From Leucobacter chromiireducens subsp. solipictus (GTDB lineage: Bacteria; Actinomycetota; Actinomycetes; Actinomycetales; Microbacteriaceae): 64,000 nucleotides of DNA. The notes below the pieces were generated by a model. It was not told the origin of the DNA, ran no database searches, and saw nothing but the letters and a program-made list of their open reading frames with translations. The DNA lies in the NCBI RefSeq assembly GCF_016758195.1, contig NZ_QYAC01000001.1:347423-411422 (forward strand), read 5' to 3'. Below are positions 1 through 64,000 of the stretch, piece by piece (positions within the stretch are counted from its first letter, which is position 1; each line of letters opens with the position of its first letter). A program made the position numbers and the translations under genes.

Positions 1-1597
1 GGGTGCGCAGCCCGACATTCGGTCGGCCGAGCGCAAGGTGCTTGAGCATGGTGCCGTGCCAGGTTTGCAGCACAATCTGGCCGCGGCGACGGCGGAACCC
101 GAAGCGCAGCCAATCGTTCACCACGAGGACGCGGGCGTACCGGCGGGCCGCGTGCCACGCGCGGCTCCCGACCACCACTGCGGTCGCGCCGTCCGGCACC
201 GCCTGCGCCTCGCTCGTGACGCTCCAGTACCGAGCCGCATCCGGGAATCGCGCGGCGATCTCCGCGTCGATCGCGAGCGGATTGCAGCTCACCTGCCGCC
301 CATAGAAGCTCTCGAAGAACACTCCGCCCGGGGTGACCAGGTCACGCGCCGGGAGCGCGAGCTCACGGGCCGCCGCGAGGACCCGCGCCGCGGCCCCACC
401 CTCGGGGTAGGCGTGAAAACGGGCCGCGAGCGCGCGCGTTTCCGCCTCGGCCGCGCGCCGCGCGGGGGATCCCGGGCTGAGCTCGCCGAGGCGCTGCAGA
501 GACGCCGCCCAGTTGCGCGCGACGCGGCCGCCGCTCGTCACCTCGAGCGGCTCGTACAGGCCGCGCGTTGCCGTGTAGTGGGCCAGGTCGGGCGCGAACC
601 AGACGATCGGCCGCCCCAGCAGCGCGAAGTCGAGCGCCGTCGAGGAGTAATCGGTGATGACGACGTCAAACGCGCCGAGCGCCGGGGTGAGATCGCGCAG
701 CCGGTCCGACCCGAGCAGATGCACCCGGTCGCTCCGGAGCGCCTCGTAGGCTCCCCGCCCCAGCGGGTGGGGCCGGATCACGAGGTGCGCGTCCAGGCGC
801 TCAAGCGTCGCCGCGATCGCTGCGGCCTCGGCGGGCGTCGGCACGGCGGGGTCTTCCTCGCCATCGCGCCAGGTCGGAGCGTAGAGCACGAGCTGTGCGC
901 CCGAGGCGATGGTTTCGGGTGCGTCGAGCAGTCGGATCACTTCGGCGCGCGTGGCCGCCGCGGCCGCCGGATCACTGGCCTGCCGCGCGAGCGCATCGTC
1001 GCGGGGGTCCCCGAGGACACGCACCTTGCCCGGATCCACGCGGAACGCGGAACGCAGCCGCTCGGCGGCGACCTCCGATCCCGCGACGTACATGTCGATT
1101 TCGCGAGAGCCCGCCAGGTACATGCGGCGCAGCAGCGCCCGTACCGGGGCGGGACCGCGCACCGCGGTGGTCACCGGCGAGTCGAGGTGCAGGCGCTTCA
1201 GCGGGGCCCCGTGCCACAACTGCACGATGCGCGCGCCCGTGATCCCGAAGCGATTCACGTCGCCGAGCCCGTGCGTCACGACGATCTGTCCGGCGCGCAG
1301 CGTGGCCCAGTACCCGGCCCAGCCGCGCCGGATCACGGGCGTCACCCCTTCGGCCCTGGCGATCTCCGCCTCCGCATCATCGGCGACGAGCCACACGATC
1401 TCGGCTGCTGGGTCGCTCGCCTGCAACGCTCGGGCCACCGCGAGCGCTCCTTCGCCGACGCCGATCCCGCTGCCGAATGCCCAGCGCCCCGCAATCCGGG
1501 GCACGAACCAGGACAGCACGATCGAGAGAAGGTACTGGGGCACGGCGAGCAACTTTGCAAGGTTGCCGCGCGCGAAGGTGAATCCTGCGGTACTCAT
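1..1597 (-). CDS. CDP-glycerol glycerophosphotransferase family protein (3' end off window)
   Basis: The gene reads leftwards from an ATG at 1597, and 532 codons are visible before the window edge. It matches the TagB/TagF-type family, which moves glycerol-phosphate or a related polyol-phosphate from a CDP donor onto a cell-wall glycopolymer at the inner membrane face. A hydrophobic stretch near residues 17-30 fits a membrane-associated start. Around residue 130 is the motif WHGAPLK, and later DYSS in a setting typical of the family's C-terminal glycosyltransferase-like lobe. A second WHGT motif lies close to the window edge, so this may be a two-module protein or one with a repeated domain. 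A TACAGT box ends 8 nt before the ATG, and GGGGAG in between could serve as ribosome binding site. The exact polymer cannot be told from sequence. Confidence 0.85.
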   Translation of the reverse strand, partial: MSTAGFTFARGNLAKLLAVPQYLLSIVLSWFVPRIAGRWAFGSGIGVGEGALAVARALQASDPAAEIVWLVADDAEAEIARAEGVTPVIRRGWAGYWATLRAGQIVVTHGLGDVNRFGITGARIVQLWHGAPLKRLHLDSPVTTAVRGPAPVRALLRRMYLAGSREIDMYVAGSEVAAERLRSAFRVDPGKVRVLGDPRDDALARQASDPAAAAATRAEVIRLLDAPETIASGAQLVLYAPTWRDGEEDPAVPTPAEAAAIAATLERLDAHLVIRPHPLGRGAYEALRSDRVHLLGSDRLRDLTPALGAFDVVITDYSSTALDFALLGRPIVWFAPDLAHYTATRGLYEPLEVTSGGRVARNWAASLQRLGELSPGSPARRAAEAETRALAARFHAYPEGGAAARVLAAARELALPARDLVTPGGVFFESFYGRQVSCNPLAIDAEIAARFPDAARYWSVTSEAQAVPDGATAVVVGSRAWHAARRYARVLVVNDWLRFGFRRRRGQIVLQTWHGTMLKHLALGRPNVGLRT

Positions 1598-1644
1598 CGC
1601 TCCCCACTGTAGAGGATCGAGCTGCGGAGGCCACGATGCACAAC

Positions 1645-1685
1645 GGCCGGTGCCGGCGCCCCGTTCAGGGGCACCGGCACCGGCC
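1645..1685 (-). terminator. Strong hairpin after the htrA-like gene
   Basis: An 18-bp inverted repeat with one mismatch and a short TTCA loop lies 24 nt past the stop codon of the protease gene at 1709. It sits between two genes that both read leftwards, so it most likely ends the protease transcript and insulates the downstream glycerophosphotransferase. No clear U-tract follows, as is common in high-GC bacteria. Confidence 0.7.
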
Positions 1686-1708
1686 GTGCGCGTGCGGAGG
1701 CTACGGTG

Positions 1709-3370
1709 TTACCACTCGAGATCGCCGAGCTTCACGTCAACCTGACCGGGCTTGCCACCGCGGGTGTAGTCGATCGTGACCTCGCTGCCACCAGCGTGCA
1801 TGCGGATCAGCGCGGAGACCGAGGTCCCGTCGACCGCGGACACCCCGTCGACCGCGGTGATGACATCGCCGGCCTTCAGCCCAGCCTTCGCCGCGGCACC
1901 GTCGCGCACCACCTCGACCAGGAGGCCGCCCGCGTGGTTCGCGTCCTCGTCCGTGTCCTGGCTCGAGTTCGCGACCGAGGCACCGAGCAGGCCGTGTGAG
2001 GGCTGCTCCCCCGCGATAATCGCGTCGGCCACCCGCGAGGCAAGGTTCGCGGGGATTGCGAAGCCGAGACCGTTGCTGCCGGCGGTGCCGTTCGATGCCG
2101 AGGCCGAGGCGATCGCCACGTTGATGCCGATGAGCTCGCCGGAGCCGTTCAGGAGCGCCCCGCCGGAGTTCCCGGGGTTGATTGACGCGTCAGTCTGGAT
2201 CACGGGGAGGGTGACCGATCCGCCGCCGCTTGACTGCTGCTGCGGCTGTTCCTGCTGCTGCCGACTGTCCGGGAGGCCGAAACGGAAGTCCCAGGGGAAG
2301 CCCGGGTTCTCTTCGCTGCCCCCGTTGTCGTCGGGCTGCTGGCTCGGATCCTGCGGGATCAGCGGGCTGCCCACCGAGATTCCTCGGTTGAGTGCGCTGA
2401 CCACACCGCTCGTGACCGTGTTCGCGAGGTTCAACGGAGCACCGATCGCGACGGTCAGGTCCCCGACGTCGATCTTGTCGGAATCCGCCACCTTGATTGC
2501 GGGAAGCCCGTCTGCCTCGACCTTCACGACCGCGAGGTCCGCGTAGGGGTCGACCCCGACAAGGGTGCCGTCCAGGATGCGGCCGTCACTCAGCTTCACG
2601 CGGATGCCGGCGTTCTCGAGCGCGGCACCATCCAGCGTCACCACGTGCGCGTTCGTGACGATGTATCCGTCCTCGCTGTAGATGACGCCCGAACCGGAGC
2701 CGCTCGCGTTGCCGCTCTGGACTTCCAGCGTGACCACGCTGGGGGTCGCGACCGCGGCGACACCGGAGATCGCGGTCGCGTTCTCCGCGTTATTCAGGGT
2801 GATTGCCCCGCCGCCCTGGGACGCGGCCTGCGGGGCCACGTTCGATGCCACGACCGCGGCAACCCCGCCACCGACGACGCCGCCGAGCAAGGCACCAATC
2901 GCAAGACCCGCGAGGAGCGCGCCCGTGCGGGACTTTGGCTTCGCGGGGCCCGCGGGCTGCGCCGGCTCTGCGGGCACCTGCCCGGCCCCGTGCCCGACCC
3001 CAAACGCGGCACCGGCGGCGTGCGGACCGGCCGGCTGCAGCGGATCGGCCCCCAGGGCAACCGTCGGCTGCTCGGATGTTCCCTGGTGCGGTGTCACCGG
3101 ATGCTGCGGTGCCGCGTACTGCGGTGCACCCTGATGCGGTGCGGCCTGGTGGGGCGCATATGCGCCGACCGACGGTGCGCCGTCGCCCGACACCGGGCTC
3201 CCCCCGGCCGCGGGATCGGTCGCCGGCTGCTGCGGCGATGGAACCTGCGGTGCGGGGTTCCCGGCGGGAACGGCCGACTCAGACGGTGCGGCGGTGGGGG
3301 CGTGCTCGGGGCGTGGCTGCTCCGGCGCATCACTGCGGTCGGTGTTGTGGCTCTCAGGCGTCGTGGTCAT
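1709..3370 (-). CDS. HtrA/DegP-like membrane serine protease with PDZ domain
   Basis: This is a 553-residue trypsin-fold protease of the HtrA family, predicted to sit in the membrane and act on misfolded proteins outside the cell. Residues 1-145 are proline-, alanine- and glutamine-rich and look disordered. One membrane segment follows at about 150-176. The catalytic triad can be read as His242 (TNAHVV), Asp278 (DPYADLAVV) and Ser402 (GNSGGALL). A PDZ domain fills about 460-550 (GLKAGDVITAVDG). Unusually, the protease core carries a Q-, P- and S-rich insertion of about 50 residues (335-388) just before the active-site serine loop. Start ATG at 3370 is preceded by GAAGGGAG. It has a strong terminator and probably its own promoter region (see 3394-3411). 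Confidence 0.93.
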   Translation of the reverse strand: MTTTPESHNTDRSDAPEQPRPEHAPTAAPSESAVPAGNPAPQVPSPQQPATDPAAGGSPVSGDGAPSVGAYAPHQAAPHQGAPQYAAPQHPVTPHQGTSEQPTVALGADPLQPAGPHAAGAAFGVGHGAGQVPAEPAQPAGPAKPKSRTGALLAGLAIGALLGGVVGGGVAAVVASNVAPQAASQGGGAITLNNAENATAISGVAAVATPSVVTLEVQSGNASGSGSGVIYSEDGYIVTNAHVVTLDGAALENAGIRVKLSDGRILDGTLVGVDPYADLAVVKVEADGLPAIKVADSDKIDVGDLTVAIGAPLNLANTVTSGVVSALNRGISVGSPLIPQDPSQQPDDNGGSEENPGFPWDFRFGLPDSRQQQEQPQQQSSGGGSVTLPVIQTDASINPGNSGGALLNGSGELIGINVAIASASASNGTAGSNGLGFAIPANLASRVADAIIAGEQPSHGLLGASVANSSQDTDEDANHAGGLLVEVVRDGAAAKAGLKAGDVITAVDGVSAVDGTSVSALIRMHAGGSEVTIDYTRGGKPGQVDVKLGDLEW

Positions 3371-3393
3371 GTGAGCTCCCTTCTCATGTGACC

Positions 3394-3411
3394 AGCTTGG
3401 CCTGTCAAGCT
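3394..3411 (-). promoter_or_regulatory. Candidate promoter/operator upstream of htrA-like gene
   Basis: On the minus strand a perfect TTGACA hexamer (3408-3403) sits inside an 18-bp dyad, AGCTTG-6-CAAGCT. This is the only obvious control signal in the 108-nt gap before the protease start. No convincing -10 box lies at the right distance, so it may be an operator rather than a core promoter. It is not the HspR (HAIR) motif. Confidence 0.3.
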
Positions 3412-3478
3412 ATGAATTTCGTAGGTGCAGACTGCATAGGGGCTGCAGATTGCGCGGTTCCGCCCGACGGGCGCGCCC

Positions 3479-6400
3479 TCACCTTCGCCGATGCGCCAGC
3501 ACCGCGATGCCGGCGGCGAGCGCGAGCAGCAGCAGTCCCACGCCGCCCCAGAACAGCAGGGTGGTTCCGGAGCCGCCGGTGCGAGCGAGCGGTGGCGTGT
3601 CTGGCGTGGGCGCGGCCACCACCTCGAACCGTTCGCTCGGGGCACCGCACTCCCCGACGCTGATCACGTGCTCCTGCCCAGCCTCGCGCATCACGAGGGT
3701 CTCCACGTAGCCGCCGGCTCCCAGGTGCTCCGGTGTGGTGGTCACGCGGCGTGACTCGACCCGTCCTGGGCCGTCCACGACCACGCCGTCGGGGTCCGAG
3801 AGTTCGGGGATGATCCGATCCGGCGAACACACGAGGGTGCCCTCGCTATCGGCCGCGTACGCCGTGAACCTGACGTGGTAGCTCAGCCCCGGACGCTCCG
3901 CGAAGCGCCCCTCCAGAATTGCGGTGTCATACATCTCCTCGCCGACGACCGCGGTGCCCGCGGATTCCGTGCGCACGTGCGGGGCTTGCACGGTCGTGGT
4001 TTCCTCGGGGGCGCCGCACACTCCGCGCACCAACTCCGTGGTCTCCCCGTCGGCGTGGAGCCGCAGCACCGCGACCCACCACACCGTGTCGCCAAATTCC
4101 GGCAGTGCGGTGAGTTCGGGAGATTCGAGCTCCCCGGCCGCGGTCACCGGTACCGGATCCGTCCGGAAGAGCGCGGTGTCTGCAGTGCACGTTGCGGCAT
4201 CAGTCCCCGTGAGGCTGGCATCGCCGCGGTACCCCTCGAATACGAGGTCGTGTGTCGCCCCCGGCCGCTGCGTCAGCTCGCCCGCAATCTCGGCGACATC
4301 GCGCATGACTTCCCCGGTTGCCACGACCCCACTGGCACGTGTTGCCACGCTCGGTTCGGAGATCACCGTGCTCTCCTGAGTGGCTCCGCACTCGCCGCGC
4401 AGCGCCGGAGTGCGAGTATCGCCCTCGATCAGCCAGAGCGTTTCGACCCACCACACCGGACCGGCCCACCCCAGGGGCACCGGCACCGGCTCGGAGAAAT
4501 ACTCCCCGGGACCGGTCACCGGCGTGGGCCCCGTGTCGAACAGCTGGGTCTCAGGCGTGCAGACCGGGGTGTCCGAATCCGCGGATCCGCGATACCCCGC
4601 GAACGTCAGTTCCCAGCGCGCGTGCTCGGTGTCTGTCAGCGCCCCGCTGACGACCGCGGTGTCGGTGATCGTGTCGCCGACCACCGCGGCCTCTGGCGCG
4701 ACCGTGGTCACTTCCGGACGTCCGATCTCCGTCGTTTCCGTGTCCAAGCCACACGAGCCGCGATGCAGCCGTTCGGATCCCGAACCGGTGTCCATGCTGA
4801 GCGTTTCCACCCACCACACCTTCGTCCCGTGTTCCCAGCGCGCGACAAATCCGGGTGCGACAACGTCGCCGGGCTCGCGCACCGGGATGCGTTCTGATCG
4901 ATAGATCCGGTTGTCTGCCGTGCAGAGCGGTACACCCTCGGCAGATTCCTCCGCGCGATAGGCCTCAAAGCGGAGGCTGTACGCGGCGTTCGGCGCGAAG
5001 CGCCCCGTCACCGTCGCGGTGTCGGTGAGGAGCTCACCCACCATCGCCTGCGGCGTGGCCTGCGTCACCACCCCCGGCTGCTCGGTGACCGTCCGTTCAT
5101 GGGGCACCCCGCAGCTCCCCTCGTGCACCGTACGGCCCTGCGAAACGATGCGCTCCACCCAGTGAATGGTGCCCGGTGACCGGACGCTCACTTCGGCGGT
5201 CTGGTACTCGCCGAGCGCGGTGATCGCGATCCCACCCTCACGGTAGACCGGCTGTGCGACGCACCGTTCCTCGGCGCTCATTCGTTCAAGTTCTGCGGCT
5301 GTCCAGCGGAGCGGAACGGGGTCATCGTCTCCCCTGGACCCATCCGGCGGCTCGGACCCCCGCGAGTTCGTCCCGGCGACGCCCTCGGGCCCGGCATCCG
5401 CGATCTGAGGCCCGGTATCCTCCGCGCTCGGGAGCGCCGCGGGGCCGGTGCGGTCGCCTCTGGGCGCAAACGTGAGCGATCCCGCTTCCGCAGGGTCGCG
5501 CGGTCGCGCGGGTTCCACCTCCGTCACCAGCGGCTCCCAGTTTTCCCCGTATTTCGGTGCCCCCACTTCGGGCATGAGGTACGCGGTAAAGTCGGCAACC
5601 GCCTCGGGCCAGAGCCGCGCACGCGTGTCGGGTGCCTCGCTCACGACGAGCGTGTCCCGCATGATACCGCCCACGTCCGCCGAGGGCTGTGCCTGCGTCT
5701 CGGCGTCGGGATCCGCGAAGGGCGGTGGCACACGCACCGCGACCGTCTCGAAGCGGCCACGCAACTCGGTGGACCGAGACGCACCGGTGGCCACCGCAAG
5801 ACGCTGCCCGACGCCGCCGTTCGCCGTCGAGGTGTTGTAGATGTCGAGAACCGGGTCCCACCCGCGCTCCCCCGACGCCAGCCAGGATCCGTTAATGGTG
5901 AGTGTTCGGGCCCCCTCGGAGACATCGACATAGCGCGCCGACGCGCCAGATCCCGCAACCGAGAGTGAGGCGGCACCGTTGCGCACAAAGAGGCCACCAG
6001 AGACCGAGAGTTCCCCGGTCCCCGCGGGGTACGCCACGCGGTAGCGCCCCTCGCGGCCACCGGGATCCGGCGTCACGTCGAGTTGCCCGGTAACCGGTTT
6101 CGGTGCGCGCGGTGGGTTCGCGTGCTGCCGGGCATCCTGGACGAGCACATCGGACGCGGCGATCAGCGCCCGCCCCTGCGCGGACCCTTCCAGGATCGCG
6201 ATCCGCGAGTTGAGGGCCGGATTTCCCGAAAGGAAGTTTGCCCGAAGCCGCCAGACCGAGAGTTGCACCGCCGCGGCACTCCACGCGTCCCGGTTCTGCC
6301 CGTGCCGGTCAATCAGGTAGTTCATCTGCCGCATCCCCGCTGGGTCGCCCCACGCCGGAAACATCCCCGTTCGACCCGGCAGGATCGAGACCCGGCCGGC

Positions 6401-6712
6401 CTCGGACATAAATCCGGACGGTTCGCCGAGTTGAATCTCGATGCAGTACGCCCGAGTACCGTTCGGCATGAGGTAATTCGAGAGGACGAGCCCGCCCGGA
6501 AACGTCATCGACTCTCCCCGGGGCACTGCCGTCGCGGGAGCTGCCTCGACGGAGACGAGACCGCCGACAAGTACGCTCGCGAGGAGCGAACCCGCTACCG
6601 CCCGTTCACGCCAGCCCGAACTGCCGCGCCAGCCTGACCTGCCGCGCCCGCGTGCGTGGTCACGCGCCGTGTTTCCGCTTCGCCGTCGAGTCCATCGCTG
6701 TACGCCAAGCAT
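3479..6712 (-). CDS. Thioester-domain (TQXA-like) cell-wall-anchored surface protein, LARTG
   Basis: The reading frame continues further upstream into a tRNA gene. The ATG at 6712 is chosen because AAAGGAT precedes it and a secretion signal follows (1077 aa). A long basic N-region is followed by a hydrophobic core (about 39-60). Residues 70-170 resemble the TQXA/thioester adhesin domain. Cys90 (AYCIEI) and Gln150 (AVQLSVW) are the likely partners of an internal Cys-Gln thioester that could bind host or surface amines covalently. After a linker come four diverged repeats of about 115-120 residues, each with DTA-V-G near the start, VWWVETL or a variant, and RG-CG near the end; each holds two cysteines. 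A partial copy precedes them. The C-terminus has LARTG (1042-1046), a hydrophobic segment and HRRR. LAxTG signals are the type used by class E sortases. Ligand unknown. Confidence 0.85.
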   Translation of the reverse strand: MLGVQRWTRRRSGNTARDHARGRGRSGWRGSSGWRERAVAGSLLASVLVGGLVSVEAAPATAVPRGESMTFPGGLVLSNYLMPNGTRAYCIEIQLGEPSGFMSEAGRVSILPGRTGMFPAWGDPAGMRQMNYLIDRHGQNRDAWSAAAVQLSVWRLRANFLSGNPALNSRIAILEGSAQGRALIAASDVLVQDARQHANPPRAPKPVTGQLDVTPDPGGREGRYRVAYPAGTGELSVSGGLFVRNGAASLSVAGSGASARYVDVSEGARTLTINGSWLASGERGWDPVLDIYNTSTANGGVGQRLAVATGASRSTELRGRFETVAVRVPPPFADPDAETQAQPSADVGGIMRDTLVVSEAPDTRARLWPEAVADFTAYLMPEVGAPKYGENWEPLVTEVEPARPRDPAEAGSLTFAPRGDRTGPAALPSAEDTGPQIADAGPEGVAGTNSRGSEPPDGSRGDDDPVPLRWTAAELERMSAEERCVAQPVYREGGIAITALGEYQTAEVSVRSPGTIHWVERIVSQGRTVHEGSCGVPHERTVTEQPGVVTQATPQAMVGELLTDTATVTGRFAPNAAYSLRFEAYRAEESAEGVPLCTADNRIYRSERIPVREPGDVVAPGFVARWEHGTKVWWVETLSMDTGSGSERLHRGSCGLDTETTEIGRPEVTTVAPEAAVVGDTITDTAVVSGALTDTEHARWELTFAGYRGSADSDTPVCTPETQLFDTGPTPVTGPGEYFSEPVPVPLGWAGPVWWVETLWLIEGDTRTPALRGECGATQESTVISEPSVATRASGVVATGEVMRDVAEIAGELTQRPGATHDLVFEGYRGDASLTGTDAATCTADTALFRTDPVPVTAAGELESPELTALPEFGDTVWWVAVLRLHADGETTELVRGVCGAPEETTTVQAPHVRTESAGTAVVGEEMYDTAILEGRFAERPGLSYHVRFTAYAADSEGTLVCSPDRIIPELSDPDGVVVDGPGRVESRRVTTTPEHLGAGGYVETLVMREAGQEHVISVGECGAPSERFEVVAAPTPDTPPLARTGGSGTTLLFWGGVGLLLLALAAGIAVLAHRRR

Positions 6713-6841
6713 GGGGATCCTTTCGATGTGCCACCGTCGTTGGTGTGTGCGCCCCACCGGACGGGAGGGCGCGTGCATCGATGATCGGGGCGGCGTGACT
6801 GCCGTGCGACACGCCATCCACAGGCGCGGGCGGCCCCCGAT

Positions 6842-6871
6842 TTGAGGCCGCCCACGACCGCGTGCTAGAGT
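6842..6871 (+). promoter_or_regulatory. Promoter of the first initiator tRNA gene
   Basis: TTGAGG (6842-6847) and TAGAGT (6866-6871) are separated by 18 nt and end 11 nt before the tRNA 5' end, a good fit to a sigma-70-type promoter. Confidence 0.5.
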
Positions 6872-6882
6872 ATTACTCGTGC

Positions 6883-6956
6883 CGCGGGGTGGAGCAGTTC
6901 GGTAGCTCGCCGGGCTCATAACCCGGAGGTCGTAGGTTCAAATCCTGCCCCCGCAA
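6883..6956 (+). tRNA. tRNA-fMet (CAT), copy 1
   Basis: The 74-nt sequence folds as an initiator tRNA. The acceptor begins CGCGGGG and ends CCCCGCA, leaving the C1-A72 mismatch typical of bacterial initiators. The anticodon loop is CTCATAA on a stem with three G-C pairs next to the loop. A TTCAAAT T-loop is present. The 3' CCA is not encoded. It is identical to the copy at 7196-7269. Confidence 0.97.
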
Positions 6957-6973
6957 CGGAAATGCGACACACG

Positions 6974-7016
6974 AAATGCCCCTGATCTGGATTTTGTCCG
7001 AGATCAGGGGCATTTT
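6974..7016 (+). terminator. Rho-independent terminator of tRNA copy 1
   Basis: A perfect 15-bp stem (AAATGCCCCTGATCT and its complement) with a 12-nt loop ends in TTTT. It lies 17 nt after the tRNA. Confidence 0.85.
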
Positions 7017-7066
7017 GCTGTGCCCCAACCCCCGTTGACGCACCTCCTCGAATCGGGCGACGCACC

Positions 7067-7085
7067 ACAGGCACCGCGTGCCTGT
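7067..7085. other. Perfect small hairpin between the two initiator tRNA genes
   Basis: An 8-bp perfect stem (ACAGGCAC / GTGCCTGT) with a 3-nt loop, in a 180-nt spacer with no reading frame of note. It has no U-tract. It could be a transcript-end remnant or a protein site. Confidence 0.3.
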
Positions 7086-7195
7086 GAGCGACGGCCCCAA
7101 CGACGTCTTCGCTCCGACGCCTCGCATCGCAACACGCCCCGCACGCACCTCGTTTCGCGCCCGGCCGCGCCCACCCCGTAGACTCATGATCACGC

Positions 7196-7269
7196 CGCGG
7201 GGTGGAGCAGTTCGGTAGCTCGCCGGGCTCATAACCCGGAGGTCGTAGGTTCAAATCCTGCCCCCGCAA
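7196..7269 (+). tRNA. tRNA-fMet (CAT), copy 2
   Basis: The 74 nt are identical to copy 1, with the same initiator hallmarks. Here the next three bases are CCA (7270-7272), so the tail may be encoded. A TAGACT -10 box lies at 7179-7184. The -35 region is weak. Confidence 0.97.
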
Positions 7270-7288
7270 CCACGAGTCGCACTGCGGC

Positions 7289-7327
7289 ACAACGGCCCCT
7301 GATCGAGAGATCAGGGGCCGTTGTTGT
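7289..7327. terminator. Bidirectional terminator between tRNA copy 2 and the iron-uptake operon
   Basis: A perfect 16-bp stem (ACAACGGCCCCTGATC) with a GAGA tetraloop is followed by TTGTGTG. It lies between the tRNA (plus) and the last gene of the leftward siderophore operon (stop at 7352), and can serve both. Confidence 0.85.
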
Positions 7328-7351
7328 GTGTCGAGGGTGCGGTGCCCCAGC

Positions 7352-8410
7352 TCACCCGTTCTTGGTTTCGCGCACGAACAGCCAAATGAAGTACCCGCCG
7401 CCGATCGAGACGGTCATGATCCCCACGGGCAGCGGCGTCGGGGCGAACAGACGCTGTGCGGCGAAGTCCGCGACCACGAGCAGCAGCGCACCGAACACGG
7501 CGGAGGCACCGAGCGCAGGTCCGGCGGCGCGAGTGAGCCGCCGAGCAATCTGCGGTGCCACGAGCGCGACGAACGCGATGGGCCCGGCCGCGGCGGTCGC
7601 GAGCGCGGTGAGCGCTACGCCCAGCACCATGAGGAACAGTCGCGCGTGCTCAGCGGGAACCCCGGTTGCACGAGCGGCATCATCCCCGAGCTCCAATTGC
7701 CGGAGCACGGGGCCGCTCGCCACCGCGAGTGGGAGCAGGACCGCGGTGAGGAGCGCGACCGGCACCAGCTGCCCCCAGCTACTCCCGGCAAGCGTGCCCG
7801 CACCCCAGACCGCCGCTCGGAGCGCCACGTCAAGGTCCGCACGGATGATCACGAGCGTGTTGACGGACGCGAGTGTCGCAGACACACCGATCCCGACGAT
7901 GATCAGCCGAAAGCCCTGCACGCCACGGCGATAGGCGAGGACGTACACGACCGCGGCCGTGGCGAGCCCTCCCCCCAGCGACCCCGCGGCCGTGAGCAAG
8001 TACCCGCCTCCGGTGAGGACGATCGTGAGGAGCGCGCCCGTATACGCCCCGGTTGAGAACCCGATTATGTCCGGAGAACCCAGCGGATTTCGGGTGAGCG
8101 ACTGGAAAATCGCCCCGCTCACCGCGAGGCATGCCCCCACAAGCACGGCGAGGGCCACCCGCGGGAGCCGCCACTCCAGCACGACAAGCCGAGCCCTCGG
8201 GGTGCCGCCGCCGAAGAGCGCCTGCACCACGTCGCCCAGCGGGACGAATACGTCACCCCAGGCCAGCGCGACGAGCGAGGTGACGACCGTAGCGATGAGG
8301 GCGCTCCCGGTCACCAGTGCGGCACGGCGACTGAACCGGAGAGCCAGCGACGGGCGACGGATCGTGATTCCCGGTGCACGGAACACGACTGACCGCGGTG
8401 TCTCGCTCAC
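7352..8410 (-). CDS. FecCD-family iron-siderophore ABC transporter permease (second)
   Basis: A 352-residue integral membrane protein of the BtuC/FecCD/FhuG family, one half of the channel that carries ferric siderophore across the cell membrane. It has multiple hydrophobic helices, the GD-V--P-G start region, PRLALA, and the family segment SLTRNPLGSPDIIGFSTGA. The GTG start at 8410 is chosen because it overlaps the stop codon of the upstream permease by 4 nt (GTGA) and follows GAAGGTGAG. The longer upstream frame is only the antisense shadow of that permease. It is the last gene of the operon. Confidence 0.92.
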   Translation of the reverse strand: MSETPRSVVFRAPGITIRRPSLALRFSRRAALVTGSALIATVVTSLVALAWGDVFVPLGDVVQALFGGGTPRARLVVLEWRLPRVALAVLVGACLAVSGAIFQSLTRNPLGSPDIIGFSTGAYTGALLTIVLTGGGYLLTAAGSLGGGLATAAVVYVLAYRRGVQGFRLIIVGIGVSATLASVNTLVIIRADLDVALRAAVWGAGTLAGSSWGQLVPVALLTAVLLPLAVASGPVLRQLELGDDAARATGVPAEHARLFLMVLGVALTALATAAAGPIAFVALVAPQIARRLTRAAGPALGASAVFGALLLVVADFAAQRLFAPTPLPVGIMTVSIGGGYFIWLFVRETKNG

Positions 8411-9456
8411 AGTCCACTCACCTTCGTTCGGCGCGCAAGCGCCACGAGCACGGGGGCACCGATCAGGGCGGTAACAATCCCGAGCTGCAGTTCCTGCGGT
8501 GCGATGATCACGCGCCCAACCACGTCGGCCACGGTCACCAGCAACGGTGCCACCACCACCGTGAACCCGAGGATCCACCGCTGATCCGGACCCACGAACC
8601 AGCGACAGATATGGGGCACCATGAGCCCAACAAAGCCAATCGGACCCGCCGCCGCGGTGGCGGCACCGGCGAGCACCGTGACGGCCACGATCACGAGCAC
8701 GCGCGTCCGGAAGATCCGCGCGCCCAAAGATCCGGCAAGCGCATCACCCAGAGCAACAATGTTGAGCGCGGGGGCGAGCGCAAGCGCAAGCACTGTTGCC
8801 GCGAGAATCCAGGGCGTCACGCCACCAACGATCTCCCACCCACGTCCCGAGAGCGTGCCCGCACCCCAGTCACGCATCTGGTCGAATGCTCTGGGGTGCA
8901 GCAGCGTGATGCCGGACGTGATTCCGCCGAGGAGCGCAGCGACGGCAACGCCAACGATGGTGAGCTGTACCGGGGAGACGCTCCCCCGCCCGACGCTGCC
9001 GAGCGCGTACACGATGACGGTCACCACCCCGGCTCCCAGGAACGCGAACCAGACGTACCCACTGACTGATGTGACACCCCAGAAGGCTACGGCGAGCGTG
9101 ACCGCGAAGGCAGCGCCGGCGTTTACTCCCAGGATGCCCGGGTCGGCGAGTGGGTTCCGGGTAAACGCCTGAATCAGCGCGCCGGACACCCCCAACGCGA
9201 TCCCCACGACGACGCCGAGGAACATGCGCGGCAGCCGGGTCTCGCGCACGATAAACGCATCGCTGTCGTCACGCCCACCCCACAGCGCGTCCGTGACCAC
9301 CTCCGGCGGAATCGGCTTGGCCCCGAGCGCCACGCTCACCGCACATGCAAGCAGCAGGGCGACGAGCGCGGCAATCAGCCAGACGATGCGCCGTCTGCGG
9401 GTACGAGCGAGGAGTCGACGGGGCGGGGTGCCGGGGGCGGCACTCCGCGCAAGCAT
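8407..9456 (-). CDS. FecCD-family iron-siderophore ABC transporter permease (first)
   Basis: A 349-residue permease of the BtuC/FecCD family, paired with the next gene to form the membrane channel. Visible marks are a basic N-terminus, a first helix at about 29-50, the motif RLPRMFLGVVVG, the family segment AFTRNPLADPGILGVNAGA, and the helix pair around GFVGLMVPHICR, which in this family contacts the ATPase. Its ATG shares one base with the stop of the siderophore-interacting gene (TGATG), so the genes are translationally coupled. No ATPase gene is present in the operon. Confidence 0.93.
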   Translation of the reverse strand: MLARSAAPGTPPRRLLARTRRRRIVWLIAALVALLLACAVSVALGAKPIPPEVVTDALWGGRDDSDAFIVRETRLPRMFLGVVVGIALGVSGALIQAFTRNPLADPGILGVNAGAAFAVTLAVAFWGVTSVSGYVWFAFLGAGVVTVIVYALGSVGRGSVSPVQLTIVGVAVAALLGGITSGITLLHPRAFDQMRDWGAGTLSGRGWEIVGGVTPWILAATVLALALAPALNIVALGDALAGSLGARIFRTRVLVIVAVTVLAGAATAAAGPIGFVGLMVPHICRWFVGPDQRWILGFTVVVAPLLVTVADVVGRVIIAPQELQLGIVTALIGAPVLVALARRTKVSGL

Positions 9457-10253
9457 CAGCCGACGTCGGCAGACATATTGCCGGTACGGTCCTGCGTCCA
9501 GTAGCCAATGGCATGGTGCCGATCACGCGCAAGCCCGAGGCGGCTTCGCAGATCGCGCCGGATCGAGCGACTGGTCGCGGCCTCGCATGCCACCCAGGCA
9601 TACCAGGGCACCCCGGGGTCCGTCACCCGCGCCACCTCCGCGGCAAGGGCGCTGGGGCGATACCCGTTGCCGGTGCCCACCTTCCAGATCAGCTCGACGT
9701 CGCCCCGCGTCTCGAACTCCTGAATATCGGCCTCGCTGGGCACCTCCGCGATGGCCAGCGCCCGCGCCCCCGCCGGCAATTGCTCGATGATCCGACCGAG
9801 CCCGGGTACTCCGGTCGCGTCCGCAACCAGGAGTTGGAAGTCGGCGTCCGCGGGGGCCGCGTAGTACGAGGACGGTTCGTCACGCGTTCCGGCACCAAAG
9901 ATCCCGATCACGTGCCCGGGTTCGGCCCGCTCCGCCCACGCCGAGGCAAGCCCGCCGTCATGCACGACAAAGTCGATATCGAGGAACCGACCGCCCTCGT
10001 GAACGCTCCGGACCGTATAGTGCCGCCAGGGCGGTTCCTCCCCGGTCCAGCCGCGCCCGTACTCGGGGAGGTTGAACACTTCAATGGCAGCGCGGGTCTC
10101 CCCGGGTGCCGGCAACGCGATGTCCACCCGCTCGTCTCCGCGCCCGTGCACTGGCCAGCGCCAATCTCCGTCAGCCTCGAATCGGATCCGCAGCATGTTC
10201 GGGGTGACGCGCCGTGTGGCGACGACCCGGGCGGGCGCGCAAGGAATCGCCAT
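9456..10253 (-). CDS. Siderophore-interacting protein (FAD/NADPH ferric-siderophore reductase)
   Basis: This 265-residue SIP-family protein is predicted to reduce ferric siderophore in the cytoplasm and free the iron. It begins MAIPCAPARVV, runs through an FAD-binding barrel (the usual RxYT motif appears as WRHYTVRS near residue 90), then a segment with HDGGLASAWAERAEPG, and ends with a C-terminal NAD(P)-binding half containing YAWVACEAATSRSIRRDLR, a family hallmark. The start at 10253 lies 4 nt after the stop of the binding-protein gene. A longer upstream frame exists only because it overlaps that gene. Confidence 0.92.
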   Translation of the reverse strand: MAIPCAPARVVATRRVTPNMLRIRFEADGDWRWPVHGRGDERVDIALPAPGETRAAIEVFNLPEYGRGWTGEEPPWRHYTVRSVHEGGRFLDIDFVVHDGGLASAWAERAEPGHVIGIFGAGTRDEPSSYYAAPADADFQLLVADATGVPGLGRIIEQLPAGARALAIAEVPSEADIQEFETRGDVELIWKVGTGNGYRPSALAAEVARVTDPGVPWYAWVACEAATSRSIRRDLRSRLGLARDRHHAIGYWTQDRTGNMSADVG

Positions 10254-10257
10254 CGGC

Positions 10258-11241
10258 TCAGCCCTCCGTAACCTGGTCGAGCACCGACGTGATGGCGTCG
10301 AGTGAGTCCAGCCCCCAGAGGAACGACGACGTGGCGGGGGCGTCGAAGCCGGAGAACACATTGCCGGTCCGCACCGCTGGGAGCGACTCCCAGACACGGT
10401 TCCCCGTGAGTCGCTGCAGCTGATCGGGTTCGAGCACCACAATAAACCCGGCGTTGTCGAGCTTCTCCAACTGCTCGTCCGAGATCCACGCCCACTCGTC
10501 GCTCGTCTTCGCCTCTCCGTCCGTCGGAGTGCGGAACGTGGCGTCGATGTCCACCCAACTCGGCGTTGGCCAGCCGCCCGGAGCGTAACTGGCCCAGGTC
10601 GCGTCGTTCGTATTCAGCGACACGATCGCGAGGGGCTGCGCGTCGAGGAGTTCCCGGTACTCCGCACTGATCTCGGCGGCACGTTCCTCGTACTGCCGCT
10701 GTTGCGTCTCGGCCTGCTCCCGCTCGTTCGCGGCATCGGCGATGCTGAGCGCGCGCTCGGACCACGATCCGGTGAGGTCGACATGGAACAGCGGGGCGAT
10801 CGCGGCGAGGCGATCGAGCGTCTCCGGTTCGGGGAATGCGGCGTCCACGATGATCAGGTCAGGGTCGAGATCGAGCACCTTCTCGACGTTGATCTCGGCG
10901 TAGGTACTGACCTGCTCGACCCCCGCGAGGGCGTCAATGTAGCGTTCCGGACGGCTGCCCGGCTCTTCAATTCCCTGCATGACGCCCACCGGGGTGACAC
11001 CCACGTCGACGAGCACACTCGACGAGAAGAAGTCGGTCGCGACAATGCGTTGCGGATCGACGGGGATTTCGGCCTCGCCGAGCGCGTCGGCCACGATCCG
11101 GGTCTCTCCGGGCTGCGGGCCGGCCGTCGAGGGTGCGCAGGCGGACAGCCCGGTTCCCACCAGCAGGACAGCGACAAGGGCCCCGGCGTAGCGAATCGCC
11201 CGGTGCCGGTGCGGCCGAAAAACAAGACGGGAGGACTGCAC
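10258..11241 (-). CDS. Iron-siderophore ABC transporter substrate-binding lipoprotein
   Basis: A 327-residue FecB/FepB-like lipoprotein that would capture ferric siderophore outside the membrane. The signal peptide ends in a lipobox (LSAC, cysteine near residue 34). The binding domain starts with the typical IPVDPQRIVATDF and has DPDLIIVDAAF in the first lobe. The start codon is GTG at 11241, with AAAGGGG upstream. It is the first gene of the four-gene uptake operon and lies behind the iron-box promoter at 11272-11299. Confidence 0.93.
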   Translation of the reverse strand: MQSSRLVFRPHRHRAIRYAGALVAVLLVGTGLSACAPSTAGPQPGETRIVADALGEAEIPVDPQRIVATDFFSSSVLVDVGVTPVGVMQGIEEPGSRPERYIDALAGVEQVSTYAEINVEKVLDLDPDLIIVDAAFPEPETLDRLAAIAPLFHVDLTGSWSERALSIADAANEREQAETQQRQYEERAAEISAEYRELLDAQPLAIVSLNTNDATWASYAPGGWPTPSWVDIDATFRTPTDGEAKTSDEWAWISDEQLEKLDNAGFIVVLEPDQLQRLTGNRVWESLPAVRTGNVFSGFDAPATSSFLWGLDSLDAITSVLDQVTEG

Positions 11242-11271
11242 AGTACCCCTTTCGGGTTGATGAGATGTGGC

Positions 11272-11299
11272 TTAGGTGCGCCTTACTTTCATCAGATTA
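11272..11299 (-). promoter_or_regulatory. Iron-regulated promoter: TAATCT -10 box and DtxR/IdeR-like site
   Basis: On the minus strand a TAATCT -10 box (11299-11294) is followed by GAAAGTAAGGCGCACCTAA (11290-11272). Against the DtxR/IdeR consensus TTAGGTTAGGCTAACCTAA this matches 13 of 19, with the AGGC core and ACCTAA intact. The site covers the expected transcription start, a position suited to repression by an iron-loaded DtxR-type regulator. Confidence 0.6.
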
Positions 11300-11317
11300 G
11301 CGGAGTCGTGTGCCGCA

Positions 11318-12142
11318 TTATGTCCCACTCGTACTGCTTTTCGCCACGCGCTCGGGCGTCGATTCCCGCACCGGCCGTTCCGCGAAGTGAGCCGCAGGGG
11401 TGCTCCCCATGACCGCACGGAAGTGCTCGATGAACGTGCTCGGGTTGGCGTAGCCCACACGCCGAGCCGTCGCGGCGACCGTGTGCCCCGAGCCCAGCAG
11501 CACAATCGACGCGCGCACCCGCGCTCGGATCCGCCATTGCGTCAGGCTAAGGCCGGTCTCCGCGGCGAACGCCCGGGAGAGCTCTCGCGGGCTCGTCCCC
11601 GCACGCGCGGCCCACTCCGCGGTGGTGTCGGCGGCGGCCGGCGCCGCGACAATGCGCTCAGCGATACGCGACAACCGAGGACTCATCGGCATCCGCAGGT
11701 CGACGTGCGGCGCGGGGCTCGGCCTGAGGAGATCGAGCACCAGTTCCTGGAGCCGCAGCCGCGATTCGCGCGGCAACGGAGTGCTCGCGTTCAGGAGCAG
11801 GAGCTCTCGAATGGCGGGCAGAAGCTCGACCGCGGTCGGCACCGGAGGCAAGTGGGGCGCGGCACCCGGTGCCACGAATGTGGCCTGCAGGATCGTGTCC
11901 GCGGACACCTCGATCGTGTGCGGCACGCCGGCCGGCACCCATACCGCCCGCTGCTGCGGCACCGTCCACACCGCGTCGCCGGCGTGCACCCGCATCACAC
12001 CGACCGTCGACCACACGAGTTCGTCCTGCCGATGCATCTCGGACGCCCAAGGCCGCATGGTGTGCGTCGTGTGGCTCACCGTGGTGAGCAAGAACCCCCG
12101 AATGCGACGCTGTGCGGCGGGGGTCACCGGGGCGGACATCAT
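11318..12142 (-). CDS. AraC-family regulator with N-terminal cupin
   Basis: The protein is about 274 residues. An N-terminal cupin-like sensor (GVMRVHAGDAVWTVPQQRAVWVPAGVPHTI) is followed by a C-terminal AraC DNA-binding domain with two helix-turn-helix units (TTAEWAARAGTSPRELSRAF and the later VAATARRVGYANPSTFIEHF). The start at 12142 (two adjacent ATGs, 12142 and 12139) is preferred over the longer frame because it fits the fold, but no clear ribosome binding site supports it. It lies just upstream of, and in line with, the iron-uptake operon, so control of that operon is plausible. Homologues of this layout often sense siderophore or iron status. This role is inference. Confidence 0.8.
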   Translation of the reverse strand: MMSAPVTPAAQRRIRGFLLTTVSHTTHTMRPWASEMHRQDELVWSTVGVMRVHAGDAVWTVPQQRAVWVPAGVPHTIEVSADTILQATFVAPGAAPHLPPVPTAVELLPAIRELLLLNASTPLPRESRLRLQELVLDLLRPSPAPHVDLRMPMSPRLSRIAERIVAAPAAADTTAEWAARAGTSPRELSRAFAAETGLSLTQWRIRARVRASIVLLGSGHTVAATARRVGYANPSTFIEHFRAVMGSTPAAHFAERPVRESTPERVAKSSTSGT

Positions 12143-12237
12143 CAGACCAGCGTAGCGATCCGGGCGCGACCACGCGGGTCGCGGCGAGCACTCAATCCTG
12201 ATTCGGCTCACGCACTCCCCGCACTACAGTGGGGTGC

Positions 12238-13365
12238 ATGATCCGCACCCTCGCCATCGAGAACTACCGCTCGCTGCAGGAGGTCACGCTCGAGCTCGGC
12301 CAGCTCACCGTTGTGACCGGGGCGAACGGGAGCGGAAAGTCGAATGTGTATCGTGCGCTCCGCCTCCTCTCCGATATCGTGCGCGACGGGGCGCTCGGCT
12401 CGCTCGCCGCGGAGGGCGGGATGCACAGCGCGCTCTACGCGGGCAAGCGGGATGCGTCACGGCCTGTGGCGCTGCGACTCGGCTTCGCCACCGATGACTT
12501 CTCCTACGCGATCGATCTGGGACTGCCCCAGCTCCCGGCGTTCACTATCCCGGGAACGGCACGACTCCTCGACCCCGAGGTCAAGACCGAGGCCGTCTGG
12601 CACGGCCCGGTCCTGCGTCCCGCGGCACTCCTCGCCGAGCGGCGCTCGCTTGCGGTACGACTCCGCGATTCCGGCGGTGTACTCGCACTCAGCGATTGGC
12701 GGGTTCGGGAGGCCGAGTCCATGCTCGCGACGCTCTCCTCCCCCGCCGAGACCCCGGAGCTCTTCGCGCTGCGGGAGTCGGCGCGGCGGTGGCGCTTCAT
12801 CGATCACCTCCGCACCGATGCGGACGCGCCGGCCCGGCGCGCGGGACCGGTGAGTTTCACTCCGGTGCTCGACCCCTCGGGGGCGAACTTCACCGGCGCA
12901 GTCGCCACCGTACTGGGCGTCGGCGACGGCGACCGCCTGCAGCGTGCGGTCGCCGACGCTTTCGCGGGGTCACAGGTCGTCCTCGATGGCGACCATCACG
13001 GTGTCGCACAGGTCTGCCTCACACAGCCTGGCCTCGAACGCCGTGTGAGCGCCGCGGAACTCTCCGATGGCACCCTCCGGTTTCTCCTGCTCGCGACCGC
13101 GCTCCTCAGCCCGCGCCCGCCCGAGCTCCTCGTCTTGAACGAGCCTGAGGGCAGCCTGCATCCCAGCTTGCTCCCCGCGCTCGCCACGCTCATCGCAGAT
13201 GCCGCGCAGCACACGCAGGTGATCGTTGTGACCCACGCCGAACCCCTCGTTCGCGCGCTCGCGCCCGAGGCTCGGCTGATCGAGCTGGAGAAAACGGCCG
13301 GCGCCACCTCCGTGCGCGGCCAGCTCCGGTTCGAGGGTCCGCACTGGAGCTGGCCGAAGCGGTAA
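12238..13365 (+). CDS. AAA/ABC-type ATPase of the RecF/OLD-like group
   Basis: This 375-residue ATPase starts MIRTLAIENYRSL, the usual opening of RecF/SMC-like proteins. It has Walker A GANGSGKSN (about 31-39), a signature-like ELSDGTLRFLLL, Walker B LLVLNEPEGSLHP and an H-loop VVTHA. No TOPRIM nuclease or long coiled coil is present, so it is the small stand-alone type. The start codon lies 7 nt after a TACAGT -10 box, which suggests a leaderless transcript. Its neighbours give no partner: an AraC gene is divergent and the next gene is convergent. Such single ATPases occur in phage defence and in housekeeping, and the role here is not decided. Confidence 0.85.
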   Translation: MIRTLAIENYRSLQEVTLELGQLTVVTGANGSGKSNVYRALRLLSDIVRDGALGSLAAEGGMHSALYAGKRDASRPVALRLGFATDDFSYAIDLGLPQLPAFTIPGTARLLDPEVKTEAVWHGPVLRPAALLAERRSLAVRLRDSGGVLALSDWRVREAESMLATLSSPAETPELFALRESARRWRFIDHLRTDADAPARRAGPVSFTPVLDPSGANFTGAVATVLGVGDGDRLQRAVADAFAGSQVVLDGDHHGVAQVCLTQPGLERRVSAAELSDGTLRFLLLATALLSPRPPELLVLNEPEGSLHPSLLPALATLIADAAQHTQVIVVTHAEPLVRALAPEARLIELEKTAGATSVRGQLRFEGPHWSWPKR

Positions 13366-13396
13366 CCAGACGCGCTCGACCCGTCGCACGCGCACC

Positions 13397-13469
13397 CGAA
13401 ACGACCCTCAACGCACGAAACGACCCCGTCATCACAGGAAATCCTGCAATGACGGGGTCGTCCTGAGGG
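13397..13469. repeat. Nested three-stem palindrome between convergent genes
   Basis: Three stems fit inside one another: CCCTCA/TGAGGG (13405-13410, 13464-13469), ACGACCCCGTCAT and its perfect complement (13420-13432, 13449-13461), and CAGGA/TCCTG (13435-13439, 13442-13446). The left outer arm repeats the inner arm's start (GAAACGACCC twice). It lies between the ATPase (plus) and UPF0182 (minus) genes and can end transcription both ways. The element at 54322-54410 has the same design. Confidence 0.7.
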
Positions 13470-13492
13470 GAAGTGGTCAGCTCGTGCTGCGC

Positions 13493-13523
13493 GGGCACGG
13501 GCGGCGTTGCGCCGCCCGTGCCC
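13493..13523 (-). terminator. Terminator of the UPF0182 gene
   Basis: A perfect 13-bp stem (GGGCACGGGCGGC) with a GTTGC loop begins 7 nt after the stop codon at 13530. Confidence 0.75.
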
Positions 13524-13529
13524 GGCACC

Positions 13530-16500
13530 TTAACTCCCCTGCAGCGCGTTCTCGAGCGCGTCGCGCAGCTTCTCGTCGGCCTCACCGTAGGCCGTCCAGT
13601 CGCCCGCCTTCATGGCCGCGTCGCGGTCCTTGATGGCCTGCTGCATCTCCTGCAGCACGGCGTCCATCGAATCGCTCGATCCGCCGGAGCTGCCACCGCT
13701 CGTGCCCGTATCTTCATCGGAGGGCGGCGTCGCCCCATCCCCCGGCGTGACCGGCACCCCGCCATCCCCAGCGTTTGCGCCCGAGCTGCCCCCGAAGAGT
13801 TCGTCGAGTGCAGCGTCGAGGGTGTCCTCGAAGGCGATGTCGTCACCGAAGGAGACGAGCACCTTCTGCAGGATCGGGAAGCTCGTTCCCGAGGAGGCCT
13901 GGACATACACGGGCTGCACGTAGAGCAGACCGCCACCGACCGGGAGCGTCAGCAGGTTTCCGCTGATGACCTTACTCTCGCCCTGGCGCAGGATGTTCAG
14001 CAGGTTCGACACCTTCGAGTCGGTCGTGAAGCTGTTCTGCACCTGGCCGGGGCCGGGGATCGAGTTGCTCTTCGGCAGCGTCAGCAGTTTCAGCGTGCCG
14101 TAGTCCTCCGAGATCGTCCCGTCCTTCGATCCGGCGTTCGAGTTGGCGGCGAGGTATCCGGTGAGGATGTCTCGCTGTCCTTCCCCGCGCGCGTCCGGGA
14201 TGTAGGTCGAGTAGATCGAGAAGTTCGGGTCGGCGTCAGCACCCGCGGCGAGCGTCAGGTAGTACGGCGGCTGGGCGAGCTTCTGGGCGTCCGCGGCGGC
14301 GCTTGCCACCGGGTCGTTCGGCGTGCGCCAGCGATCCTCTGCCGAGTAGAACGCGTCAGGATCGGTCACGTGGTATTCGCCGAGCACCGAACGCTGCACC
14401 TTAAACAGGTCGCTCGGGTAGCGCACGTGGCTCAGCAGGCCACCGCTCATCTCCGAGACCGGCTTCAGCGTGTCCGGGAAGATCTTGCCCCAGGACTGGA
14501 GCAGCGGGTCTTCGGTGTCCCACGCGTACAGCGATACCTTGCCGTCGTAGGCGTCGACGGTGGCCTTCACCGAGTTCCGGATGTAGTTGACGGGCTTCGG
14601 CATCGGGTCACGCGTCTTGTTCGCCGAATCGACCGTGAGCTCGTTCATGTCCTTGACCTCGGAGTACGGGTAGTCCGCCGAGGTGGTGTAGCCGTCGACG
14701 ATCCACACGATACGGCCGTCCACCACGGAGGCGTACGGGGCCTTGTCGAGGGTCAGGTACGGCGCGACCTTCTGGACACGCTCGACGGGGTCGCGGTCAT
14801 ACAAGATCTGCGAACCATCGACCACGGCGCCCGAGAGCAGCACCTCCATGTCCTGGAACTTCAGGGCGTAGATCAGCTTCGTGAAGATGTTGTTGAGCTC
14901 CGGGCCACCGTCGCCCTTGAACGTCGTCATGTTCTGGCGCCCGGACTCCGTCTCCTCCTCGGCGCTCGGCGCTTCCTCGGCGGGCTCCTCAGCAGGCGCC
15001 TCGGCCTCGACCTCGGCCTCGACCTCGGGGTCGGCGGGCTGCGGGTCCTCGGCGGTGGCCTCGGCGCTACTCTCGCCGTCGGCCGGGAAGTCCAGCTCGA
15101 TCGACTTCTTCCGCTCGCCGCCCACGATCGAGTACTCGGGCGAGTTCTGACCGAAGTAGACGCGGGGCTCGAACTCGCCGAGCTTGCCGCTCGTCGGGAT
15201 GCCGTTCTCGAGGAACACGGGCTCGCCGCCGGGCGAGCGCTGGTTGCCGAAAGCGGCGACGAGACCGTAGCCGTGCGTGTACACGAGCGTCCGGTTGTAC
15301 CAGCCGGTCTGATCCTCGATGTTGATGTCGCGCACCGCACTCACGGTGTCTTCGACCTGGCCGTCGATCTCGTAGCGGTCAACGCTCAGCGAGGTCGGGA
15401 ACTGGTAGTACTGCCGGATCTGCTCGAGCTGCGAGAAGGTCGGCGATACGACCTCGGGGTCGATGATGCGGATGTTCGCGGTCGCCAGCGCGTCGTCGCG
15501 GAGCGCACCGGGCTCCGCGTCGGTCACGGCGTCGTAGCGCTCGACCTCGACGTCGTCCAAGCCGTAGGCCACCCGGGTCGCGTCGATGTTGCGCTGAATG
15601 TATTCGGACTCCAGGCTCTTCTCATCGGGGCGCACCTGGAACTGCTGGATCGCCCACGGGTAGCCGACGCCGAGCACGATGCTGGAGACGAGGAACAGCG
15701 CGGTGCCCACCACGGGAAGCCGCCACTTGCCGGTGAAGGCGGTGACGAGGAACAGGATTGCGACGATGATCGCGATGCCCGCGAGGATCTGCTTGCCCGG
15801 AATCACCGCGTGCACGTCCTGGAACATGGCACCGGTGCGGAGCCCCGCGCTGCTCGTGAGCGCGCGGTACTGGTCGAGCCAGAGGCTCACGGCCTGGAGC
15901 AGCAGGTACACCGTGGCGAGCACAGCGGCCTGGATCCGCGTCGCCTTCGAGACGCGCACGTCGCGACCCGAGAACGCGATCCCCCCGTACAGGTAGCTCG
16001 TGGCCACGCCGGCAATCAGCGAGATCAGGGCGACCGCGGACGCAAAACCGACGGCGCCCTGGAATACCGGGAGATCAAACAGGAAGAACGAGACGTCGAA
16101 GCCGAACTGCGGGTCCTTCTCTCCCGTTGGTGAGCTGTTCAGCCAGAGCAGGATGCTCTGCCACTGGGCCGCGGCGGTCACACCGGCGAACAGGCCGATC
16201 ACCGCGGGCAGGCCCCACTTCACGAGGCGCCGCAGCGGCTCGAAAAGCTCCTGGTACCGGTCGAGCTGCGCGGTCAGCCGGGCATACACCGGGCGTTTCC
16301 GGTAGGCGATGTCGATCGCGAAGAACAGCGGGACCGCCATCCCGAGGAAACCGATGACAAACATCACCGCCGCCGCGATCCACTGGGTCGTCAATACCGG
16401 GAGATAGCCGGTCTGCCGATACCACAGCACCTCCGCCGTCACCGCAGCGACTGCGAGGAAGCCAAGGATCAGGATCACCACCAACACGATTGTGGCGGCG

Positions 16501-16556
16501 AGCGGGGACATGCGGCGCTGACGGGCGGCCTGAGCTTCTGCGTTCTGGTCGGTCAC
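13530..16556 (-). CDS. UPF0182 (COG1615) large membrane protein
   Basis: A 1008-residue protein of the UPF0182 family, known from actinobacteria and cyanobacteria but without an assigned function. About seven membrane helices lie in residues 20-330, followed by a large domain expected outside the cell. Family segments include YSEVKDMNELTVDS and the C-terminal LVSFGDDIAFEDTLDAAL. Two acidic low-complexity stretches stand out: an E/A/P-rich insertion around 490-530 and a G/S-rich linker around 935-965 before a final charged helix. The start codon is GTG at 16556, with AGGAAAG upstream. It lies next to a PDZ-S16 protease, the same neighbour as in mycobacteria (Rv3193c/Rv3194c, recalled from memory), which hints at shared envelope work. 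Confidence 0.92.
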   Translation of the reverse strand: MTDQNAEAQAARQRRMSPLAATIVLVVILILGFLAVAAVTAEVLWYRQTGYLPVLTTQWIAAAVMFVIGFLGMAVPLFFAIDIAYRKRPVYARLTAQLDRYQELFEPLRRLVKWGLPAVIGLFAGVTAAAQWQSILLWLNSSPTGEKDPQFGFDVSFFLFDLPVFQGAVGFASAVALISLIAGVATSYLYGGIAFSGRDVRVSKATRIQAAVLATVYLLLQAVSLWLDQYRALTSSAGLRTGAMFQDVHAVIPGKQILAGIAIIVAILFLVTAFTGKWRLPVVGTALFLVSSIVLGVGYPWAIQQFQVRPDEKSLESEYIQRNIDATRVAYGLDDVEVERYDAVTDAEPGALRDDALATANIRIIDPEVVSPTFSQLEQIRQYYQFPTSLSVDRYEIDGQVEDTVSAVRDINIEDQTGWYNRTLVYTHGYGLVAAFGNQRSPGGEPVFLENGIPTSGKLGEFEPRVYFGQNSPEYSIVGGERKKSIELDFPADGESSAEATAEDPQPADPEVEAEVEAEAPAEEPAEEAPSAEEETESGRQNMTTFKGDGGPELNNIFTKLIYALKFQDMEVLLSGAVVDGSQILYDRDPVERVQKVAPYLTLDKAPYASVVDGRIVWIVDGYTTSADYPYSEVKDMNELTVDSANKTRDPMPKPVNYIRNSVKATVDAYDGKVSLYAWDTEDPLLQSWGKIFPDTLKPVSEMSGGLLSHVRYPSDLFKVQRSVLGEYHVTDPDAFYSAEDRWRTPNDPVASAAADAQKLAQPPYYLTLAAGADADPNFSIYSTYIPDARGEGQRDILTGYLAANSNAGSKDGTISEDYGTLKLLTLPKSNSIPGPGQVQNSFTTDSKVSNLLNILRQGESKVISGNLLTLPVGGGLLYVQPVYVQASSGTSFPILQKVLVSFGDDIAFEDTLDAALDELFGGSSGANAGDGGVPVTPGDGATPPSDEDTGTSGGSSGGSSDSMDAVLQEMQQAIKDRDAAMKAGDWTAYGEADEKLRDALENALQGS

Positions 16557-16649
16557 GTCTCTGAGTACTTTCCTGTCGGTGTGACACCGGCTGCTGCCGG
16601 GCGGGTTCCGCCTCTCAGCCTATCGGTCCGCGCTGACAATCCTCCGGGT

Positions 16650-17807
16650 TCACTGGGCGGGGCCGACCTCACACCGCTCGATTCCCTGGACAGGAGTTCC
16701 AGCGGCCGCCGCCTCGATCGCTGCCAGCGCCTCGTCCAGCGTTTCCACGGGCACGACCTCGATCCCCGACGGCTGCCGCTTCGGGAGATCCCCGCAGTTC
16801 GCCACGGGCATGAGGAACACGTCGCTGTCGGCGCGCGCCGCAGCCCACAGCTTCTGCTCGAGTCCCCCGATCGGGCCCACCACGCCGGCGTCCGTCACCG
16901 TGCCGGTCCCACTCACCGTCAGATCCCCCAGCATTGCTCCCGGGGTGAGCTGGTCGATGATCGCGAGCGCGAAGATCATGCCGGCGCTCGGCCCGCCGAT
17001 CTCCGCGAGGGAGATATCGACCTCCATGGGCAGTTCGAAGCTCGTTGCGATCACCGCCCCGATCAGTGGATCGCCGCCCCCCTCCGGGATCTGCGGGGTC
17101 AGTGTGACCTCCCGCGCGTCGCCGTCGCGCTCAATGGCGAGCGCGAGCTCGCTGTCCGCACCGGCAGCGACAATCGCTGCGCGGAGATCGGCGAAATCAG
17201 TGATCGGCGTGTCACCGATCGCCGTGAGCACATCCCCGTCGCGCAGCACTCCCTCCGCCGGGCCGCCCTCGGAGACCGCCGCGACCGTCAGTTCGACGGG
17301 CACCTCATGCCCGAGTTCCCGAAACGCCGCCGCCGCGGCCTGCGCCTGCGAGGACTGCATCTGGACGGTGCCCTGCGCTTCGCGATCCTCCAGCGTGCTG
17401 CCCTCAGGGAAGAACATGGAGCGCGGCTGAATTCGCTGCGTGGGATCGATGACCGCCGGAACGAGCGACAGCCAGGACACCGGATGCTCCGGACTGCCCA
17501 CCAGCGACACCGTCAGCAGGTTGAGCTCCCCTGTCGTCGGGTAGGTCTCCGTTCCCGGCAGGGAGATCACGGGCTGGGTCTCCCCCTCGATCTGCACCTC
17601 ACCGAGCGTGTTCACGACCGGACCCGGCCGCTCGATGGTGTACGGCGACGGGATGACCGCGGCCAGGAGCAGCGCGCTGGCGAGCCCCGCCACCACGAGT
17701 GACCGGCGGGAACGACGGCGCTCCCGCCAGAGTGGGCCAAACACGCCAGAGCCCGCGAAGTCTCGCGGGGCCCGGCCTTGCTGGCCGCCCGATTCGTCGT
17801 CGCTCAC
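16650..17807 (-). CDS. PDZ and Lon-type (S16) protease, YlbL-like
   Basis: A 385-residue membrane-anchored protease of the YlbL type. It has one N-terminal membrane helix (about 38-56, after WRERRRSRRS), a PDZ domain (GPAEGVLRDGDVLTAIGDTPI, about 180-260) and a C-terminal Lon proteolytic domain. The S16 dyad is seen as Ser in GGPSAGMIF and Lys in GLEQKLWAA. There is no AAA module. The GTG start at 17807 is preferred to an ATG 72 nt upstream because GGGGAG lies just before it. It is divergent from the zinc-protease gene. In mycobacteria the same two proteases are also head to head. Confidence 0.92.
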   Translation of the reverse strand: MSDDESGGQQGRAPRDFAGSGVFGPLWRERRRSRRSLVVAGLASALLLAAVIPSPYTIERPGPVVNTLGEVQIEGETQPVISLPGTETYPTTGELNLLTVSLVGSPEHPVSWLSLVPAVIDPTQRIQPRSMFFPEGSTLEDREAQGTVQMQSSQAQAAAAAFRELGHEVPVELTVAAVSEGGPAEGVLRDGDVLTAIGDTPITDFADLRAAIVAAGADSELALAIERDGDAREVTLTPQIPEGGGDPLIGAVIATSFELPMEVDISLAEIGGPSAGMIFALAIIDQLTPGAMLGDLTVSGTGTVTDAGVVGPIGGLEQKLWAAARADSDVFLMPVANCGDLPKRQPSGIEVVPVETLDEALAAIEAAAAGTPVQGIERCEVGPAQ

Positions 17808-17944
17808 TGCACTCCCCAGCGTCCCGTTCCCTGCGTCTGTTCGCACTCGGCGCAATGGAAATCGCCGGGCGCCCGTCAATCTAGCAGGCAGAACTGGGCA
17901 CCGTGCCGTAGCGTGGAATCACGTCAATTACCGAGGGAGCAGCC

Positions 17945-19345
17945 ATGAGCGCGAACGACCACGACGGCTCCGACGACCAGAGCCGGAACGATTTCGAGGA
18001 ACTGCAGCGGATCCTCGGGGAGATGCTGTCCGGTGGTGGTGGCGGGGCGGCGCTCGATCCCGAGCAGTTTGCCAAGGCCGCGGGCATTCCCGTCGATCCG
18101 CAAACGCTCCAGGGCCTGTTCGCCACCCTGCAGGGTGCCATGCAGAACCCCTCGGAGCAGATCGACTGGTCGGCGACTCGGCGCACCGCAATCGAGGTTG
18201 CGAGCGGCAGCGGCCCCGCCGCGGATCCGGCACCCGCGATGCGCGCGTTCCCCGTTGCGACGCTCTGGCTCGACGAGGTCACCGAGCTCGGAGCGACTCC
18301 GGACGCGCCGCGCACGCTGAGCCGGATCGAGTGGGTGCAGCAGTCCGTCGACACCTGGGTGGGACTCGCAGAGCCCGTCGCCGAATCGATCACGGGCGCG
18401 CTCATGCACGCGCTCCAGACGCAAATGCCGGAGGAGCTGAGTTCCGCGCTGCAGGGGGCCGCGCCGATGCTGCGCAGCGTCGGCGGTGCACTGTTCGCGG
18501 TGCAACTGGGCACCATCGTCGGCAAGCTTTCCGGCGAGGTGGTCTCCGCGGGTGACGTGGGAATCCCGCTGTTGTCCGGCCCCGGCCGCGAGGGCGGGGC
18601 GCTCCTGCCGGGCGGCGTTGCCGCCTTCGCCGAGGGCCTCGACCAGGATCCCGAGGCGGTCACGCTGTACCTCGCCGTGCGGGAGCTCGCCCACGCTCGG
18701 CTGTTCCGTCACGCGAAGTGGCTGCGGCTTCACCTGCTCTCCGCGATTACGGACTACTCGCGGGGTATCCACATCAACACGGATCGCATCGAGGAGCTGG
18801 CGCACGACATCGACCCGGCGCACCCCGAGCAGATCCAGGAGCTCATCACGAGCGGCGCGCTGATCCCCCCGAAGACCGAGGCGCAGGAGGCCGCGCACGC
18901 GCGGCTCGAAACGATCCTTGCCCTCATCGAGGGGTGGGTGGATGTGGTCACCGCCGACGCGGCGAAGCGTATCCCGGGTGCCGAGGCGATCGCGGAAATG
19001 GTGCGTCGTCGCCGCGCGACGGGCGGTCCCGCCGAGCACGCGTTCGCCGCGCTGGCTGGCTTGGAACTGCGTCCCCGCCGGCTGCGGGAGGCCGCGGCGC
19101 TCTGGCGTCTCGTCGCGGAGCAGGGCGACGTCCCGATGCGCGATGGCCTGTGGGCGCACCCGGATCTACTGCCGTCTTCGGAAGAGCTGGACGATCCCTC
19201 GCTGTTGCTTGCCCGCCTCGGGCTCACCGAGGCGGCGCCGGATCCGGCCGCCGACGATTTCGACGCCGCCCTGGCCCAGCTCCTCGATGGTGAGCTGCCG
19301 CCGCACTCGGGCGGGGCCGACGGCACCACCCCGCCGAAGGAGTAA
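17945..19345 (+). CDS. Zinc-dependent metalloprotease-like protein (DUF2342/Zincin_2)
   Basis: A 466-residue protein of the actinobacterial DUF2342 family, often named zinc-dependent metalloprotease or F420-biosynthesis-associated protein. Family marks are LGTIVGKLSGEVVSAGDVGIPLL and the putative metal-binding helix VRELAHARLFRHAKWLR (about 226-242), in which the zincin HExxH is not literal. A glycine run follows residue 29, and the C-terminus is acidic. ATG at 17945 follows GAGGGAG. Whether it cleaves proteins is unproven. Its conserved place beside a membrane S16 protease and the cyclodehydratase-like gene is the best functional lead. Confidence 0.88.
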   Translation: MSANDHDGSDDQSRNDFEELQRILGEMLSGGGGGAALDPEQFAKAAGIPVDPQTLQGLFATLQGAMQNPSEQIDWSATRRTAIEVASGSGPAADPAPAMRAFPVATLWLDEVTELGATPDAPRTLSRIEWVQQSVDTWVGLAEPVAESITGALMHALQTQMPEELSSALQGAAPMLRSVGGALFAVQLGTIVGKLSGEVVSAGDVGIPLLSGPGREGGALLPGGVAAFAEGLDQDPEAVTLYLAVRELAHARLFRHAKWLRLHLLSAITDYSRGIHINTDRIEELAHDIDPAHPEQIQELITSGALIPPKTEAQEAAHARLETILALIEGWVDVVTADAAKRIPGAEAIAEMVRRRRATGGPAEHAFAALAGLELRPRRLREAAALWRLVAEQGDVPMRDGLWAHPDLLPSSEELDDPSLLLARLGLTEAAPDPAADDFDAALAQLLDGELPPHSGGADGTTPPKE

Positions 19346-19460
19346 GTCCGGGCGCGCGCCTGTCGTGCACAGGGCCGCGTGGGGCCGGGAATCCCGGATG
19401 TACCGCTGAGTGCTGTGGACAGCGCGATTCCTTCGGCGCGGAGCATCCACACTGTGTGGC

Positions 19461-20291
19461 ATGACTCTGCTCCGGATCCGCCGCGACCTCCCGCTCGGGT
19501 GGGAAGACCCCGACACGCTACGCCTCGGCTTCGAGCGCGCGGTCGCCCGGATTCGCGACCCCTCGCCCGGCCAGCAGCGGCTGCTGGGCCGGTTCCGCAC
19601 CGGCGTGCGCTCCGAAGACCTTCCCGGGCAGACCCGCGCGGCCGGTGCCACGCCGCGCGAGGCACGCGCGCTCCTGGCCGCCATCGCCCCGGCGCTCGCG
19701 CCCGGCATCGACCCGGCACCGGGTCCGGCTGCGGTCCCCCGGCCCCGCGTATTCCTCAGCGATGACGCCCGCCCGGTGCCCGGGCTCGCACCGGCCCTCA
19801 CGGCGGCGGGCACCTGCGTCGAGGCGGACAGCGTCGGGAGCTGTGACGTGGTGCTCCACGTCGAACGGTTCCTCGAACCCCTCGAACGTGCGCAGCGGTG
19901 GCTCCGCGCGGATCTGCCGCACCTCCTCCTGAGGTTCTCCGACACCAGGCTCTCCGTGGGCCCCCTGGTGATCCCGCCTGGACGGCCCTGTCACACGTGC
20001 GCGTCGCTCCAGGCGATCGAACGCGACCCCGGGCTTCCGGTCCTCGCCGCGCAACTCATCGGTGCACGCCCGGCGAGTGAGACCTCACTCGTGGGGGCCG
20101 TCGCGGGCGTCGCGGCAGCAACGGCGATCGAGGCCTGGCGCACGGCTGGCGTCTCAGAGCCTGCCACAGCACCGAGCGCGGATCTGGGCGAACGCCTCGT
20201 GTACCCGATTGCGCGGGGCCGGGTCGCCGGACCGCCGCGAAGCGTGCCCGTTTCCCCGCACCCGGAGTGCGCGTGCGGTGCCCTCGGATAG
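19461..20291 (+). CDS. Orphan cyclodehydratase/ThiF-like protein
   Basis: This 276-residue protein resembles the non-catalytic, substrate-binding part of azoline-forming (TOMM) cyclodehydratases and ThiF-like proteins. The sequence shows the segment LLLRFSDTRLSVGPLVIPPGRPCHTCASLQ and a C-terminal HPECACGALG. Together these give two cysteine pairs fit to bind zinc. No nucleotide-binding GxGxxG and no YcaO partner are present. The start at ATG 19461 is preferred to an upstream one; it lies 7 nt after CACACT, a possible leaderless promoter. It follows the zinc protease by 115 nt and faces uvrD2, as mycobacterial Rv3196 does (recalled from memory). No peptide precursor gene is near, so a role in peptide natural products is unlikely, but the true role is unknown. 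Confidence 0.75.
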   Translation: MTLLRIRRDLPLGWEDPDTLRLGFERAVARIRDPSPGQQRLLGRFRTGVRSEDLPGQTRAAGATPREARALLAAIAPALAPGIDPAPGPAAVPRPRVFLSDDARPVPGLAPALTAAGTCVEADSVGSCDVVLHVERFLEPLERAQRWLRADLPHLLLRFSDTRLSVGPLVIPPGRPCHTCASLQAIERDPGLPVLAAQLIGARPASETSLVGAVAGVAAATAIEAWRTAGVSEPATAPSADLGERLVYPIARGRVAGPPRSVPVSPHPECACGALG

Positions 20292-20333
20292 CCCGGTCCG
20301 GCGGGCCCGCGAGACCCTCATGCGGGGGCGTTT

Positions 20334-22013
20334 CTAGATCAGCCCAGCCTCCCCGACGAACCGTGAGGGGTGCCTGGCCGCGCGGCCCACGCCCCCCACC
20401 CCGGAGAGCCGCAGGGTGTCCCTGGCGCGGGTGAACGCCACGTAGGCGAGCCGTCGTTCCTCGTCAATACTCGCCTCGTCGACGGCGTGCACAATGGGGA
20501 ACTGCCCCTCGCTCAGCCCCGCAACGTGCACGAGCGTCCATTCGAGGCCCTTCGCCGCGTGCACGGCGCTCAGCGTCACCGCGTCGAGGGTGGGCTCGTG
20601 TTGGGTGCGCTGACGCGCCAGCAGTTCCTCACTGAATTCGCGAATCCCGGCGCCGGGTGGCATCTCGTCCACGAGCGAGAGGAGCGCGCTGAGCGCCTCC
20701 CATTTCTCGCGCTCAGCGGGCCCTTCTGGAATCTTCGCCGTCCAGCCGCCCGCGCGAAGCGCATCGCTGACGATCTGGAACAGGGGACGATCATCCGCCA
20801 CCTTCGCCTCGCCGCGGATCAGCATGACCGCCTGGCGCACATCGGCGCGCTCGAAGAATCTCTGCGCGCCGTGCACGCGCACACCGATACCGCGCTGCCG
20901 GAGCGCCTCCTCGAACCGCGCCGACTGCGCGTTGGTCCGGTACAACACGGCGATCTCGGAGGCGGGGGTCCCGGCGTGAATCGCCGCGGCGATCGATCCG
21001 GCCACCGCCGCCGCCTCATCGTGCTCGCTCGCAAACCACTCGAAGGTTGGCGCGGCGGGGGTGGGCGACTCGCGCATTGCCGAAAGGGTCAGGGCACCCG
21101 GCCGGTCGCGCATGAGCCGGTTCGCGAGCCGCACCACGGGCTCGACGGAACGATAGTTGCGTTCGAGTCGCACCTGGCGCGCGTTCGGGTGCTCCACGCC
21201 GAAGCGCAGCAAGTACGAGCTGGATGCGCCCGCGAAGGAATAGATGGTCTGGCTCGCGTCGCCCACCACACAGAGATCATCACGGTCCCCGAGCCACACG
21301 CGCAGCAGCGCGTGTTGCAGGGGCGACACGTCCTGGTACTCGTCCACGGTGAAGAACCGGTACCGCTCACGCACCTGCAGTGCGACGCGCGGCTCGCTCT
21401 CGAGCATGCCGGTCAACAGGACCAGCACGTCCTCAAAGTCGATCTGCCGCCGCTCCTCCAGCAGCGCGGCGTATCGGCCGTGCAGGTCGATCAGTTGTTC
21501 AGCGCTCAGCCCGGTCGGGATCGGGCGTTCCTCGACCCGCTCCGCATAGCGGTCGATGCTGAGCATCGAGGTTTTGCGCCACTCGATCTCGGCCGCCAGA
21601 TCACGCAGCGCTTCGCCTCCCAGCCGCAGGCCCGCGGCCTCCACGGTCTGTGAGAGCGCCGCGACCTTGCCGGACAGGATCTGGGGCGCGGTGCCTCCGA
21701 TCACATCGGGCCAGAAGTGTCCAAGCTGAGCGAGTGCGGCCCCGTGGAACGTCTGTGCGCGGACGCCGTCCGCGCCGAGCCCGCGAAGCCGGCCCTGCAG
21801 TTCCCCCGCAGCCTTCCGCGTAAACGTCACCGCGAGCACCCGCTCGGGGGCGTACACCCCGGAGCGCACGCCGTATGCGATGCGGTGCGTGATCGCCCGG
21901 GTCTTCCCCGTCCCCGCACCCGCCAGCACGGAGATCGGTCCCCGGAGGTGCTCCGCAATCTGACGCTGTTCGGGGTCGAGCCCCTCCAGCACCGCTTCCG
22001 CGTCAGTGGCCAC
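20334..22013 (-). CDS. uvrD2: UvrD-family ATP-dependent DNA helicase (UvrD2-like, no HRDC)
   Basis: A 559-residue superfamily 1A helicase, 3'-5' by family, for DNA repair. All main motifs are visible: GAGTGKT (I), VDEYQDVSPLQ (II), GDASQTIYSFAGA (III), LERNYRS (IV), SAVHAAKGLEWTLVHVAGL (V) and RRLAYVAFTRARDTL (VI). It ends soon after motif VI, so the HRDC domain and cysteine motif of the roughly 700-residue mycobacterial UvrD2 are missing. The start overlaps the stop of the Nudix gene by 11 nt, placing both in one operon. The name uvrD2 rests on neighbours as much as on sequence. Confidence 0.9.
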   Translation of the reverse strand: MATDAEAVLEGLDPEQRQIAEHLRGPISVLAGAGTGKTRAITHRIAYGVRSGVYAPERVLAVTFTRKAAGELQGRLRGLGADGVRAQTFHGAALAQLGHFWPDVIGGTAPQILSGKVAALSQTVEAAGLRLGGEALRDLAAEIEWRKTSMLSIDRYAERVEERPIPTGLSAEQLIDLHGRYAALLEERRQIDFEDVLVLLTGMLESEPRVALQVRERYRFFTVDEYQDVSPLQHALLRVWLGDRDDLCVVGDASQTIYSFAGASSSYLLRFGVEHPNARQVRLERNYRSVEPVVRLANRLMRDRPGALTLSAMRESPTPAAPTFEWFASEHDEAAAVAGSIAAAIHAGTPASEIAVLYRTNAQSARFEEALRQRGIGVRVHGAQRFFERADVRQAVMLIRGEAKVADDRPLFQIVSDALRAGGWTAKIPEGPAEREKWEALSALLSLVDEMPPGAGIREFSEELLARQRTQHEPTLDAVTLSAVHAAKGLEWTLVHVAGLSEGQFPIVHAVDEASIDEERRLAYVAFTRARDTLRLSGVGGVGRAARHPSRFVGEAGLI

Positions 22014-22968
22014 CCGTGTCGCCCTCCGCCACCCACCGGTCGATCAGCCAGCGCGCGATCGACACGGGGCCGGGCAGCGTGATCCCGGGTTCCGGCGTGC
22101 GCAGCTGCTCGCGCGTGAACCATCGCAACTCAGAGATTTCCTCGGGGTCGGGGGTGAGATCCGCGGGATCCGACCCGGCCGCGAGCCGCGCTCGGAATCC
22201 GAGCATCAGCGAGCGCGGGAAGGGCCACGGCTGCGAGGTGACGTAGGTGATCTGCTCCAGCCGCACACCGGCCTCCTCGAACACCTCCCGCTCAACGGTC
22301 TGCTCGAGCGATTCCCCCGCCTCCACGAACCCCGCGAGCAGTGAGAAGCGTCCCGCCTCCCACAGCGCATTCGACCCGAGCAGCACGCGATCCTCGTGTT
22401 CGATCAGCACGATCACCGCCGGATCGGTGCGCGGGAACAGCTCGGCACCGCGCGCATCTCGCCGCGCCCAACCGCCCTGGATCACGTCGGTGGGCTGACC
22501 GTCGCGCGGTGAGAACCCCGCCGACTCGTGCCAGCGCAGGAGCGCGGAGCCGACGGCCAGCAGCTCCCGCTCGGTCTCCGGCAGCTGCTCGGCCGCCAAA
22601 AAGGGGTGGACCCACCGTTCCCCGTCCGGAGCGGGATCCACGGCGGCATGATCCGGCACGGGCTCGTCGATCGCGAACATCGGCGCCCCGGCCATCCGTC
22701 CGAGATACACCGCCCCGGGGGCGTGCGCGGTGCCGGGCGTTGGCGCCTCGCCCTCGGTCGGGTGCAGGGCCAGGCGTGCGAGGCCAGTCGTGTTCCCGGC
22801 GGAGGCCCCCTCCGGGGCACCGTCGATGATCGGAATCTCGACCCCGCGCATCCGGAGCACGCGCGCCGCGGGCTCGCGCCACGCCGCCGCGAGCAGCTCC
22901 GGCGTGGCCCGGGCGGCGGCGTCGCGATCCAGCGCGCCGCTCGCGAGCGGCGGTCGGTCCTCGTTCAT
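22003..22968 (-). CDS. nudC: NudC-like NAD(H) pyrophosphatase, zinc ribbon lost
   Basis: A 321-residue Nudix hydrolase of the NudC group, which cleaves NADH or NAD (and NAD caps of RNA) to nicotinamide mononucleotide and AMP. The Nudix box is complete (GFVEAGESLEQTVEREVFEE plus AGV), and the NudC array SQPWPFPRS follows. FPRTDPAVIVLIEHEDRVLL marks the domain start. The zinc ribbon normally placed just before it has lost all four cysteines: the segments read SPRDGQPTD and RRDARGAEL. The ATG at 22968, with GGGAG before it, is chosen over a longer frame. It is the first gene of the nudC-uvrD2 operon. Confidence 0.9.
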   Translation of the reverse strand: MNEDRPPLASGALDRDAAARATPELLAAAWREPAARVLRMRGVEIPIIDGAPEGASAGNTTGLARLALHPTEGEAPTPGTAHAPGAVYLGRMAGAPMFAIDEPVPDHAAVDPAPDGERWVHPFLAAEQLPETERELLAVGSALLRWHESAGFSPRDGQPTDVIQGGWARRDARGAELFPRTDPAVIVLIEHEDRVLLGSNALWEAGRFSLLAGFVEAGESLEQTVEREVFEEAGVRLEQITYVTSQPWPFPRSLMLGFRARLAAGSDPADLTPDPEEISELRWFTREQLRTPEPGITLPGPVSIARWLIDRWVAEGDTGGH

Positions 22969-23087
22969 GTGTGCTCCCTGTGTTGTCGTGTGTCGGTGCC
23001 CGCGGGGTGCACTCGCCGGGGGCCACTGCCGGCCGTGAGTGTGCACCGAGGTGCGCGTGGCGTGACCATCCGCGCGCCGCGCCTGCA

Positions 23088-23101
23088 TACCCTGATGTAC
23101 A
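23088..23101 (+). promoter_or_regulatory. Leaderless promoter of the phosphotransferase-like gene
   Basis: TACCCT (23088-23093) lies 7 nt before ATG 23101, so transcription probably starts on the A of the start codon. No ribosome binding site is present. Confidence 0.5.
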
Positions 23102-24504
23102 TGGCCAGCATCCCTTTCACTCTAGCCGCGCTCGCAACCTCGGCGGTGCCGGGCCTCGCAGTGTTCGGAGTGCGCGAACACGACGAGGATCCGAGCTACG
23201 CGGAGGCCGTCATCGTGACCGATGACGCAGAGCTGCTCGTTCGTGTGCCACGCACCCAGGCCGCCGAGGTGCAGCAGTCGGCGACAATCCTGGGACTCGC
23301 CGCCCTGACGGCAGGACCCCGCGGTCGGCTGCCGTTTGTGGTCCCCGAGACCCTGGGCATGACCCGGGCCGGCGAGACTCGCGCCGTGGTCTCCACACAC
23401 GTCGACGGCGCGCAGTTCGTGGCCGACGATCTCAGCGACGACGCGATCCTGCTCCAGCCCCTGGCCGAGGCCATCGCGGCGATCCACGAGCTCCCCCTGA
23501 GCGTGGCGCACAACGGCGGCCTCCCCGTCTCCACCGCGCAAGATCTGCGCCTCGCCGCGACCCGCACCATTGACCGGGCCGAGGCAACGCGGCTGATCCC
23601 AGAGACCGTGCTGCAGCGCTGGCAGCGGACCGTCGAGGCGGCTGAACTCTGGGACTTCGCCCCCACCACCGTGCACGGCTCCATTGACGCGGACCGCTTC
23701 CGCCTCGACGGTGATCGCATCAGCGGAGTCATCGGCTGGTCTGAGCTTTCGGTCGGCGATCCCGCGGCGGACCTCGCCTGGCTTCTCGCCCCGGGCAGCG
23801 ACGTGCTCGACGCGGTGCTGGCTCGGTACATCGGCCTGCGCAACGCCGGTTCGCTCCCGCACCTCCGCACTCGCGCCGCGCTCTACCACGAGCTCGAGGT
23901 TGCGAAGTGGCTCCTGCACGGCACCGAACTCCATGATCAGACCGTCATCGACGACGCCGTCGCCATGATGGACCGCATGGTCGGCGCGGGCGGGGTGCTC
24001 AGCATCGCCTACGCGTCGACACACGCACGCACTCCGCTCGGGGAGTCCGAGGTCGCCGCGCTCCTCGACGAAACTCCGGAGGTGTCCACCCACGTATCGG
24101 ACACCGCAGCGGTGGAAGCCCTCGACGAGGATCGCATGTTTGGCGCCGAGACGGACTTCGTCGAGCGGCTCCCCGCCGCCGAGGAGCCCGACGCACACGC
24201 GGCGGCCGAGGCGGGCACGACCCCGAACACCGGCACGGTGCCCGAGCCGGTTACCGAGGAAGAGCTCGCGGAGTTTGCCGCGCTCGGTGCGGACACCGGA
24301 ATCGTGCCCGATTTCGACTTCGTGGATCCCGCCGCAGCGCGGGGCGCGTCTCCCCGGTCTGAGCCGGTACCCAGCGACCCGGAACCCACGAACCCGGCGC
24401 AGTCGGCATCCCCCGCGGAGCCCCGCGCGTTCGCGGATGATGAAGACGAGCAGCTCACCCAGCCGTACACGGACGACGAGCTGCCGGGCGGCCGCAACCG
24501 CTAA
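23101..24504 (+). CDS. Phosphotransferase-fold protein with degenerate active site
   Basis: A 467-residue protein whose first 300 residues follow the aminoglycoside/macrolide phosphotransferase (APH) fold. The catalytic loop, normally HGD-x-x-x-x-N, reads VHGSIDADRF (about residue 194), and the metal-binding IDW segment reads IGWSELSVGDPAADLAWL. The catalytic Asp is thus Ser and the second Asp is Gly. The family's GDPA-DLAWL end is kept. A tail of about 150 residues is acidic and proline-rich and looks disordered. It is divergent from nudC. Likely a pseudokinase or an enzyme using another mechanism; a role in drug resistance is doubtful. ATG 23095 is an alternative start. Confidence 0.75.
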   Translation: MASIPFTLAALATSAVPGLAVFGVREHDEDPSYAEAVIVTDDAELLVRVPRTQAAEVQQSATILGLAALTAGPRGRLPFVVPETLGMTRAGETRAVVSTHVDGAQFVADDLSDDAILLQPLAEAIAAIHELPLSVAHNGGLPVSTAQDLRLAATRTIDRAEATRLIPETVLQRWQRTVEAAELWDFAPTTVHGSIDADRFRLDGDRISGVIGWSELSVGDPAADLAWLLAPGSDVLDAVLARYIGLRNAGSLPHLRTRAALYHELEVAKWLLHGTELHDQTVIDDAVAMMDRMVGAGGVLSIAYASTHARTPLGESEVAALLDETPEVSTHVSDTAAVEALDEDRMFGAETDFVERLPAAEEPDAHAAAEAGTTPNTGTVPEPVTEEELAEFAALGADTGIVPDFDFVDPAAARGASPRSEPVPSDPEPTNPAQSASPAEPRAFADDEDEQLTQPYTDDELPGGRNR

Positions 24505-24553
24505 CTGGCCGACTGCCGCCCGAGTTGTGCGGGAGCGCTCCGGGCTTGACCAT

Positions 24554-24574
24554 CGCGGCACACTCCGTGCCGCG
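24554..24574 (+). terminator. Hairpin after the phosphotransferase-like gene
   Basis: An 8-bp stem (CGCGGCAC / GTGCCGCG) with an ACTCC loop lies 50 nt past the stop, without a U-tract. It separates this gene from the downstream AraC gene. Confidence 0.45.
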
Positions 24575-24696
24575 CATCACAGGCCCGGGAAAAACGCCGC
24601 CGGATCGGCCTCCCGCTTGCTAGAGTCGCGAGCACGGTCCTCACGACCGGAGCTTCCCGCCCGTGCGGGGGTCTGCTGTGAAGGAGGTGCCTCGCC

Positions 24697-25722
24697 GTGG
24701 AGGTCAAGCCAGGCGCGTCAGCGATGGAGCGCGTTGCCACTCACGAGATCGAGCGTTTTTCGCGACTGGTGTCTGATCGCTTCGCTCCCCTGACCGTGGG
24801 ATCGAACCGACCGCAGCGGTTCCACGGCGTGATTCGCGGCAGGCGCCTCGGCGACATCGAAGCGTTCGATGTCCGCGCGTTGCAGCACGAGGTGGAGCGC
24901 CCGCAGGCCCTCGCGAATCGCTCACCGCAACGCAACTTCATGCTCCACCTGCAGCTTGCCGGGGTGGGAGTGATCCGTCAGGACGGCCGGGAGGCCACCC
25001 TCCAGGCCGGTGATCTCGCGTTTTACGACAGCCACCGCGCGTATTCGCTGAGCCTGGACGATCAGTTCCGGAACGCCATTCTGGTGTTTCCTCAGCGCCT
25101 GCTGACGCTCCCCTCCGCGCAGTCCCGGGAGCTCGTGGCGACCCGGATCGCGGGCACCGGCCCGATTGCGGGGATGGTGCTGCCGTTTCTCACCCAGCTC
25201 GTCGGCGCGCTCGCGACGATCCCCGCGACGAGCGCGTTGCGGCTCGCCCACAACACCGTGGACCTCATTTCCACGCTGGTGCATGCGGAGCTGGGGCACG
25301 CAGCGCCAGAGCCGGCCGAGGCCAGCCGAGAGGAACATCTCGTTGGCCGGGCGGTCGGTTTCATCCACGATCACATCGCGGACCCCGAGCTCAGCCCGGA
25401 TCAGGTGGCCGCCGCGCACTTCGTGGCTGTGCGCACACTGCACAAGTATTTCAGTGCTGAGTATGGGGTAGGCGTGGCCGAGTGGATCCGCGGGCGGCGC
25501 TTGGAGCTGTGCCGCCAGGAGCTCGCCAGCCCGTTGCAGGACCATCAGTCGGTCGCCACGATCGCCGCGCGTTTCGGGTTCACCCGGCCCCCACATTTCA
25601 CCCGCCTCTTCAAGGCCACATTCGGCGAGACGCCGGGCGGGTACCGGCGCCGCGCACGGCTCGGCGGCGACGCCGCCTCGGCCCCGGTACCCCGGTCACT
25701 CTTCGGCGGCGCCGCCAGCTAA
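24697..25722 (+). CDS. AraC-family regulator (AraC_binding_2 type)
   Basis: This 341-residue regulator has an N-terminal sensor domain like that of NahR/AlkS-type AraC proteins (MLHLQLAGVGVIRQDGREATLQAGDLAFYDSHRAYSL in two parts, about 80-115) and a C-terminal double helix-turn-helix (SPDQVAAAHFVAVRTLHKYF and VATIAARFGFTRPPHFTRLF). The GTG start at 24697 has a near-perfect AAGGAGGTG ribosome binding site, unlike most neighbours. A TAGAGT box sits at 24621-24626. The 3' end overlaps the end of convergent adnB by 27 nt. No target gene is adjacent. Its insertion between nudC and adnB breaks an otherwise conserved repair block, so later arrival is possible. Confidence 0.88.
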   Translation: MEVKPGASAMERVATHEIERFSRLVSDRFAPLTVGSNRPQRFHGVIRGRRLGDIEAFDVRALQHEVERPQALANRSPQRNFMLHLQLAGVGVIRQDGREATLQAGDLAFYDSHRAYSLSLDDQFRNAILVFPQRLLTLPSAQSRELVATRIAGTGPIAGMVLPFLTQLVGALATIPATSALRLAHNTVDLISTLVHAELGHAAPEPAEASREEHLVGRAVGFIHDHIADPELSPDQVAAAHFVAVRTLHKYFSAEYGVGVAEWIRGRRLELCRQELASPLQDHQSVATIAARFGFTRPPHFTRLFKATFGETPGGYRRRARLGGDAASAPVPRSLFGGAAS

Positions 25723-28700
25723 TCGACCCGCGGCCGCCAGCCAGATCTCCTCGAGCTCCGCGAGGCTGCGCGGGCTCCCGCTCCGGAGTTCCATGCCGTC
25801 GGCGACGTAGAACAGCGAGACGTCGATGAGCTCGGGATCGCGTCCGGACCACAGCGCGTACGCATGGCGGTAGAGATCGAGCTGGAAGAACCGGGACTCG
25901 CGCTCCGCGTCGGTGCGCGGCGGGCGACCCGATTTCCAGTCCACGATCTCCACCCGGTCGGCACCGCCGCGATCGGCGGTCTGCCGATAGACCGCGTCGA
26001 GTTTGCAGACCAGCGTGCGCCCCGCGAACGGGAGCGACACTTCAAGCTCCACGGCGAGCGGTTCGAGCATCGCCCACCGGGAACGCTCGAATTGCTCGAT
26101 CAGCGGCTGCAGCTCCGCTTCCACATCGTGCTGCGGCTCGGGGCTCTCGGAGGTGTCGCCGCCGTCCGATTCATGTGCGCTGAGCTCGCCGAAGCTCCCA
26201 CGGGCGAAGGCCAGTTCATCGAGCCCCGCGAGGGGCAGTGCCTGCCCGACCGCGGTGGTCGCCCGGCGCTCGACCCATTCGTGGAATCGGTTCCCGACGC
26301 GGGTGCGCCGGTAGGGGCGCTGCGGGAGCGGTCGGAGACGAAGCCGTTCGGCCCGCACCGGATCCTCGACGAACTCGTGGAATGTGGAGGCCGTGATCCG
26401 CTCGGGAAGTCCCGCGTCCGGCGCGAGCGGTGCGGCCGGGGCATCTCCCACGGCAGAGCTCGCGGAGCTCGCTGCCCGTCGCTCGGCGAGAAGCAGTTCG
26501 ACCGTCTCGTCGAGCGGTTCGTCGGAGGTGCTGCGCGCCTCTGGGTCCGCGGCGAGTTCGGTGCGGAGCGCCGCGGCTGCCGCGAGCACGGCCGGTTCTC
26601 GGCCGCCGAGCGGGTGCAGCGGCCACTGCGCGGTGATCTCGTCGAGCGCGCTCGGGTCGGCCTCGTGCGCGCTCTCCACTGGGAGCCCCTCGACGATGCC
26701 GGCCTCGGCGAGCTCCTGCAGGAACGCGGAGGGGACGCGCGCTCGCGTCTGCCCGCCCCAGAAGGACCCGCTGAGCAGGAGCCGATCGGCGGATCGGGTG
26801 ATCGCCACGTAGGCGAGGCGGCGTTCCTCGTCCGCGTGCCGTTCCCGCAACTCGGTCTTGTACTCCGAGATCCGGTCGCGCAGTTCCTTCTGCGTTTCCG
26901 CGATGCGCCAGTTCAGCTGGGGTCGCGCCGCGACGTCTCCGCGGAGCTCGTCGGGCAGTTCCCCCGTGCGCAGCCACCCGGCACCGCTCCGGGCCGTGCC
27001 GGGGAACTCCCCCGCGACGAGCCGGGGCACGGCGACCAGATCCCATTCGAGCCCTTTGGAGCCGTGCGCGGTGATGAGGTGCACTGTCCCGGGCACGGGG
27101 GCGGCGACGTGCTCCGCGGACTCGTCGGACTCGGTGGCTCGCTCGATCCATTCCAACACGGACGCGAGGGTACCCCGGGCATCAACCGCGAGGTACGCAT
27201 CGACGAGGTCGGTGAACAAGTCGATGTTGGCGTGTGCGGCCGAGGTCCCCGCGTGTTCGCGCGCCTCGTTCGCGTCGAGTTCGAGGTCGAGGCGCAGCGC
27301 CTGCACGGTCGCACCGATCAGTTCGCCGATATCGCCGCCCACGCCCTCTCGCAGGGCCGCGAGCATCCGCCCGGCCTCGCGCAGCCGCTCGCGCCCGGGC
27401 GCACTGATGCCGCGCAGCGCACCGTGATCGAGATCCCGCATGCCGGCGATCTGGTCGAGCGCGTCGAGCAGGGTGAAGCTCCGGTCCGGATCCGGCAGCA
27501 CTTCGTCGTCGGCGCGGTCCTCGGGGCTCAGGGGCTGCTGGGTCACGTCCCGATCGCCGAACCAGCGTGCTGTGTCGCGGAGCCCGGCGAGATCGGCAAC
27601 GCCGATTCGGAACCGGGGACCCGCGAGGATCCGGATGAGGTCACCCCCGGCGTCCGCGTACCACAGGCAGCGCAACACGCACACGATGTCGGTGACTTCC
27701 GGGGTGGAGAGCAGACCGCCGAGGCCGATGATGCGGTTCGGCACCCCCAGTTCGGTGAGGGCGGCGGAGAACGGGGCCATGTGCCGTCGGGTCCGGAAGA
27801 TCACCGCGGCCGTCGGGAGCTCCCCGTGAGCGACACGGTGCGCCTCGCGCGCGTCGCGCATCCACTCGGCGACGGCGTGCCGCTCCTCGTGGATGGTCTC
27901 GGGGAATGCCCACTCGACCGACCCGGCCCCGGCACCGGGGCGCGGTGCCAGTCGTGGGACGTCGATCGCGGAGGCCGCGGCGAGGGGTGCCGCGATCGCG
28001 TTCGCCGCGTCGAGCACCAGCCCCGGGTTGCGCCAGCTCGTGGAGAGCGTGAGCGTACCGGACCCAGCGCGGTCGTCGGCCCCAGCGCGGTCGTCGACCC
28101 CACCCCGGCGTGGGGCGAAGTCCTGGTGGAAGGAGCGCAGGCCCTCCGCGGAGGCGCCGCGCCAACCGTAGATCGACTGGTGCGGATCACCAACCGCCAT
28201 GACCGCTGCCCCCGCGAAGATGAGCGCAAGGAATCGGGTCTGCCCCACCGAGGTGTCCTGCACCTCGTCGAGAAGCACCGCGCGGTGCCGGCGGCGCAGC
28301 GTCGCGATCGCGTCGGGTGACGCCTCCAGCGCACGCGTTGCGAGCGCCAACTGGTCGGGGAACTCGATCAGCCCGCGCTCTTCTTTCTCGGCGGCATACT
28401 CGCGTGCGAGCCGACTGATCATGGGCGTCTCCGCGAGCGCGGCAACGGCGTCTCGAACCGGGGCGTAGTCCTTGCCACTCGGCGTGCCGCCAAGCTCCTT
28501 CTCGGAGTACGGCAGTTGCAGCACGCGCGCGAACTCCGCGACGATCTGCTCCACCCGGTCGAGCGAGGTGAGATTGTCCGCAACCGCGTGGTCGAGGTTC
28601 AGGATGTGCCGAATCAGCGCGGGCGTCTGGAGTTCGCTCGTACGGAGCTCAGGATCCGCACTGCGGATCACCACGTCCCGGGCCAGCCGCCAGGCCGTGG

Positions 28701-29232
28701 CCTCGTCGATCACGGCGGCACCCGGCGCGACTCCGGCCGCGATCCCGAACTCTTGCAGCACGCCCGCGGCGAAGGAGTTGTACGTGCTCACGTCCGGGAT
28801 GTCGAGGCCGTCGCCGAGGAGTGCGGTCAGACGCTCCGATGCGGCCCACTCATCCTCGGTGAGCGCCCCGCGTTCGGCCGCGTCGCTCAGCCGCTCGACA
28901 AAGGTCGCGAGCCGCCCGGTGATCCGTTCCCGGAGCTCTCCTGCGGCCTTCCGTGTAAAGGTCAGGCCGAGCACCTGATCCGGCGCGACGAACTCGTTCG
29001 CGACAAGCCACACCACCCGGTTCGCCATGGTCTCGGTTTTCCCGCTGCCGGCGCCAGCGACGACCAGCGTGCTCCCGCCGAGCGGTTGCTCGATCACCGC
29101 GGCCTGCTCTGGGGTGGGGGTCAGCGGCGTCGCGGGCGGCACGGCGAGCAGCTCAGCGATGCGCACCGCGGAAAACAACGGAGCGGCACCGGCGGCATCG
29201 GTCGGCTGCGGTGCGGGTGTGAAGACACTCAT
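25696..29232 (-). CDS. adnB: AdnB-like helicase-nuclease subunit
   Basis: A 1178-residue SF1 helicase fused to a RecB-like nuclease, partner of AdnA in the actinobacterial double-strand-break resection motor. The ATG at 29232 overlaps the adnA stop by 4 nt (ATGA); an open frame further upstream is only antisense overlap of adnA. Helicase motifs are complete: GAGSGKTETMANRVVWL (I), VLLDEVQDTSVGQTRFL (II), GDPHQSIYGWRGAS (III), STSWRNPG (IV), TAHGSKGLEWDLVAVPRL (V) and RRLAYVAITRSADRLLL (VI). The nuclease domain at the C-terminus has VEIVDWKSG and QLDLYRHAY. A short tandem duplication (AGADDR twice) sits after the GWRGAS region. Literature on mycobacteria gives AdnB as the lead motor. Confidence 0.93.
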   Translation of the reverse strand: MSVFTPAPQPTDAAGAAPLFSAVRIAELLAVPPATPLTPTPEQAAVIEQPLGGSTLVVAGAGSGKTETMANRVVWLVANEFVAPDQVLGLTFTRKAAGELRERITGRLATFVERLSDAAERGALTEDEWAASERLTALLGDGLDIPDVSTYNSFAAGVLQEFGIAAGVAPGAAVIDEATAWRLARDVVIRSADPELRTSELQTPALIRHILNLDHAVADNLTSLDRVEQIVAEFARVLQLPYSEKELGGTPSGKDYAPVRDAVAALAETPMISRLAREYAAEKEERGLIEFPDQLALATRALEASPDAIATLRRRHRAVLLDEVQDTSVGQTRFLALIFAGAAVMAVGDPHQSIYGWRGASAEGLRSFHQDFAPRRGGVDDRAGADDRAGSGTLTLSTSWRNPGLVLDAANAIAAPLAAASAIDVPRLAPRPGAGAGSVEWAFPETIHEERHAVAEWMRDAREAHRVAHGELPTAAVIFRTRRHMAPFSAALTELGVPNRIIGLGGLLSTPEVTDIVCVLRCLWYADAGGDLIRILAGPRFRIGVADLAGLRDTARWFGDRDVTQQPLSPEDRADDEVLPDPDRSFTLLDALDQIAGMRDLDHGALRGISAPGRERLREAGRMLAALREGVGGDIGELIGATVQALRLDLELDANEAREHAGTSAAHANIDLFTDLVDAYLAVDARGTLASVLEWIERATESDESAEHVAAPVPGTVHLITAHGSKGLEWDLVAVPRLVAGEFPGTARSGAGWLRTGELPDELRGDVAARPQLNWRIAETQKELRDRISEYKTELRERHADEERRLAYVAITRSADRLLLSGSFWGGQTRARVPSAFLQELAEAGIVEGLPVESAHEADPSALDEITAQWPLHPLGGREPAVLAAAAALRTELAADPEARSTSDEPLDETVELLLAERRAASSASSAVGDAPAAPLAPDAGLPERITASTFHEFVEDPVRAERLRLRPLPQRPYRRTRVGNRFHEWVERRATTAVGQALPLAGLDELAFARGSFGELSAHESDGGDTSESPEPQHDVEAELQPLIEQFERSRWAMLEPLAVELEVSLPFAGRTLVCKLDAVYRQTADRGGADRVEIVDWKSGRPPRTDAERESRFFQLDLYRHAYALWSGRDPELIDVSLFYVADGMELRSGSPRSLAELEEIWLAAAGRLAGGAAEE

Positions 29233-32200
29233 CCGTGACTCACCGCCGGAATGATGTGGAGCCGGCAGTTCCCCGGTTGGTGCGGGTCCGAGCAGTGGTG
29301 CTCGACGCGGGCGGTGAAGTCGCCGCCCGCCATGACCCGCGCGATGTTGGCCACGCGTTCCTCCATCTCCTGGATCGCCGCAGCGTCGATGGGTTGCTGC
29401 ACCCGCTCGACGAACTCGGCCGAGCCCGTCGCGTCGGGGTGTACGTACAGCAGCCGCGCGCCGCCGCTGCGCGTCTCGATCGTGTGCGCGGCCGTCGCGT
29501 CCGCGCGCTCTAGGGCCGCGGCACCGTCGCCACCGTTCGCGCCGTCCGCACCGTTCGTACCGTTCGTACCGTCCGCCCCGTTCGCGCCGTCTGCCGCGGC
29601 GAGGTCGAAGGCGCCGAGCACCACCCCGAGCTGGTAGGCCCGGAGCTGGGCATGCGTTTCCGCAGCGACCTTGCTCGGTGCGGAACGTCCGGTCTTCAGG
29701 TCGAGCACCGTGACCTCGGCGGTCCCGTCGGCGAGCTCGCGGCGCTCGAGCCGGTCGGCGATGCCCCGGAGCACCGCCCGGTCGATGGGCACCGCGAATC
29801 CGGCCTCTTTCCCAATGAGCTGTCGTTCGGAGGCAGCAAACTCCCGCAGGTAGGCGGCGAGGCCGCCCGTCATCTGCGTAGCGCGCTGCTCGGCGCGCAC
29901 GGACTCCCACTCCGCGTCGAATTCGAGTTTGCGCCACTCCGTCATGACGGCGGCGAGCATCTCGTCGGCGTCGGGGCGCTGGGCGGTCTCGAAGGCATGG
30001 TGCACGAGCGTTCCGAGACTCGCTTGCACGCTGCCGACGCTGCCGCCCAGGCGCGCGATCACCCAGTCGAGCGGGCAGCTTTCTGCCTGGTCCAGCTGGG
30101 ATGGGCTCACGGACACCGTGGCTTCCGGGTCCTCCTCGAGCGGCACGAGCGGGGCCGTGGTGCTCGGCGGGAGCACCCCGTACCACTCGTCCGGGTCCGC
30201 GCCTGCGGCGCCCGCACCCACGAGTTCGCGGAGCGCGCGGAGCGCCCCGCGGTCATCCGGGTCGGCGGCGAGTCGCCGTCGCATCGCCGCGGTGACCCCG
30301 CGCAGGGTGAGCCGCGAGCTCGGCAGCTCGTCGCGTCGATACTCCCGCCCGAGGCCGAAGAGTGAGCTCGGGTGCTGGTCTTCGTCGGCGACGGCGACCA
30401 CGAGGAGCTCCCGGGATGCCCGCGCGCAGGCGTGCACGAGCAGCCGCAGTTCGTCGTGCATCGTGTCTTTTCGCGATGGGGCGACGGCTTCGCCGCCACG
30501 CAGCCACCGTTCGAGGGCGGCAGCCCCCAACAGGGAACCGCGGGCGCGCAGGTTGGGCCAGGAACCGTCCTGGAGCCCCACCACGGCCACGACCGCGAAC
30601 TCGCGACCGAGCGCGCCCTGCGGGGTGGTCACCGTCACAGCGGCACGCTGGCTGCGCTGCGCGAGCGAGTCCTCCGGTACCGCGCTGCTCAGAAGGTCGG
30701 TGAGGAGCTCCGCGATGGGCTGCGCGCTGTCTTGCTCTTCGTGCCGCTGCAGCGCGAAGAAGAGCGCCACAACCGCATCGAGCGCGCGGTGCGCCTCATC
30801 GGAGCGTGCGCCCCGGCCATCGAGCGCATCATTCTGCCAACTCGCCGCGAGCTTGGTGCCCTCCCACAGCGCCCACAGCACCTCGCGCGGGGTGCCGCCG
30901 GCCTCGTGCACGCGTACGCCGGCCCCCGCAAGCATTCCCAGGCGGCGCACCGCCCGCCCGCCCGCGCTGTCCACAATCGGCAGCGGTCCCGGTTCCGCAA
31001 ACGCCTCGGCGACCACCGCTTCGATGCTGCGCGCTTCCCGCCCCGCCGCGCGCGAGGCCCGTCGTTCCTGCAGCAACAGCGCTCCGCGCAACCGCCGCAG
31101 CGCAACCGGGTCGAGCCCACCGATCACACCGCCCGCGAGGGGCAGCAGCTCCGCGGGCGTGAGCGGCTGCAGGCCGAGGGCGTGCTGGAGCAGGCGGATC
31201 AGTTCGCGAACCACTTGGTGCTCACGGAGCACGATGCCGCCCGCCGCGATCCCGGTCGGAACCTGGTGCGCGGCGAGCACCCGGGCCACCCGAACGGCCT
31301 CGCCCCGGCTGCGGCACAGCACTGCCATGTCGTCCCAGGACACGGGCGCTGCCGCGCCGAGACCGAGCCTGCGGGCGCGCAGCCGGTGCGCGATCGCGCC
31401 GAGCTGCTCTGCCGAGGACCCGACGACCGCGAACTGCACCGGCGCTTCCGGATCCTCCGGCGCAGCTGCGCGCGGGAGCGCCGCGCGCTGCTCCCCGGCC
31501 CCAGCGGCCCCCACGCGGGCGGCGAGGCTCCGGATCGCGTCCCGCATCCCGGGACCGTGCCGGTGCGCCCGTTCCAAGACCACGAGCTGCGCCGGTTCGC
31601 GGGGGGTTCCCTGCGGCACGGGGGCGGATCGTCGCGCCAGCTCCTCGTCGAGCCGAGCCAACACCAGGGTGCGCTCACCGTGGAACGCACCGGTCGCCAC
31701 GTCCGGGTCTCCGAACACCCAGATCCGGCTCCCGCTCTCCGCGCACGCGGCAAGCAGGGCGAGTTCGCCCTCGCCGAGCTCCTGCGCATCATCGACCAGG
31801 ATCAGGCGCGGGATCGCAAGCCGAGCCGTTTCCCCCGCAGCGCCCACACGCCGCACCGCGGTTGCGGCCTCGCGCAGCAGACCGCTCGAACTCAACTCAT
31901 CGGGACGCTCGTCGGCAAGCCGATCGGCCACCGCTTGGATCAGCCCGAAGCCGTCGCTCCATCGCGCGAGCAGTTCCGGATCCGGCACCCGCGCGTGCGC
32001 TTCCGTGGCGGCCTCTGCCGCGAGCGCGGCAGCTTCACTCCGGAGCGCCGCGGGAGCGATCCCGAAGTCGTCTGCCACGCGCCACAGCTCCCGCAGCTCG
32101 GCGCGGAACGCGGGGCTCTGCAGCACCTCGGGTGGGAGACCCGCGATGCCGGCCCCGCTCGCCGCGACGCCGGCGGTCACCACCTCCGCAATCGCCTCGT

Positions 32201-32540
32201 CTTGCACCGTACCCGTGAGCAGCCGCGGTGCGCCCGCGCCCTCCAGCGCGGCCGCGCGCGCCAGCACCGCAAACGCGAGCGACGCTGCCGTCCGCACCGG
32301 GGTCCCCCCAAACGCGCGCCCCACCCCACGCTCCACATCAGCCCGCAGCGCCGCGGCCACGAGCCGATTCGGGGCGAGCACCAGCACGTCATCCTCGCCC
32401 CACTCCGGCAGCGCAAGGGTCCGGGTGCACGCTTCCAACAGCACCGTCGTCTTCCCCGTCCCCGGGGCCCCGAGCACGCGCGCGTGACGTGTCGGATCCA
32501 GGGCAAGCGCCCGGAGCTGCGACGGGTCGAAGGAGATCAT
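29229..32540 (-). CDS. adnA: AdnA-like helicase-nuclease subunit
   Basis: This 1103-residue protein has an N-terminal UvrD-like motor and a C-terminal RecB-like nuclease. Walker A is GAPGTGKTT. The DExQ motif is changed to DDAQ (LILVDDAQELGEGELALL). The nuclease motif VLDLKTG lies near residue 945, followed by QLRAYQLG. A collagen-like run of Gly-x-Asn/Asp triplets is inserted just after it (see repeat at 29523). It is the first gene of the adnAB operon, with the stop overlapping adnB. The ATG at 32540 lies 6 nt after a TAGGCT -10 box, so the mRNA may be leaderless. The promoter fits the DNA-damage type. Confidence 0.92.
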   Translation of the reverse strand: MISFDPSQLRALALDPTRHARVLGAPGTGKTTVLLEACTRTLALPEWGEDDVLVLAPNRLVAAALRADVERGVGRAFGGTPVRTAASLAFAVLARAAALEGAGAPRLLTGTVQDEAIAEVVTAGVAASGAGIAGLPPEVLQSPAFRAELRELWRVADDFGIAPAALRSEAAALAAEAATEAHARVPDPELLARWSDGFGLIQAVADRLADERPDELSSSGLLREAATAVRRVGAAGETARLAIPRLILVDDAQELGEGELALLAACAESGSRIWVFGDPDVATGAFHGERTLVLARLDEELARRSAPVPQGTPREPAQLVVLERAHRHGPGMRDAIRSLAARVGAAGAGEQRAALPRAAAPEDPEAPVQFAVVGSSAEQLGAIAHRLRARRLGLGAAAPVSWDDMAVLCRSRGEAVRVARVLAAHQVPTGIAAGGIVLREHQVVRELIRLLQHALGLQPLTPAELLPLAGGVIGGLDPVALRRLRGALLLQERRASRAAGREARSIEAVVAEAFAEPGPLPIVDSAGGRAVRRLGMLAGAGVRVHEAGGTPREVLWALWEGTKLAASWQNDALDGRGARSDEAHRALDAVVALFFALQRHEEQDSAQPIAELLTDLLSSAVPEDSLAQRSQRAAVTVTTPQGALGREFAVVAVVGLQDGSWPNLRARGSLLGAAALERWLRGGEAVAPSRKDTMHDELRLLVHACARASRELLVVAVADEDQHPSSLFGLGREYRRDELPSSRLTLRGVTAAMRRRLAADPDDRGALRALRELVGAGAAGADPDEWYGVLPPSTTAPLVPLEEDPEATVSVSPSQLDQAESCPLDWVIARLGGSVGSVQASLGTLVHHAFETAQRPDADEMLAAVMTEWRKLEFDAEWESVRAEQRATQMTGGLAAYLREFAASERQLIGKEAGFAVPIDRAVLRGIADRLERRELADGTAEVTVLDLKTGRSAPSKVAAETHAQLRAYQLGVVLGAFDLAAADGANGADGTNGTNGADGANGGDGAAALERADATAAHTIETRSGGARLLYVHPDATGSAEFVERVQQPIDAAAIQEMEERVANIARVMAGGDFTARVEHHCSDPHQPGNCRLHIIPAVSHG
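29523..29592 (-). repeat. In-frame 9-nt microsatellite encoding Gly-x-Asn/Asp triplets in adnA
   Basis: A run of imperfect 9-nt units (such as CCGTTCGTA and CCGTCCGCA on the plus strand) encodes GANGADGTNGTN and onward on the minus strand. Units can be lost or gained without a frameshift. It lies within the nuclease domain, between the QLRAYQLG motif and LLYVHPDATG. Confidence 0.8.
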
Positions 32541-32546
32541 GCGGCA

Positions 32547-32569
32547 AGCCTATTGCGCACCTCCGACAT
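32547..32569 (-). promoter_or_regulatory. adnA promoter of the DNA-damage (RecA-NDp/PafBC) type
   Basis: Minus strand: ATGTCGGAG, then exactly 8 nt, then TAGGCT, with the start codon 6 nt later. The mycobacterial LexA-independent damage promoter is TTGTCRGTG-N8-TANNNT. The upstream element matches 7 of 9, and spacing and -10 fit fully. A mirror copy on the plus strand serves the acylase gene. Confidence 0.6.
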
Positions 32570-32606
32570 TCGCCGTTCGCGGGACACCCGAGGGGCATGG
32601 CGCGCG

Positions 32607-32629
32607 GTGTCGGAGGTCCATGGCAGACT
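32607..32629 (+). promoter_or_regulatory. Acylase promoter, mirror copy of the adnA promoter element
   Basis: Plus strand: GTGTCGGAG, then 8 nt, then CAGACT. The 10-bp core TGTCGGAGGT is identical to that of the adnA promoter and faces away from it, 39 bp apart. The -10 box has the key A2 and T6. The transcript would have a leader of about 55 nt. Confidence 0.5.
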
Positions 32630-32690
32630 CTGGAGCACGCCCCGCGGCCCGCTCCACGCGCCGCGCACCCTCGACGAGGAGGATCTCGAC

Positions 32691-35327
32691 ATGACCGTGA
32701 CCGAAACACTCGATGTGCCCCGGACCCCCGCTCAGCGACGCCGCACACTGGGCCGGATCATCGTCTGGATCCTCGCCGTGATCGTCGCGCTCGCGCTGCT
32801 GGCTGGCGGCCTGGGGATGTGGACGGTGACGCGGTCGTTTCCGCAGGCAAACGGCACGCTCGCCGTCGCCGGGCTTGAGGCGAAGGTCACCGTGCAGCGG
32901 GATTCCCGCGGCATCCCGACGATCACGGCGGAGTCACCTGACGACCTCTTCTTCGCGCAGGGACTTGTGCACGCGCAGGATCGATTCTGGGAGATGGACT
33001 TCCGGCGCCACCTCACAAGCGCCCGCCTGTCCGAACTGTTCGGCGAGTCCCAGCTCGGCACCGACACGTTTCTGCGTTCCCTCGGCTGGCACCGCACTGC
33101 CGAGGCGGAAGTCGCGGCGCTCCCCGCAGAGGTCCGGGCCTATTACGAGGCCTACGCCGCCGGCGTCAACGCCTACCTCGATACGCGTCAGGGTGCGGCG
33201 TTGTCCCTTGAGTACGCGGTGCTCGGGCTGCAGAATTCGGGCTACGAACCCGAGCCGTGGACGCCCGCCGACTCGGTCGCGTGGTTCAAGGCAATGGCCT
33301 GGGATCTGCGCACCAACATCGAAGATGAAACGGCGCGGGCGTTACTCGCCCAGGGGCTCGGGAACGAACAACTCGCGGAGCTCTACCCCGGCTACCCGTT
33401 CGCTGAGCATCCCGTGATCCTGGCGGAGGATCCGGCGGGCCGATCGGTCACGGCCGGCACGACTGCCGCACCCGCCCCCACCGCGACCGCCGGGGCCGCG
33501 GCGCTCCCGGGCCTCACGGAGCTCAGCGGACTCCTCACCGAGGTCGACGCGCTCGTGAGCGGTGCCGGCGAGGGGGTCGGATCCAATTCCTGGGTCGTCT
33601 CCGGTGAGCACACCGCCACCGGAAAGCCGCTGCTTGCGAACGACCCCCACCTCGGTGCCGAGCTGCCCTCCGTGTGGACCCAGATGCAGCTGAAATGCGC
33701 CACGATCAGCCCGGAGTGCCCCTTCGACGTGGCCGGCTTCAGCTTCTCGGGGCTCCCCGGCATCGTGATCGGCCACAACCAGCACATCGCGTGGGGCTTC
33801 ACGAACCTCACCACCGACGTCGCCGACCTGTACGTCGAGCGTGTCACGGAGGACGGCTACTGGCAGGACGGCACGCTCCAGCCCTTTGAGACCCGCACGG
33901 AGACCATCGCGGTCGCGGGCGGCGACCCCGTCGACATCGAGGTCCGATCCACCGGACACGGGCCCATCGTGTCCGGCATCGAGCCGAGTTTCACCGAGAT
34001 CGCGGAGGACCCCCGTGTCGGTGCGGCACCTGGCAGCTCGGACGCGCTCCCGGCGGCAGACGCTGCGCCGGACGATGGCCTGTTCCCGCCCGGCCAATTC
34101 GCCCTGAGCCTGCGCTGGACCGCGCTCGACGTCAGCCGCACCGCCGAGGCGATCTTCACGCTGAACCGGGCCGAGAATTTCGCCGACTTCCGGCTCGCTG
34201 CGTCCCAGTTCGATGTGCCCGCGCAGAACCTCATCTACGCGGATCCGGAGGGCAACATTGGCTACCAAGCCCCCGGAAAGCTCCCCATCCGAGGGGCCGG
34301 CGACGGCTGGCTGCCCCAGCCCGGGTGGGACAGCGCCTACGACTGGCAGGGCGTGGTGCCGTTCGAGGAACAACCGATGAGCTTGAACCCCGACTCCGGG
34401 ATCATCGTCACCGCGAACAACGCGATCGTGACCGACGACTACCCCTATTTCCTGAGCCGGGATTGGGACTACGGATACCGCGCAGCACGCATCGTGGAGC
34501 TGCTCGACGAGCGGATCGCCGCCGGTCCGGTCACGGCAGCCGACATGGCCGAGATCCACATGGACAACCAGTTCCCCGGCGCGGCGGTGCTGCAACGCGC
34601 CGTCGCGGAGCTCGACGTCGAGGACGCGGACACGCGCGCGGCGCTCGATCTGCTCGCCGAGTGGGACGGGCAGAACGACGCCGACTCCGCGGCAGCGGCC
34701 TACGCGAACGTGCTGTGGCAGGCGATCACCGCGCAACTCGTTGACAACCGCGGCGTGGCGATCCCGCGCGACGATCAGTCCCGACTGGCACGGGTCTTCG
34801 AGCGCCTCCTTGACGAGCCGGATTCGCAGTGGTGGACCAGCAGCGTGCACGGCGATACTTCCACCCGCGACGAGTTCCTGGCCCGCGCGGCCACCCGCGC
34901 ACGTGCGGACCTGCAGCAGCTCCAGGGCTCGGATCCGGCGCGGTGGAACTGGGGCGCGCTGCACGCGCTCCCGCTGACCCACGGCACCTTCGGCACGAGC
35001 GGGATCGCTCCGATCGAGGCACTGTTCAACCGCGGCCCGTACCCGGTTGGGGGCGGATCCGGCGTCGTGAACGCGACCGGATGGAGCCTGGACGAGGGCT
35101 ACGCGACCAGCACGGTCCCGTCCATGCGCATGGTCATCGATGTCGCCGACTGGGACGCCTCCACCTGGCAGAACCTCACCGGTGCCAGCGGGCACGCGTT
35201 CCACCCGAACTACACCGACCAGACCGACGGCTGGGCGCAGGGCAAACAATACCCCTGGGGCTACTCCCCCGAGGCCGTGCGCGCCAGCACCCAGGACGAA
35301 CTCACGCTCACTCCGACCGACCCGTAG
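32691..35327 (+). CDS. Penicillin acylase family N-terminal-nucleophile hydrolase
   Basis: An 878-residue member of the penicillin amidase family (Ntn hydrolases), which cleave amide bonds in beta-lactams, acyl-homoserine lactones or related compounds after self-processing into two chains. One membrane helix lies at about 24-46, so the enzyme is probably anchored with its domain outside. The autoprocessing site is GVGSNSW (Ser near residue 299), followed by the family's LLANDPHLGAELPSVW. Further marks are GFTNLTTDVADLYVE and, late in the chain, GGGSGVVNATGWS. The ATG at 32691 follows GAGGAGG. It is divergent from adnA and shares its promoter element. Substrate unknown. Confidence 0.9.
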   Translation: MTVTETLDVPRTPAQRRRTLGRIIVWILAVIVALALLAGGLGMWTVTRSFPQANGTLAVAGLEAKVTVQRDSRGIPTITAESPDDLFFAQGLVHAQDRFWEMDFRRHLTSARLSELFGESQLGTDTFLRSLGWHRTAEAEVAALPAEVRAYYEAYAAGVNAYLDTRQGAALSLEYAVLGLQNSGYEPEPWTPADSVAWFKAMAWDLRTNIEDETARALLAQGLGNEQLAELYPGYPFAEHPVILAEDPAGRSVTAGTTAAPAPTATAGAAALPGLTELSGLLTEVDALVSGAGEGVGSNSWVVSGEHTATGKPLLANDPHLGAELPSVWTQMQLKCATISPECPFDVAGFSFSGLPGIVIGHNQHIAWGFTNLTTDVADLYVERVTEDGYWQDGTLQPFETRTETIAVAGGDPVDIEVRSTGHGPIVSGIEPSFTEIAEDPRVGAAPGSSDALPAADAAPDDGLFPPGQFALSLRWTALDVSRTAEAIFTLNRAENFADFRLAASQFDVPAQNLIYADPEGNIGYQAPGKLPIRGAGDGWLPQPGWDSAYDWQGVVPFEEQPMSLNPDSGIIVTANNAIVTDDYPYFLSRDWDYGYRAARIVELLDERIAAGPVTAADMAEIHMDNQFPGAAVLQRAVAELDVEDADTRAALDLLAEWDGQNDADSAAAAYANVLWQAITAQLVDNRGVAIPRDDQSRLARVFERLLDEPDSQWWTSSVHGDTSTRDEFLARAATRARADLQQLQGSDPARWNWGALHALPLTHGTFGTSGIAPIEALFNRGPYPVGGGSGVVNATGWSLDEGYATSTVPSMRMVIDVADWDASTWQNLTGASGHAFHPNYTDQTDGWAQGKQYPWGYSPEAVRASTQDELTLTPTDP

Positions 35328-35334
35328 CGCCGCC

Positions 35335-35379
35335 TCGGTGGCCCCGGCGCGCTGCGCTCAGGGCGAACGAGGCCACCGA
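35335..35379 (+). terminator. Candidate terminator after the acylase gene
   Basis: A 9-bp perfect stem (TCGGTGGCC / GGCCACCGA) with a 27-nt loop lies 8 nt past the stop codon. There is no U-tract. Confidence 0.45.
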
Positions 35380-35463
35380 AGCGGGCGCGCGGGCAGCTCC
35401 CCGCCCTAGACTCGAAGAAGTTCCAATCGTGTGGCCCCGAGCCACCGCACCTGAGGAGGCCCC

Positions 35464-35688
35464 GTGGAAGTACGCATCGGCATCAAGCAGACGGCACGCG
35501 AGCTCGCGTTCGAGTCGAGCGCAACCGCTGACGAGGTGCGCGGCCTGTTCGAGGCCGCCGCCGGCAAGGAGTCCGACCTGGTCTCCCTCGTCGACACGAA
35601 GGGCCGCCAGTACCTCGTGAGCGCGGCATCGGTCGCGTTCGTCGAGCTGGGCGGCGAGGCTGAACGCCGCGTCGGCTTCGTCAGCTAA
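35464..35688 (+). CDS. DUF3107 small protein
   Basis: This 74-residue protein matches the DUF3107 family of actinobacteria (TB9.4/Rv3208A type). It begins MEVRIGIKQTARELAFES, and has LVDTKGRQYLVSAASVAFVEL near the middle. The GTG start at 35464 has GAGGAGG just before it. Some databases call the family ATP-binding, but no nucleotide motif is visible. It stands alone between a terminator on either side. Confidence 0.9.
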   Translation: MEVRIGIKQTARELAFESSATADEVRGLFEAAAGKESDLVSLVDTKGRQYLVSAASVAFVELGGEAERRVGFVS

Positions 35689-35735
35689 GCGCGCACGCAC
35701 CGCCCACCCGCGCTCCGCGGGCACCGGCACCCGAC

Positions 35736-35769
35736 GCGGGGCCGCGGATCACTCGATCCGCGGCCCCGC
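35736..35769. terminator. Bidirectional terminator between DUF3107 and coaBC
   Basis: A perfect 15-bp stem (GCGGGGCCGCGGATC) with an ACTC loop lies between convergent genes ending at 35688 and 35800. Confidence 0.8.
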
Positions 35770-35799
35770 TCGCGTACCCCGGCCCTGCGAGCGTCAGCC

Positions 35800-37194
35800 T
35801 CAGCGGGCTGCCGCGTCGAGTTCGTCGCGCACCGCGTCGAGCAGGCGATCCGCCACCTCGCGTTTCGTGCCCGACACCGAACTCACCACGGTGCCGTCCA
35901 CGTCGAGCACGCGCACGGCGTTGTCGGCGGATTCGAAGCCCTCGCTCCAGCCGACCGCGTTCACGGCGAGCAGGTCGACGCCCTTGCGAGCGAGCTTGCG
36001 CCGGCCGCGCTCGAGCAACTCGTCCTCGCTCTCGACGGTCTCGGCGGCGAACCCCACAATGACCTGCCCCGGCCGGCGCTCGCGCACGAGCCCCACGAGG
36101 ATGTCCGGGTTCTCGACGAGCGTCAGCGTGGGGGCGCTCCCGGGGGCGTCCTCCTTGCGGATCTTGTGATCGGCGACGTCCGCGACCCGGTAGTCCGCGA
36201 CGGCCGCGGCCATGATCACGGCCTCCGCCCCGGCGGACGCGGCGTGTGCCGCCGATTCGAGCTCGGCGGTGGTTCCCACGGGCACCACGCGGACGGCGGC
36301 GCGGTTCGCGACCTCCGCAAGGACCGCGTCGTCGATGTTGGCGGCGAGGAGCACCACCTTCGCCCCGCGATCCGCCGCGGCGGCCGCGACGGCGACACCC
36401 TGCCGCCCGCTCGATCGATTACCGAGGTAGCGCACCGGGTCGATCGGCTCACGGGTGCCCCCAGCGGTCACGAGCACGCGCACGCCCTCGAGATCGCCGG
36501 GAGCTTCAGGCTCCGCGGCACGGGCCGCAGCGTCGGAGTCGCCGCCGTCCCGCTCAGCGCCGGGCGCCGGGAACGCGCTCGTGGGCACGCTCGCCACCAC
36601 GGTGTCGTCGCTCACGGGTGCCGCATCCACGAGCAGCCCCGCCGCCTCCGCGGCGTCCTCGGCAACGCCCGCCGCGAGCACGGCCGTGATCCGGTCGAAG
36701 ATTGCCGCGGGCTCGCTCATCCGCCCGGGACCGGTGTCGTTGCCGGTGAGCCGGCCGCTCTCGGGGCCGACGAAAACGACCCCGCGGGCACGCAGGATCG
36801 CCACGTTGTCCTGCGTGGAGGGGTGCTGCCACATCTCAGTGTGCATCGCGGGGGCCACGATCACGGGGGCTTTCGTCGCGAGCAGCGTCGTGCCGAGGAG
36901 ATCATCGGCGAGGCCCGCGGTCATGCGCGCAAGCGTGTTGGCCGTGGCCGGCGCGACCACGACAAGGTCGGCGCGCTGCCCCAGTGCGACGTGCCGCACC
37001 TCGGGCACATCGTCGTGCACGGAGGTGGTCACCGGGTTGCGGCTGATCGCTTCCCAGGTGGGCTGCCCCACGAAGCGGAGCGCGTCCGCGGTCGGCACCA
37101 CGTGCACCTCGTGGCCGGCCTCAACCAGCAGGCGGGCCAGAGCGACGGACTTATAGGCGGCGATCCCGCCGCTGACTCCCAGCACAATGTTCAC
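35800..37194 (-). CDS. coaBC: Bifunctional phosphopantothenoylcysteine decarboxylase / phosphopantothenate-cysteine ligase
   Basis: A 464-residue CoaBC for coenzyme A synthesis. The N-terminal flavin-dependent decarboxylase (about 1-180) shows GVSGGIAAYKS, VVAPATANTLARM and the substrate-clamp region APAMHTEMW (the PxMNxxMW motif with His, as I recall from other actinobacteria). A linker rich in Ala, Asp and Glu (about 185-245) joins it to the CoaB ligase, which has VTAGGTREPIDPVRYLGNRS, the AAVADYR segment and KIRKE. The start codon is GTG at 37194, 6 nt after GAGGAT with no ribosome binding site, hence probably leaderless. It is divergent from the NRDE gene, whose start is 65 bp away. Confidence 0.95.
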   Translation of the reverse strand: MNIVLGVSGGIAAYKSVALARLLVEAGHEVHVVPTADALRFVGQPTWEAISRNPVTTSVHDDVPEVRHVALGQRADLVVVAPATANTLARMTAGLADDLLGTTLLATKAPVIVAPAMHTEMWQHPSTQDNVAILRARGVVFVGPESGRLTGNDTGPGRMSEPAAIFDRITAVLAAGVAEDAAEAAGLLVDAAPVSDDTVVASVPTSAFPAPGAERDGGDSDAAARAAEPEAPGDLEGVRVLVTAGGTREPIDPVRYLGNRSSGRQGVAVAAAAADRGAKVVLLAANIDDAVLAEVANRAAVRVVPVGTTAELESAAHAASAGAEAVIMAAAVADYRVADVADHKIRKEDAPGSAPTLTLVENPDILVGLVRERRPGQVIVGFAAETVESEDELLERGRRKLARKGVDLLAVNAVGWSEGFESADNAVRVLDVDGTVVSSVSGTKREVADRLLDAVRDELDAAAR

Positions 37195-37259
37195 GCCCCC
37201 ATCCTCGCACCCCTGACCCGGTTTCCGGGGAATGACGCCGCCTGGCTACACTCGTGGCC

Positions 37260-38036
37260 ATGTGCACCGTCGTGATCGAGGTACCCGAGACTCCGGCCGG
37301 ATCCACCCGCGTGCTCGCCGTGCGCGACGAGGATCCTGCCCGCGCCTGGGATCCGCCGGGACCGTGGTGGCCCGAGACACACGCCGGGACGCTCGGCGTG
37401 CGGGATCGTCGCGCGGGCGGGGCCTGGCTTGCCGCTCGCGGGGTGGCCGGCCCGGTCGGCGGCGCACCGCACCCAGACCACGCATCAGGCCGGCTCGCCG
37501 TGATCCTGAACCGCGCCGCCGAGGTCGCCGAGCCCGCCGGTGGATTCGCCTCCCGCGGCGGGCTCGTGCTCGACGCGGTGGCAGGCACACCGCTCCCGGA
37601 TCCCCCACGTACTGGGCCGTTCACTCTGGTGAGCGTCGCCGGTGGCGCGGCCGAGGTGGCGGCGTGGGACGGCACGATCCGCGACGGCCGCGCACTGCGT
37701 CGTGCGGCGCTGCCGCCGGGTATCCACATGGTCGCGCACCACGAGGTGAACGACCCCCGCTCGGAGCGGATCGCGCGGTGGCTCCCCGAGTTCCGGGCGC
37801 TCGCGGGTCTCCCCGAGCCGGAGTGGCGAGAGGCGTGGACGGGGTTGCTCGCGCGCACCGCGGCGCTCGATCCCACGGACGATCGCGCCATCGTGCGCGA
37901 CAACCGTCCCCTCGGGTACCCCACCCAGTCGCTCCTCGTGTGCGTGGCCGAGGTATCGCCGACGGCGGTCACGCTCGATTGGGCGGGGTTCCCGGTGCCG
38001 GGGCACTACGGCACCCCGGAATTTCGCCGGGTCTGA
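37260..38036 (+). CDS. NRDE/TANGO2-family protein
   Basis: A 258-residue protein that begins MCTVVIEV, with Cys at position 2 as in the NRDE family. It has the internal motifs NRAAEVAEPAGGF and MVAHHEVNDPRSERI. The literal NRDE tetrad appears here as AVRDEDPAR and is partly changed. TANGO2 homologues have been linked to heme and acyl-lipid handling in other organisms; a role here is not shown. TACACT ends 7 nt before the ATG, so the gene is likely leaderless. Confidence 0.8.
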   Translation: MCTVVIEVPETPAGSTRVLAVRDEDPARAWDPPGPWWPETHAGTLGVRDRRAGGAWLAARGVAGPVGGAPHPDHASGRLAVILNRAAEVAEPAGGFASRGGLVLDAVAGTPLPDPPRTGPFTLVSVAGGAAEVAAWDGTIRDGRALRRAALPPGIHMVAHHEVNDPRSERIARWLPEFRALAGLPEPEWREAWTGLLARTAALDPTDDRAIVRDNRPLGYPTQSLLVCVAEVSPTAVTLDWAGFPVPGHYGTPEFRRV

Positions 38037-38046
38037 GCGCGAGGGC

Positions 38047-38101
38047 TTGCCGATCCGGCACCGCCGGGCGTACAGTGAACACATTCACTGAACACGTTCA
38101 G
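38047..38101 (+). promoter_or_regulatory. TetR gene promoter with two overlapping operator palindromes
   Basis: TTGCCG (38047-38052), an 18-nt spacer and TACAGT (38071-38076) form the promoter. Two 14-bp dyads follow, sharing one base: GTGAACACATTCAC (38075-38088, one mismatch) and CTGAACACGTTCAG (38088-38101, perfect). They cover the start of transcription, which fits repression by the TetR protein encoded next. Confidence 0.7.
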
Positions 38102-38117
38102 TACGGAAGGGTGCCTC

Positions 38118-38714
38118 ATGGCGACGACGCGCGCGCACCAGAAATCAGCGACCCACGCCCGCGTCCTCGACGCGGCCACGCAACTGTTCCAGACACGCGG
38201 TTTCGCCGCCACCACGGTGCGCGACATCGCGGAGGTCGCCGACGTCAGCCCGGGGACCGTCATCGCCGTGGGCGAGAAAAACGCGCTTCTGGTCGCGGTA
38301 TTCGACGCGATCATCGCCGCGGAGCACGCCCGCCGCCCCGTCCCACCGCCGACGCCGGCGCGCGCGGCTCATGACCGCTGCGCCACCCGCCTCGCCGCCC
38401 TGGTCGAGCCGTTCGTCACGCTCTTCACCAGCCACCCCGAATTGGCGCGGCAGTACGCAGCGATCCTGGTGTCGGGCGCGCACGACTCACCGCTCTTCAC
38501 CGACCTCGCGGACCGACTCGTCGCCGAGTTCAGCGCGGCGATCACCCTGCGCGGCTGCACCGCTGCGGCCGACGCGCCCGCCACCGCGGACGCGCTCTAT
38601 CTCGCGTATGTCGGCACGCTGTTCACCGGAGCAGCGCACCCACGGGTCGATCGCGACGCCCTCATGCGCGGCCTCCACACCACATTCACGGCGATCTGCA
38701 CGTGCTCGGAGTGA
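38118..38714 (+). CDS. TetR-family transcriptional regulator
   Basis: A 198-residue repressor. The N-terminal helix-turn-helix is clear (LDAATQLFQTRGFAATTVRD and IAEVADVSPGTVIAVGEKNALL). The rest is the usual helical ligand-binding domain. ATG at 38118 follows GGAAGGG. Two operators overlap its promoter, so it probably controls itself and the DoxX-like gene 4 nt downstream. Inducer unknown. Confidence 0.93.
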   Translation: MATTRAHQKSATHARVLDAATQLFQTRGFAATTVRDIAEVADVSPGTVIAVGEKNALLVAVFDAIIAAEHARRPVPPPTPARAAHDRCATRLAALVEPFVTLFTSHPELARQYAAILVSGAHDSPLFTDLADRLVAEFSAAITLRGCTAAADAPATADALYLAYVGTLFTGAAHPRVDRDALMRGLHTTFTAICTCSE

Positions 38715-38718
38715 CCCC

Positions 38719-39078
38719 ATGACCCTCGTGCCCGATCTGTGGTGGCCCCCGACGATCCTCGCGCTCGTCCTCCTCGGCGATGCCGCCATGTCGCTACGGC
38801 CGCCGAAGTTCATCCGCGATTGCTTGCACGGGGTGGGATTCCCCCGCGAGTGGTGGTGGATCCTGATCGTCATCAAGCTCCTCGCCGTGAGCGGCCTCAT
38901 CGCCGGCCTCTGGCTGCCCGGCATCGCCTTCGCCGCGAACACCGGGGTGATCGTCTACTTCGGCTGCGCCGCAGCTGCGCACCTGCGCGCCCGCTTCCTC
39001 GGGGCGTCCTTCTGGGTGAACTGCCTCGGGATGCTCGCCCTGTCGCTCGCGGTGTTTACGCTCTCGTTCGCACGCTGA
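38719..39078 (+). CDS. DoxX-like four-helix membrane protein
   Basis: This 119-residue protein has four predicted membrane helices (about 10-28, 45-65, 68-86 and 95-115) and fits the DoxX-like group. It begins 4 nt after the TetR stop, so the two form an operon. Such small proteins often go with TetR regulators in quinone or solvent stress, but the substrate cannot be read from sequence. Confidence 0.85.
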   Translation: MTLVPDLWWPPTILALVLLGDAAMSLRPPKFIRDCLHGVGFPREWWWILIVIKLLAVSGLIAGLWLPGIAFAANTGVIVYFGCAAAAHLRARFLGASFWVNCLGMLALSLAVFTLSFAR

Positions 39079-39098
39079 GCGACGCATTCCCGAACGCG

Positions 39099-40328
39099 CT
39101 ACCGCCGCTCGAGCAGCACCATCACCTCGAGGTGGGTCGTGTGCGGGAACATGTCGAACACGCGCGCCTCGCGCACCTCGAATCCCGGCATCGCCGCCAG
39201 ATCGCGGGCGAGGCTCTCCGGGTTACAGCTCGAGTAGATCACCCGCTCCACCCCACAGCCGTCGAGCCAGGCCGCAAGCTCCGCACCGATCCCGCGCCGC
39301 GGCGGGTTCACGATGACGAGCTCGGGGACCTCCGCGGGGGTGGCCGCGAGCGCGAACGCGGTCGCGTCCTGCGCGACAAACCGCGCCGCGATGCCCGCCT
39401 CGCCCGCGCTGCGTTCCGCCGAGCGCACGGCCTCGGCGGACAATTCGACGCCGAGCACCCGACGCGCAGCGACGGGCCCGTTCGCCCGCTCGCTCCGGGG
39501 TGCGCACGCAAGCGCGAAGCCGCCGACACCGCAATAGAGATCCCAGATCGACGCCGGATCGACCTGCGCCACCCAGTCGGCGGCCTGAGCGTAGAGTTCT
39601 CGGGCGACCACCGTGTTCGTCTGGAAGAAGCTCTGCGGGCGCAGGTGCAGCGCGATGCCCGGGTCGGACGGACGCGGCTCGGCCGCACCAGCCCCGCTCG
39701 CGCGCGGCGCGTCCCCGCCGAGCTCCATCGTGAGCGACGAGCCGAGCAGCAGTTCCTCCCGCTCCCCCTCGAGCAGAGCGACGTGTTCGGGGAGCAGGTT
39801 CACGGAGATCACGGTCGCCTCCGGCACCGCGGCCCGGAGTTCCGGGAGCGCCCGGCGCAGCGTCGCGAGGGCGTGCTCGCTGCGCACCACACAGCGGAGC
39901 ATCAGCGCGCCGGACGGGGCCGCGGTCACGAGCGCGTACTTCAGCTCGCCGCGCCGCTGGGGCACGTCATAGGGCGCGAGCTTGGTGTCGTTGAGAAACG
40001 CGGCGATGCGCGGGATCGCGGCGCGAATCGCGGGCTCCTGGATCAGGCAGTCGCGCAGGTCGACGCCGACGCCGCCGGGGCCGAGGATCCCCAGCGTGAC
40101 CGCGCCCGCGGAACCGCCGACCACGAGCTTGGCCTTGTTGCGGAAGTCACGCTCGCCGCCGGACACGATGGGCAGCCAAGCGGTCTCGCGGACGCCCGGA
40201 AGCAGGGCGCGGCAGCGCGCGTCCTTCGCGGCGAGCTGCTCGGCGATCGGGGTCTCGATCAGCGCGCAGGAGCGGCAGCGCCCGGCCTCGAAGTAGTCGC
40301 AGCGCGGGGTGGTCATGGGGAGCACCAT
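39099..40328 (-). CDS. rlmC: RlmC/TrmA-type uracil-5 RNA methyltransferase
   Basis: A 409-residue SAM-dependent RNA methyltransferase, best matched to the enzyme that makes m5U747 in 23S rRNA. The iron-sulfur cysteine set near the N-terminus reads CDYFEAGRCRSC. The SAM-binding motif is DLYCGVGGFALACA, followed by IVNPPRRGIG and the catalytic Cys in VIYSSCNPESLARDLA. The start at 40328 shares one base with the upstream stop (TGATG); an in-frame ATG at 40316 is an alternative. The exact target base is inferred from family only. It is co-transcribed with the ferritin-like gene. Confidence 0.87.
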   Translation of the reverse strand: MVLPMTTPRCDYFEAGRCRSCALIETPIAEQLAAKDARCRALLPGVRETAWLPIVSGGERDFRNKAKLVVGGSAGAVTLGILGPGGVGVDLRDCLIQEPAIRAAIPRIAAFLNDTKLAPYDVPQRRGELKYALVTAAPSGALMLRCVVRSEHALATLRRALPELRAAVPEATVISVNLLPEHVALLEGEREELLLGSSLTMELGGDAPRASGAGAAEPRPSDPGIALHLRPQSFFQTNTVVARELYAQAADWVAQVDPASIWDLYCGVGGFALACAPRSERANGPVAARRVLGVELSAEAVRSAERSAGEAGIAARFVAQDATAFALAATPAEVPELVIVNPPRRGIGAELAAWLDGCGVERVIYSSCNPESLARDLAAMPGFEVREARVFDMFPHTTHLEVMVLLERR

Positions 40329-41047
40329 CAGGCGGTGAGGCCCAGCCCGTCCATGCGGCGGATGTGGTCGGCGATCAGCTCAGTGAACACGGGTTCCACC
40401 TCGCTCGCATCGAACTCCCGCCGCTCGCTCAACGCCAGCGCCTCGCGGGAGACGAGCAGGGTATCGCCCACGAGGCGGCGCCCCCACAGCGCGAGCCAGC
40501 TCGCGAGCCCCTCGTCCTCCGCCATCGCGGCCTCGAGCAGCGCCTTCAGCTCCGCCCGCCCCGCGTGATTGCTCAGGATCCGGATCGCCTCGGTACGGTA
40601 GCCGTCCCGAATGCCCTCCGCGAGATTCGCGAAGAAGTCGTCGAACAGCCCCCCGACGAGGTACAGCGAGAGCACGTGCTGGTGCCAGTCCGGCGTATCG
40701 ATGCGCTCCACGTACTCGTCGATGACCGCCGAGAACGGTGCCATCAGCACGTGCGGCTCGTGTCCGCGGCTGCGAATCTCCGTGGTGAGGAGCTGGTGTT
40801 TGGAGAGCGTCTGGCCCGCGATCTCGGCGAGCACGTTCTTCGCTTCCAGGCTCGGTGCGCCGGATACGGCCCGCGTGGCCGCTTCGTACAGCTCCAGCTG
40901 CAGGTACGCGGTGAGCCCGAGAAACGGCAAGATGCCGGGGGCGAACTCGGCGATCTCGACGCGCTCGGTTGCTGCCGCGTCGCCTCGGGAGCGTAGCTTC
41001 CGTGCGGGGGCTGAGGCGCGGCGCAGGCCTCGGATCCACTCGAACAT
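40328..41047 (-). CDS. Ferritin-like fold protein (MiaE-like)
   Basis: A 239-residue four-helix protein of the ferritin-like/MiaE_2 family found in actinobacteria beside a DEAD-box helicase, as here. Candidate di-iron ligands lie in LQLELYEAATRA, EIAGQTLSKHQLL and DEYVERIDTPDWHQH. MiaE itself hydroxylates a modified tRNA adenosine, but that function has not been shown for this branch. TAAGCT ends 6 nt before the ATG, a leaderless arrangement. It is divergent from the helicase gene. Confidence 0.83.
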   Translation of the reverse strand: MFEWIRGLRRASAPARKLRSRGDAAATERVEIAEFAPGILPFLGLTAYLQLELYEAATRAVSGAPSLEAKNVLAEIAGQTLSKHQLLTTEIRSRGHEPHVLMAPFSAVIDEYVERIDTPDWHQHVLSLYLVGGLFDDFFANLAEGIRDGYRTEAIRILSNHAGRAELKALLEAAMAEDEGLASWLALWGRRLVGDTLLVSREALALSERREFDASEVEPVFTELIADHIRRMDGLGLTA

Positions 41048-41244
41048 TCTGTAAGCTTATCGCCGCTCCGAGCCGGGTGCGGCATCCACACCGCGACAAA
41101 ATACCTCCCCGCGCGCGCCGGAAAGCACCAGATCGCGGAATAGACTGGGCATTGTACGTATTCACCGCCGACGCCGCAGGAGCGCTCGGCCGCTGCGCCT
41201 TTGGACACCGCGCGCAGCACCGCACACTGTTAAGGGACGCACAC

Positions 41245-42843
41245 GTGGCAACTTTTCTTGAACTCGGCGTCGACCAGGACATGGTCGACGCGCTCGCCGG
41301 AGCCGGCATCGTCGACGCCTTTCCGATCCAGGAACAGACGATCCCGCTCGCGCTGACCGGGCAGGACATCATCGGCCAGGCGAAGACCGGCACCGGCAAG
41401 ACGTTCGGCTTTGGCCTCCCCCTGCTGCAGCGCGTTGGCGCGGAGCCGGAGGCCGGCGTTCAGGCGCTCGTCGTGGTGCCGACCCGCGAGCTCGCGGTGC
41501 AGGTCACGGAGGATCTGATCCTCGCCTCGCAGAATCGCGCCGCGACCGTCGTCTCAATTTACGGCGGCAAGGCATACGAGGGCCAGATTGAGCAGCTGAA
41601 GGCGGGCGCGCAGATCGTGGTCGGCACCCCCGGCCGCCTGCTGGACCTCGCGAACCAGCGGCTGCTGAACCTCTCGCAGGTCCGCGAGATGGTGCTCGAC
41701 GAGGCGGACAAGATGCTGGATCTCGGCTTCCTCGCCGACATCGAGAAGCTGTTCTCGCTCACCCCGCAGATCCGTCACACCATGCTGTTCTCGGCCACGA
41801 TGCCGGGCACCATCGTGACGCTCGCGCGGCGCTTCATGTCGAACCCGATCCACATCCGCGCGACGGACCCGGACGAGGGCCTCGCGCAGGCGAACATCGA
41901 GCACATCGTGTACCGCGCGCACTCGCTCGACAAGGACGAGGTGATCGGCCGGATCCTGCAGGCCGAGGGCCGCGGAAAGACCGTCATCTTCATGCGCACG
42001 AAGCGCGCGGCGGCGCGGCTGCAGGAGGAGCTCGTGGATCGCGGCTTCAACGCGGCGTCCGTGCACGGCGATCTCAACCAGGAGCAGCGCGAGCGCGCAA
42101 TGGCCGCGTTCAAGGCGGGCAAGAAGGACATCCTCATCGCCACCGACGTCGCCGCCCGCGGCATCGACGTGGACGATGTGACCCACGTCATCAACCACAC
42201 GGTTCCCGACGAGGAAAAGACGTACCTGCACCGCGTGGGCCGCACGGGCCGCGCGGGCCGCACCGGCATCGCCGTGACCTTCGTCGACTGGGACGATCTG
42301 CACAAGTGGGCGCTCATCAACAAGGCGCTCGAGTTCGGCGTGCCCGAGCCCGTCGAGACCTATTCTTCCTCCCCGCATCTCTTCGAGGATCTCAAGATCC
42401 CCGAGGGCTCGAAGGGCCGCCTGAAGGCGACGCCGACGAAGGAGCGAGCACCCCGCGCGGGCGGCGACCGTGATCGCGGCCGCGGGCGCGGCGGTTCTGG
42501 CGCGGGCCGTTCGACGAGCTCCGGCTCGGACGCTGGCTCGGAGACGGGGTCCAGGGAGACGAGCAGCCGCACGCGCACCCGGCGTCGGTCCCGCGACGCG
42601 AACCCGCAGGGGCCGGGTCGCCACGAGGCACACGGGCACGAGCAGCACGGCCACGATGCCGCCGGCGGCGGCGAACCCGGAGCTCCGCTCGCGGGCGACG
42701 GCGAGGGCACCCCGCGCCGCCGGCGCCGGCGCCGGGGCGGCTCGGGACGCTCGAACGGCGCTCAGAGCACCACGGCCGAGGGCGGTCAGGGCGCGGCGGC
42801 GCCGGGCGATGCGAGCCCCGCGAGCGAGGCCCCGGCCGCGTAG
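41245..42843 (+). CDS. DEAD-box RNA helicase (RhlE-like)
   Basis: A 532-residue ATP-dependent RNA helicase with all core motifs: AKTGTGKT (I), PTRELA (Ia), GTPGRLLDL (Ib), DEAD in LDEADKMLDLGF (II), SATMP (III), IFMRTKRAA (IV), ATDVAARGID (V) and HRVGRTGRAG (VI). The last 140 residues are a low-complexity Gly-, Arg-, Ser- and His-rich tail, typical for RNA binding. The GTG start at 41245, with AAGGGA upstream, is chosen because MATFLELGV is the usual opening. It probably acts in ribosome assembly or RNA decay. Confidence 0.94.
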   Translation: MATFLELGVDQDMVDALAGAGIVDAFPIQEQTIPLALTGQDIIGQAKTGTGKTFGFGLPLLQRVGAEPEAGVQALVVVPTRELAVQVTEDLILASQNRAATVVSIYGGKAYEGQIEQLKAGAQIVVGTPGRLLDLANQRLLNLSQVREMVLDEADKMLDLGFLADIEKLFSLTPQIRHTMLFSATMPGTIVTLARRFMSNPIHIRATDPDEGLAQANIEHIVYRAHSLDKDEVIGRILQAEGRGKTVIFMRTKRAAARLQEELVDRGFNAASVHGDLNQEQRERAMAAFKAGKKDILIATDVAARGIDVDDVTHVINHTVPDEEKTYLHRVGRTGRAGRTGIAVTFVDWDDLHKWALINKALEFGVPEPVETYSSSPHLFEDLKIPEGSKGRLKATPTKERAPRAGGDRDRGRGRGGSGAGRSTSSGSDAGSETGSRETSSRTRTRRRSRDANPQGPGRHEAHGHEQHGHDAAGGGEPGAPLAGDGEGTPRRRRRRRGGSGRSNGAQSTTAEGGQGAAAPGDASPASEAPAA

Positions 42844-42848
42844 TCAGC

Positions 42849-42884
42849 TGGTGGGCTGAGACCTCACGGTGCCTCAGCCCACCA
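42849..42884. terminator. Bidirectional terminator overlapping the end of the ABC ATPase gene
   Basis: A perfect 12-bp stem (TGGTGGGCTGAG / CTCAGCCCACCA) with a 12-nt loop lies between convergent genes. Its right arm includes the stop codon and last codons of the leftward ATPase gene (stop at 42874). Confidence 0.7.
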
Positions 42885-43752
42885 TCGTCCGCGCCAATAG
42901 CGCGTGCAACTCCGCCTCGAGGGGCGGCACCCGCGGATCGAGCAGGAACGCATCACCGCGCGGGATCTCGCGCGTCACCGCGACCTCGCCGACGATCCGG
43001 GCCCCCGCCATCCCGTCCGTGCTCATCGCGCCCACGCCCTTCGCGCCCGGGACCGGGTCGCCCGAGTCCGCGGTGCCGGCTGGCACGCCCAGCACCAGCA
43101 CTCGATCACTGAGCCGCACCGCCTCGCGAATGTCGTGAGTGACGAGCAGAATGCTCCAGCCGTGTGCTCCCCAGATGTCGAGCAGCCAGCGCTGCAGTTC
43201 GTCGCGGGTGATCGCGTCGAGCGCCCCGAACGGTTCGTCGAGGAGCAGCACTGGCTTGCCCTGCACCACGGTGCGGAGAAACGAGACGCGCTGCCGCATG
43301 CCGCCGGACAGCTGCCGCGGGTAGCGTCGTTCCGCCCCCGCCAGCCCGAACGGCCCGAGCAGCGCGGCCACCCTGGCGCGCGCGTCCCGGCGCGGCATCC
43401 CCGCGACCTCGAGCCCGATCCCGGCATTGTCACGGATGCGCCGCCACGGCAACAGCACGTCCCGCTGCGGCATGTACGCGAAGGGGCGGTCGTGGCCGAG
43501 CGCCGCCGGATCGACGGCCGCACCGCCGAAGCGGATCTCGCCGGCATCCGCCCGCAGCGCACCGATGAGGAGCGAGAGCAGCGTCGACTTCCCACTGCCG
43601 CTCGCCCCGACGAGCGACACGATCTCCCCCGCCCCGACGCGCAGGCTGAGATCGCCGAGCACCGGCTGCTCCCCAAAGGCCTTCGTGATCCCGCGCAGTT
43701 CGAGCGCGGCCCGCGGCGCGGCCGCACCGCCGGGGCTCTGCACCCCCGTCAC
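42874..43752 (-). CDS. ABC transporter ATPase, thiamine-precursor importer (ThiZ-like)
   Basis: A 292-residue ATPase with Walker A GASGSGKST, Q-loop MPQRD, signature LSGGMRQRV, Walker B VLLLDEPFGALD and switch His in LVTHD. It belongs to the SsuB/TauB/ThiZ group. The GTG start at 43752 overlaps the permease stop by 4 nt. The last 50 residues form an extra C-terminal part. TPP-riboswitch control of the operon points to the pyrimidine moiety of thiamine as cargo. Confidence 0.92.
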   Translation of the reverse strand: MTGVQSPGGAAAPRAALELRGITKAFGEQPVLGDLSLRVGAGEIVSLVGASGSGKSTLLSLLIGALRADAGEIRFGGAAVDPAALGHDRPFAYMPQRDVLLPWRRIRDNAGIGLEVAGMPRRDARARVAALLGPFGLAGAERRYPRQLSGGMRQRVSFLRTVVQGKPVLLLDEPFGALDAITRDELQRWLLDIWGAHGWSILLVTHDIREAVRLSDRVLVLGVPAGTADSGDPVPGAKGVGAMSTDGMAGARIVGEVAVTREIPRGDAFLLDPRVPPLEAELHALLARTMVG

Positions 43753-44549
43753 CGTGCCGCCCCCTGCTCGATGCGGAGCCACGGCACCGCGACGCGTTCG
43801 AGCAGCGCGACGAAGCCAAACAGGGCGAGGGTGAGCACGGAGCTCACCGCCACCGCGGCGAGGACCAGATCCGTGCGGAACACGTGCTTCGCGGATTGCA
43901 TGTAGACGCCGAGCCCCGCGACCGCCCCGGCGTACTCCGCGAAAATCGTGCCGACCACGGCGTACGTGATCGAGATCCGGAGCGCCGAGAAAAACGACGG
44001 GATCCCGGCGGGCAATCGCAGCAGCCGAAACACCTGCCAGCGGCTGGCCCCCATCGAACGCAGCAGATGCTCCGCGTCGGGGTCCGCGGCGGCGAAACCG
44101 CGCAGCAGCCCCACCACCATGGGAAAAAACGTCACGAACGCGACCAGCAAGATCTTGGGGAGCAGCCCGAAACCGAACCACAGCACCACGAGCGGCGCGA
44201 GCGCGATCAGCGGCAGCGTCTGACTGACGACGAGGAGCGGGAGGATCGCGCGGCGCAGCACGAGCGAGAAGTCGAGCGCCGTCGCCACGAGGAACGCGAC
44301 CGCCACCGACAGCGTGAAGCCCGTCAGGGTCGCGGTGAGCGTGGGGATCGCGTGCCGCCACAGCGACGCACGCTCCCCCGCCCCGGCGGCCACCACACGG
44401 CCCGGCGAAGGCAGGAGTTCCGCGGGCACCCAGCCGGCGGACGTCGCGAACTGCCAGAGACCGAGGATGGCCACGACGGCGAGCGCCGGGGGCAGGACGA
44501 TCCCGGCGACACGGCCCAGCGCGCCCGGGGCGTCGGTGCCCACCCGCAC
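43749..44549 (-). CDS. ABC transporter permease, thiamine-precursor importer (ThiX-like)
   Basis: A 266-residue permease with about six membrane helices and the ATPase-contact segment LRSMGASRWQVFRLLRLPAGIP. The GTG start at 44549 shares a base with the stop codon of the binding-protein gene (TAGTG). A much longer open frame upstream is an antisense artefact of that gene. Confidence 0.92.
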   Translation of the reverse strand: MRVGTDAPGALGRVAGIVLPPALAVVAILGLWQFATSAGWVPAELLPSPGRVVAAGAGERASLWRHAIPTLTATLTGFTLSVAVAFLVATALDFSLVLRRAILPLLVVSQTLPLIALAPLVVLWFGFGLLPKILLVAFVTFFPMVVGLLRGFAAADPDAEHLLRSMGASRWQVFRLLRLPAGIPSFFSALRISITYAVVGTIFAEYAGAVAGLGVYMQSAKHVFRTDLVLAAVAVSSVLTLALFGFVALLERVAVPWLRIEQGAAR

Positions 44550-45619
44550 TACCGCAGCTCGTCGGTGTAGTACGTCGACCAGTCCGGCTCCGACGTGAGC
44601 GGGGTGCCCTCCGCATCGTTCAGGAAACCGCCCTCGAACAGGAACGCCCCGAAGGCGTCCCACGCCGCGGGGTCGACGGCCCCGATCTCGCGTCCCGTCG
44701 AGCGGAGGTAGCCGTCCTCGGCCATGAGCTGCGCGCTGCGGTGCACGAGTTCCGTGGCCGTGCCGAGGGTATCCGGGTTCGCCGCGATGAGGATGTCCGC
44801 GGCCTTCTCGGGGTGCTCGACCGCGAACTCGTAGCCGCGCGCCACGGCCTGCACGAACGCGCGCGCATCCTCCGGGTGCTCGGCGAGGTATGCGTCGCTC
44901 GAGATGATCCCCGTGGACTGCTGCTCCGGCACCCCGAAATCCTGGTAGCGCCAGGCTCGATAGGGATGCCCGTCGATCTCCATCTGCAGGTCTTCCCAGG
45001 TGGCGACGGAGAGGGTGAAGTCGATCCGGCCCTGCGAGAGCGCCTCGTACGCACCGGTGTCGAGCACGACCTCCTCGAACTCCCCCTTCCCGCCGTCGCC
45101 CTGGATCGTGGAACTCGCGAGCGCGCCGAACAGCGGGGCACCGAAGCCGCCGAACACGAGGCCGTCGAGGTCCCGGGGGCGCTGCAGATCCTCGCGGTCC
45201 CCCAGGACCACGAGCCGCCCGGTGTCGGTCTGGGTGATCCGGTACACCGAGATGACGTCGAGCCCGGCGGTGCGGGCCATCTGCACGCCCGACTGGCCGC
45301 CGATCCCGAAGTCCGCCTCGCCCGCGGAGACGAGCTGGCTCGCCGACGTGGACCCGTACGGCAGGATCTCCACGTCGAGCCCAGCGTCGGCGAAATAGCC
45401 CTCCGCCTCGGCGACGTACACGCCGATGTGGTTCGTGTTCGGTGCCCAGTCGAGCGCGAAGGTGACCGGGGCGAGATCGGCCGCGGCGGTGCCGGATCCG
45501 GCAGCCCCCGAGTCGGGGGACGCCGGGGCCGCGCAGCCCGCGAGGGCGAGGGTTCCGGCGGCGAGCGCCGCGGCGGCGGCCAGCAGTCGTGGGGTGCGGA
45601 CAGGGGTGTGGTGACGCAT
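44549..45619 (-). CDS. NMT1/THI5-like substrate-binding lipoprotein (ThiY-like)
   Basis: This 356-residue lipoprotein has a signal peptide ending LAGC (Cys near 29) and an NMT1-type binding domain: VTFALDWAPNTNHIGVYVA, GLDVEILPYGS and GEADFGIGGQSGV. Members under TPP control bind the pyrimidine precursor of thiamine (HMP or formylaminopyrimidine). The ATG at 45619 has AAAGGG as ribosome binding site, and that site is buried in a hairpin (45623-45650) downstream of the riboswitch. It heads the three-gene transporter operon. Confidence 0.93.
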   Translation of the reverse strand: MRHHTPVRTPRLLAAAAALAAGTLALAGCAAPASPDSGAAGSGTAAADLAPVTFALDWAPNTNHIGVYVAEAEGYFADAGLDVEILPYGSTSASQLVSAGEADFGIGGQSGVQMARTAGLDVISVYRITQTDTGRLVVLGDREDLQRPRDLDGLVFGGFGAPLFGALASSTIQGDGGKGEFEEVVLDTGAYEALSQGRIDFTLSVATWEDLQMEIDGHPYRAWRYQDFGVPEQQSTGIISSDAYLAEHPEDARAFVQAVARGYEFAVEHPEKAADILIAANPDTLGTATELVHRSAQLMAEDGYLRSTGREIGAVDPAAWDAFGAFLFEGGFLNDAEGTPLTSEPDWSTYYTDELR

Positions 45620-45622
45620 AAG

Positions 45623-45650
45623 CGTGCCCTTTCACTCGTTGAGGGGCACG
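45623..45650 (-). promoter_or_regulatory. Ribosome-site-sequestering hairpin of the TPP riboswitch
   Basis: In the mRNA CGUGCCC pairs with GGGCACG. The right arm contains the end of the AAAGGG ribosome binding site, 7 nt before the AUG. This suits control of translation rather than of transcription. Confidence 0.65.
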
Positions 45651-45659
45651 GGTACTTCA

Positions 45660-45755
45660 AGAGTGTCTCCCTGCGCTGGCATGATCCAGATCAGGTTCGA
45701 CGGTCGAAAGTTTGAGCACTTTCCTCTCAGCCCGGCCTACCGGACTCCCGTGTGC
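45660..45755 (-). promoter_or_regulatory. TPP riboswitch (THI element)
   Basis: The minus strand carries the core TPP aptamer words in order: CCGGGCTGAGAGG, then AACCTGATCTGG, then ATCATGCCAGCGCAGGGAGA. These are the J2-3, J4-5 and P1-closing regions known from thiamine genes. A TACGGT -10 box (45766-45761) lies just upstream. It controls the ThiYXZ-like transporter genes. Confidence 0.95.
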
Positions 45756-45807
45756 TCCACACCGTAGCAGATTCCGTATTCGGTGCCGGATCTCCTATGG
45801 TGGTGCC

Positions 45808-46437
45808 GTGACCACGAACCCAGCTGCTCCCCGCCCGGCCCTCTCCCCCGTCGACTACGGCGTGGGGGCGCGCTTCACGCTCTCCGTGTACGACTCCGAC
45901 TACGTGCGGATCATTCTCGACGCCCTGGCGGGCGCGAACCGCGACGGGCTCACGATCGAGACGAGCGACATCTCGACGTTTGTCGGCGGCACCGAGGCGC
46001 GCGTGCTCGAGTTCCTGCGCGAGGTGATCGCGGCGGCCGCGGCGAGCGGGGCGCACCTGTCGGCAGCGGCCCTGCTGTCGCGCGGGTGCCCGGGCGAGCT
46101 GGCGTGCGCGCTCCCGGACGGGGTGGCCGCACTCGGGGCCGAGCCCGTGGCGCTCGCGCCCACCGGGGTCCGTGCGCGGGCGCACTGGTCGCTCTACCCG
46201 CTGCTCGACGGCGGGGCGAACGGGGATCACATGAGCCCGATCTACGCCGCGATCGAGGACGCCAAATCGGCGGGGGTCTACGCGGGCTCCGACCACTTCG
46301 CGACGCGGCTCGACGGGGACCTCGCCGAGGTGCTCGCGACGGCGGCCAACGGCTGGATCGGCGTGGGCGGGGTCGTGCAGCACGTCACCACCCATCTCAC
46401 GGTGTCGATCAACAGCCCGAGCCCGATCGCGGAGTAG
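45808..46437 (+). CDS. ykoF: YkoF-family thiamine/HMP-binding protein
   Basis: A 209-residue protein with two tandem YkoF domains (about 15-95 and 115-200; GARFTLSVYDSDYVRIILDA and ARAHWSLYPLLDGG). YkoF of Bacillus binds thiamine or its pyrimidine part in the cytoplasm and usually sits inside a TPP-riboswitch operon. Here it is divergent from the transporter. Its GTG start lies 6 nt after a TATGGT -10 box, so the mRNA is probably leaderless and outside riboswitch control. Confidence 0.9.
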   Translation: MTTNPAAPRPALSPVDYGVGARFTLSVYDSDYVRIILDALAGANRDGLTIETSDISTFVGGTEARVLEFLREVIAAAAASGAHLSAAALLSRGCPGELACALPDGVAALGAEPVALAPTGVRARAHWSLYPLLDGGANGDHMSPIYAAIEDAKSAGVYAGSDHFATRLDGDLAEVLATAANGWIGVGGVVQHVTTHLTVSINSPSPIAE

Positions 46438-46500
46438 CACTGGCGCGTCACACGGCGACACACGCTTCCGCACGGCTCGAAACCTCCGTACCGTGAGGGC

Positions 46501-47355
46501 ATGAGCATTCACTTCCCGCCGCTGCCCGACTCCGTGATCGCGGAGCGAGTCGCGGTCGCCCCTGACGTTGAGCTCCGCGTGCTGCGGGCCGGATCCGGCG
46601 CCCCGCTGCTGCTCGTTCCCGGCTGGAACTTTTCGGGCGAGGTGTTTGTGCACCAGCTCACCCAGCTGGCCGAGCACTATGAGGTGATTGCGCTCGACCC
46701 GCGCGGCCACGGCGAGTCGAGCAAGCCGCTCACCGGCAACAGCTTCCCGCAGCGCGGCCGCGATCTCGCCGCCGTCATCGAGGCGCTGCACCTCCCGGAC
46801 CTCGCGCTGGCCGGCTGGTCGTTTGGCGTGCTCGATGTGCTCTCGTATCTGGAGCAGCACGGCCACGCGCGGGTGGCGAAGCTGATCCTCATCGACGAGC
46901 CGCCGCGCGTTCCCTTCGACCCGCGTGATCCGGCCGAGTGGGGCGAGGCGGCGCTCAGCCACGACGGGCTGCCCGCGTACATCACCTTCCTCTCGACCGA
47001 TCGCGCGGGCTTCCTCGCGTACATCGCGAGCGATGCGCTCGGCGTGGACCCCGCCGATGCGGCCGCGGAGCCCGCCGTGGCGCGGCTGATCGCCGACGGG
47101 GCCCGCACCCCGGAACACATCGCGATCATCACGGGCGTCGAGGGGCTCGCCACGGATCTCACGGCCCCCGCCGTCGCCTACCACGACAGCGGCAAGCCCC
47201 TGCTGTTTCTCGCGCAGGAGCGGTGGGCCGCCGAGGCGCGGCGCTGGGTCACGGCGCAGCTGCCCCGCGCCGAGTTTGACACGATCCCGGTGCACGCGGG
47301 CTTCATCACCGCCCCCGAGGCCTTCAACGCCCGCATCGCCGCGTTCCTCGACTGA
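46501..47355 (+). CDS. Alpha/beta hydrolase
   Basis: A 284-residue hydrolase of the alpha/beta fold. The nucleophile elbow is GWSFGV (Ser near 106), the oxyanion region is VPGWNFSGEVF, and DPRGHGESSKP is typical for the family. The acid and His residues are likely in the C-terminal third (VHAGFI). TACCGT ends 6 nt before the ATG, consistent with a leaderless start. It follows ykoF by 63 nt, but shared function is not evident. Substrate unknown. Confidence 0.88.
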   Translation: MSIHFPPLPDSVIAERVAVAPDVELRVLRAGSGAPLLLVPGWNFSGEVFVHQLTQLAEHYEVIALDPRGHGESSKPLTGNSFPQRGRDLAAVIEALHLPDLALAGWSFGVLDVLSYLEQHGHARVAKLILIDEPPRVPFDPRDPAEWGEAALSHDGLPAYITFLSTDRAGFLAYIASDALGVDPADAAAEPAVARLIADGARTPEHIAIITGVEGLATDLTAPAVAYHDSGKPLLFLAQERWAAEARRWVTAQLPRAEFDTIPVHAGFITAPEAFNARIAAFLD

Positions 47356-47371
47356 GGCGCGGCAGCGGCCG

Positions 47372-48223
47372 CTAGCGCGACACGGCGAGGTCCGCGCGGA
47401 GCCGATCCACGACGTCGCCCGGGGTGGTGCGCTCCCCGAGCCGGTTCGTTTTCCCGGCCCCGTGGTAGTCGCTCGCGCCCGTCGTTTCGAGACCGAGCTC
47501 GGCGACGGCGGCGACGAGCGGGGGCAGCCAGTCCTCCCGGTTCTCGGGGTGGTTCAGCTCGACGCCCCAGAGCCCCGCGACGGCGAGCTCGGCGATATCC
47601 TTCGGCGTCGCCGCGCTGCGCTGCCGCATCGCGGCCGGGTGCGCGAGCACCGCGCGTCCGCCGGCCCGGTGCACCATCCGGATCGTATCGCTCGTGTCGA
47701 GCGCGTAGGTGCCGAGGTAGTACGGGGAGCCGGGATGCAGCGCCACCTCGAACGCCGTGCTGCGGTCCGGGAAGTATCCGCCCGCGACGAGCGCGTCGGC
47801 CACGTGCGGGCGCCCGACCGTGCGGGCGTCGCCATCCCCCACCACGTCCTCCCACCGGATCGCGTAGTCCCGGGACACGCGCCGCACCATCTCGCGGGCC
47901 CGCTCGATCCGCGCCGTGCGCACGTGGTCCAGGGCGGCGAACAGCTCCGCAGCGGCCGGGTCCATCCCGTACCCGAGCAGGTGGCGCGAGTACCCCGCGT
48001 GCTGGGTCGTGAGTTCCATCCCCGGGAGGAACTCGATGCCGTGCGCGGCGGCGGCCTCGCGCGCCTCGGGCCAGCCGGAGATCGTGTCGTGGTCCGTGAG
48101 CGCGAAGCCCGCGAGCCCCAACGTGGCGGCCTCGCGCGCGATCTCCTCGGGCGTCGTCGTCCCGTCGGAGTGCACGGAGTGCGTGTGCAGATCGTACGCC
48201 CGCATCGCCTCGGAATCTGCCAT
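47372..48223 (-). CDS. PHP-domain phosphoesterase
   Basis: This 283-residue protein has the four PHP metal motifs: HTHSVHSDG, LTDHDT, the GMELT glutamate, and late His/Asp in GASDYHG. Such stand-alone PHP proteins include 3',5'-nucleoside bisphosphate phosphatases and RNase AM. The ATG at 48223 is used instead of an upstream one because TAGAAT ends 7 nt before it. It is divergent from the aminopeptidase gene, with only 57 bp between start codons. Confidence 0.9.
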   Translation of the reverse strand: MADSEAMRAYDLHTHSVHSDGTTTPEEIAREAATLGLAGFALTDHDTISGWPEAREAAAAHGIEFLPGMELTTQHAGYSRHLLGYGMDPAAAELFAALDHVRTARIERAREMVRRVSRDYAIRWEDVVGDGDARTVGRPHVADALVAGGYFPDRSTAFEVALHPGSPYYLGTYALDTSDTIRMVHRAGGRAVLAHPAAMRQRSAATPKDIAELAVAGLWGVELNHPENREDWLPPLVAAVAELGLETTGASDYHGAGKTNRLGERTTPGDVVDRLRADLAVSR

Positions 48224-48280
48224 AGGGATCATTCTATGTCGGTGCCGCGTTCACGCATCTCCGGGTGAGAGGATGGGGGC

Positions 48281-49678
48281 ATGACCGACACCGCGCAGAC
48301 GACTCACGAGGTCGAAATCGATAACAGCAACCGCAGCACCACCCCGCAGACGCAGAGCTTCTCGGACTACATTTCGAGCGGCTGGGCAGAGCAGCCCGCC
48401 ACGCTCCCCGAAGCGCTGCCCGTCGCCCCGTTCGCGGCGGCCCGCCGCGACCGCCTCGCCGCCCAGTTCGTGGGCGAGCGCCTCGTCATCGCCGCGGGCG
48501 CGATGAAGCAGCGCTCGAACGAAACGTTCTACCAGTACCGCGCGCACAGCGCCTTCGCCCACCTCACCGGCTGGGGCTCGGAGAGCGAGCCGGGGGCGAT
48601 CCTCGTGTTGGATCCGGCGCAGGATCCGGCAGCGGACGGTGCCAGCCACACCGCGACCCTGTACTTCCGCGAGCGCGCGGGCCGCGACAGCGACGAGTTC
48701 TTCGCGAACCCCGAGATCGGCGAGTTCTGGATCGGCCCCCGCCCCTCCCTCGGCCAGGTCGCGGCGGCGCTCGGCATCGCGACCGCGCACCTCGCGGACT
48801 TCGTTCCCGGCGACACCGACCGCACGCTCGAGGACGCCGATCTGGCGCGCGCGGCCTCAGAGCTGCGCCTCGTGAAGGACACCTTCGAGCTCGCCGAGAT
48901 GCAGGCCGCGGTCGACGCGACGGCGACCGGCTTCACGGAGGTGCTCGCGGCGCTCCCCGCGGCCAGCGCGCACCCCCGCGGCGAACGCATCGTGGAGGGC
49001 GTGTTCAACCAGCGCGCCCGGCTCGACGGCAACACCGTCGGCTACGAGACCATTGCGGCGTCCGGCCCCCACGCCTGCACGCTGCACTGGATCCGCAACG
49101 ACGGCCCGGTGCGCAGCGGCGACCTGCTGCTGCTCGACGCGGGCATCGAACTCGACAGCCTCTACACCGCCGACATCACGCGCACCGTTCCCGTGTCGGG
49201 AACGTTCAGCGAGGTGCAGCGTCGCGTCTACGACGCCGTGCTCGAAGCGGCCGATGCCGCGCGCGCGATCGTGCGGCCCGGGATCCGCTTCAGCGACGTC
49301 CACGCCGCCGCGATGCAGGTCATCGAGCGCCACACGCGCGACTGGGGCTTCCTGCCCGAGGACGACGGCACGGCCTACTACCGCCGCTACATGGTGCACG
49401 GCACGAGCCACCACCTCGGCCTCGACGTGCACGACTGCGCGCAGGCGCGGCGCGAGATGTACATGGAGGGCATCCTCGAGCCCGGCATGGTCTTCACGAT
49501 CGAGCCCGGCCTGTATTTCCAGCCCGACGATCTCACCGTGCCCGCGGAGTTCCGCGGCATCGGCGTGCGCATCGAGGACGACATCGTCGTCACCGAGGAC
49601 GGCTGCGTGAACCTCTCCGCGGGCATCCCGCGCACCGCGGACGACGTGGAGGCGTGGATCCGCGACGCGCAGGCGTAG
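48281..49678 (+). CDS. pepP: Xaa-Pro aminopeptidase (M24B)
   Basis: A 465-residue metallopeptidase that removes the first residue from peptides with proline at position two. The C-terminal pita-bread domain shows all ligands of the two-metal site: Asp in LLLDAGIELDSLYTADITRT (two), His in VHGTSHHLGLDVHD, Glu in FTIEPGLYF and Glu in VRIEDDIVV. The N-terminal domain has SNETFYQYRAHSAFAHLTGW. GAGGATGGGGGC lies directly before the ATG, the same 12-mer that precedes coaBC. Confidence 0.94.
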   Translation: MTDTAQTTHEVEIDNSNRSTTPQTQSFSDYISSGWAEQPATLPEALPVAPFAAARRDRLAAQFVGERLVIAAGAMKQRSNETFYQYRAHSAFAHLTGWGSESEPGAILVLDPAQDPAADGASHTATLYFRERAGRDSDEFFANPEIGEFWIGPRPSLGQVAAALGIATAHLADFVPGDTDRTLEDADLARAASELRLVKDTFELAEMQAAVDATATGFTEVLAALPAASAHPRGERIVEGVFNQRARLDGNTVGYETIAASGPHACTLHWIRNDGPVRSGDLLLLDAGIELDSLYTADITRTVPVSGTFSEVQRRVYDAVLEAADAARAIVRPGIRFSDVHAAAMQVIERHTRDWGFLPEDDGTAYYRRYMVHGTSHHLGLDVHDCAQARREMYMEGILEPGMVFTIEPGLYFQPDDLTVPAEFRGIGVRIEDDIVVTEDGCVNLSAGIPRTADDVEAWIRDAQA

Positions 49679-49705
49679 GCGGCAGCCGCGCGCGGGCCGG
49701 CTGAG

Positions 49706-51310
49706 CTACTCCGCGAGCAGCTCCAGCGCGGCGTGCGCCGCGTTGTGACCGCCGATCCCGCTCACGGCACCGCCGCGCCGCGCTCCCGAACCGCACACGA
49801 GCAGGTTCGGGAGCGCGGTCTCGACGCCCCAGCGCGCGGCCGGGGTGTCGAGCGCCTCGTCGTCCTCGGCCCAGGGCCACGACAGGGCACCGTGGAAGAT
49901 ATCGCCGCCGATCATGCCGAGGGATTCCTCAAGATCGGCGGTGGTGCGCGCCTCGATGCACGGTGAGCCGTCCGGGGCGATGAAGATGCAGTCGGCAATC
50001 GGTTCGGCGAGCACCGAATCGAGCGAGCGCTGTGCCGCCGCGAGCAGCTCCGCGCGCAGCTCGGCGTTATTCTCCTCGGTCACGAGCCGGTCCGGAACGT
50101 GGAGCCCAAACAGGGTGAGCGTCTGGGCCCCGGCGGCCTGCAGCTCCGGGCTCAGGATCGACGGGTCCGTCAGGGAGTGGCAGTAAATCTCGGCCGGGAG
50201 CGGCTCGGGGAGCTCCCCCGCCGTCGCCGCGGCGTGGGCCGCATCCAACTGTGTGAGGGTTTCGTTGATGTGGAATGTGCCGGCGAACGCGGCGCGCGGA
50301 TCGACCTCGGAGTCCCGCAGCTTCGGGAGCCGCGTGAGCAGCATATTGACCTTCACCTGGGCACCCTCGGGGCGTGCCGGGGCCTCCCGCACGGCGGCGG
50401 CCGGGGCATTCCCCGCCGCGAGCAGGCGTTCGAGGACCGCCGGGCCGACACCACTGAGGACCAGGCGCCCGCGGACGGGAGCGGCCGCCGGATCGGCGAG
50501 CTGCACGGTGCCGTCGGCCGTGATCGCGCGCACCTCGGCGGCACCGCGAAGCTCCGCCCCCGCGTCCCGGGCGGCGCGTTCCAGCTCACCGCTGACCCGC
50601 CCCATCCCGCCGACGGGCACATCCCAGTCCCCGGTGCCGCCGCCGATCACGTGGTACAGGAAGCATCTGTTCTGGCGCAGCGACGGATCGTCCGCCGTGG
50701 CGAAGGTCCCGATCAAGCCGTCGGTGAGCGCGATCCCCCGCGCAATGTCGGTGGTCAGCGAGTCTCGGATCAGCCCGCCGAGGGGACGTTCGAACAGCGC
50801 CGCCCACAGCGCGTCATCCCCGAGCCGCCGCTGCAGCTCCGAGCGTCGCACCAGCGGATCCGTCACCGTGGGGAACAGCAGCTCGGCGACGGGGGCGAGC
50901 CGCGCATAGAACGCGTCGAAGCGGTCCGCCTCGGCGGCGTCCCCCGTCACGCGCGCGAACGAGGCGGCGGTCGCCGCAGCGTCGCCGTTGTCGATCAGGA
51001 TGCCGCGGCTCGGATCCGCCGGATCCGGCGTGTATGAGGAGACGCGGCGTCGGGCCAGCTCCAGGTTCAGGCCGAGGTCCGCGACGATCTGCGCGGGCAG
51101 CAGGCTCACGAGGTAGGAGTAGCGTGAGAGCCGCGCCCCCACGCCCGGCCACGGCTCCTCGGACACCGCAGCCCCGCCGAAGTGGTCGAGGCGTTCGAGC
51201 ACCACCGTCCGCTTCCCCGCCCGGGCGAGATATGCCGCGGCGACGAGCGCGTTGTGCCCACCGCCCACGATAACGACGTCGTGCGTGTACTCCAAGGCTT
51301 CATTGACCAT
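49706..51310 (-). CDS. Phytoene-dehydrogenase-like FAD oxidoreductase (PYROXD2-like)
   Basis: A 534-residue flavoprotein. The dinucleotide motif VVIVGGGHNALVAAAYLARAG opens the protein, followed by VVLERLDHFGGAA. The C-terminal FAD contact is LLVCGSGARRGGAVSGIGGHNAA. It lacks carotenoid genes nearby and resembles the PYROXD2 group more than CrtI, so a pigment role is not supported. The ATG at 51310 lies 7 nt after TACAGT; an upstream in-frame GTG is rejected. Confidence 0.88.
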   Translation of the reverse strand: MVNEALEYTHDVVIVGGGHNALVAAAYLARAGKRTVVLERLDHFGGAAVSEEPWPGVGARLSRYSYLVSLLPAQIVADLGLNLELARRRVSSYTPDPADPSRGILIDNGDAAATAASFARVTGDAAEADRFDAFYARLAPVAELLFPTVTDPLVRRSELQRRLGDDALWAALFERPLGGLIRDSLTTDIARGIALTDGLIGTFATADDPSLRQNRCFLYHVIGGGTGDWDVPVGGMGRVSGELERAARDAGAELRGAAEVRAITADGTVQLADPAAAPVRGRLVLSGVGPAVLERLLAAGNAPAAAVREAPARPEGAQVKVNMLLTRLPKLRDSEVDPRAAFAGTFHINETLTQLDAAHAAATAGELPEPLPAEIYCHSLTDPSILSPELQAAGAQTLTLFGLHVPDRLVTEENNAELRAELLAAAQRSLDSVLAEPIADCIFIAPDGSPCIEARTTADLEESLGMIGGDIFHGALSWPWAEDDEALDTPAARWGVETALPNLLVCGSGARRGGAVSGIGGHNAAHAALELLAE

Positions 51311-51355
51311 GAGCACCACTGTAGTGGTGCGGGAGGCCGCGCCGGATCCGGCGCG

Positions 51356-51751
51356 CTAGCGTTCTTCCCCGTCCACGTAGCGCCAGTGGCCGTCGGGGCC
51401 GCGGCGGAACACGCTGCGCTCCGCCTGCTCGAACCGGCCGTCCGGGCCGCGCCCGATCGCGGTGAAGCTCACCCAGCCGCGGTCGTCGCCGGGGCCGCCC
51501 GCGGTGGTGTCCGAGATGAACAGCCGGCGCCACTCGATCGTGTCGTCGAGCGTGAGCTCCTCGGGACGGGTACTCGGATCCCAGCTGCTGAGCAGGTACT
51601 CGGGGAGCCCGAGCGCGAAGGCGCTAAACCGCGAGCGCATGAGGCGCTCCGCCGACGGCGCGGGGCGACCGGCGTGCAGCGGACCGCAGCACTCGGGGTA
51701 CGCCGCGCCGCTGCCGCACGGGCAGGGGGCGAGCGTGTCGTCCGCGCTCAC
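51356..51751 (-). CDS. YchJ-like protein with SEC-C zinc motif
   Basis: A 131-residue protein of the YchJ/UPF0225 family. The N-terminal SEC-C motif (CPCGSGAAYPECC) should bind zinc. A compact NTF2-like domain follows (RLMRSRFSAFALGLPEYLL, then WVSFTAIGRG). The GTG start overlaps the DUF885 stop by 4 nt (GTGA), so the two are co-transcribed. Function unknown. Confidence 0.9.
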   Translation of the reverse strand: MSADDTLAPCPCGSGAAYPECCGPLHAGRPAPSAERLMRSRFSAFALGLPEYLLSSWDPSTRPEELTLDDTIEWRRLFISDTTAGGPGDDRGWVSFTAIGRGPDGRFEQAERSVFRRGPDGHWRYVDGEER

Positions 51752-53409
51752 GCGCCGAGCTCGCCGCGCAGCGAGCGCTGCAGCGTGTCAAGCCGCACCC
51801 CGCCGAGCGCGAGGGCATCGCGGTGAAAATCGCGCACGTCGAAGCCGGAACCGGCCGCCGCGGCGGCCTCGTCACGCAGCTGCTCCCAGATGCGCTGACC
51901 CACCTTGTAGGAGGGGGCCTGGCCCGCCCATCCCAGGTAGCGCAGCACCTCGAAGCGCACGAAGCCCTCGTTCATGTTGACGTGCTGCGCCATGAACTCG
52001 AACGCCTTGTCCCCATTCCACGCCCCGCCGTCGGGGTGCGGTTTTCCGAGGTGCACGCCGATGTCGAGCACGACGCGCGCCGCCCGCATGCGCTGCCCGT
52101 CGAGCATGCCGAGCCGATCCGCCGGATCATCGAGGTAGCCGAGCTGCTCCATGAGCCGCTCCGCGTAGAGTGCCCACCCCTCCGCGTGCCCCGAGGTGCC
52201 CGCGAGCTGTCGCCGCCACTCGTTCAGCGTGCCGCGGTTCACCACGGCCTGGCCGATCTGGAGGTGATGTCCCGGGACACCCTCGTGGTAGACCGTCGTG
52301 AGCTCGCGCCAGGTGTCGAACTCCGTGACGCCCTCGGGCACCGACCACCACATGCGGCCCGGCCGCGAGAAATCATCGCTCGGCCCCGTGTAGTAGATCC
52401 CGCCCTCCTGAGTGGGCGCGATCATGCACTCGAGCGCTCGGATCTCCTGCGGAATGTCGAACTGCGTGGCCCCGAGCTCCGCCACGGCGCGGTCGCTCGT
52501 CTCCTGCATCCACCGCTGCAGCGCGTCGGTGCCGTGCAGCTTGCGGCGCTCGTCGCGTTCGAGCAGCGCGATCGCCTCGGCCACGATGCCCGGGTGTCGC
52601 GCGCCGCCCACGATCTCCGCGGCGATCCGCTCCTGCTCATCGACCATGCGGGCAAGTTCTTCAATGCCCCACGCGTACGTTTCGTCGAGGTCCACGCGCG
52701 CGCCCAGAAACGCTTCGGAGGCGAGCGCGTAGCGTTCCCGCCCAAACGCGTCGGTGGTGGCCGCACGCGGGGCGAGTTCGGTCTCCAGGACGTCTGCGCA
52801 CTCGGCGTAGGCGCGCGCGGCGTCCGCCGCAGCGGCCTCGAATTCCGCGCCGCGCCCCGCCACCAGCTGCCCGAAGAACCCGGGGGCCGCGGCCGTGCCC
52901 GCGGTGCGCCGCGACTGGGCGGCAACCTCGGTCACCTGGCGAAGCGCGGGGGCGAGGCCGCGCTCCGCACCGAGCGTCAGCGACGCGCGGTACCCGGCGA
53001 GCGCGGCGGGCACGGCGCGCAGCCGCTCCCCGATTTCGGCCCAGTCCGCGTCCGTCGCCGTGGGCATGAGGTCGAAGCTGTCTCGGATCTGCTGCAGCGG
53101 CGACTCGATCACGTTGAGATCCCGCAGCTCCTCCCCCGCTTCATACTGCGCGAGGCCGAGCCGCAGCTCCGCGGTCAGATCCGCCCGGGTCACCGCGTCC
53201 ACCGCGTCGACCGGCTGCTCGGCGTCAAGCGCCGCGAGCGCGCTCCGCTGCGCGTCGGCGAACGCCGCGGCACCCTCCGGCGAGTAGTCCGGCAGCCCGC
53301 CGCCGCGCCGACCAATGTAGGTGCCCGTCGTGGGGTCGTGTTCCACCAGGGTGTCCACCCAGGCCTCGGCGATGCGATCAATGGGGCTCAGCGGCCGCGA
53401 ATTCGTCAT
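51748..53409 (-). CDS. DUF885 family protein, probable zinc peptidase
   Basis: This 553-residue protein is alpha-helical and carries HEGVPGHHLQ in the C-terminal half (about 363-372), the DUF885 form of a zincin motif, with a likely third ligand in a Glu of WALYAERLMEQLG. No signal peptide is seen, so it is cytoplasmic. TAGGCT ends 6 nt before the ATG (leaderless). It is divergent from a small secreted protein. Substrates of the family are not known. Confidence 0.88.
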   Translation of the reverse strand: MTNSRPLSPIDRIAEAWVDTLVEHDPTTGTYIGRRGGGLPDYSPEGAAAFADAQRSALAALDAEQPVDAVDAVTRADLTAELRLGLAQYEAGEELRDLNVIESPLQQIRDSFDLMPTATDADWAEIGERLRAVPAALAGYRASLTLGAERGLAPALRQVTEVAAQSRRTAGTAAAPGFFGQLVAGRGAEFEAAAADAARAYAECADVLETELAPRAATTDAFGRERYALASEAFLGARVDLDETYAWGIEELARMVDEQERIAAEIVGGARHPGIVAEAIALLERDERRKLHGTDALQRWMQETSDRAVAELGATQFDIPQEIRALECMIAPTQEGGIYYTGPSDDFSRPGRMWWSVPEGVTEFDTWRELTTVYHEGVPGHHLQIGQAVVNRGTLNEWRRQLAGTSGHAEGWALYAERLMEQLGYLDDPADRLGMLDGQRMRAARVVLDIGVHLGKPHPDGGAWNGDKAFEFMAQHVNMNEGFVRFEVLRYLGWAGQAPSYKVGQRIWEQLRDEAAAAAGSGFDVRDFHRDALALGGVRLDTLQRSLRGELGA

Positions 53410-53522
53410 GGTTCCAGCCTAGGGCGGGGCGGCACCCCCGGGCGAGAAAGCACGCTAGGATGAGAACATTGGCGTGTGGGCCACAGACCCGCGTGCCGCT
53501 GAGACCCGCGAGGAGAACAATC

Positions 53523-53750
53523 GTGAAGATCCGTACCCGTATCGCCACCGCCGTAACCGTGGCTCTCGCTTCGGTGTTCGTGGCAGCGCCCGCGTTCGCG
53601 TCGCCCATCGGACAGGACAACTCGGATTCGATGTTCTCCTCCGTTGGCCAGCCCGTGGACGTGGTGGCGATCTCGATCGTCGGCGTGATCCTGCTCGCGG
53701 TCGTGCTCATCGGCTCGACGCTCGTGGGCAACCTCTTCGAGAAGAAGTAA
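53523..53750 (+). CDS. Small exported membrane protein
   Basis: A 75-residue protein with an N-terminal signal-like segment (MKIRTRIATAVTVALASVF then APAFA) and a second hydrophobic helix (about 46-66, VVAISIVGVILLAVVLIGST) before a charged end (FEKK). The GTG start at 53523 follows GAGGAG. An in-frame ATG upstream at 53460 lacks a ribosome site and would spoil the signal. No family is recognised. A strong terminator follows, so it is a single-gene unit. Confidence 0.75.
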   Translation: MKIRTRIATAVTVALASVFVAAPAFASPIGQDNSDSMFSSVGQPVDVVAISIVGVILLAVVLIGSTLVGNLFEKK

Positions 53751-53780
53751 CCTCACGCTTCCCCGGCGCGGCCGGGACGG

Positions 53781-53829
53781 AGTGGCGGGCGGCGATCCTC
53801 ACGGGTCGCCGCCCGCCACTGTTGTCTTG
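53781..53829 (+). terminator. Terminator after the small membrane protein gene
   Basis: A perfect 15-bp stem (AGTGGCGGGCGGCGA) with a 10-nt loop is followed by GTTGTCTTG, 30 nt past the stop. Confidence 0.8.
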
Positions 53830-53874
53830 GGGGCGGACCGGGCGTACGGTGACAGGCACACCGGAACTTTCGAG

Positions 53875-53928
53875 GTGAGCGCAGTGCGCACAGTGAGCAC
53901 AGTGAGCGAGGTGAGCGCAGTGGCGGGC
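53875..53928 (+). repeat. Six tandem 9-nt units, each starting with GTG
   Basis: The units are imperfect copies of GTGAGCRCA, in frame with the coding sequence, so each supplies a possible start codon. Confidence 0.7.
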
Positions 53929-54282
53929 AGTTTGCGAGGCGGCGAGCCGACCGCGCTCCCCTGGCACCGCGTGCTGCAGGACCTGCCGCCCGCCGACCGC
54001 GACGAGGTGCGCGCCGCGGTCGCCGAGGGGTGGGCCGTGCGAATCCCGGAGCTTCGGGCGCCCGCTCAGGAGTGGGCTCTCCTCGTCAGCGCGCACTCCG
54101 GGGCGCGCCTGCTCCGCCACTGGGGCTATCTGGCGACACTCCTCGGTGCACCGCTGCTTGCCGCCGTGTCCCCGTGGTCCTGGGGGTGGGCGGTGCTGAT
54201 CGCGTGTGCGCTCGCCCTCATCCCGGTGTGGACGCAGCGCCGCGGGGTCCGCGCGCAGCGCGCCGCAGAGGCCAACCGCTAG
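53875..54282 (+). CDS. Hypothetical membrane protein with repeated GTG start region
   Basis: About 135 residues from the first of six in-frame GTG codons spaced 9 nt apart. The body has LPWHRVLQDLPPADRDEVRAAVAEGW and then a hydrophobic hairpin (LLGAPLLAAVSPWSWGWAVLIACALALIP, about 89-117) before a basic end. No family is recognised. GAG just before the first GTG is a weak ribosome site, and TACGGT at 53854-53859 may be the -10 box. The true start could be any of the six codons. Confidence 0.6.
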   Translation: MSAVRTVSTVSEVSAVAGSLRGGEPTALPWHRVLQDLPPADRDEVRAAVAEGWAVRIPELRAPAQEWALLVSAHSGARLLRHWGYLATLLGAPLLAAVSPWSWGWAVLIACALALIPVWTQRRGVRAQRAAEANR

Positions 54283-54321
54283 GCCACGCGCGCCGGGCTC
54301 CGTCCCTCGGGTCGTCGCCGA

Positions 54322-54410
54322 CAGATCCGACCCGTTCAGACAGAACCGACCTGCTAGGCGCAGAAATCATGCGCGCAGCAGGTCGGTTCTGCGTCAAGAG
54401 GTCGGATCTG
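54322..54410. repeat. Nested three-stem palindrome between convergent genes
   Basis: Outer arms CAGATCCGACC / GGTCGGATCTG (54322-54332, 54400-54410) enclose perfect arms CAGAACCGACCTGCT / AGCAGGTCGGTTCTG (54341-54355, 54377-54391), which enclose GCGCA/TGCGC. The outer left arm is a near copy of the inner one. Both this element and that at 13397-13469 hold GAAATC in the apical loop. It probably acts as a two-way terminator between genes ending at 54282 and 54426. Confidence 0.7.
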
Positions 54411-54425
54411 GGCCTACGCCTGGGC

Positions 54426-56057
54426 CTACGCGCCGGCGCGCACCACGCGGAAGGTCCCGACCGCGGCGTCGGCCGCGCCGCGCACGTAGCCGGTGGGCGA
54501 GGCGGCGACGGCGCGGAGGAACGCGACCGTCTCGGCCGTAATTTCCTCGCCGGGCAGCAGGTTCGGGATCCCGGGCGGGTAGGCGGCGAGCGTGTCCGCC
54601 GACACCCGGCCCACGGCGTCCGCCGCGGACACCGTCTCGCTCTCCCCAAAGAATGCCTCGCGGGGGCGCATGCGCAGCTCGCCCGCCTCCGGAAGGGCAG
54701 GGAACGCGACGGCGTCGGTCGCGGGGAGCGCCGCGGCCTCGTCGGCGACGGACGCGAGATCCCGCATGAAGCGGTCGACGTCCACGGTGCGCAGCGCGCC
54801 GATCACCAGCACCACGCTCGTCGCGGTCGACATCTCCGTGTAGGTGCCGTGGCCGTCGATCAGCCGGGCGCGCACCCAGTGGCCGCTTTGCCCGAGCGCC
54901 GACACGTCGATCGGGATGCGCAGCGCGTCGGTTTCGACAATGTCGGGGAACGCCGCGAAGTCGTCGCTGATCACGCGGAAACGGGGGTCCTGCCGCAGCC
55001 GAGCGCGAATCTCGGCGGCGGCGGCCACGGCCTCGCCGATCTGCGCGCTGCCCTGTACGAGGGCGCGGCGCGCGGTGTCGAGGGAGCCCATCAGGATCCC
55101 GCTCATGGAGGTGGACGCCGTCATCGAGAACGCGCGCGCCACGAGCGGTTCGAGCCGCTCCGCCATCGCGGTGTCGCCGAGGTGCAGCATCGCGGACTGG
55201 GTGAGGGACCCCGCGAGCTTGTGTGTGCTCGAGATCACGAGGTCCGCCCCGAGTCGCACCGGCGACTCCGGCAGACCCGGGTGGAAGCCAAAGTGGGCGC
55301 CCCAGGCACCGTCCACGATGATCGCGGCACCGTGGTCGTGGGCCACGCGGGAGAGCCCGGCGACGTCCGCGGTGGAACCGAAGTAGCTCGGCGAGACGAC
55401 CAGCACGCTGTCGACTGGACGGCCGGCCTCGGCCTCACGCGTGAGGGCGGCGTCCAGCGCCGCGGGGGTGAGCCCGTGCGCGATGCCGTGGTGCTCGTCA
55501 ACGTTCGGGGAAACGAACGACGGGATCAGGCCGGCCAGGAGCACGCCGTCGGTGAGGCTCGAGTGCATGCTGCGCTGGATCATGATCCGCTCGCCCAGGC
55601 CGCGCACCGCGATCGCGGCGGTGCGGTTCGCCTGCGAGGCCCCGTTCGTGAGGAACCAGGTGCGCTTGGCCCCCCACGCGTCCGCCGCGAGGCGCTGCGC
55701 CGCCACGAGCGGCGAATCCTCGCCCAGGTCGATGCCGGGCAGCATCAGCGGCACGTCGAGCTCGGGGACGCGATCGCCGAAGAGCTCGGCCAGGTGGGCG
55801 CCGCCGTGCTCGGGATCGTTGCCGTGACCCGGCACCATGAAGGAACGCGGCTCGGACGCGGCAAAGCGCTGGAGCGCCTCGGCGTAGGGAGCGCTCGCGT
55901 GTTCGGGACCGAACTGATGCGCGGCGCGGGGCGCGACGCCCGGATCCCCCGCGGGACCGGTCACGGGACTCACCACGGCGTCTCCCGCGGCGCTGATGGC
56001 GTCACCGTGTGCGGTGCGGTCGTCGTGGGGAGCGTAGTGAGAATCCTGATGCAGCAT
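54426..56057 (-). CDS. Orn/Lys/Arg decarboxylase family PLP enzyme
   Basis: A 543-residue fold-type I PLP enzyme of the Orn/Lys/Arg decarboxylase major group. The PLP lysine lies in SSTHKLAGSLTQSAML, with the preceding IIVDGAWGAHFGFHP and VVSPSYFGSTADV. The early motif FMVPGHGND is typical. It would make a polyamine (putrescine, cadaverine or agmatine); the amino acid cannot be chosen from sequence. ATG at 56057 follows TGGAGAC. A TATAGT box lies at 56126-56121. The divergent LysR gene is its likely regulator. Confidence 0.88.
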   Translation of the reverse strand: MLHQDSHYAPHDDRTAHGDAISAAGDAVVSPVTGPAGDPGVAPRAAHQFGPEHASAPYAEALQRFAASEPRSFMVPGHGNDPEHGGAHLAELFGDRVPELDVPLMLPGIDLGEDSPLVAAQRLAADAWGAKRTWFLTNGASQANRTAAIAVRGLGERIMIQRSMHSSLTDGVLLAGLIPSFVSPNVDEHHGIAHGLTPAALDAALTREAEAGRPVDSVLVVSPSYFGSTADVAGLSRVAHDHGAAIIVDGAWGAHFGFHPGLPESPVRLGADLVISSTHKLAGSLTQSAMLHLGDTAMAERLEPLVARAFSMTASTSMSGILMGSLDTARRALVQGSAQIGEAVAAAAEIRARLRQDPRFRVISDDFAAFPDIVETDALRIPIDVSALGQSGHWVRARLIDGHGTYTEMSTATSVVLVIGALRTVDVDRFMRDLASVADEAAALPATDAVAFPALPEAGELRMRPREAFFGESETVSAADAVGRVSADTLAAYPPGIPNLLPGEEITAETVAFLRAVAASPTGYVRGAADAAVGTFRVVRAGA

Positions 56058-56120
56058 GTCTCCAGAGTGGCGGGGATCCCGGGCCGCCGGAACCCCCGCT
56101 TCACCTCCCGGGCACCAGAG

Positions 56121-56149
56121 ACTATATTGAACTGAGGGGGCCTATTCAC
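56121..56149 (-). promoter_or_regulatory. Candidate promoter of the decarboxylase gene
   Basis: Minus strand GTGAAT, 17 nt and TATAGT in the AT-richer centre of the divergent gap. LysR-type sites (T-N11-A) could lie here but none stands out. Confidence 0.35.
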
Positions 56150-56181
56150 GCAGCGGGGTCCAGACAGGAGCGGGATACTCG

Positions 56182-57096
56182 ATGATCGACCTTCGCCAAC
56201 TCCAGGCACTCAGCGCGGTGGCCGCCGAGGGATCCGTGGCGCGCGCCGCGACCCGCCTCGGCTGGAGCCAACCCACCGTCGATTACCACCTCCGCAACCT
56301 CGATCGGCTCGTGGGTGCCGATCTCACCGTGCGCAGCACGCGCGGCAGCAAGCTCACCACCGCGGGCACCCTCATGCTCGAGCGTGGTGAGGAGATCCTG
56401 AGCCTCTCCGACCGGGCGCTGACGGACGTGCGTGACCTCGCCCAGCTCGGCCGGATCCGGCTCCGCTTTGGCACGTTCCCCACGGCCGCGGCCCGGCTGC
56501 TTCCCGGCATCACGAGCCGCGTCGCGGAGCTCGGGATCGAACTCGACGCGACGTTGGAGGAGCTCGCACCGCTCGTCACACGCGTGAACCAGCACACCCT
56601 CGATGCGGCGCTCGTGTACGCGGCCGGCGGCTACCAGCTCCCCTTCCGCGCGGAGGTGCACACGACGCACCTGTTCACGGACCCGATGCTGCTCGCCCTG
56701 CCCGCCACGCACCCGGCGGCGCACCACCGCAGTTTCGACCGGGAGACGTTCCTTTCCCTGGCGGACGACAGCTGGGTGATGGGTTCGACCCCCGGGGACA
56801 CCCTCGACGACCTGGTCCGGGAGGTGTTCCTCGCCGAGGGCCACAAGATCGACGTGGCGATCCGCACGGACGACTATTCGGTGGTGCTCGGCCTCATCGC
56901 CGCCGGGATGGCCGTTGCGCTCGTGCCGAGCCTCGTCGGCAATCACCCCCCGGAGGGCGTCGTGCTGCGTCCGATCGACGACCCCCGGTTTGCGCGGGAG
57001 CTCCTGCTCGCCGCGCCCGCCGGCCCCAGCGGCCCGTCGGCGGCGGTGCGCCAACTCGCTGAGGCCGTGCGGCGCTCGATCAGCGCGCTGGGGTAG
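56182..57096 (+). CDS. LysR-family transcriptional regulator
   Basis: A 304-residue LysR regulator. The winged helix-turn-helix is at 1-60 (IDLRQLQALSAVAAEGSVAR, AATRLGWSQPTVDYHLRNLD). The effector domain has IRLRFGTFPTAAARLLPGI and GMAVALVPSL. ATG at 56182 follows AGGAGCGG. It is divergent from the decarboxylase, the usual position for a regulator of the facing gene. The last 17 nt overlap the end of the convergent exporter gene. Confidence 0.92.
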   Translation: MIDLRQLQALSAVAAEGSVARAATRLGWSQPTVDYHLRNLDRLVGADLTVRSTRGSKLTTAGTLMLERGEEILSLSDRALTDVRDLAQLGRIRLRFGTFPTAAARLLPGITSRVAELGIELDATLEELAPLVTRVNQHTLDAALVYAAGGYQLPFRAEVHTTHLFTDPMLLALPATHPAAHHRSFDRETFLSLADDSWVMGSTPGDTLDDLVREVFLAEGHKIDVAIRTDDYSVVLGLIAAGMAVALVPSLVGNHPPEGVVLRPIDDPRFARELLLAAPAGPSGPSAAVRQLAEAVRRSISALG

Positions 57097-58588
57097 CCGG
57101 GGCCTCGGTCCCGAGTTCGGTCTCGGGATCGGCCTCGGGCGGGGCGTCGCGCACGAAGAACGCCACGAGTACGCCAATGGTCGCGGCGATGCCGCCGATG
57201 AGGAACGCCATGCGCGTGCCCGCCGCGAGCGCGTGCGGGTCCACCGCCGTCGGGCCCCCGGCGGCCTGGGTCGACACGAGGGTCATCACGGTGATGAACA
57301 GCGCGGTGCCCGCGGCCCCCGCGACCTGCTGCACCGTCGAGATCATGGCGCTGCCGTGCGAGGCGAGCTGCGGCCGCAGGGATCCCAGCGACACCGTGAA
57401 CAGCGGGGTGAACACCCCCGCGAGCCCGATGCTGAGGAGCAGGTGCGTGCCGAGCACCTGCCAGAGCTGCGTCGTATCGGTGAACAGTGCCATGCCCCAG
57501 AGCGCCAGCGCGGCGACGATCGTGCCGGGGATCAGCACAAATCGAGACCCCCGCGCGTCGACGAGGCGCCCGACAAACGGTCCGAGCAGCCCCATCACCA
57601 GGCCGCCGGGGAGCAACAGGAGTCCGGTCTGCAGGGTGTCGAAGCCGAGCACGTTCTGCGTGTAGATCGGCAGCAGGATCAGCGAGCCGAACAGCGCCAT
57701 CGAGCTGAAGGTGAACAGGATCACCGACAGCGCGAAGGGCCGCGACTGGAAGGTGCGCAGGTCGAGCAGCGCCCGATCCTCGCGCTGCAAGCGCAGCTGG
57801 CGCCACACGAACAGGAGCATCGCGGCGACGCCGACCACGATGGGGATCCACGGCGCGATCGGGGGTGTCCCGCTGGCGCTTTCGCCCACGAGGCTGAGCC
57901 CGTAGACGAGCCCGCCGAAGCCGAGCACCGACAGGAGCACGGAGACGAGGTCCACGCGGGCCACGCGCTGCTCCCCCACGTTGGGCAGGCGAAGCGCCCC
58001 GATCAGCAGCGCGAGCGCGGCGATCGGCAAGACGATCAGGAACAGCCACCGCCAGCTCAGCACCTGCAGGATCAGCCCGGAGATCGTCGGGCCGAGGGCG
58101 GGAGCGACCGAGATCACGATCGCGATCCGGCCCATGAGGCGGCCGCGCTGCTGCTCGGGCACGAGCGTGATGACGGTGGTCATCAGCAGCGGCATCATGA
58201 TTGCCGTGCCGCTCGCCTGCACCACGCGTCCCACGAGGAGCACGGCGAAGCCCGGGGCGGTGGCCGCGATCAGGGTGCCCGCGGTGAAGAGGCTCATCGC
58301 GGTGATGAACAGGTGCCGCGTTTTCACGCGCTGGATCAGCATGCCCGTGATCGGGATCACCACGCTCATCGTGAGCAGGAACGCGGTGGTGAGCCACTGG
58401 CCGGCCACCGCCGTGATGCCGAGATCGTGCATGAGTTTGGGCAGCGCAACGCCCATGATCGTCTCGTTGAGGATCACCACAAACGAGGAGATCAGGAGCA
58501 CCCAGATCGCGAGCTGCTCACGGGGACCAAACTCACGCTCGGTGCTGCGGGTGGGCGGATCGACTGGGGTGTTGCGGGAAGAAGACAT
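57080..58588 (-). CDS. DHA2-type MFS drug exporter (EmrB/QacA-like)
   Basis: A 502-residue proton-driven exporter with about 14 membrane helices. Motifs are LPKLMHDLGITAVAGQWLTT (helix 1 to 2 region), GMLIQRVKTRHLF (motif A form), LVGRVVQASGTAIMMPL (motif B) and APALGPTISGLIL (motif C, antiporter). The C-terminus is acidic. The ATG at 58588 lies in an 18-bp dyad that also covers the TAAGAT -10 box. Substrate range unknown. Confidence 0.92.
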   Translation of the reverse strand: MSSSRNTPVDPPTRSTEREFGPREQLAIWVLLISSFVVILNETIMGVALPKLMHDLGITAVAGQWLTTAFLLTMSVVIPITGMLIQRVKTRHLFITAMSLFTAGTLIAATAPGFAVLLVGRVVQASGTAIMMPLLMTTVITLVPEQQRGRLMGRIAIVISVAPALGPTISGLILQVLSWRWLFLIVLPIAALALLIGALRLPNVGEQRVARVDLVSVLLSVLGFGGLVYGLSLVGESASGTPPIAPWIPIVVGVAAMLLFVWRQLRLQREDRALLDLRTFQSRPFALSVILFTFSSMALFGSLILLPIYTQNVLGFDTLQTGLLLLPGGLVMGLLGPFVGRLVDARGSRFVLIPGTIVAALALWGMALFTDTTQLWQVLGTHLLLSIGLAGVFTPLFTVSLGSLRPQLASHGSAMISTVQQVAGAAGTALFITVMTLVSTQAAGGPTAVDPHALAAGTRMAFLIGGIAATIGVLVAFFVRDAPPEADPETELGTEAPATPAR

Positions 58589-58604
58589 AAGAGATCGATC
58601 TTAT
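58587..58604 (-). promoter_or_regulatory. Operator-like dyad at the start of the MFS exporter gene
   Basis: ATAAGA-GATCGA-TCTTAT has perfect 6-bp arms. It spans the TAAGAT -10 box and the start codon, so a bound repressor would block the promoter. No regulator gene of matching type is adjacent except the LysR gene downstream. Confidence 0.45.
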
Positions 58605-58642
58605 CCCAAAACCGCTCGGGATCACGACATTCTCCCGAACGG

Positions 58643-59245
58643 CTACTCGTCGTTCTCCGATTGTTTGTCCGACGGCGACGGCGTCGCAGGCGACTCGGTC
58701 GACTGCTGGTCCGCCCACTGCGTACACGCGGCATCGGCGTCCTCGGGCAGCCCCAGTGCCTCGCGCGCCCGCGCAGCGGCCGTGGCCGTCTCCTCCGCCC
58801 CGTCCCATTCGTATCGGGTGAGCTTGTGCGGGGGGAGCTTCACGACGCGCTTGACTTGTTCGCGGTCGGTCACGAGCGTCTCCCGGACGTCGTCGACCGC
58901 GGCCTGCGCGTCCTCCGGCCAGGTCGTTGCCGTCGGGGCGAGCCGTTTCGCCGCCGCCGAACTCGCTGCGGCGACCCGCTCGAGCGCGTCGCTCACCCGT
59001 TTCGCGTCCGCGAGCTTCGTCTCCGACGCGGTGCCCCGCGCCAGCGCCAGGCGCAGCTGCTCGAGTTCAGCGTCCGCGATATCCCAGGCCGCGTTCACCG
59101 GGCACACGGCGTCGAGGTAGGCCCCGCCAGCCTCGCTCGCGGTGAGCACCTCCGGCTCCGGCTCGGGCTCGGGCGTGCAGCCCGCGAGCAGGAGGAGCCC
59201 GGCGACGATCCCGAGGGCGGCGGACACCCGACACAACTTCTGCAC
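58643..59245 (-). CDS. Lipoprotein of unknown function
   Basis: A 200-residue protein with a lipobox LLAGC (Cys near 23), a TPEPEPEPE spacer, then a helical domain rich in Ala, Glu and Lys and a Ser/Pro/Asp tail. Two further cysteines (AVCPV, AACTQW) may form a disulfide. The GTG at 59245 lies 6 nt after TATTGT. A longer frame crosses the divergent GNAT gene and is rejected. It shows no recognised family. Confidence 0.8.
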   Translation of the reverse strand: MQKLCRVSAALGIVAGLLLLAGCTPEPEPEPEVLTASEAGGAYLDAVCPVNAAWDIADAELEQLRLALARGTASETKLADAKRVSDALERVAAASSAAAKRLAPTATTWPEDAQAAVDDVRETLVTDREQVKRVVKLPPHKLTRYEWDGAEETATAAARAREALGLPEDADAACTQWADQQSTESPATPSPSDKQSENDE

Positions 59246-59296
59246 CCCTCGACAATAGCCGAGCAGACCTGGCGTTCCCGGGTTAGGCTGAGCCAC

Positions 59297-59656
59297 ATGG
59301 CACGATATCTCACGGAAACGCAGGCTGCGGCGGACGGAATCCGGATCGTCCACCAGCCTGATCAGCACCGCTTTGCGCTGCTCGCGGGCGGCGATGCGGC
59401 AGTCCCCGAAGCCGGCGACCGGCTTATTGGCGAGGCCCACTACTCACTCCAGGGCGAGGCCGGCGAGCCCGAGGCCAGCGTGAACTTCGACCACACGCTG
59501 GTGCACCCGGATTTCCGCGGCACCGGGCTCTCCGGCCTGCTCGCGCACCGCGCGGTCACCTCCGAGGTGGTGCGCGGGCGTCGCGTGCTCGCGTCGTGCT
59601 GGTTCATCGAGGGGTACCTCGCTCGACACCCGGAGCTGCTGACGCCCGACGCGTAG
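59297..59656 (+). CDS. GNAT-fold N-acetyltransferase-like protein (YjdJ type)
   Basis: A 119-residue minimal GNAT domain of the YjdJ/GCN5L1-like group. VNFDHTLVHPDFRGTGLSGL carries the acyl-CoA loop, and ASCWFIEGYLARHPE ends the fold. TAGGCT ends 7 nt before the ATG. Such proteins may bind acyl-CoA, but substrates are unknown. It is divergent from the lipoprotein gene. Confidence 0.87.
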   Translation: MARYLTETQAAADGIRIVHQPDQHRFALLAGGDAAVPEAGDRLIGEAHYSLQGEAGEPEASVNFDHTLVHPDFRGTGLSGLLAHRAVTSEVVRGRRVLASCWFIEGYLARHPELLTPDA

Positions 59657-59687
59657 TGCCTCGCGCGGCAGCAGCCCGCGGGCCGGC

Positions 59688-60440
59688 TTACGGTGCCGTG
59701 TAACCGCCGTCGACGAGGTGATAGCTGCCCGTGACGAACGAGGCGGCGTCACTCGCGAGGAACGCCACCATGTGGGCGATCTCCTCGGCCCGACCGAGGC
59801 GCCCCATCGGGTGCTTCGCGATCAGTGCGTTGCGGGTCGCCTCGTCCGCGTTCTTCAGCAGCGGGGTGTCGACGTAGCCGGGGCCGACCGAGTTGACGCG
59901 GACCCCGTGCGTCGCCGACTCGAGCGCGGCGGTCTTGGTGAGACCCACGACGGCGTGCTTGCTCGCCACATACGCGGGCGATCCCGCGCTGCCCACGCTG
60001 CCCAGAATTGACGCCATGTTCACGATCGAGCCGCCGCCGTGCTCCATCATGTGCGCCTGGTGGGCGCGCGTGCCGCGGAACACCGCGGAGAGATTGATGT
60101 CGATCACGCGCTGCCAGTCCTCGTCCGAGTACCTCGCGGTCGCCCCGACCGCTCCCCCGATGCCCGCGTTGTTCACCGCGATCTTCAGCGGGGCGAGCGC
60201 GACGGCCGCCCGGATCGTCTCGTCGATCACCTCGGCAGAGCCGGCGTCGCCGGTCACCGCGACGGCCGTGCCGCCCGCAGCGGTGATCTCCTGCACGACG
60301 GCCTCGGCGTGCGCGGCGTCCAGATCCTGCACCACCACCTTCGCCCCATTTTCGGCGAGCAGCAGCGCAACCGCGCGGCCGATCCCCGATCCGGCGCCGG
60401 TCACCACCGCGGATCGATCCGCAACCTCATACTGTGCCAT
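59688..60440 (-). CDS. Short-chain dehydrogenase/reductase (SDR)
   Basis: A 250-residue classical SDR. Cofactor motif TGAGSGIGRA, the NNAG stretch (AVNNAGIGG), catalytic Ser in NMASILGS and YVASK (Tyr, Lys) are all present. Asp in VVVQDLDAAH after strand two favours NAD over NADP. ATG at 60440 follows AAGGGAG. It lies 95 nt downstream of the efflux operon and has its own ribosome site. Substrate not predictable. Confidence 0.92.
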   Translation of the reverse strand: MAQYEVADRSAVVTGAGSGIGRAVALLLAENGAKVVVQDLDAAHAEAVVQEITAAGGTAVAVTGDAGSAEVIDETIRAAVALAPLKIAVNNAGIGGAVGATARYSDEDWQRVIDINLSAVFRGTRAHQAHMMEHGGGSIVNMASILGSVGSAGSPAYVASKHAVVGLTKTAALESATHGVRVNSVGPGYVDTPLLKNADEATRNALIAKHPMGRLGRAEEIAHMVAFLASDAASFVTGSYHLVDGGYTAP

Positions 60441-60535
60441 AGCGTGACTCCCTTTCCGTGCGAGCTCCGGGCGAGGGCCCCCGTCCGTGTTCCCCACGCT
60501 ATGCTCCGCCGGGGAAGACGGCAAGGATCTCCCGC

Positions 60536-61300
60536 CTATCCCACCCGACGGCGGTACATCATGGTCGCAACCAGGAAGCCGGCGATCAGAATCCCGCTGA
60601 GCCAGGCGAGGGCAGCCCACAGCTCTACGCCCACGGGCTGCCCCGTAAACAGCGCGCGGATGGTGTTCACCACGGCGGTGACCGGCTGGTGCTCGGCGAA
60701 CCACGCCAGCGGGCCGGGCATCGAGTCCGTGGGAACGAACGCCGAACTCAGGAACGGGAGGAAGATCAGCGGATAGCTGAAGGCGCTGGCGCCGTCGACG
60801 GTCTTCGCGCTCAGGCCGGCAATCACCGCAACCCAGGTGAGGGCGAGCGTGAAGAGCGTGAGTATCCCGGCCACCGCCAGCCAGGCCAGCGGGGACGCCG
60901 CGGTGCGAAAGCCCAAGAGCAGCGCCACCCCGATCACGAGCGCTACGGACACGAGGTTCGCGGCGAGCGAGGTCAGCACGTGCGCCCAGAGCACGCTCGA
61001 ACGGGCGATCGGCATGGAGCGGAAGCGCTCGGTGATCCCGCCCTGCAGGTCCTGGAACAGACGGTATGAGGTGTATGCGACGCCCGAGGCGATCGTAATC
61101 AGGAGCACCCCGGGAAGGAGGTAGGTCACGTACGAGGTGCCGGAACCGGTGCTGATCGCGCCGCCCAGCACGAAGACAAAGAGCAGCATGATCGCGATGG
61201 GCATGATCGCGGTCGAGATGATCGTGTCCGGGCTGCGCAACACGTGGCGCAAGGAACGCCAGGTGAGCACCCGCGTATCGGTGAGCGCATGCGTGGTCAT
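60536..61300 (-). CDS. ABC-2 type efflux permease (DrrB-like)
   Basis: This 254-residue permease has about six membrane helices and the LFQDLQGGITERFRSMPIARS region typical of DrrB-like drug exporters. The ATG overlaps the ATPase stop by 4 nt (ATGA). It is the last gene of the PadR-DUF1048-ABC operon. Confidence 0.9.
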   Translation of the reverse strand: MTTHALTDTRVLTWRSLRHVLRSPDTIISTAIMPIAIMLLFVFVLGGAISTGSGTSYVTYLLPGVLLITIASGVAYTSYRLFQDLQGGITERFRSMPIARSSVLWAHVLTSLAANLVSVALVIGVALLLGFRTAASPLAWLAVAGILTLFTLALTWVAVIAGLSAKTVDGASAFSYPLIFLPFLSSAFVPTDSMPGPLAWFAEHQPVTAVVNTIRALFTGQPVGVELWAALAWLSGILIAGFLVATMMYRRRVG

Positions 61301-62085
61301 GAGGCGGCCTTTCGTGCCGGGTCTTCGACGAGCGAGAGGAAGACGTCTTCGAGCGAGGGCCGCTTCTCGACATATTCGACCTTCGCGGCCGGCAGCAACC
61401 GCTGCAGCTCCGCGAGGGTGCCCTCTTGAATGATGGTGCCGCCGTGCAGGATCGCGATGCGATCGGCCAGGTGCTCGGCCTCGTCAAGCGTCTGCGTCGT
61501 GAGGAGCACGGTGGTGCCGCCCTCGGCGAGCGCCGCGATCGTGCGCCAGACCTCGATGCGGGACTGCGGGTCGAGCCCCGTGGTGGGCTCATCAAGGAAC
61601 ACCACGGGCGGGTTCCCGACGAGACTCATCGCGATGTCGAGCCGGCGGCGCATCCCGCCGGAGTAGCTGCCCGCCCGGCGTGATCCGGCGTCGCTCAGCG
61701 CGAAGCGTTCAAGCAGCGCGTCCGCGAGGCCGCCCGGGTCCGGGAGACGCCGCAGTTGCGCGACGAGGATCAGGTTTTCGCGCCCGGTGAGGACCTCGTC
61801 AACCGCGGCGAACTGGCCGGTCAGGCTGATCGATTCGCGCACCTGTGAGGCGGCCGTGGCCACATCGTAGCCGCACACCGTCGCGGTGCCGCCGTCGGCG
61901 GGGAGCAAAGTCGCGAGGATCCGCACCAGCGTTGTTTTTCCTGCGCCGTTGGACCCGAGCAGGGCGGTGATCCGTCCGCGCGGGACCGCGAGATCGACGC
62001 CACGCAACACCGTGAGGTCCCCGAATGACTTCTCGAGCCCGCGCACGCGGATGGCGAATTCACCGGGATCGCTGCGGCTAGCCAT
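61297..62085 (-). CDS. ABC efflux ATPase (DrrA-like)
   Basis: A 262-residue ATPase with Walker A GSNGAGKTT, signature YSGGMRRRLDIA, Walker B VVFLDEPTTGLDP and the DrrA-type QTLDEAEHLADRIAIL. It begins inside the end of the DUF1048 gene (8-nt overlap). With the next gene it forms a drug or peptide exporter under PadR control. Confidence 0.93.
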   Translation of the reverse strand: MASRSDPGEFAIRVRGLEKSFGDLTVLRGVDLAVPRGRITALLGSNGAGKTTLVRILATLLPADGGTATVCGYDVATAASQVRESISLTGQFAAVDEVLTGRENLILVAQLRRLPDPGGLADALLERFALSDAGSRRAGSYSGGMRRRLDIAMSLVGNPPVVFLDEPTTGLDPQSRIEVWRTIAALAEGGTTVLLTTQTLDEAEHLADRIAILHGGTIIQEGTLAELQRLLPAAKVEYVEKRPSLEDVFLSLVEDPARKAAS

Positions 62086-62449
62086 GACGTTGCTCCCCGC
62101 TCGCGACGTCGACGGCCGCGATCAGTCGCGCCCGTTCCTTGTCGATCCATTCCTTTCCGGCGTAGGACCGCGCGAACGTTTCGGCGAACTCCACGGGGTC
62201 GTCACCGACCACATCGCGGACCGGGGTATCGTCGACGGCGGCCCGCTCCCAGAGATCGACGTGGTCGCTGAGCAGTTGCACGAGGGTGTCGCCGTCGGTG
62301 AAACCCGCCCAGTACGTGAAGTAGCGCTGGAACGCTTTCGCCGCGGCGCGATAGGGCTCCGGCAGGGCCTCGAGCCTGGCGGTGTCGGCCCGGTACTGCT
62401 TCTTCTGCTCGAGCGAACCGACGAGCGTGTCCATCCATTTGGGGATCAT
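62078..62449 (-). CDS. DUF1048 family protein
   Basis: A 123-residue helical protein starting MIPKWMDTLVGSLEQKKQYR. DUF1048 proteins often lie between a PadR gene and an ABC exporter, as here, and some are thought to help regulation. The ATG at 62449 follows GGAGA. An upstream in-frame ATG lies in the spacer and lacks a ribosome site. Function unknown. Confidence 0.85.
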   Translation of the reverse strand: MIPKWMDTLVGSLEQKKQYRADTARLEALPEPYRAAAKAFQRYFTYWAGFTDGDTLVQLLSDHVDLWERAAVDDTPVRDVVGDDPVEFAETFARSYAGKEWIDKERARLIAAVDVASGEQRHG

Positions 62450-62547
62450 GAGGTGTCTCCTAAGCCAGAGGTCTTGCGCTTGGCGCAAGCGAGTGAGTGA
62501 GTGTTGCGGTGCCCGTGGGCGGGTGCGCGGCGGGTGCGCGGGCGGGA

Positions 62548-62898
62548 TCAGCCGCGCAGCTGCGTGATGCGCGCAGAGAGGGTCGTCCAGGTGTCCCAGA
62601 ACTCGGCGAGCTGCGTCCGGCCGGCGGGGTTCAGGGAATACACCTTGCGCGGCGGGCCTTTTTCGGAGGGCACCTTCTCGACGTCAACCAGGCCCTTCTG
62701 CTCGATCCTGATGAGCAGCGCGTAGACCGTCCCCTCCGCGATGTTCTCGAACCCCTCGTCGCGCAGTCGGGACGTGATCTCGGCACCGTAGGCCGGCTGA
62801 TCCTGCAGGATCGCGAGCACGATGCCCTCGAGCGTCCCCTTGAGCATTTCGGTCATTACCGATGCCACAGCTCCCCTTTCCCGAGTCGGGACCGCCAT
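62548..62898 (-). CDS. PadR-family transcriptional regulator
   Basis: This regulator of about 116 residues has the winged helix typical of PadR (LKGTLEGIVLAILQDQPAYG then AEGTVYALLIRIEQKGLVDV). Its promoter region carries three CACTAG copies, suited to autoregulation. The start is uncertain: ATG 62898, GTG 62868 (just after GGGGAG) and ATG 62856 are all in frame; the family start matches the last best. It heads the efflux operon. Confidence 0.9.
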   Translation of the reverse strand: MAVPTRERGAVASVMTEMLKGTLEGIVLAILQDQPAYGAEITSRLRDEGFENIAEGTVYALLIRIEQKGLVDVEKVPSEKGPPRKVYSLNPAGRTQLAEFWDTWTTLSARITQLRG

Positions 62899-62927
62899 TC
62901 GAGCGACTCCCTAGCGTTACTACCTAC

Positions 62928-62969
62928 CACTAGACAGTAACACTAGGTACCGGTACTTGGCAACACTAG
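62928..62969 (-). promoter_or_regulatory. PadR operon promoter with three CACTAG sites
   Basis: Minus strand TTGCCA (62963-62958), 18 nt and TACTGT (62939-62934). CACTAG occurs at 62928, 62941 and 62964, and a 10-bp palindrome GTACCGGTAC sits in the spacer. These are candidate PadR sites. Confidence 0.6.
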
Positions 62970-63366
62970 CTACCGTACAGATTCGTCGTCCGCGAATTGC
63001 CCACGACACCCGTGCCACGCGCAAGCCGTCGCCGATCACCAGCACCGCTGCGGGCGAGGATCGGACGCCGTGCGGCCGGGAGAACCCACGTGTCCCAGAT
63101 CAACTCCAGGTTCTGGAGCGCCGTCGCAGTCCCATCGCGGCGCTCAGCTATCGCGCCCTCGGGTCACGCTCGGAGGCGGAGAACACCACTTCAGGAGACC
63201 CCTCGGAGTTGGTTACGGCCCGCGCCGGGCGAACACGCGGCGATCACGCTCACGCACCCGCGGGCGGGGAGACACTGCCACAGCGCTGGGGCGAGGTTCG
63301 ATCCGAGCGCATCACCGCCGTGTGGGCGCTGCGCAATCCGGACAAGCTCACCCGGTGGGGCGGCCG
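62970..63366. other. About 400 nt without a recognisable gene
   Basis: An open frame on the plus strand reaches into the next gene, but its product has no sensible composition and no ribosome site. A GGTTCGATCC run near 63298 recalls a tRNA T-arm, but no acceptor or anticodon stem fits. Nothing else is seen. Confidence 0.6.
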
Positions 63367-64000
63367 CTATTCCCGCTCTTTGCGCTTAAAGAAGCGCACC
63401 TTCTCCGGCTTGCTCTCCGCGGGCGTCGCGTGACCCTTCATGAGTTCCGTGAGATCCTTCTCGATGAGCTGCTGGATCCGGCTGTCGCGCGCTTCCTGGT
63501 ACTCCTCGGAGTCCCCACCGCTGTAGTAGGGGTGCGTAGCGCGCTCCTTCAGCGAATCGCCAATCTCGTGCCACGCGAGATCGCGCGCCCGGAGGGCGGT
63601 CGCCTGCAACCCGGCCTCGTCAGCGGCCTTAGCGTGCAGCTCTTCGGCGACGCGCTCGTAGACCTCCTGACGGTGCCGCAGCGTGCGATTGTCGTCGTTG
63701 CCGTAGTCCGATTCGCTCCAAGAGCTGCGGCCCGTGTCCCGGATCTCGCCGCGCATCCGGGCGATGTGCTTGGCGTCGCGCTCGCGCTCGCGCGCGAGAT
63801 CCTCCGTCGCTTCGCGGACCATCTCCACGATCTGCGCCTCGTCGTAGTCGACGTGCTTCTGCAGGGCATTCATGATGATCGCGTTTTTCACCGTCATCCG
63901 GATCGCGACGTCGGCGACCAGGAGCCCCTGCTCCACGATCTCCTCCACCGGCGCCAGCACACGCTTCGGCAGTCGTCGCAGCGGGCGCGATCCGCCACGC
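63367..64000 (-). CDS. Charged coiled-coil hypothetical protein (5' end off window or GTG 63960)
   Basis: At least 197 residues. The frame stays open to the window edge, with basic residues before Val63960 (RPLRRLPKRV), so the gene may begin outside. An amphipathic N-region (IVEQGLLVADVAIRMTVKNA) is followed by a long Glu-, Arg- and Ala-rich region likely to form coiled coils, and a basic end (KVRFFKRKERE). No enzyme motif is visible. Related actinobacterial proteins are sometimes mislabelled as asparagine synthase, but nothing here supports that. Confidence 0.7.
   Translation of the reverse strand, partial: RGGSRPLRRLPKRVLAPVEEIVEQGLLVADVAIRMTVKNAIIMNALQKHVDYDEAQIVEMVREATEDLARERERDAKHIARMRGEIRDTGRSSWSESDYGNDDNRTLRHRQEVYERVAEELHAKAADEAGLQATALRARDLAWHEIGDSLKERATHPYYSGGDSEEYQEARDSRIQQLIEKDLTELMKGHATPAESKPEKVRFFKRKERE

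Follow-up and report, generated by a model that had tools for sequence, protein, structure and literature searches.

Candidate PafBC-type promoters in the gap between adnA and a penicillin-acylase family gene of Leucobacter

Does one intergenic gap in Leucobacter chromiireducens subsp. solipictus place both a DNA repair gene and a gene for an amide-cutting acylase under the LexA-independent DNA-damage response? The gap separates adnA from a divergent gene of the penicillin-acylase family and lies in a stretch of 64,000 nucleotides (hereafter the window). An earlier note on this DNA had proposed damage-type promoters for both genes. Such a promoter is expected for adnA, whereas it is unexpected for the acylase gene.

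Layout of the gap and identity of the two genes

Domain search identified adnA (29229..32540, minus strand; 1103 aa) as encoding a UvrD-like helicase with a C-terminal PD-(D/E)XK nuclease. Its stop codon is overlapped by the ATG of an adnB-like partner (25696..29232, minus strand; start codon chosen by us), which domain search identified as a second UvrD-like helicase/nuclease. Two adjacent UvrD-like helicases with a PD-(D/E)XK nuclease domain in each identify the pair as AdnAB, and the earlier naming of adnA holds.

The acylase gene (32691..35327, plus strand) encodes a protein of 878 aa. Analysis of this protein revealed a full-length match to PF01804 (residues 65-864, 784 bits, E 2.2e-235), and Ser298 was found to align with the N-terminal residue (residue 1) of mature beta chains in PDB sequences. 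A full-length domain together with an aligned N-terminal nucleophile places the protein in the penicillin-amidase family of Ntn hydrolases, the family to which it had been assigned. Its PDB relatives are distant enzymes only, the best being a D-succinylase. The protein shares PF01804 and the correspondence of Ser298 to the start of the mature beta chain with D-succinylase (7eby), glutaryl-7-ACA acylase (4hst) and PvdQ (2wyb). Unlike these enzymes, it looks membrane-anchored: a hydrophobic segment was read from the sequence at about residues 23-44, and this N-terminal stretch, together with the alignment of Ser298 to the mature beta-chain start, suggests that the acylase is probably anchored outside the membrane.

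The gap, as read from the sequence, extends from the adnA ATG at 32540 (minus strand) to the acylase ATG at 32691 (plus strand). Exact copies of the 10-bp element TGTCGGAGGT occur only twice in the window, and both are in this gap in inverted orientation, as had been described. The copy at 32559..32568 (minus strand) is taken as the PafBC-type -26 element of adnA, its core being conserved among Leucobacter, and the copy at 32608..32617 (plus strand) as that of the acylase gene, with a spacing that part of the Leucobacter relatives share. An outward -10 box begins 16 nt past each copy (first base to first base). These boxes are TAGGCT for adnA (32547..32552, minus strand), the last base of which is 6 nt upstream of the ATG, and CAGACT for the acylase gene (32624..32629, plus strand). 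Both boxes, and the spacer of 8 nt that precedes each when counted from TGTCGGAG, agree with the earlier description, as does a match at seven of nine positions of each upstream element to TTGTCRGTG, a consensus in that note's own wording.

PMC8151990 gives the PafBC motif of Mycobacterium tuberculosis as TGTCGG, 10 nt, TA, 3 nt and T, with orientation essential, and adds TGTCAG and TGTCAC as core variants that likewise point to the gene. The adnA promoter, TGTCGG AGGTGCGCAA TAGGCT, lies 6 nt 5' of the ATG and fits the published motif (TGTCGG-N10-TANNNT) exactly; transcription is predicted to start on the A of the ATG, which would give a leaderless mRNA. The acylase promoter has the TGTCGG core at the published distance and pointing to its gene, with CAGACT in place of TANNNT, so that the first position of the -10 box is not T. 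This box resembles an extended -10 because a TG stands one base upstream (32621..32622, plus strand), as also seen in the alignment of core-bearing promoters. As in extended -10 promoters generally, the TG here may replace the missing T-12 and give basal expression. A Shine-Dalgarno-like GAGGAGG was read 5' of the acylase ATG (32676..32682, plus strand). The predicted starts, at about 32540 (minus strand) and about 32636 (plus strand), are about 95 nt apart, and thus there may be room for a back-to-back pair of polymerases.

A frame of 24 codons (window positions 32620-32694) runs from an ATG in the acylase promoter spacer to a TGA overlapping the acylase ATG. The spacer ATG is read as the TG of the -10 region and as no start codon, since several relatives have GTG instead.

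A LexA-controlled SOS promoter was considered and rejected. No SOS box was found near either promoter, the best match within 32401-32750 on both strands having five mismatches in 12 positions to TCGAAC-N4-GTTCGA, which we take to be the SOS box consensus. A one-mismatch SOS box is present at 14126, away from both promoters.

Spread of the motif in the genome and the regulator genes

Allowing at most one mismatch, TGTCGGAGGT was found at eight sites in the window against 4.85 expected, and 10 of 100 shuffles reached eight. As this window count is not clearly over chance, the bare 10-mer count was dropped as evidence and the -10 box was added to the pattern. The pattern TGTCNGNGG-N7-NANNNT occurs three times in the 64 kb, and the adnA/acylase pair accounts for two of the three. 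Genome-wide counts were compared with a control consisting of the same pattern reversed. In the 3.54-Mb genome 20 sites of TGTCGGNG-N8-TANNNT were found against two for the control; the counts were 15 against one for TGTCGGAG-N9-ANNNT and 16 against none for TGTCNGNGG-N7-TAGNNT, in which one more core base is free.

Analysis of the 20 strict sites revealed that 10 precede genes with a role in replication or repair, namely adnA, recA, pcrA, xth, a family A DNA polymerase gene, uvrB, a gene for a gyrB/parE-type subunit, rarA/mgsA, holA and dnaX. A genome scan had been proposed in the earlier note, which staked its claim on recA and uvr genes, and the presence of the motif before recA, uvrB and pcrA speaks in its favour. 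Five sites precede clpX, a MATE exporter gene, luxS, metK and a gene for a thioredoxin-dependent thiol peroxidase, and three precede frames with no Pfam match at 1e-5 (L001, L025 and L028). Of the two remaining sites, one is located antisense within a gene-like frame (L018) and the other precedes a stop-interrupted frame (L023). Some of the NCBIfam/Pfam matches concern proteins cut by the locus end, and for this reason the pcrA and gyrB/parE scores are under the curated cut-off. In 12 of the 20 strict sites the -10 box ends 6 or 7 nt 5' of the start codon of a long frame; hence leaderless mRNAs seem common for this motif class in this Leucobacter.

The genome encodes both PafB and PafC candidates, as two adjacent WYL proteins (G000:C6, about 16.5-17.8 kb) whose genes directly precede tatC. 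They match the solved PafBC 6sj9 with E values of 1.8e-28 and 1.3e-22, and a WCX domain was detected in the PafB candidate. According to PMC11804915, ssDNA-bound PafBC joins sigma A-RNA polymerase at -26-element promoters in mycobacteria. PMC8151990 reports that PafBC raises AdnAB in mycobacteria, and PMC8223512 places AdnAB within the M. smegmatis PafBC regulon and extends the RecA-NDp promoter to other Actinobacteria. The system described here resembles the mycobacterial PafBC-dependent (RecA-NDp) promoters in the TGTCGG core, the 10 nt, the TANNNT box and the orientation to the gene, in having recA, uvr genes and adnAB as targets, and in the presence of the regulator genes. It differs from them in that the acylase copy has CAGACT and TG and no TANNNT, in that many targets look leaderless and in that PafBC adjoins tatC.

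Conservation of the two promoters

An AdnA match was found in 58 of 60 genomes, and 30 loci among the matches listed were used for comparison of upstream regions. The first comparison joined these to eight adnA loci from the acylase-relative set, which repeat genomes in part; in 37 of these 38 loci the core matches at 7/8 or better and TANNNT ends exactly 6 nt before the ATG. A set of 38 Leucobacter genomes was then formed from the 30 and eight further genomes from the acylase survey, with the partly repeating loci outside it. TANNNT ends 6 nt 5' of the adnA ATG in all 38 genomes, and the core matches at 7/8 or better in 36, the exceptions being L057 (6/8) and L148 (5/8). The exact motif, its conservation in Leucobacter and the presence of the regulator genes argue for the proposed damage-type promoter, and judging from sequence the adnA promoter is almost certainly PafBC-dependent.

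The acylase gene was found in 26 of 54 Leucobacter genomes and adjoins adnA in 22. Thirteen of the 26 promoters have the core at the expected spacing. In nine of these it is combined with TGN[CA]ANACT (CAGACT in six; CAAACT, AAGACT and AAAACT in one each) and in four with TANNNT lacking TG (L156, L166, L167 and L168; L156 and L167 are away from adnA). Two promoters are off-consensus, L153 with a 6/8 core and L163 with a perfect core and a spacer one nt shorter, and the other 11 have the extended -10 alone, without the core. The -10 region kept in relatives is C-[AG]-TG-N-[CA]ANACT. TG is present in all 10 aligned core-bearing acylase promoters, whereas every one of the 20 strict sites in the genome under study lacks it. 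In this alignment the core holds 1.65 bits per column and the flanks about 0.4, in 10 rows that are biased because they were picked for the core (L153 also for TG). Since the 10-row profile was selected for the core, an offset test was anchored on the extended -10 alone, and covered 21 of the 26 promoters (L156, L163, L166, L167 and L168, which have no extended -10, were left out). The core was found at the PafBC distance in nine of the 21, compared with two for the 35 other offsets together. Genome-wide, TGTCNGNGG-N4-TG-N-CANACT occurs once, in the acylase promoter, and the control gave none.

In the tree of the acylase genes, absence of the core requires three changes compared with a mean of 8.7 after shuffling, and none of 500 shuffles was as low. 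The midpoint split, a root used for drawing only, has genes with the core on either side. This pattern fits an old element with three losses, gains being the alternative.

The best 80 of 591 acylase relatives, comprising 10 Leucobacter and 70 other loci, were compared. Leucobacter sp. 7(1) is the nearest named genome among these best 80, with an acylase identity of 86%; adnA is present in eight of the 10 Leucobacter loci (absent from L075 and L076) and in none of the 70 others. A TA-type site with a core of at least 7/8 was found within 300 nt upstream in 12 of the 70, against 0.03 expected from the rest of the loci, the upstream distance outside Leucobacter being counted from the first aligned codon, which is no proven start. 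Ten of the 12 belong to Cryobacterium, where 10 of 15 acylase genes have a site that is TGTCGGNGGGTTCCGCTAGCAT or near to it. The full core is present in eight of these sites and the exact TGTCGG-N10-TANNNT in nine; L119 has TGCCGG. The 10 site-bearing genes form one clade (SH-aLRT 100 in a quick tree), so they count as one event at most. The site is absent from the other five Cryobacterium genes and from seven of eight outgroup loci, the eighth, L060, being a Leucobacter with its own site. Given this distribution, the Cryobacterium site looks like one separate gain, the alternative being a shared element of old origin with many losses.

In Cryobacterium the acylase gene follows dapD, a neighbourhood unlike that in Leucobacter. 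Between dapD and the acylase gene there is an inverted repeat, AGCGGA...TCCGCT, with which the site overlaps (L112, L116-L119 and others). The site lies within a conserved stretch that is longer than the motif and could form a hairpin, and part of its conservation may thus have another cause. In 26 of the 70 loci outside Leucobacter, in the range from L109 to L139, the acylase gene comes after dapD and a dapE-like gene is divergent from it. These loci belong to Cryobacterium, Agromyces, Mycetocola, Leifsonia flava, Humibacter, Okibacterium and Diaminobutyricibacter.

Comparison of the strict motif with its control revealed enrichment in eight of nine genomes searched: two Cryobacterium (33 against 5, 35 against 1), Microbacterium paulum (33 against 0) and five Leucobacter (38 against 2, 30 against 2, 19 against 1, 14 against 2 and 32 against 1). 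Enteractinococcus, with 3 against 4, showed no enrichment, and its acylase match (L072) was for this reason discarded as support. Of 27 acylase loci from Microbacterium, a site is present in one only (L081, M. paulum), which is an unproven case.

The claim of a damage-type promoter for the acylase gene is thus supported, within limits. The core, its spacing, its conservation in Leucobacter and the site in the Cryobacterium clade speak for it; CAGACT, which lacks the T, and the 11 of 26 promoters without the core count against it. On balance, and again judging from sequence, the acylase promoter is probably PafBC-dependent.

Proposed control, alternatives and meaning

The model that we propose has a good chance of being correct: PafBC would drive adnA and would make the acylase promoter, which has basal activity from an extended -10, inducible by damage as well. 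The gap would consist of two back-to-back sigma-A promoters, each with a -26 element recognised by PafBC, a heterodimer that is activated by ssDNA and serves the damage response independent of LexA. We infer that ssDNA-bound PafBC joins sigma A-RNA polymerase at both promoters. The canonical adnA promoter would yield a leaderless adnAB message. The acylase promoter would be a composite, having the same element and spacing and a -10 box, CAGACT, that lacks T-12 and is accompanied by TG. The TG would permit basal firing independent of PafBC, and PafBC would bring induction after damage; a putatively membrane-anchored Ntn acylase would then be made together with the end-resection machine.

It is unlikely that only adnA is controlled by PafBC and that the acylase gene has an ordinary extended -10 sigma-A promoter with the core as a leftover of low effect. 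Such a promoter would account for the missing T-12 and for the retention of TGN[CA]ANACT in the 11 core-less Leucobacter promoters; it is at odds with a core kept in exact spacing and sequence amid poorly conserved flanks, with the four promoters in which the core goes with TANNNT and no TG (L156 and L167 even away from adnA) and with the PafBC-type site in the Cryobacterium clade.

The distance between the two cores bears on a further alternative, in which they form one two-armed site and the two genes are coupled, either by PafBC at each arm or by another regulator. Among the Leucobacter loci in which the acylase gene is linked to adnA, 12 bear the core (counting L153, where it is 6/8); in eight of these the core-to-core gap is 39-42 nt, and they occur on both sides of the acylase tree. 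Across the adnA-linked loci in L144-L169 the sequence between the divergent cores is poorly kept although the gap has this length in the eight. The shared length, which could reflect ancestry or a geometric need, is not predicted by a purely independent pair of promoters, and in this species the cores form a perfect 10-bp inverted repeat with a gap of 39 nt. The two-armed site is nonetheless very improbable, as gaps of 109, 109, 131 and 219 nt were found in the other four linked loci and a single core precedes recA, uvrB and other genes, as well as two acylase genes away from adnA. Chance, finally, has a negligible probability, for although TGTCGG cores are frequent in GC-rich DNA and matches to the 10-mer with up to one mismatch are not clearly in excess in the window, the tests in which the -10 box was included, both genome-wide and across species, refute it for adnA and nearly so for the acylase gene.

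Under the proposed PafBC control of both genes, the adnA half is a known PafBC target in a new family, the Microbacteriaceae, and the acylase half appears new as far as our literature search reached. No link between an acylase or the penicillin-amidase family and PafBC was found in a search that covered the main text of papers mostly open without subscription. Searches of similar coverage, mostly open papers, found none that treats penicillin amidase in connection with DNA damage and mitomycin C and none on PafBC in Microbacteriaceae. The results point to a PafBC regulon carried into the Microbacteriaceae, with a predicted leaderless adnA promoter kept in all 38 Leucobacter genomes examined. 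They also point to a non-repair target, an amide hydrolase that is probably at the cell surface and may have been recruited in two genera by separate events. Should induction prove true, the question becomes what role the acylase has in a cell with damaged DNA. The composite acylase promoter would in addition offer a natural test of PafBC function without T-12.

More tentatively, and with considerable doubt on our part, a surface Ntn acylase may have come under the LexA-independent damage response on at least two occasions, beside adnA in Leucobacter and after dapD in a Cryobacterium clade, where it would defend against, or repair, something linked to genotoxic attack, the Leucobacter promoter being dual-mode. 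Examples would be the cleavage of amide-bearing genotoxic natural products or wall remodelling during halted division. A link of the acylase to succinylated amino acids or to wall synthesis is worth a test, since its best PDB match is a D-succinylase and its gene follows dapD in other genera.

Another protein of interest was observed at one of the strict sites, at L025:505-1494 (minus strand). Here a PafBC-type site lies 6 nt 5' of the frame of a protein that has a hydrophobic N-terminus and an HELLH sequence and no Pfam match; it is possibly a damage-induced metalloprotease.
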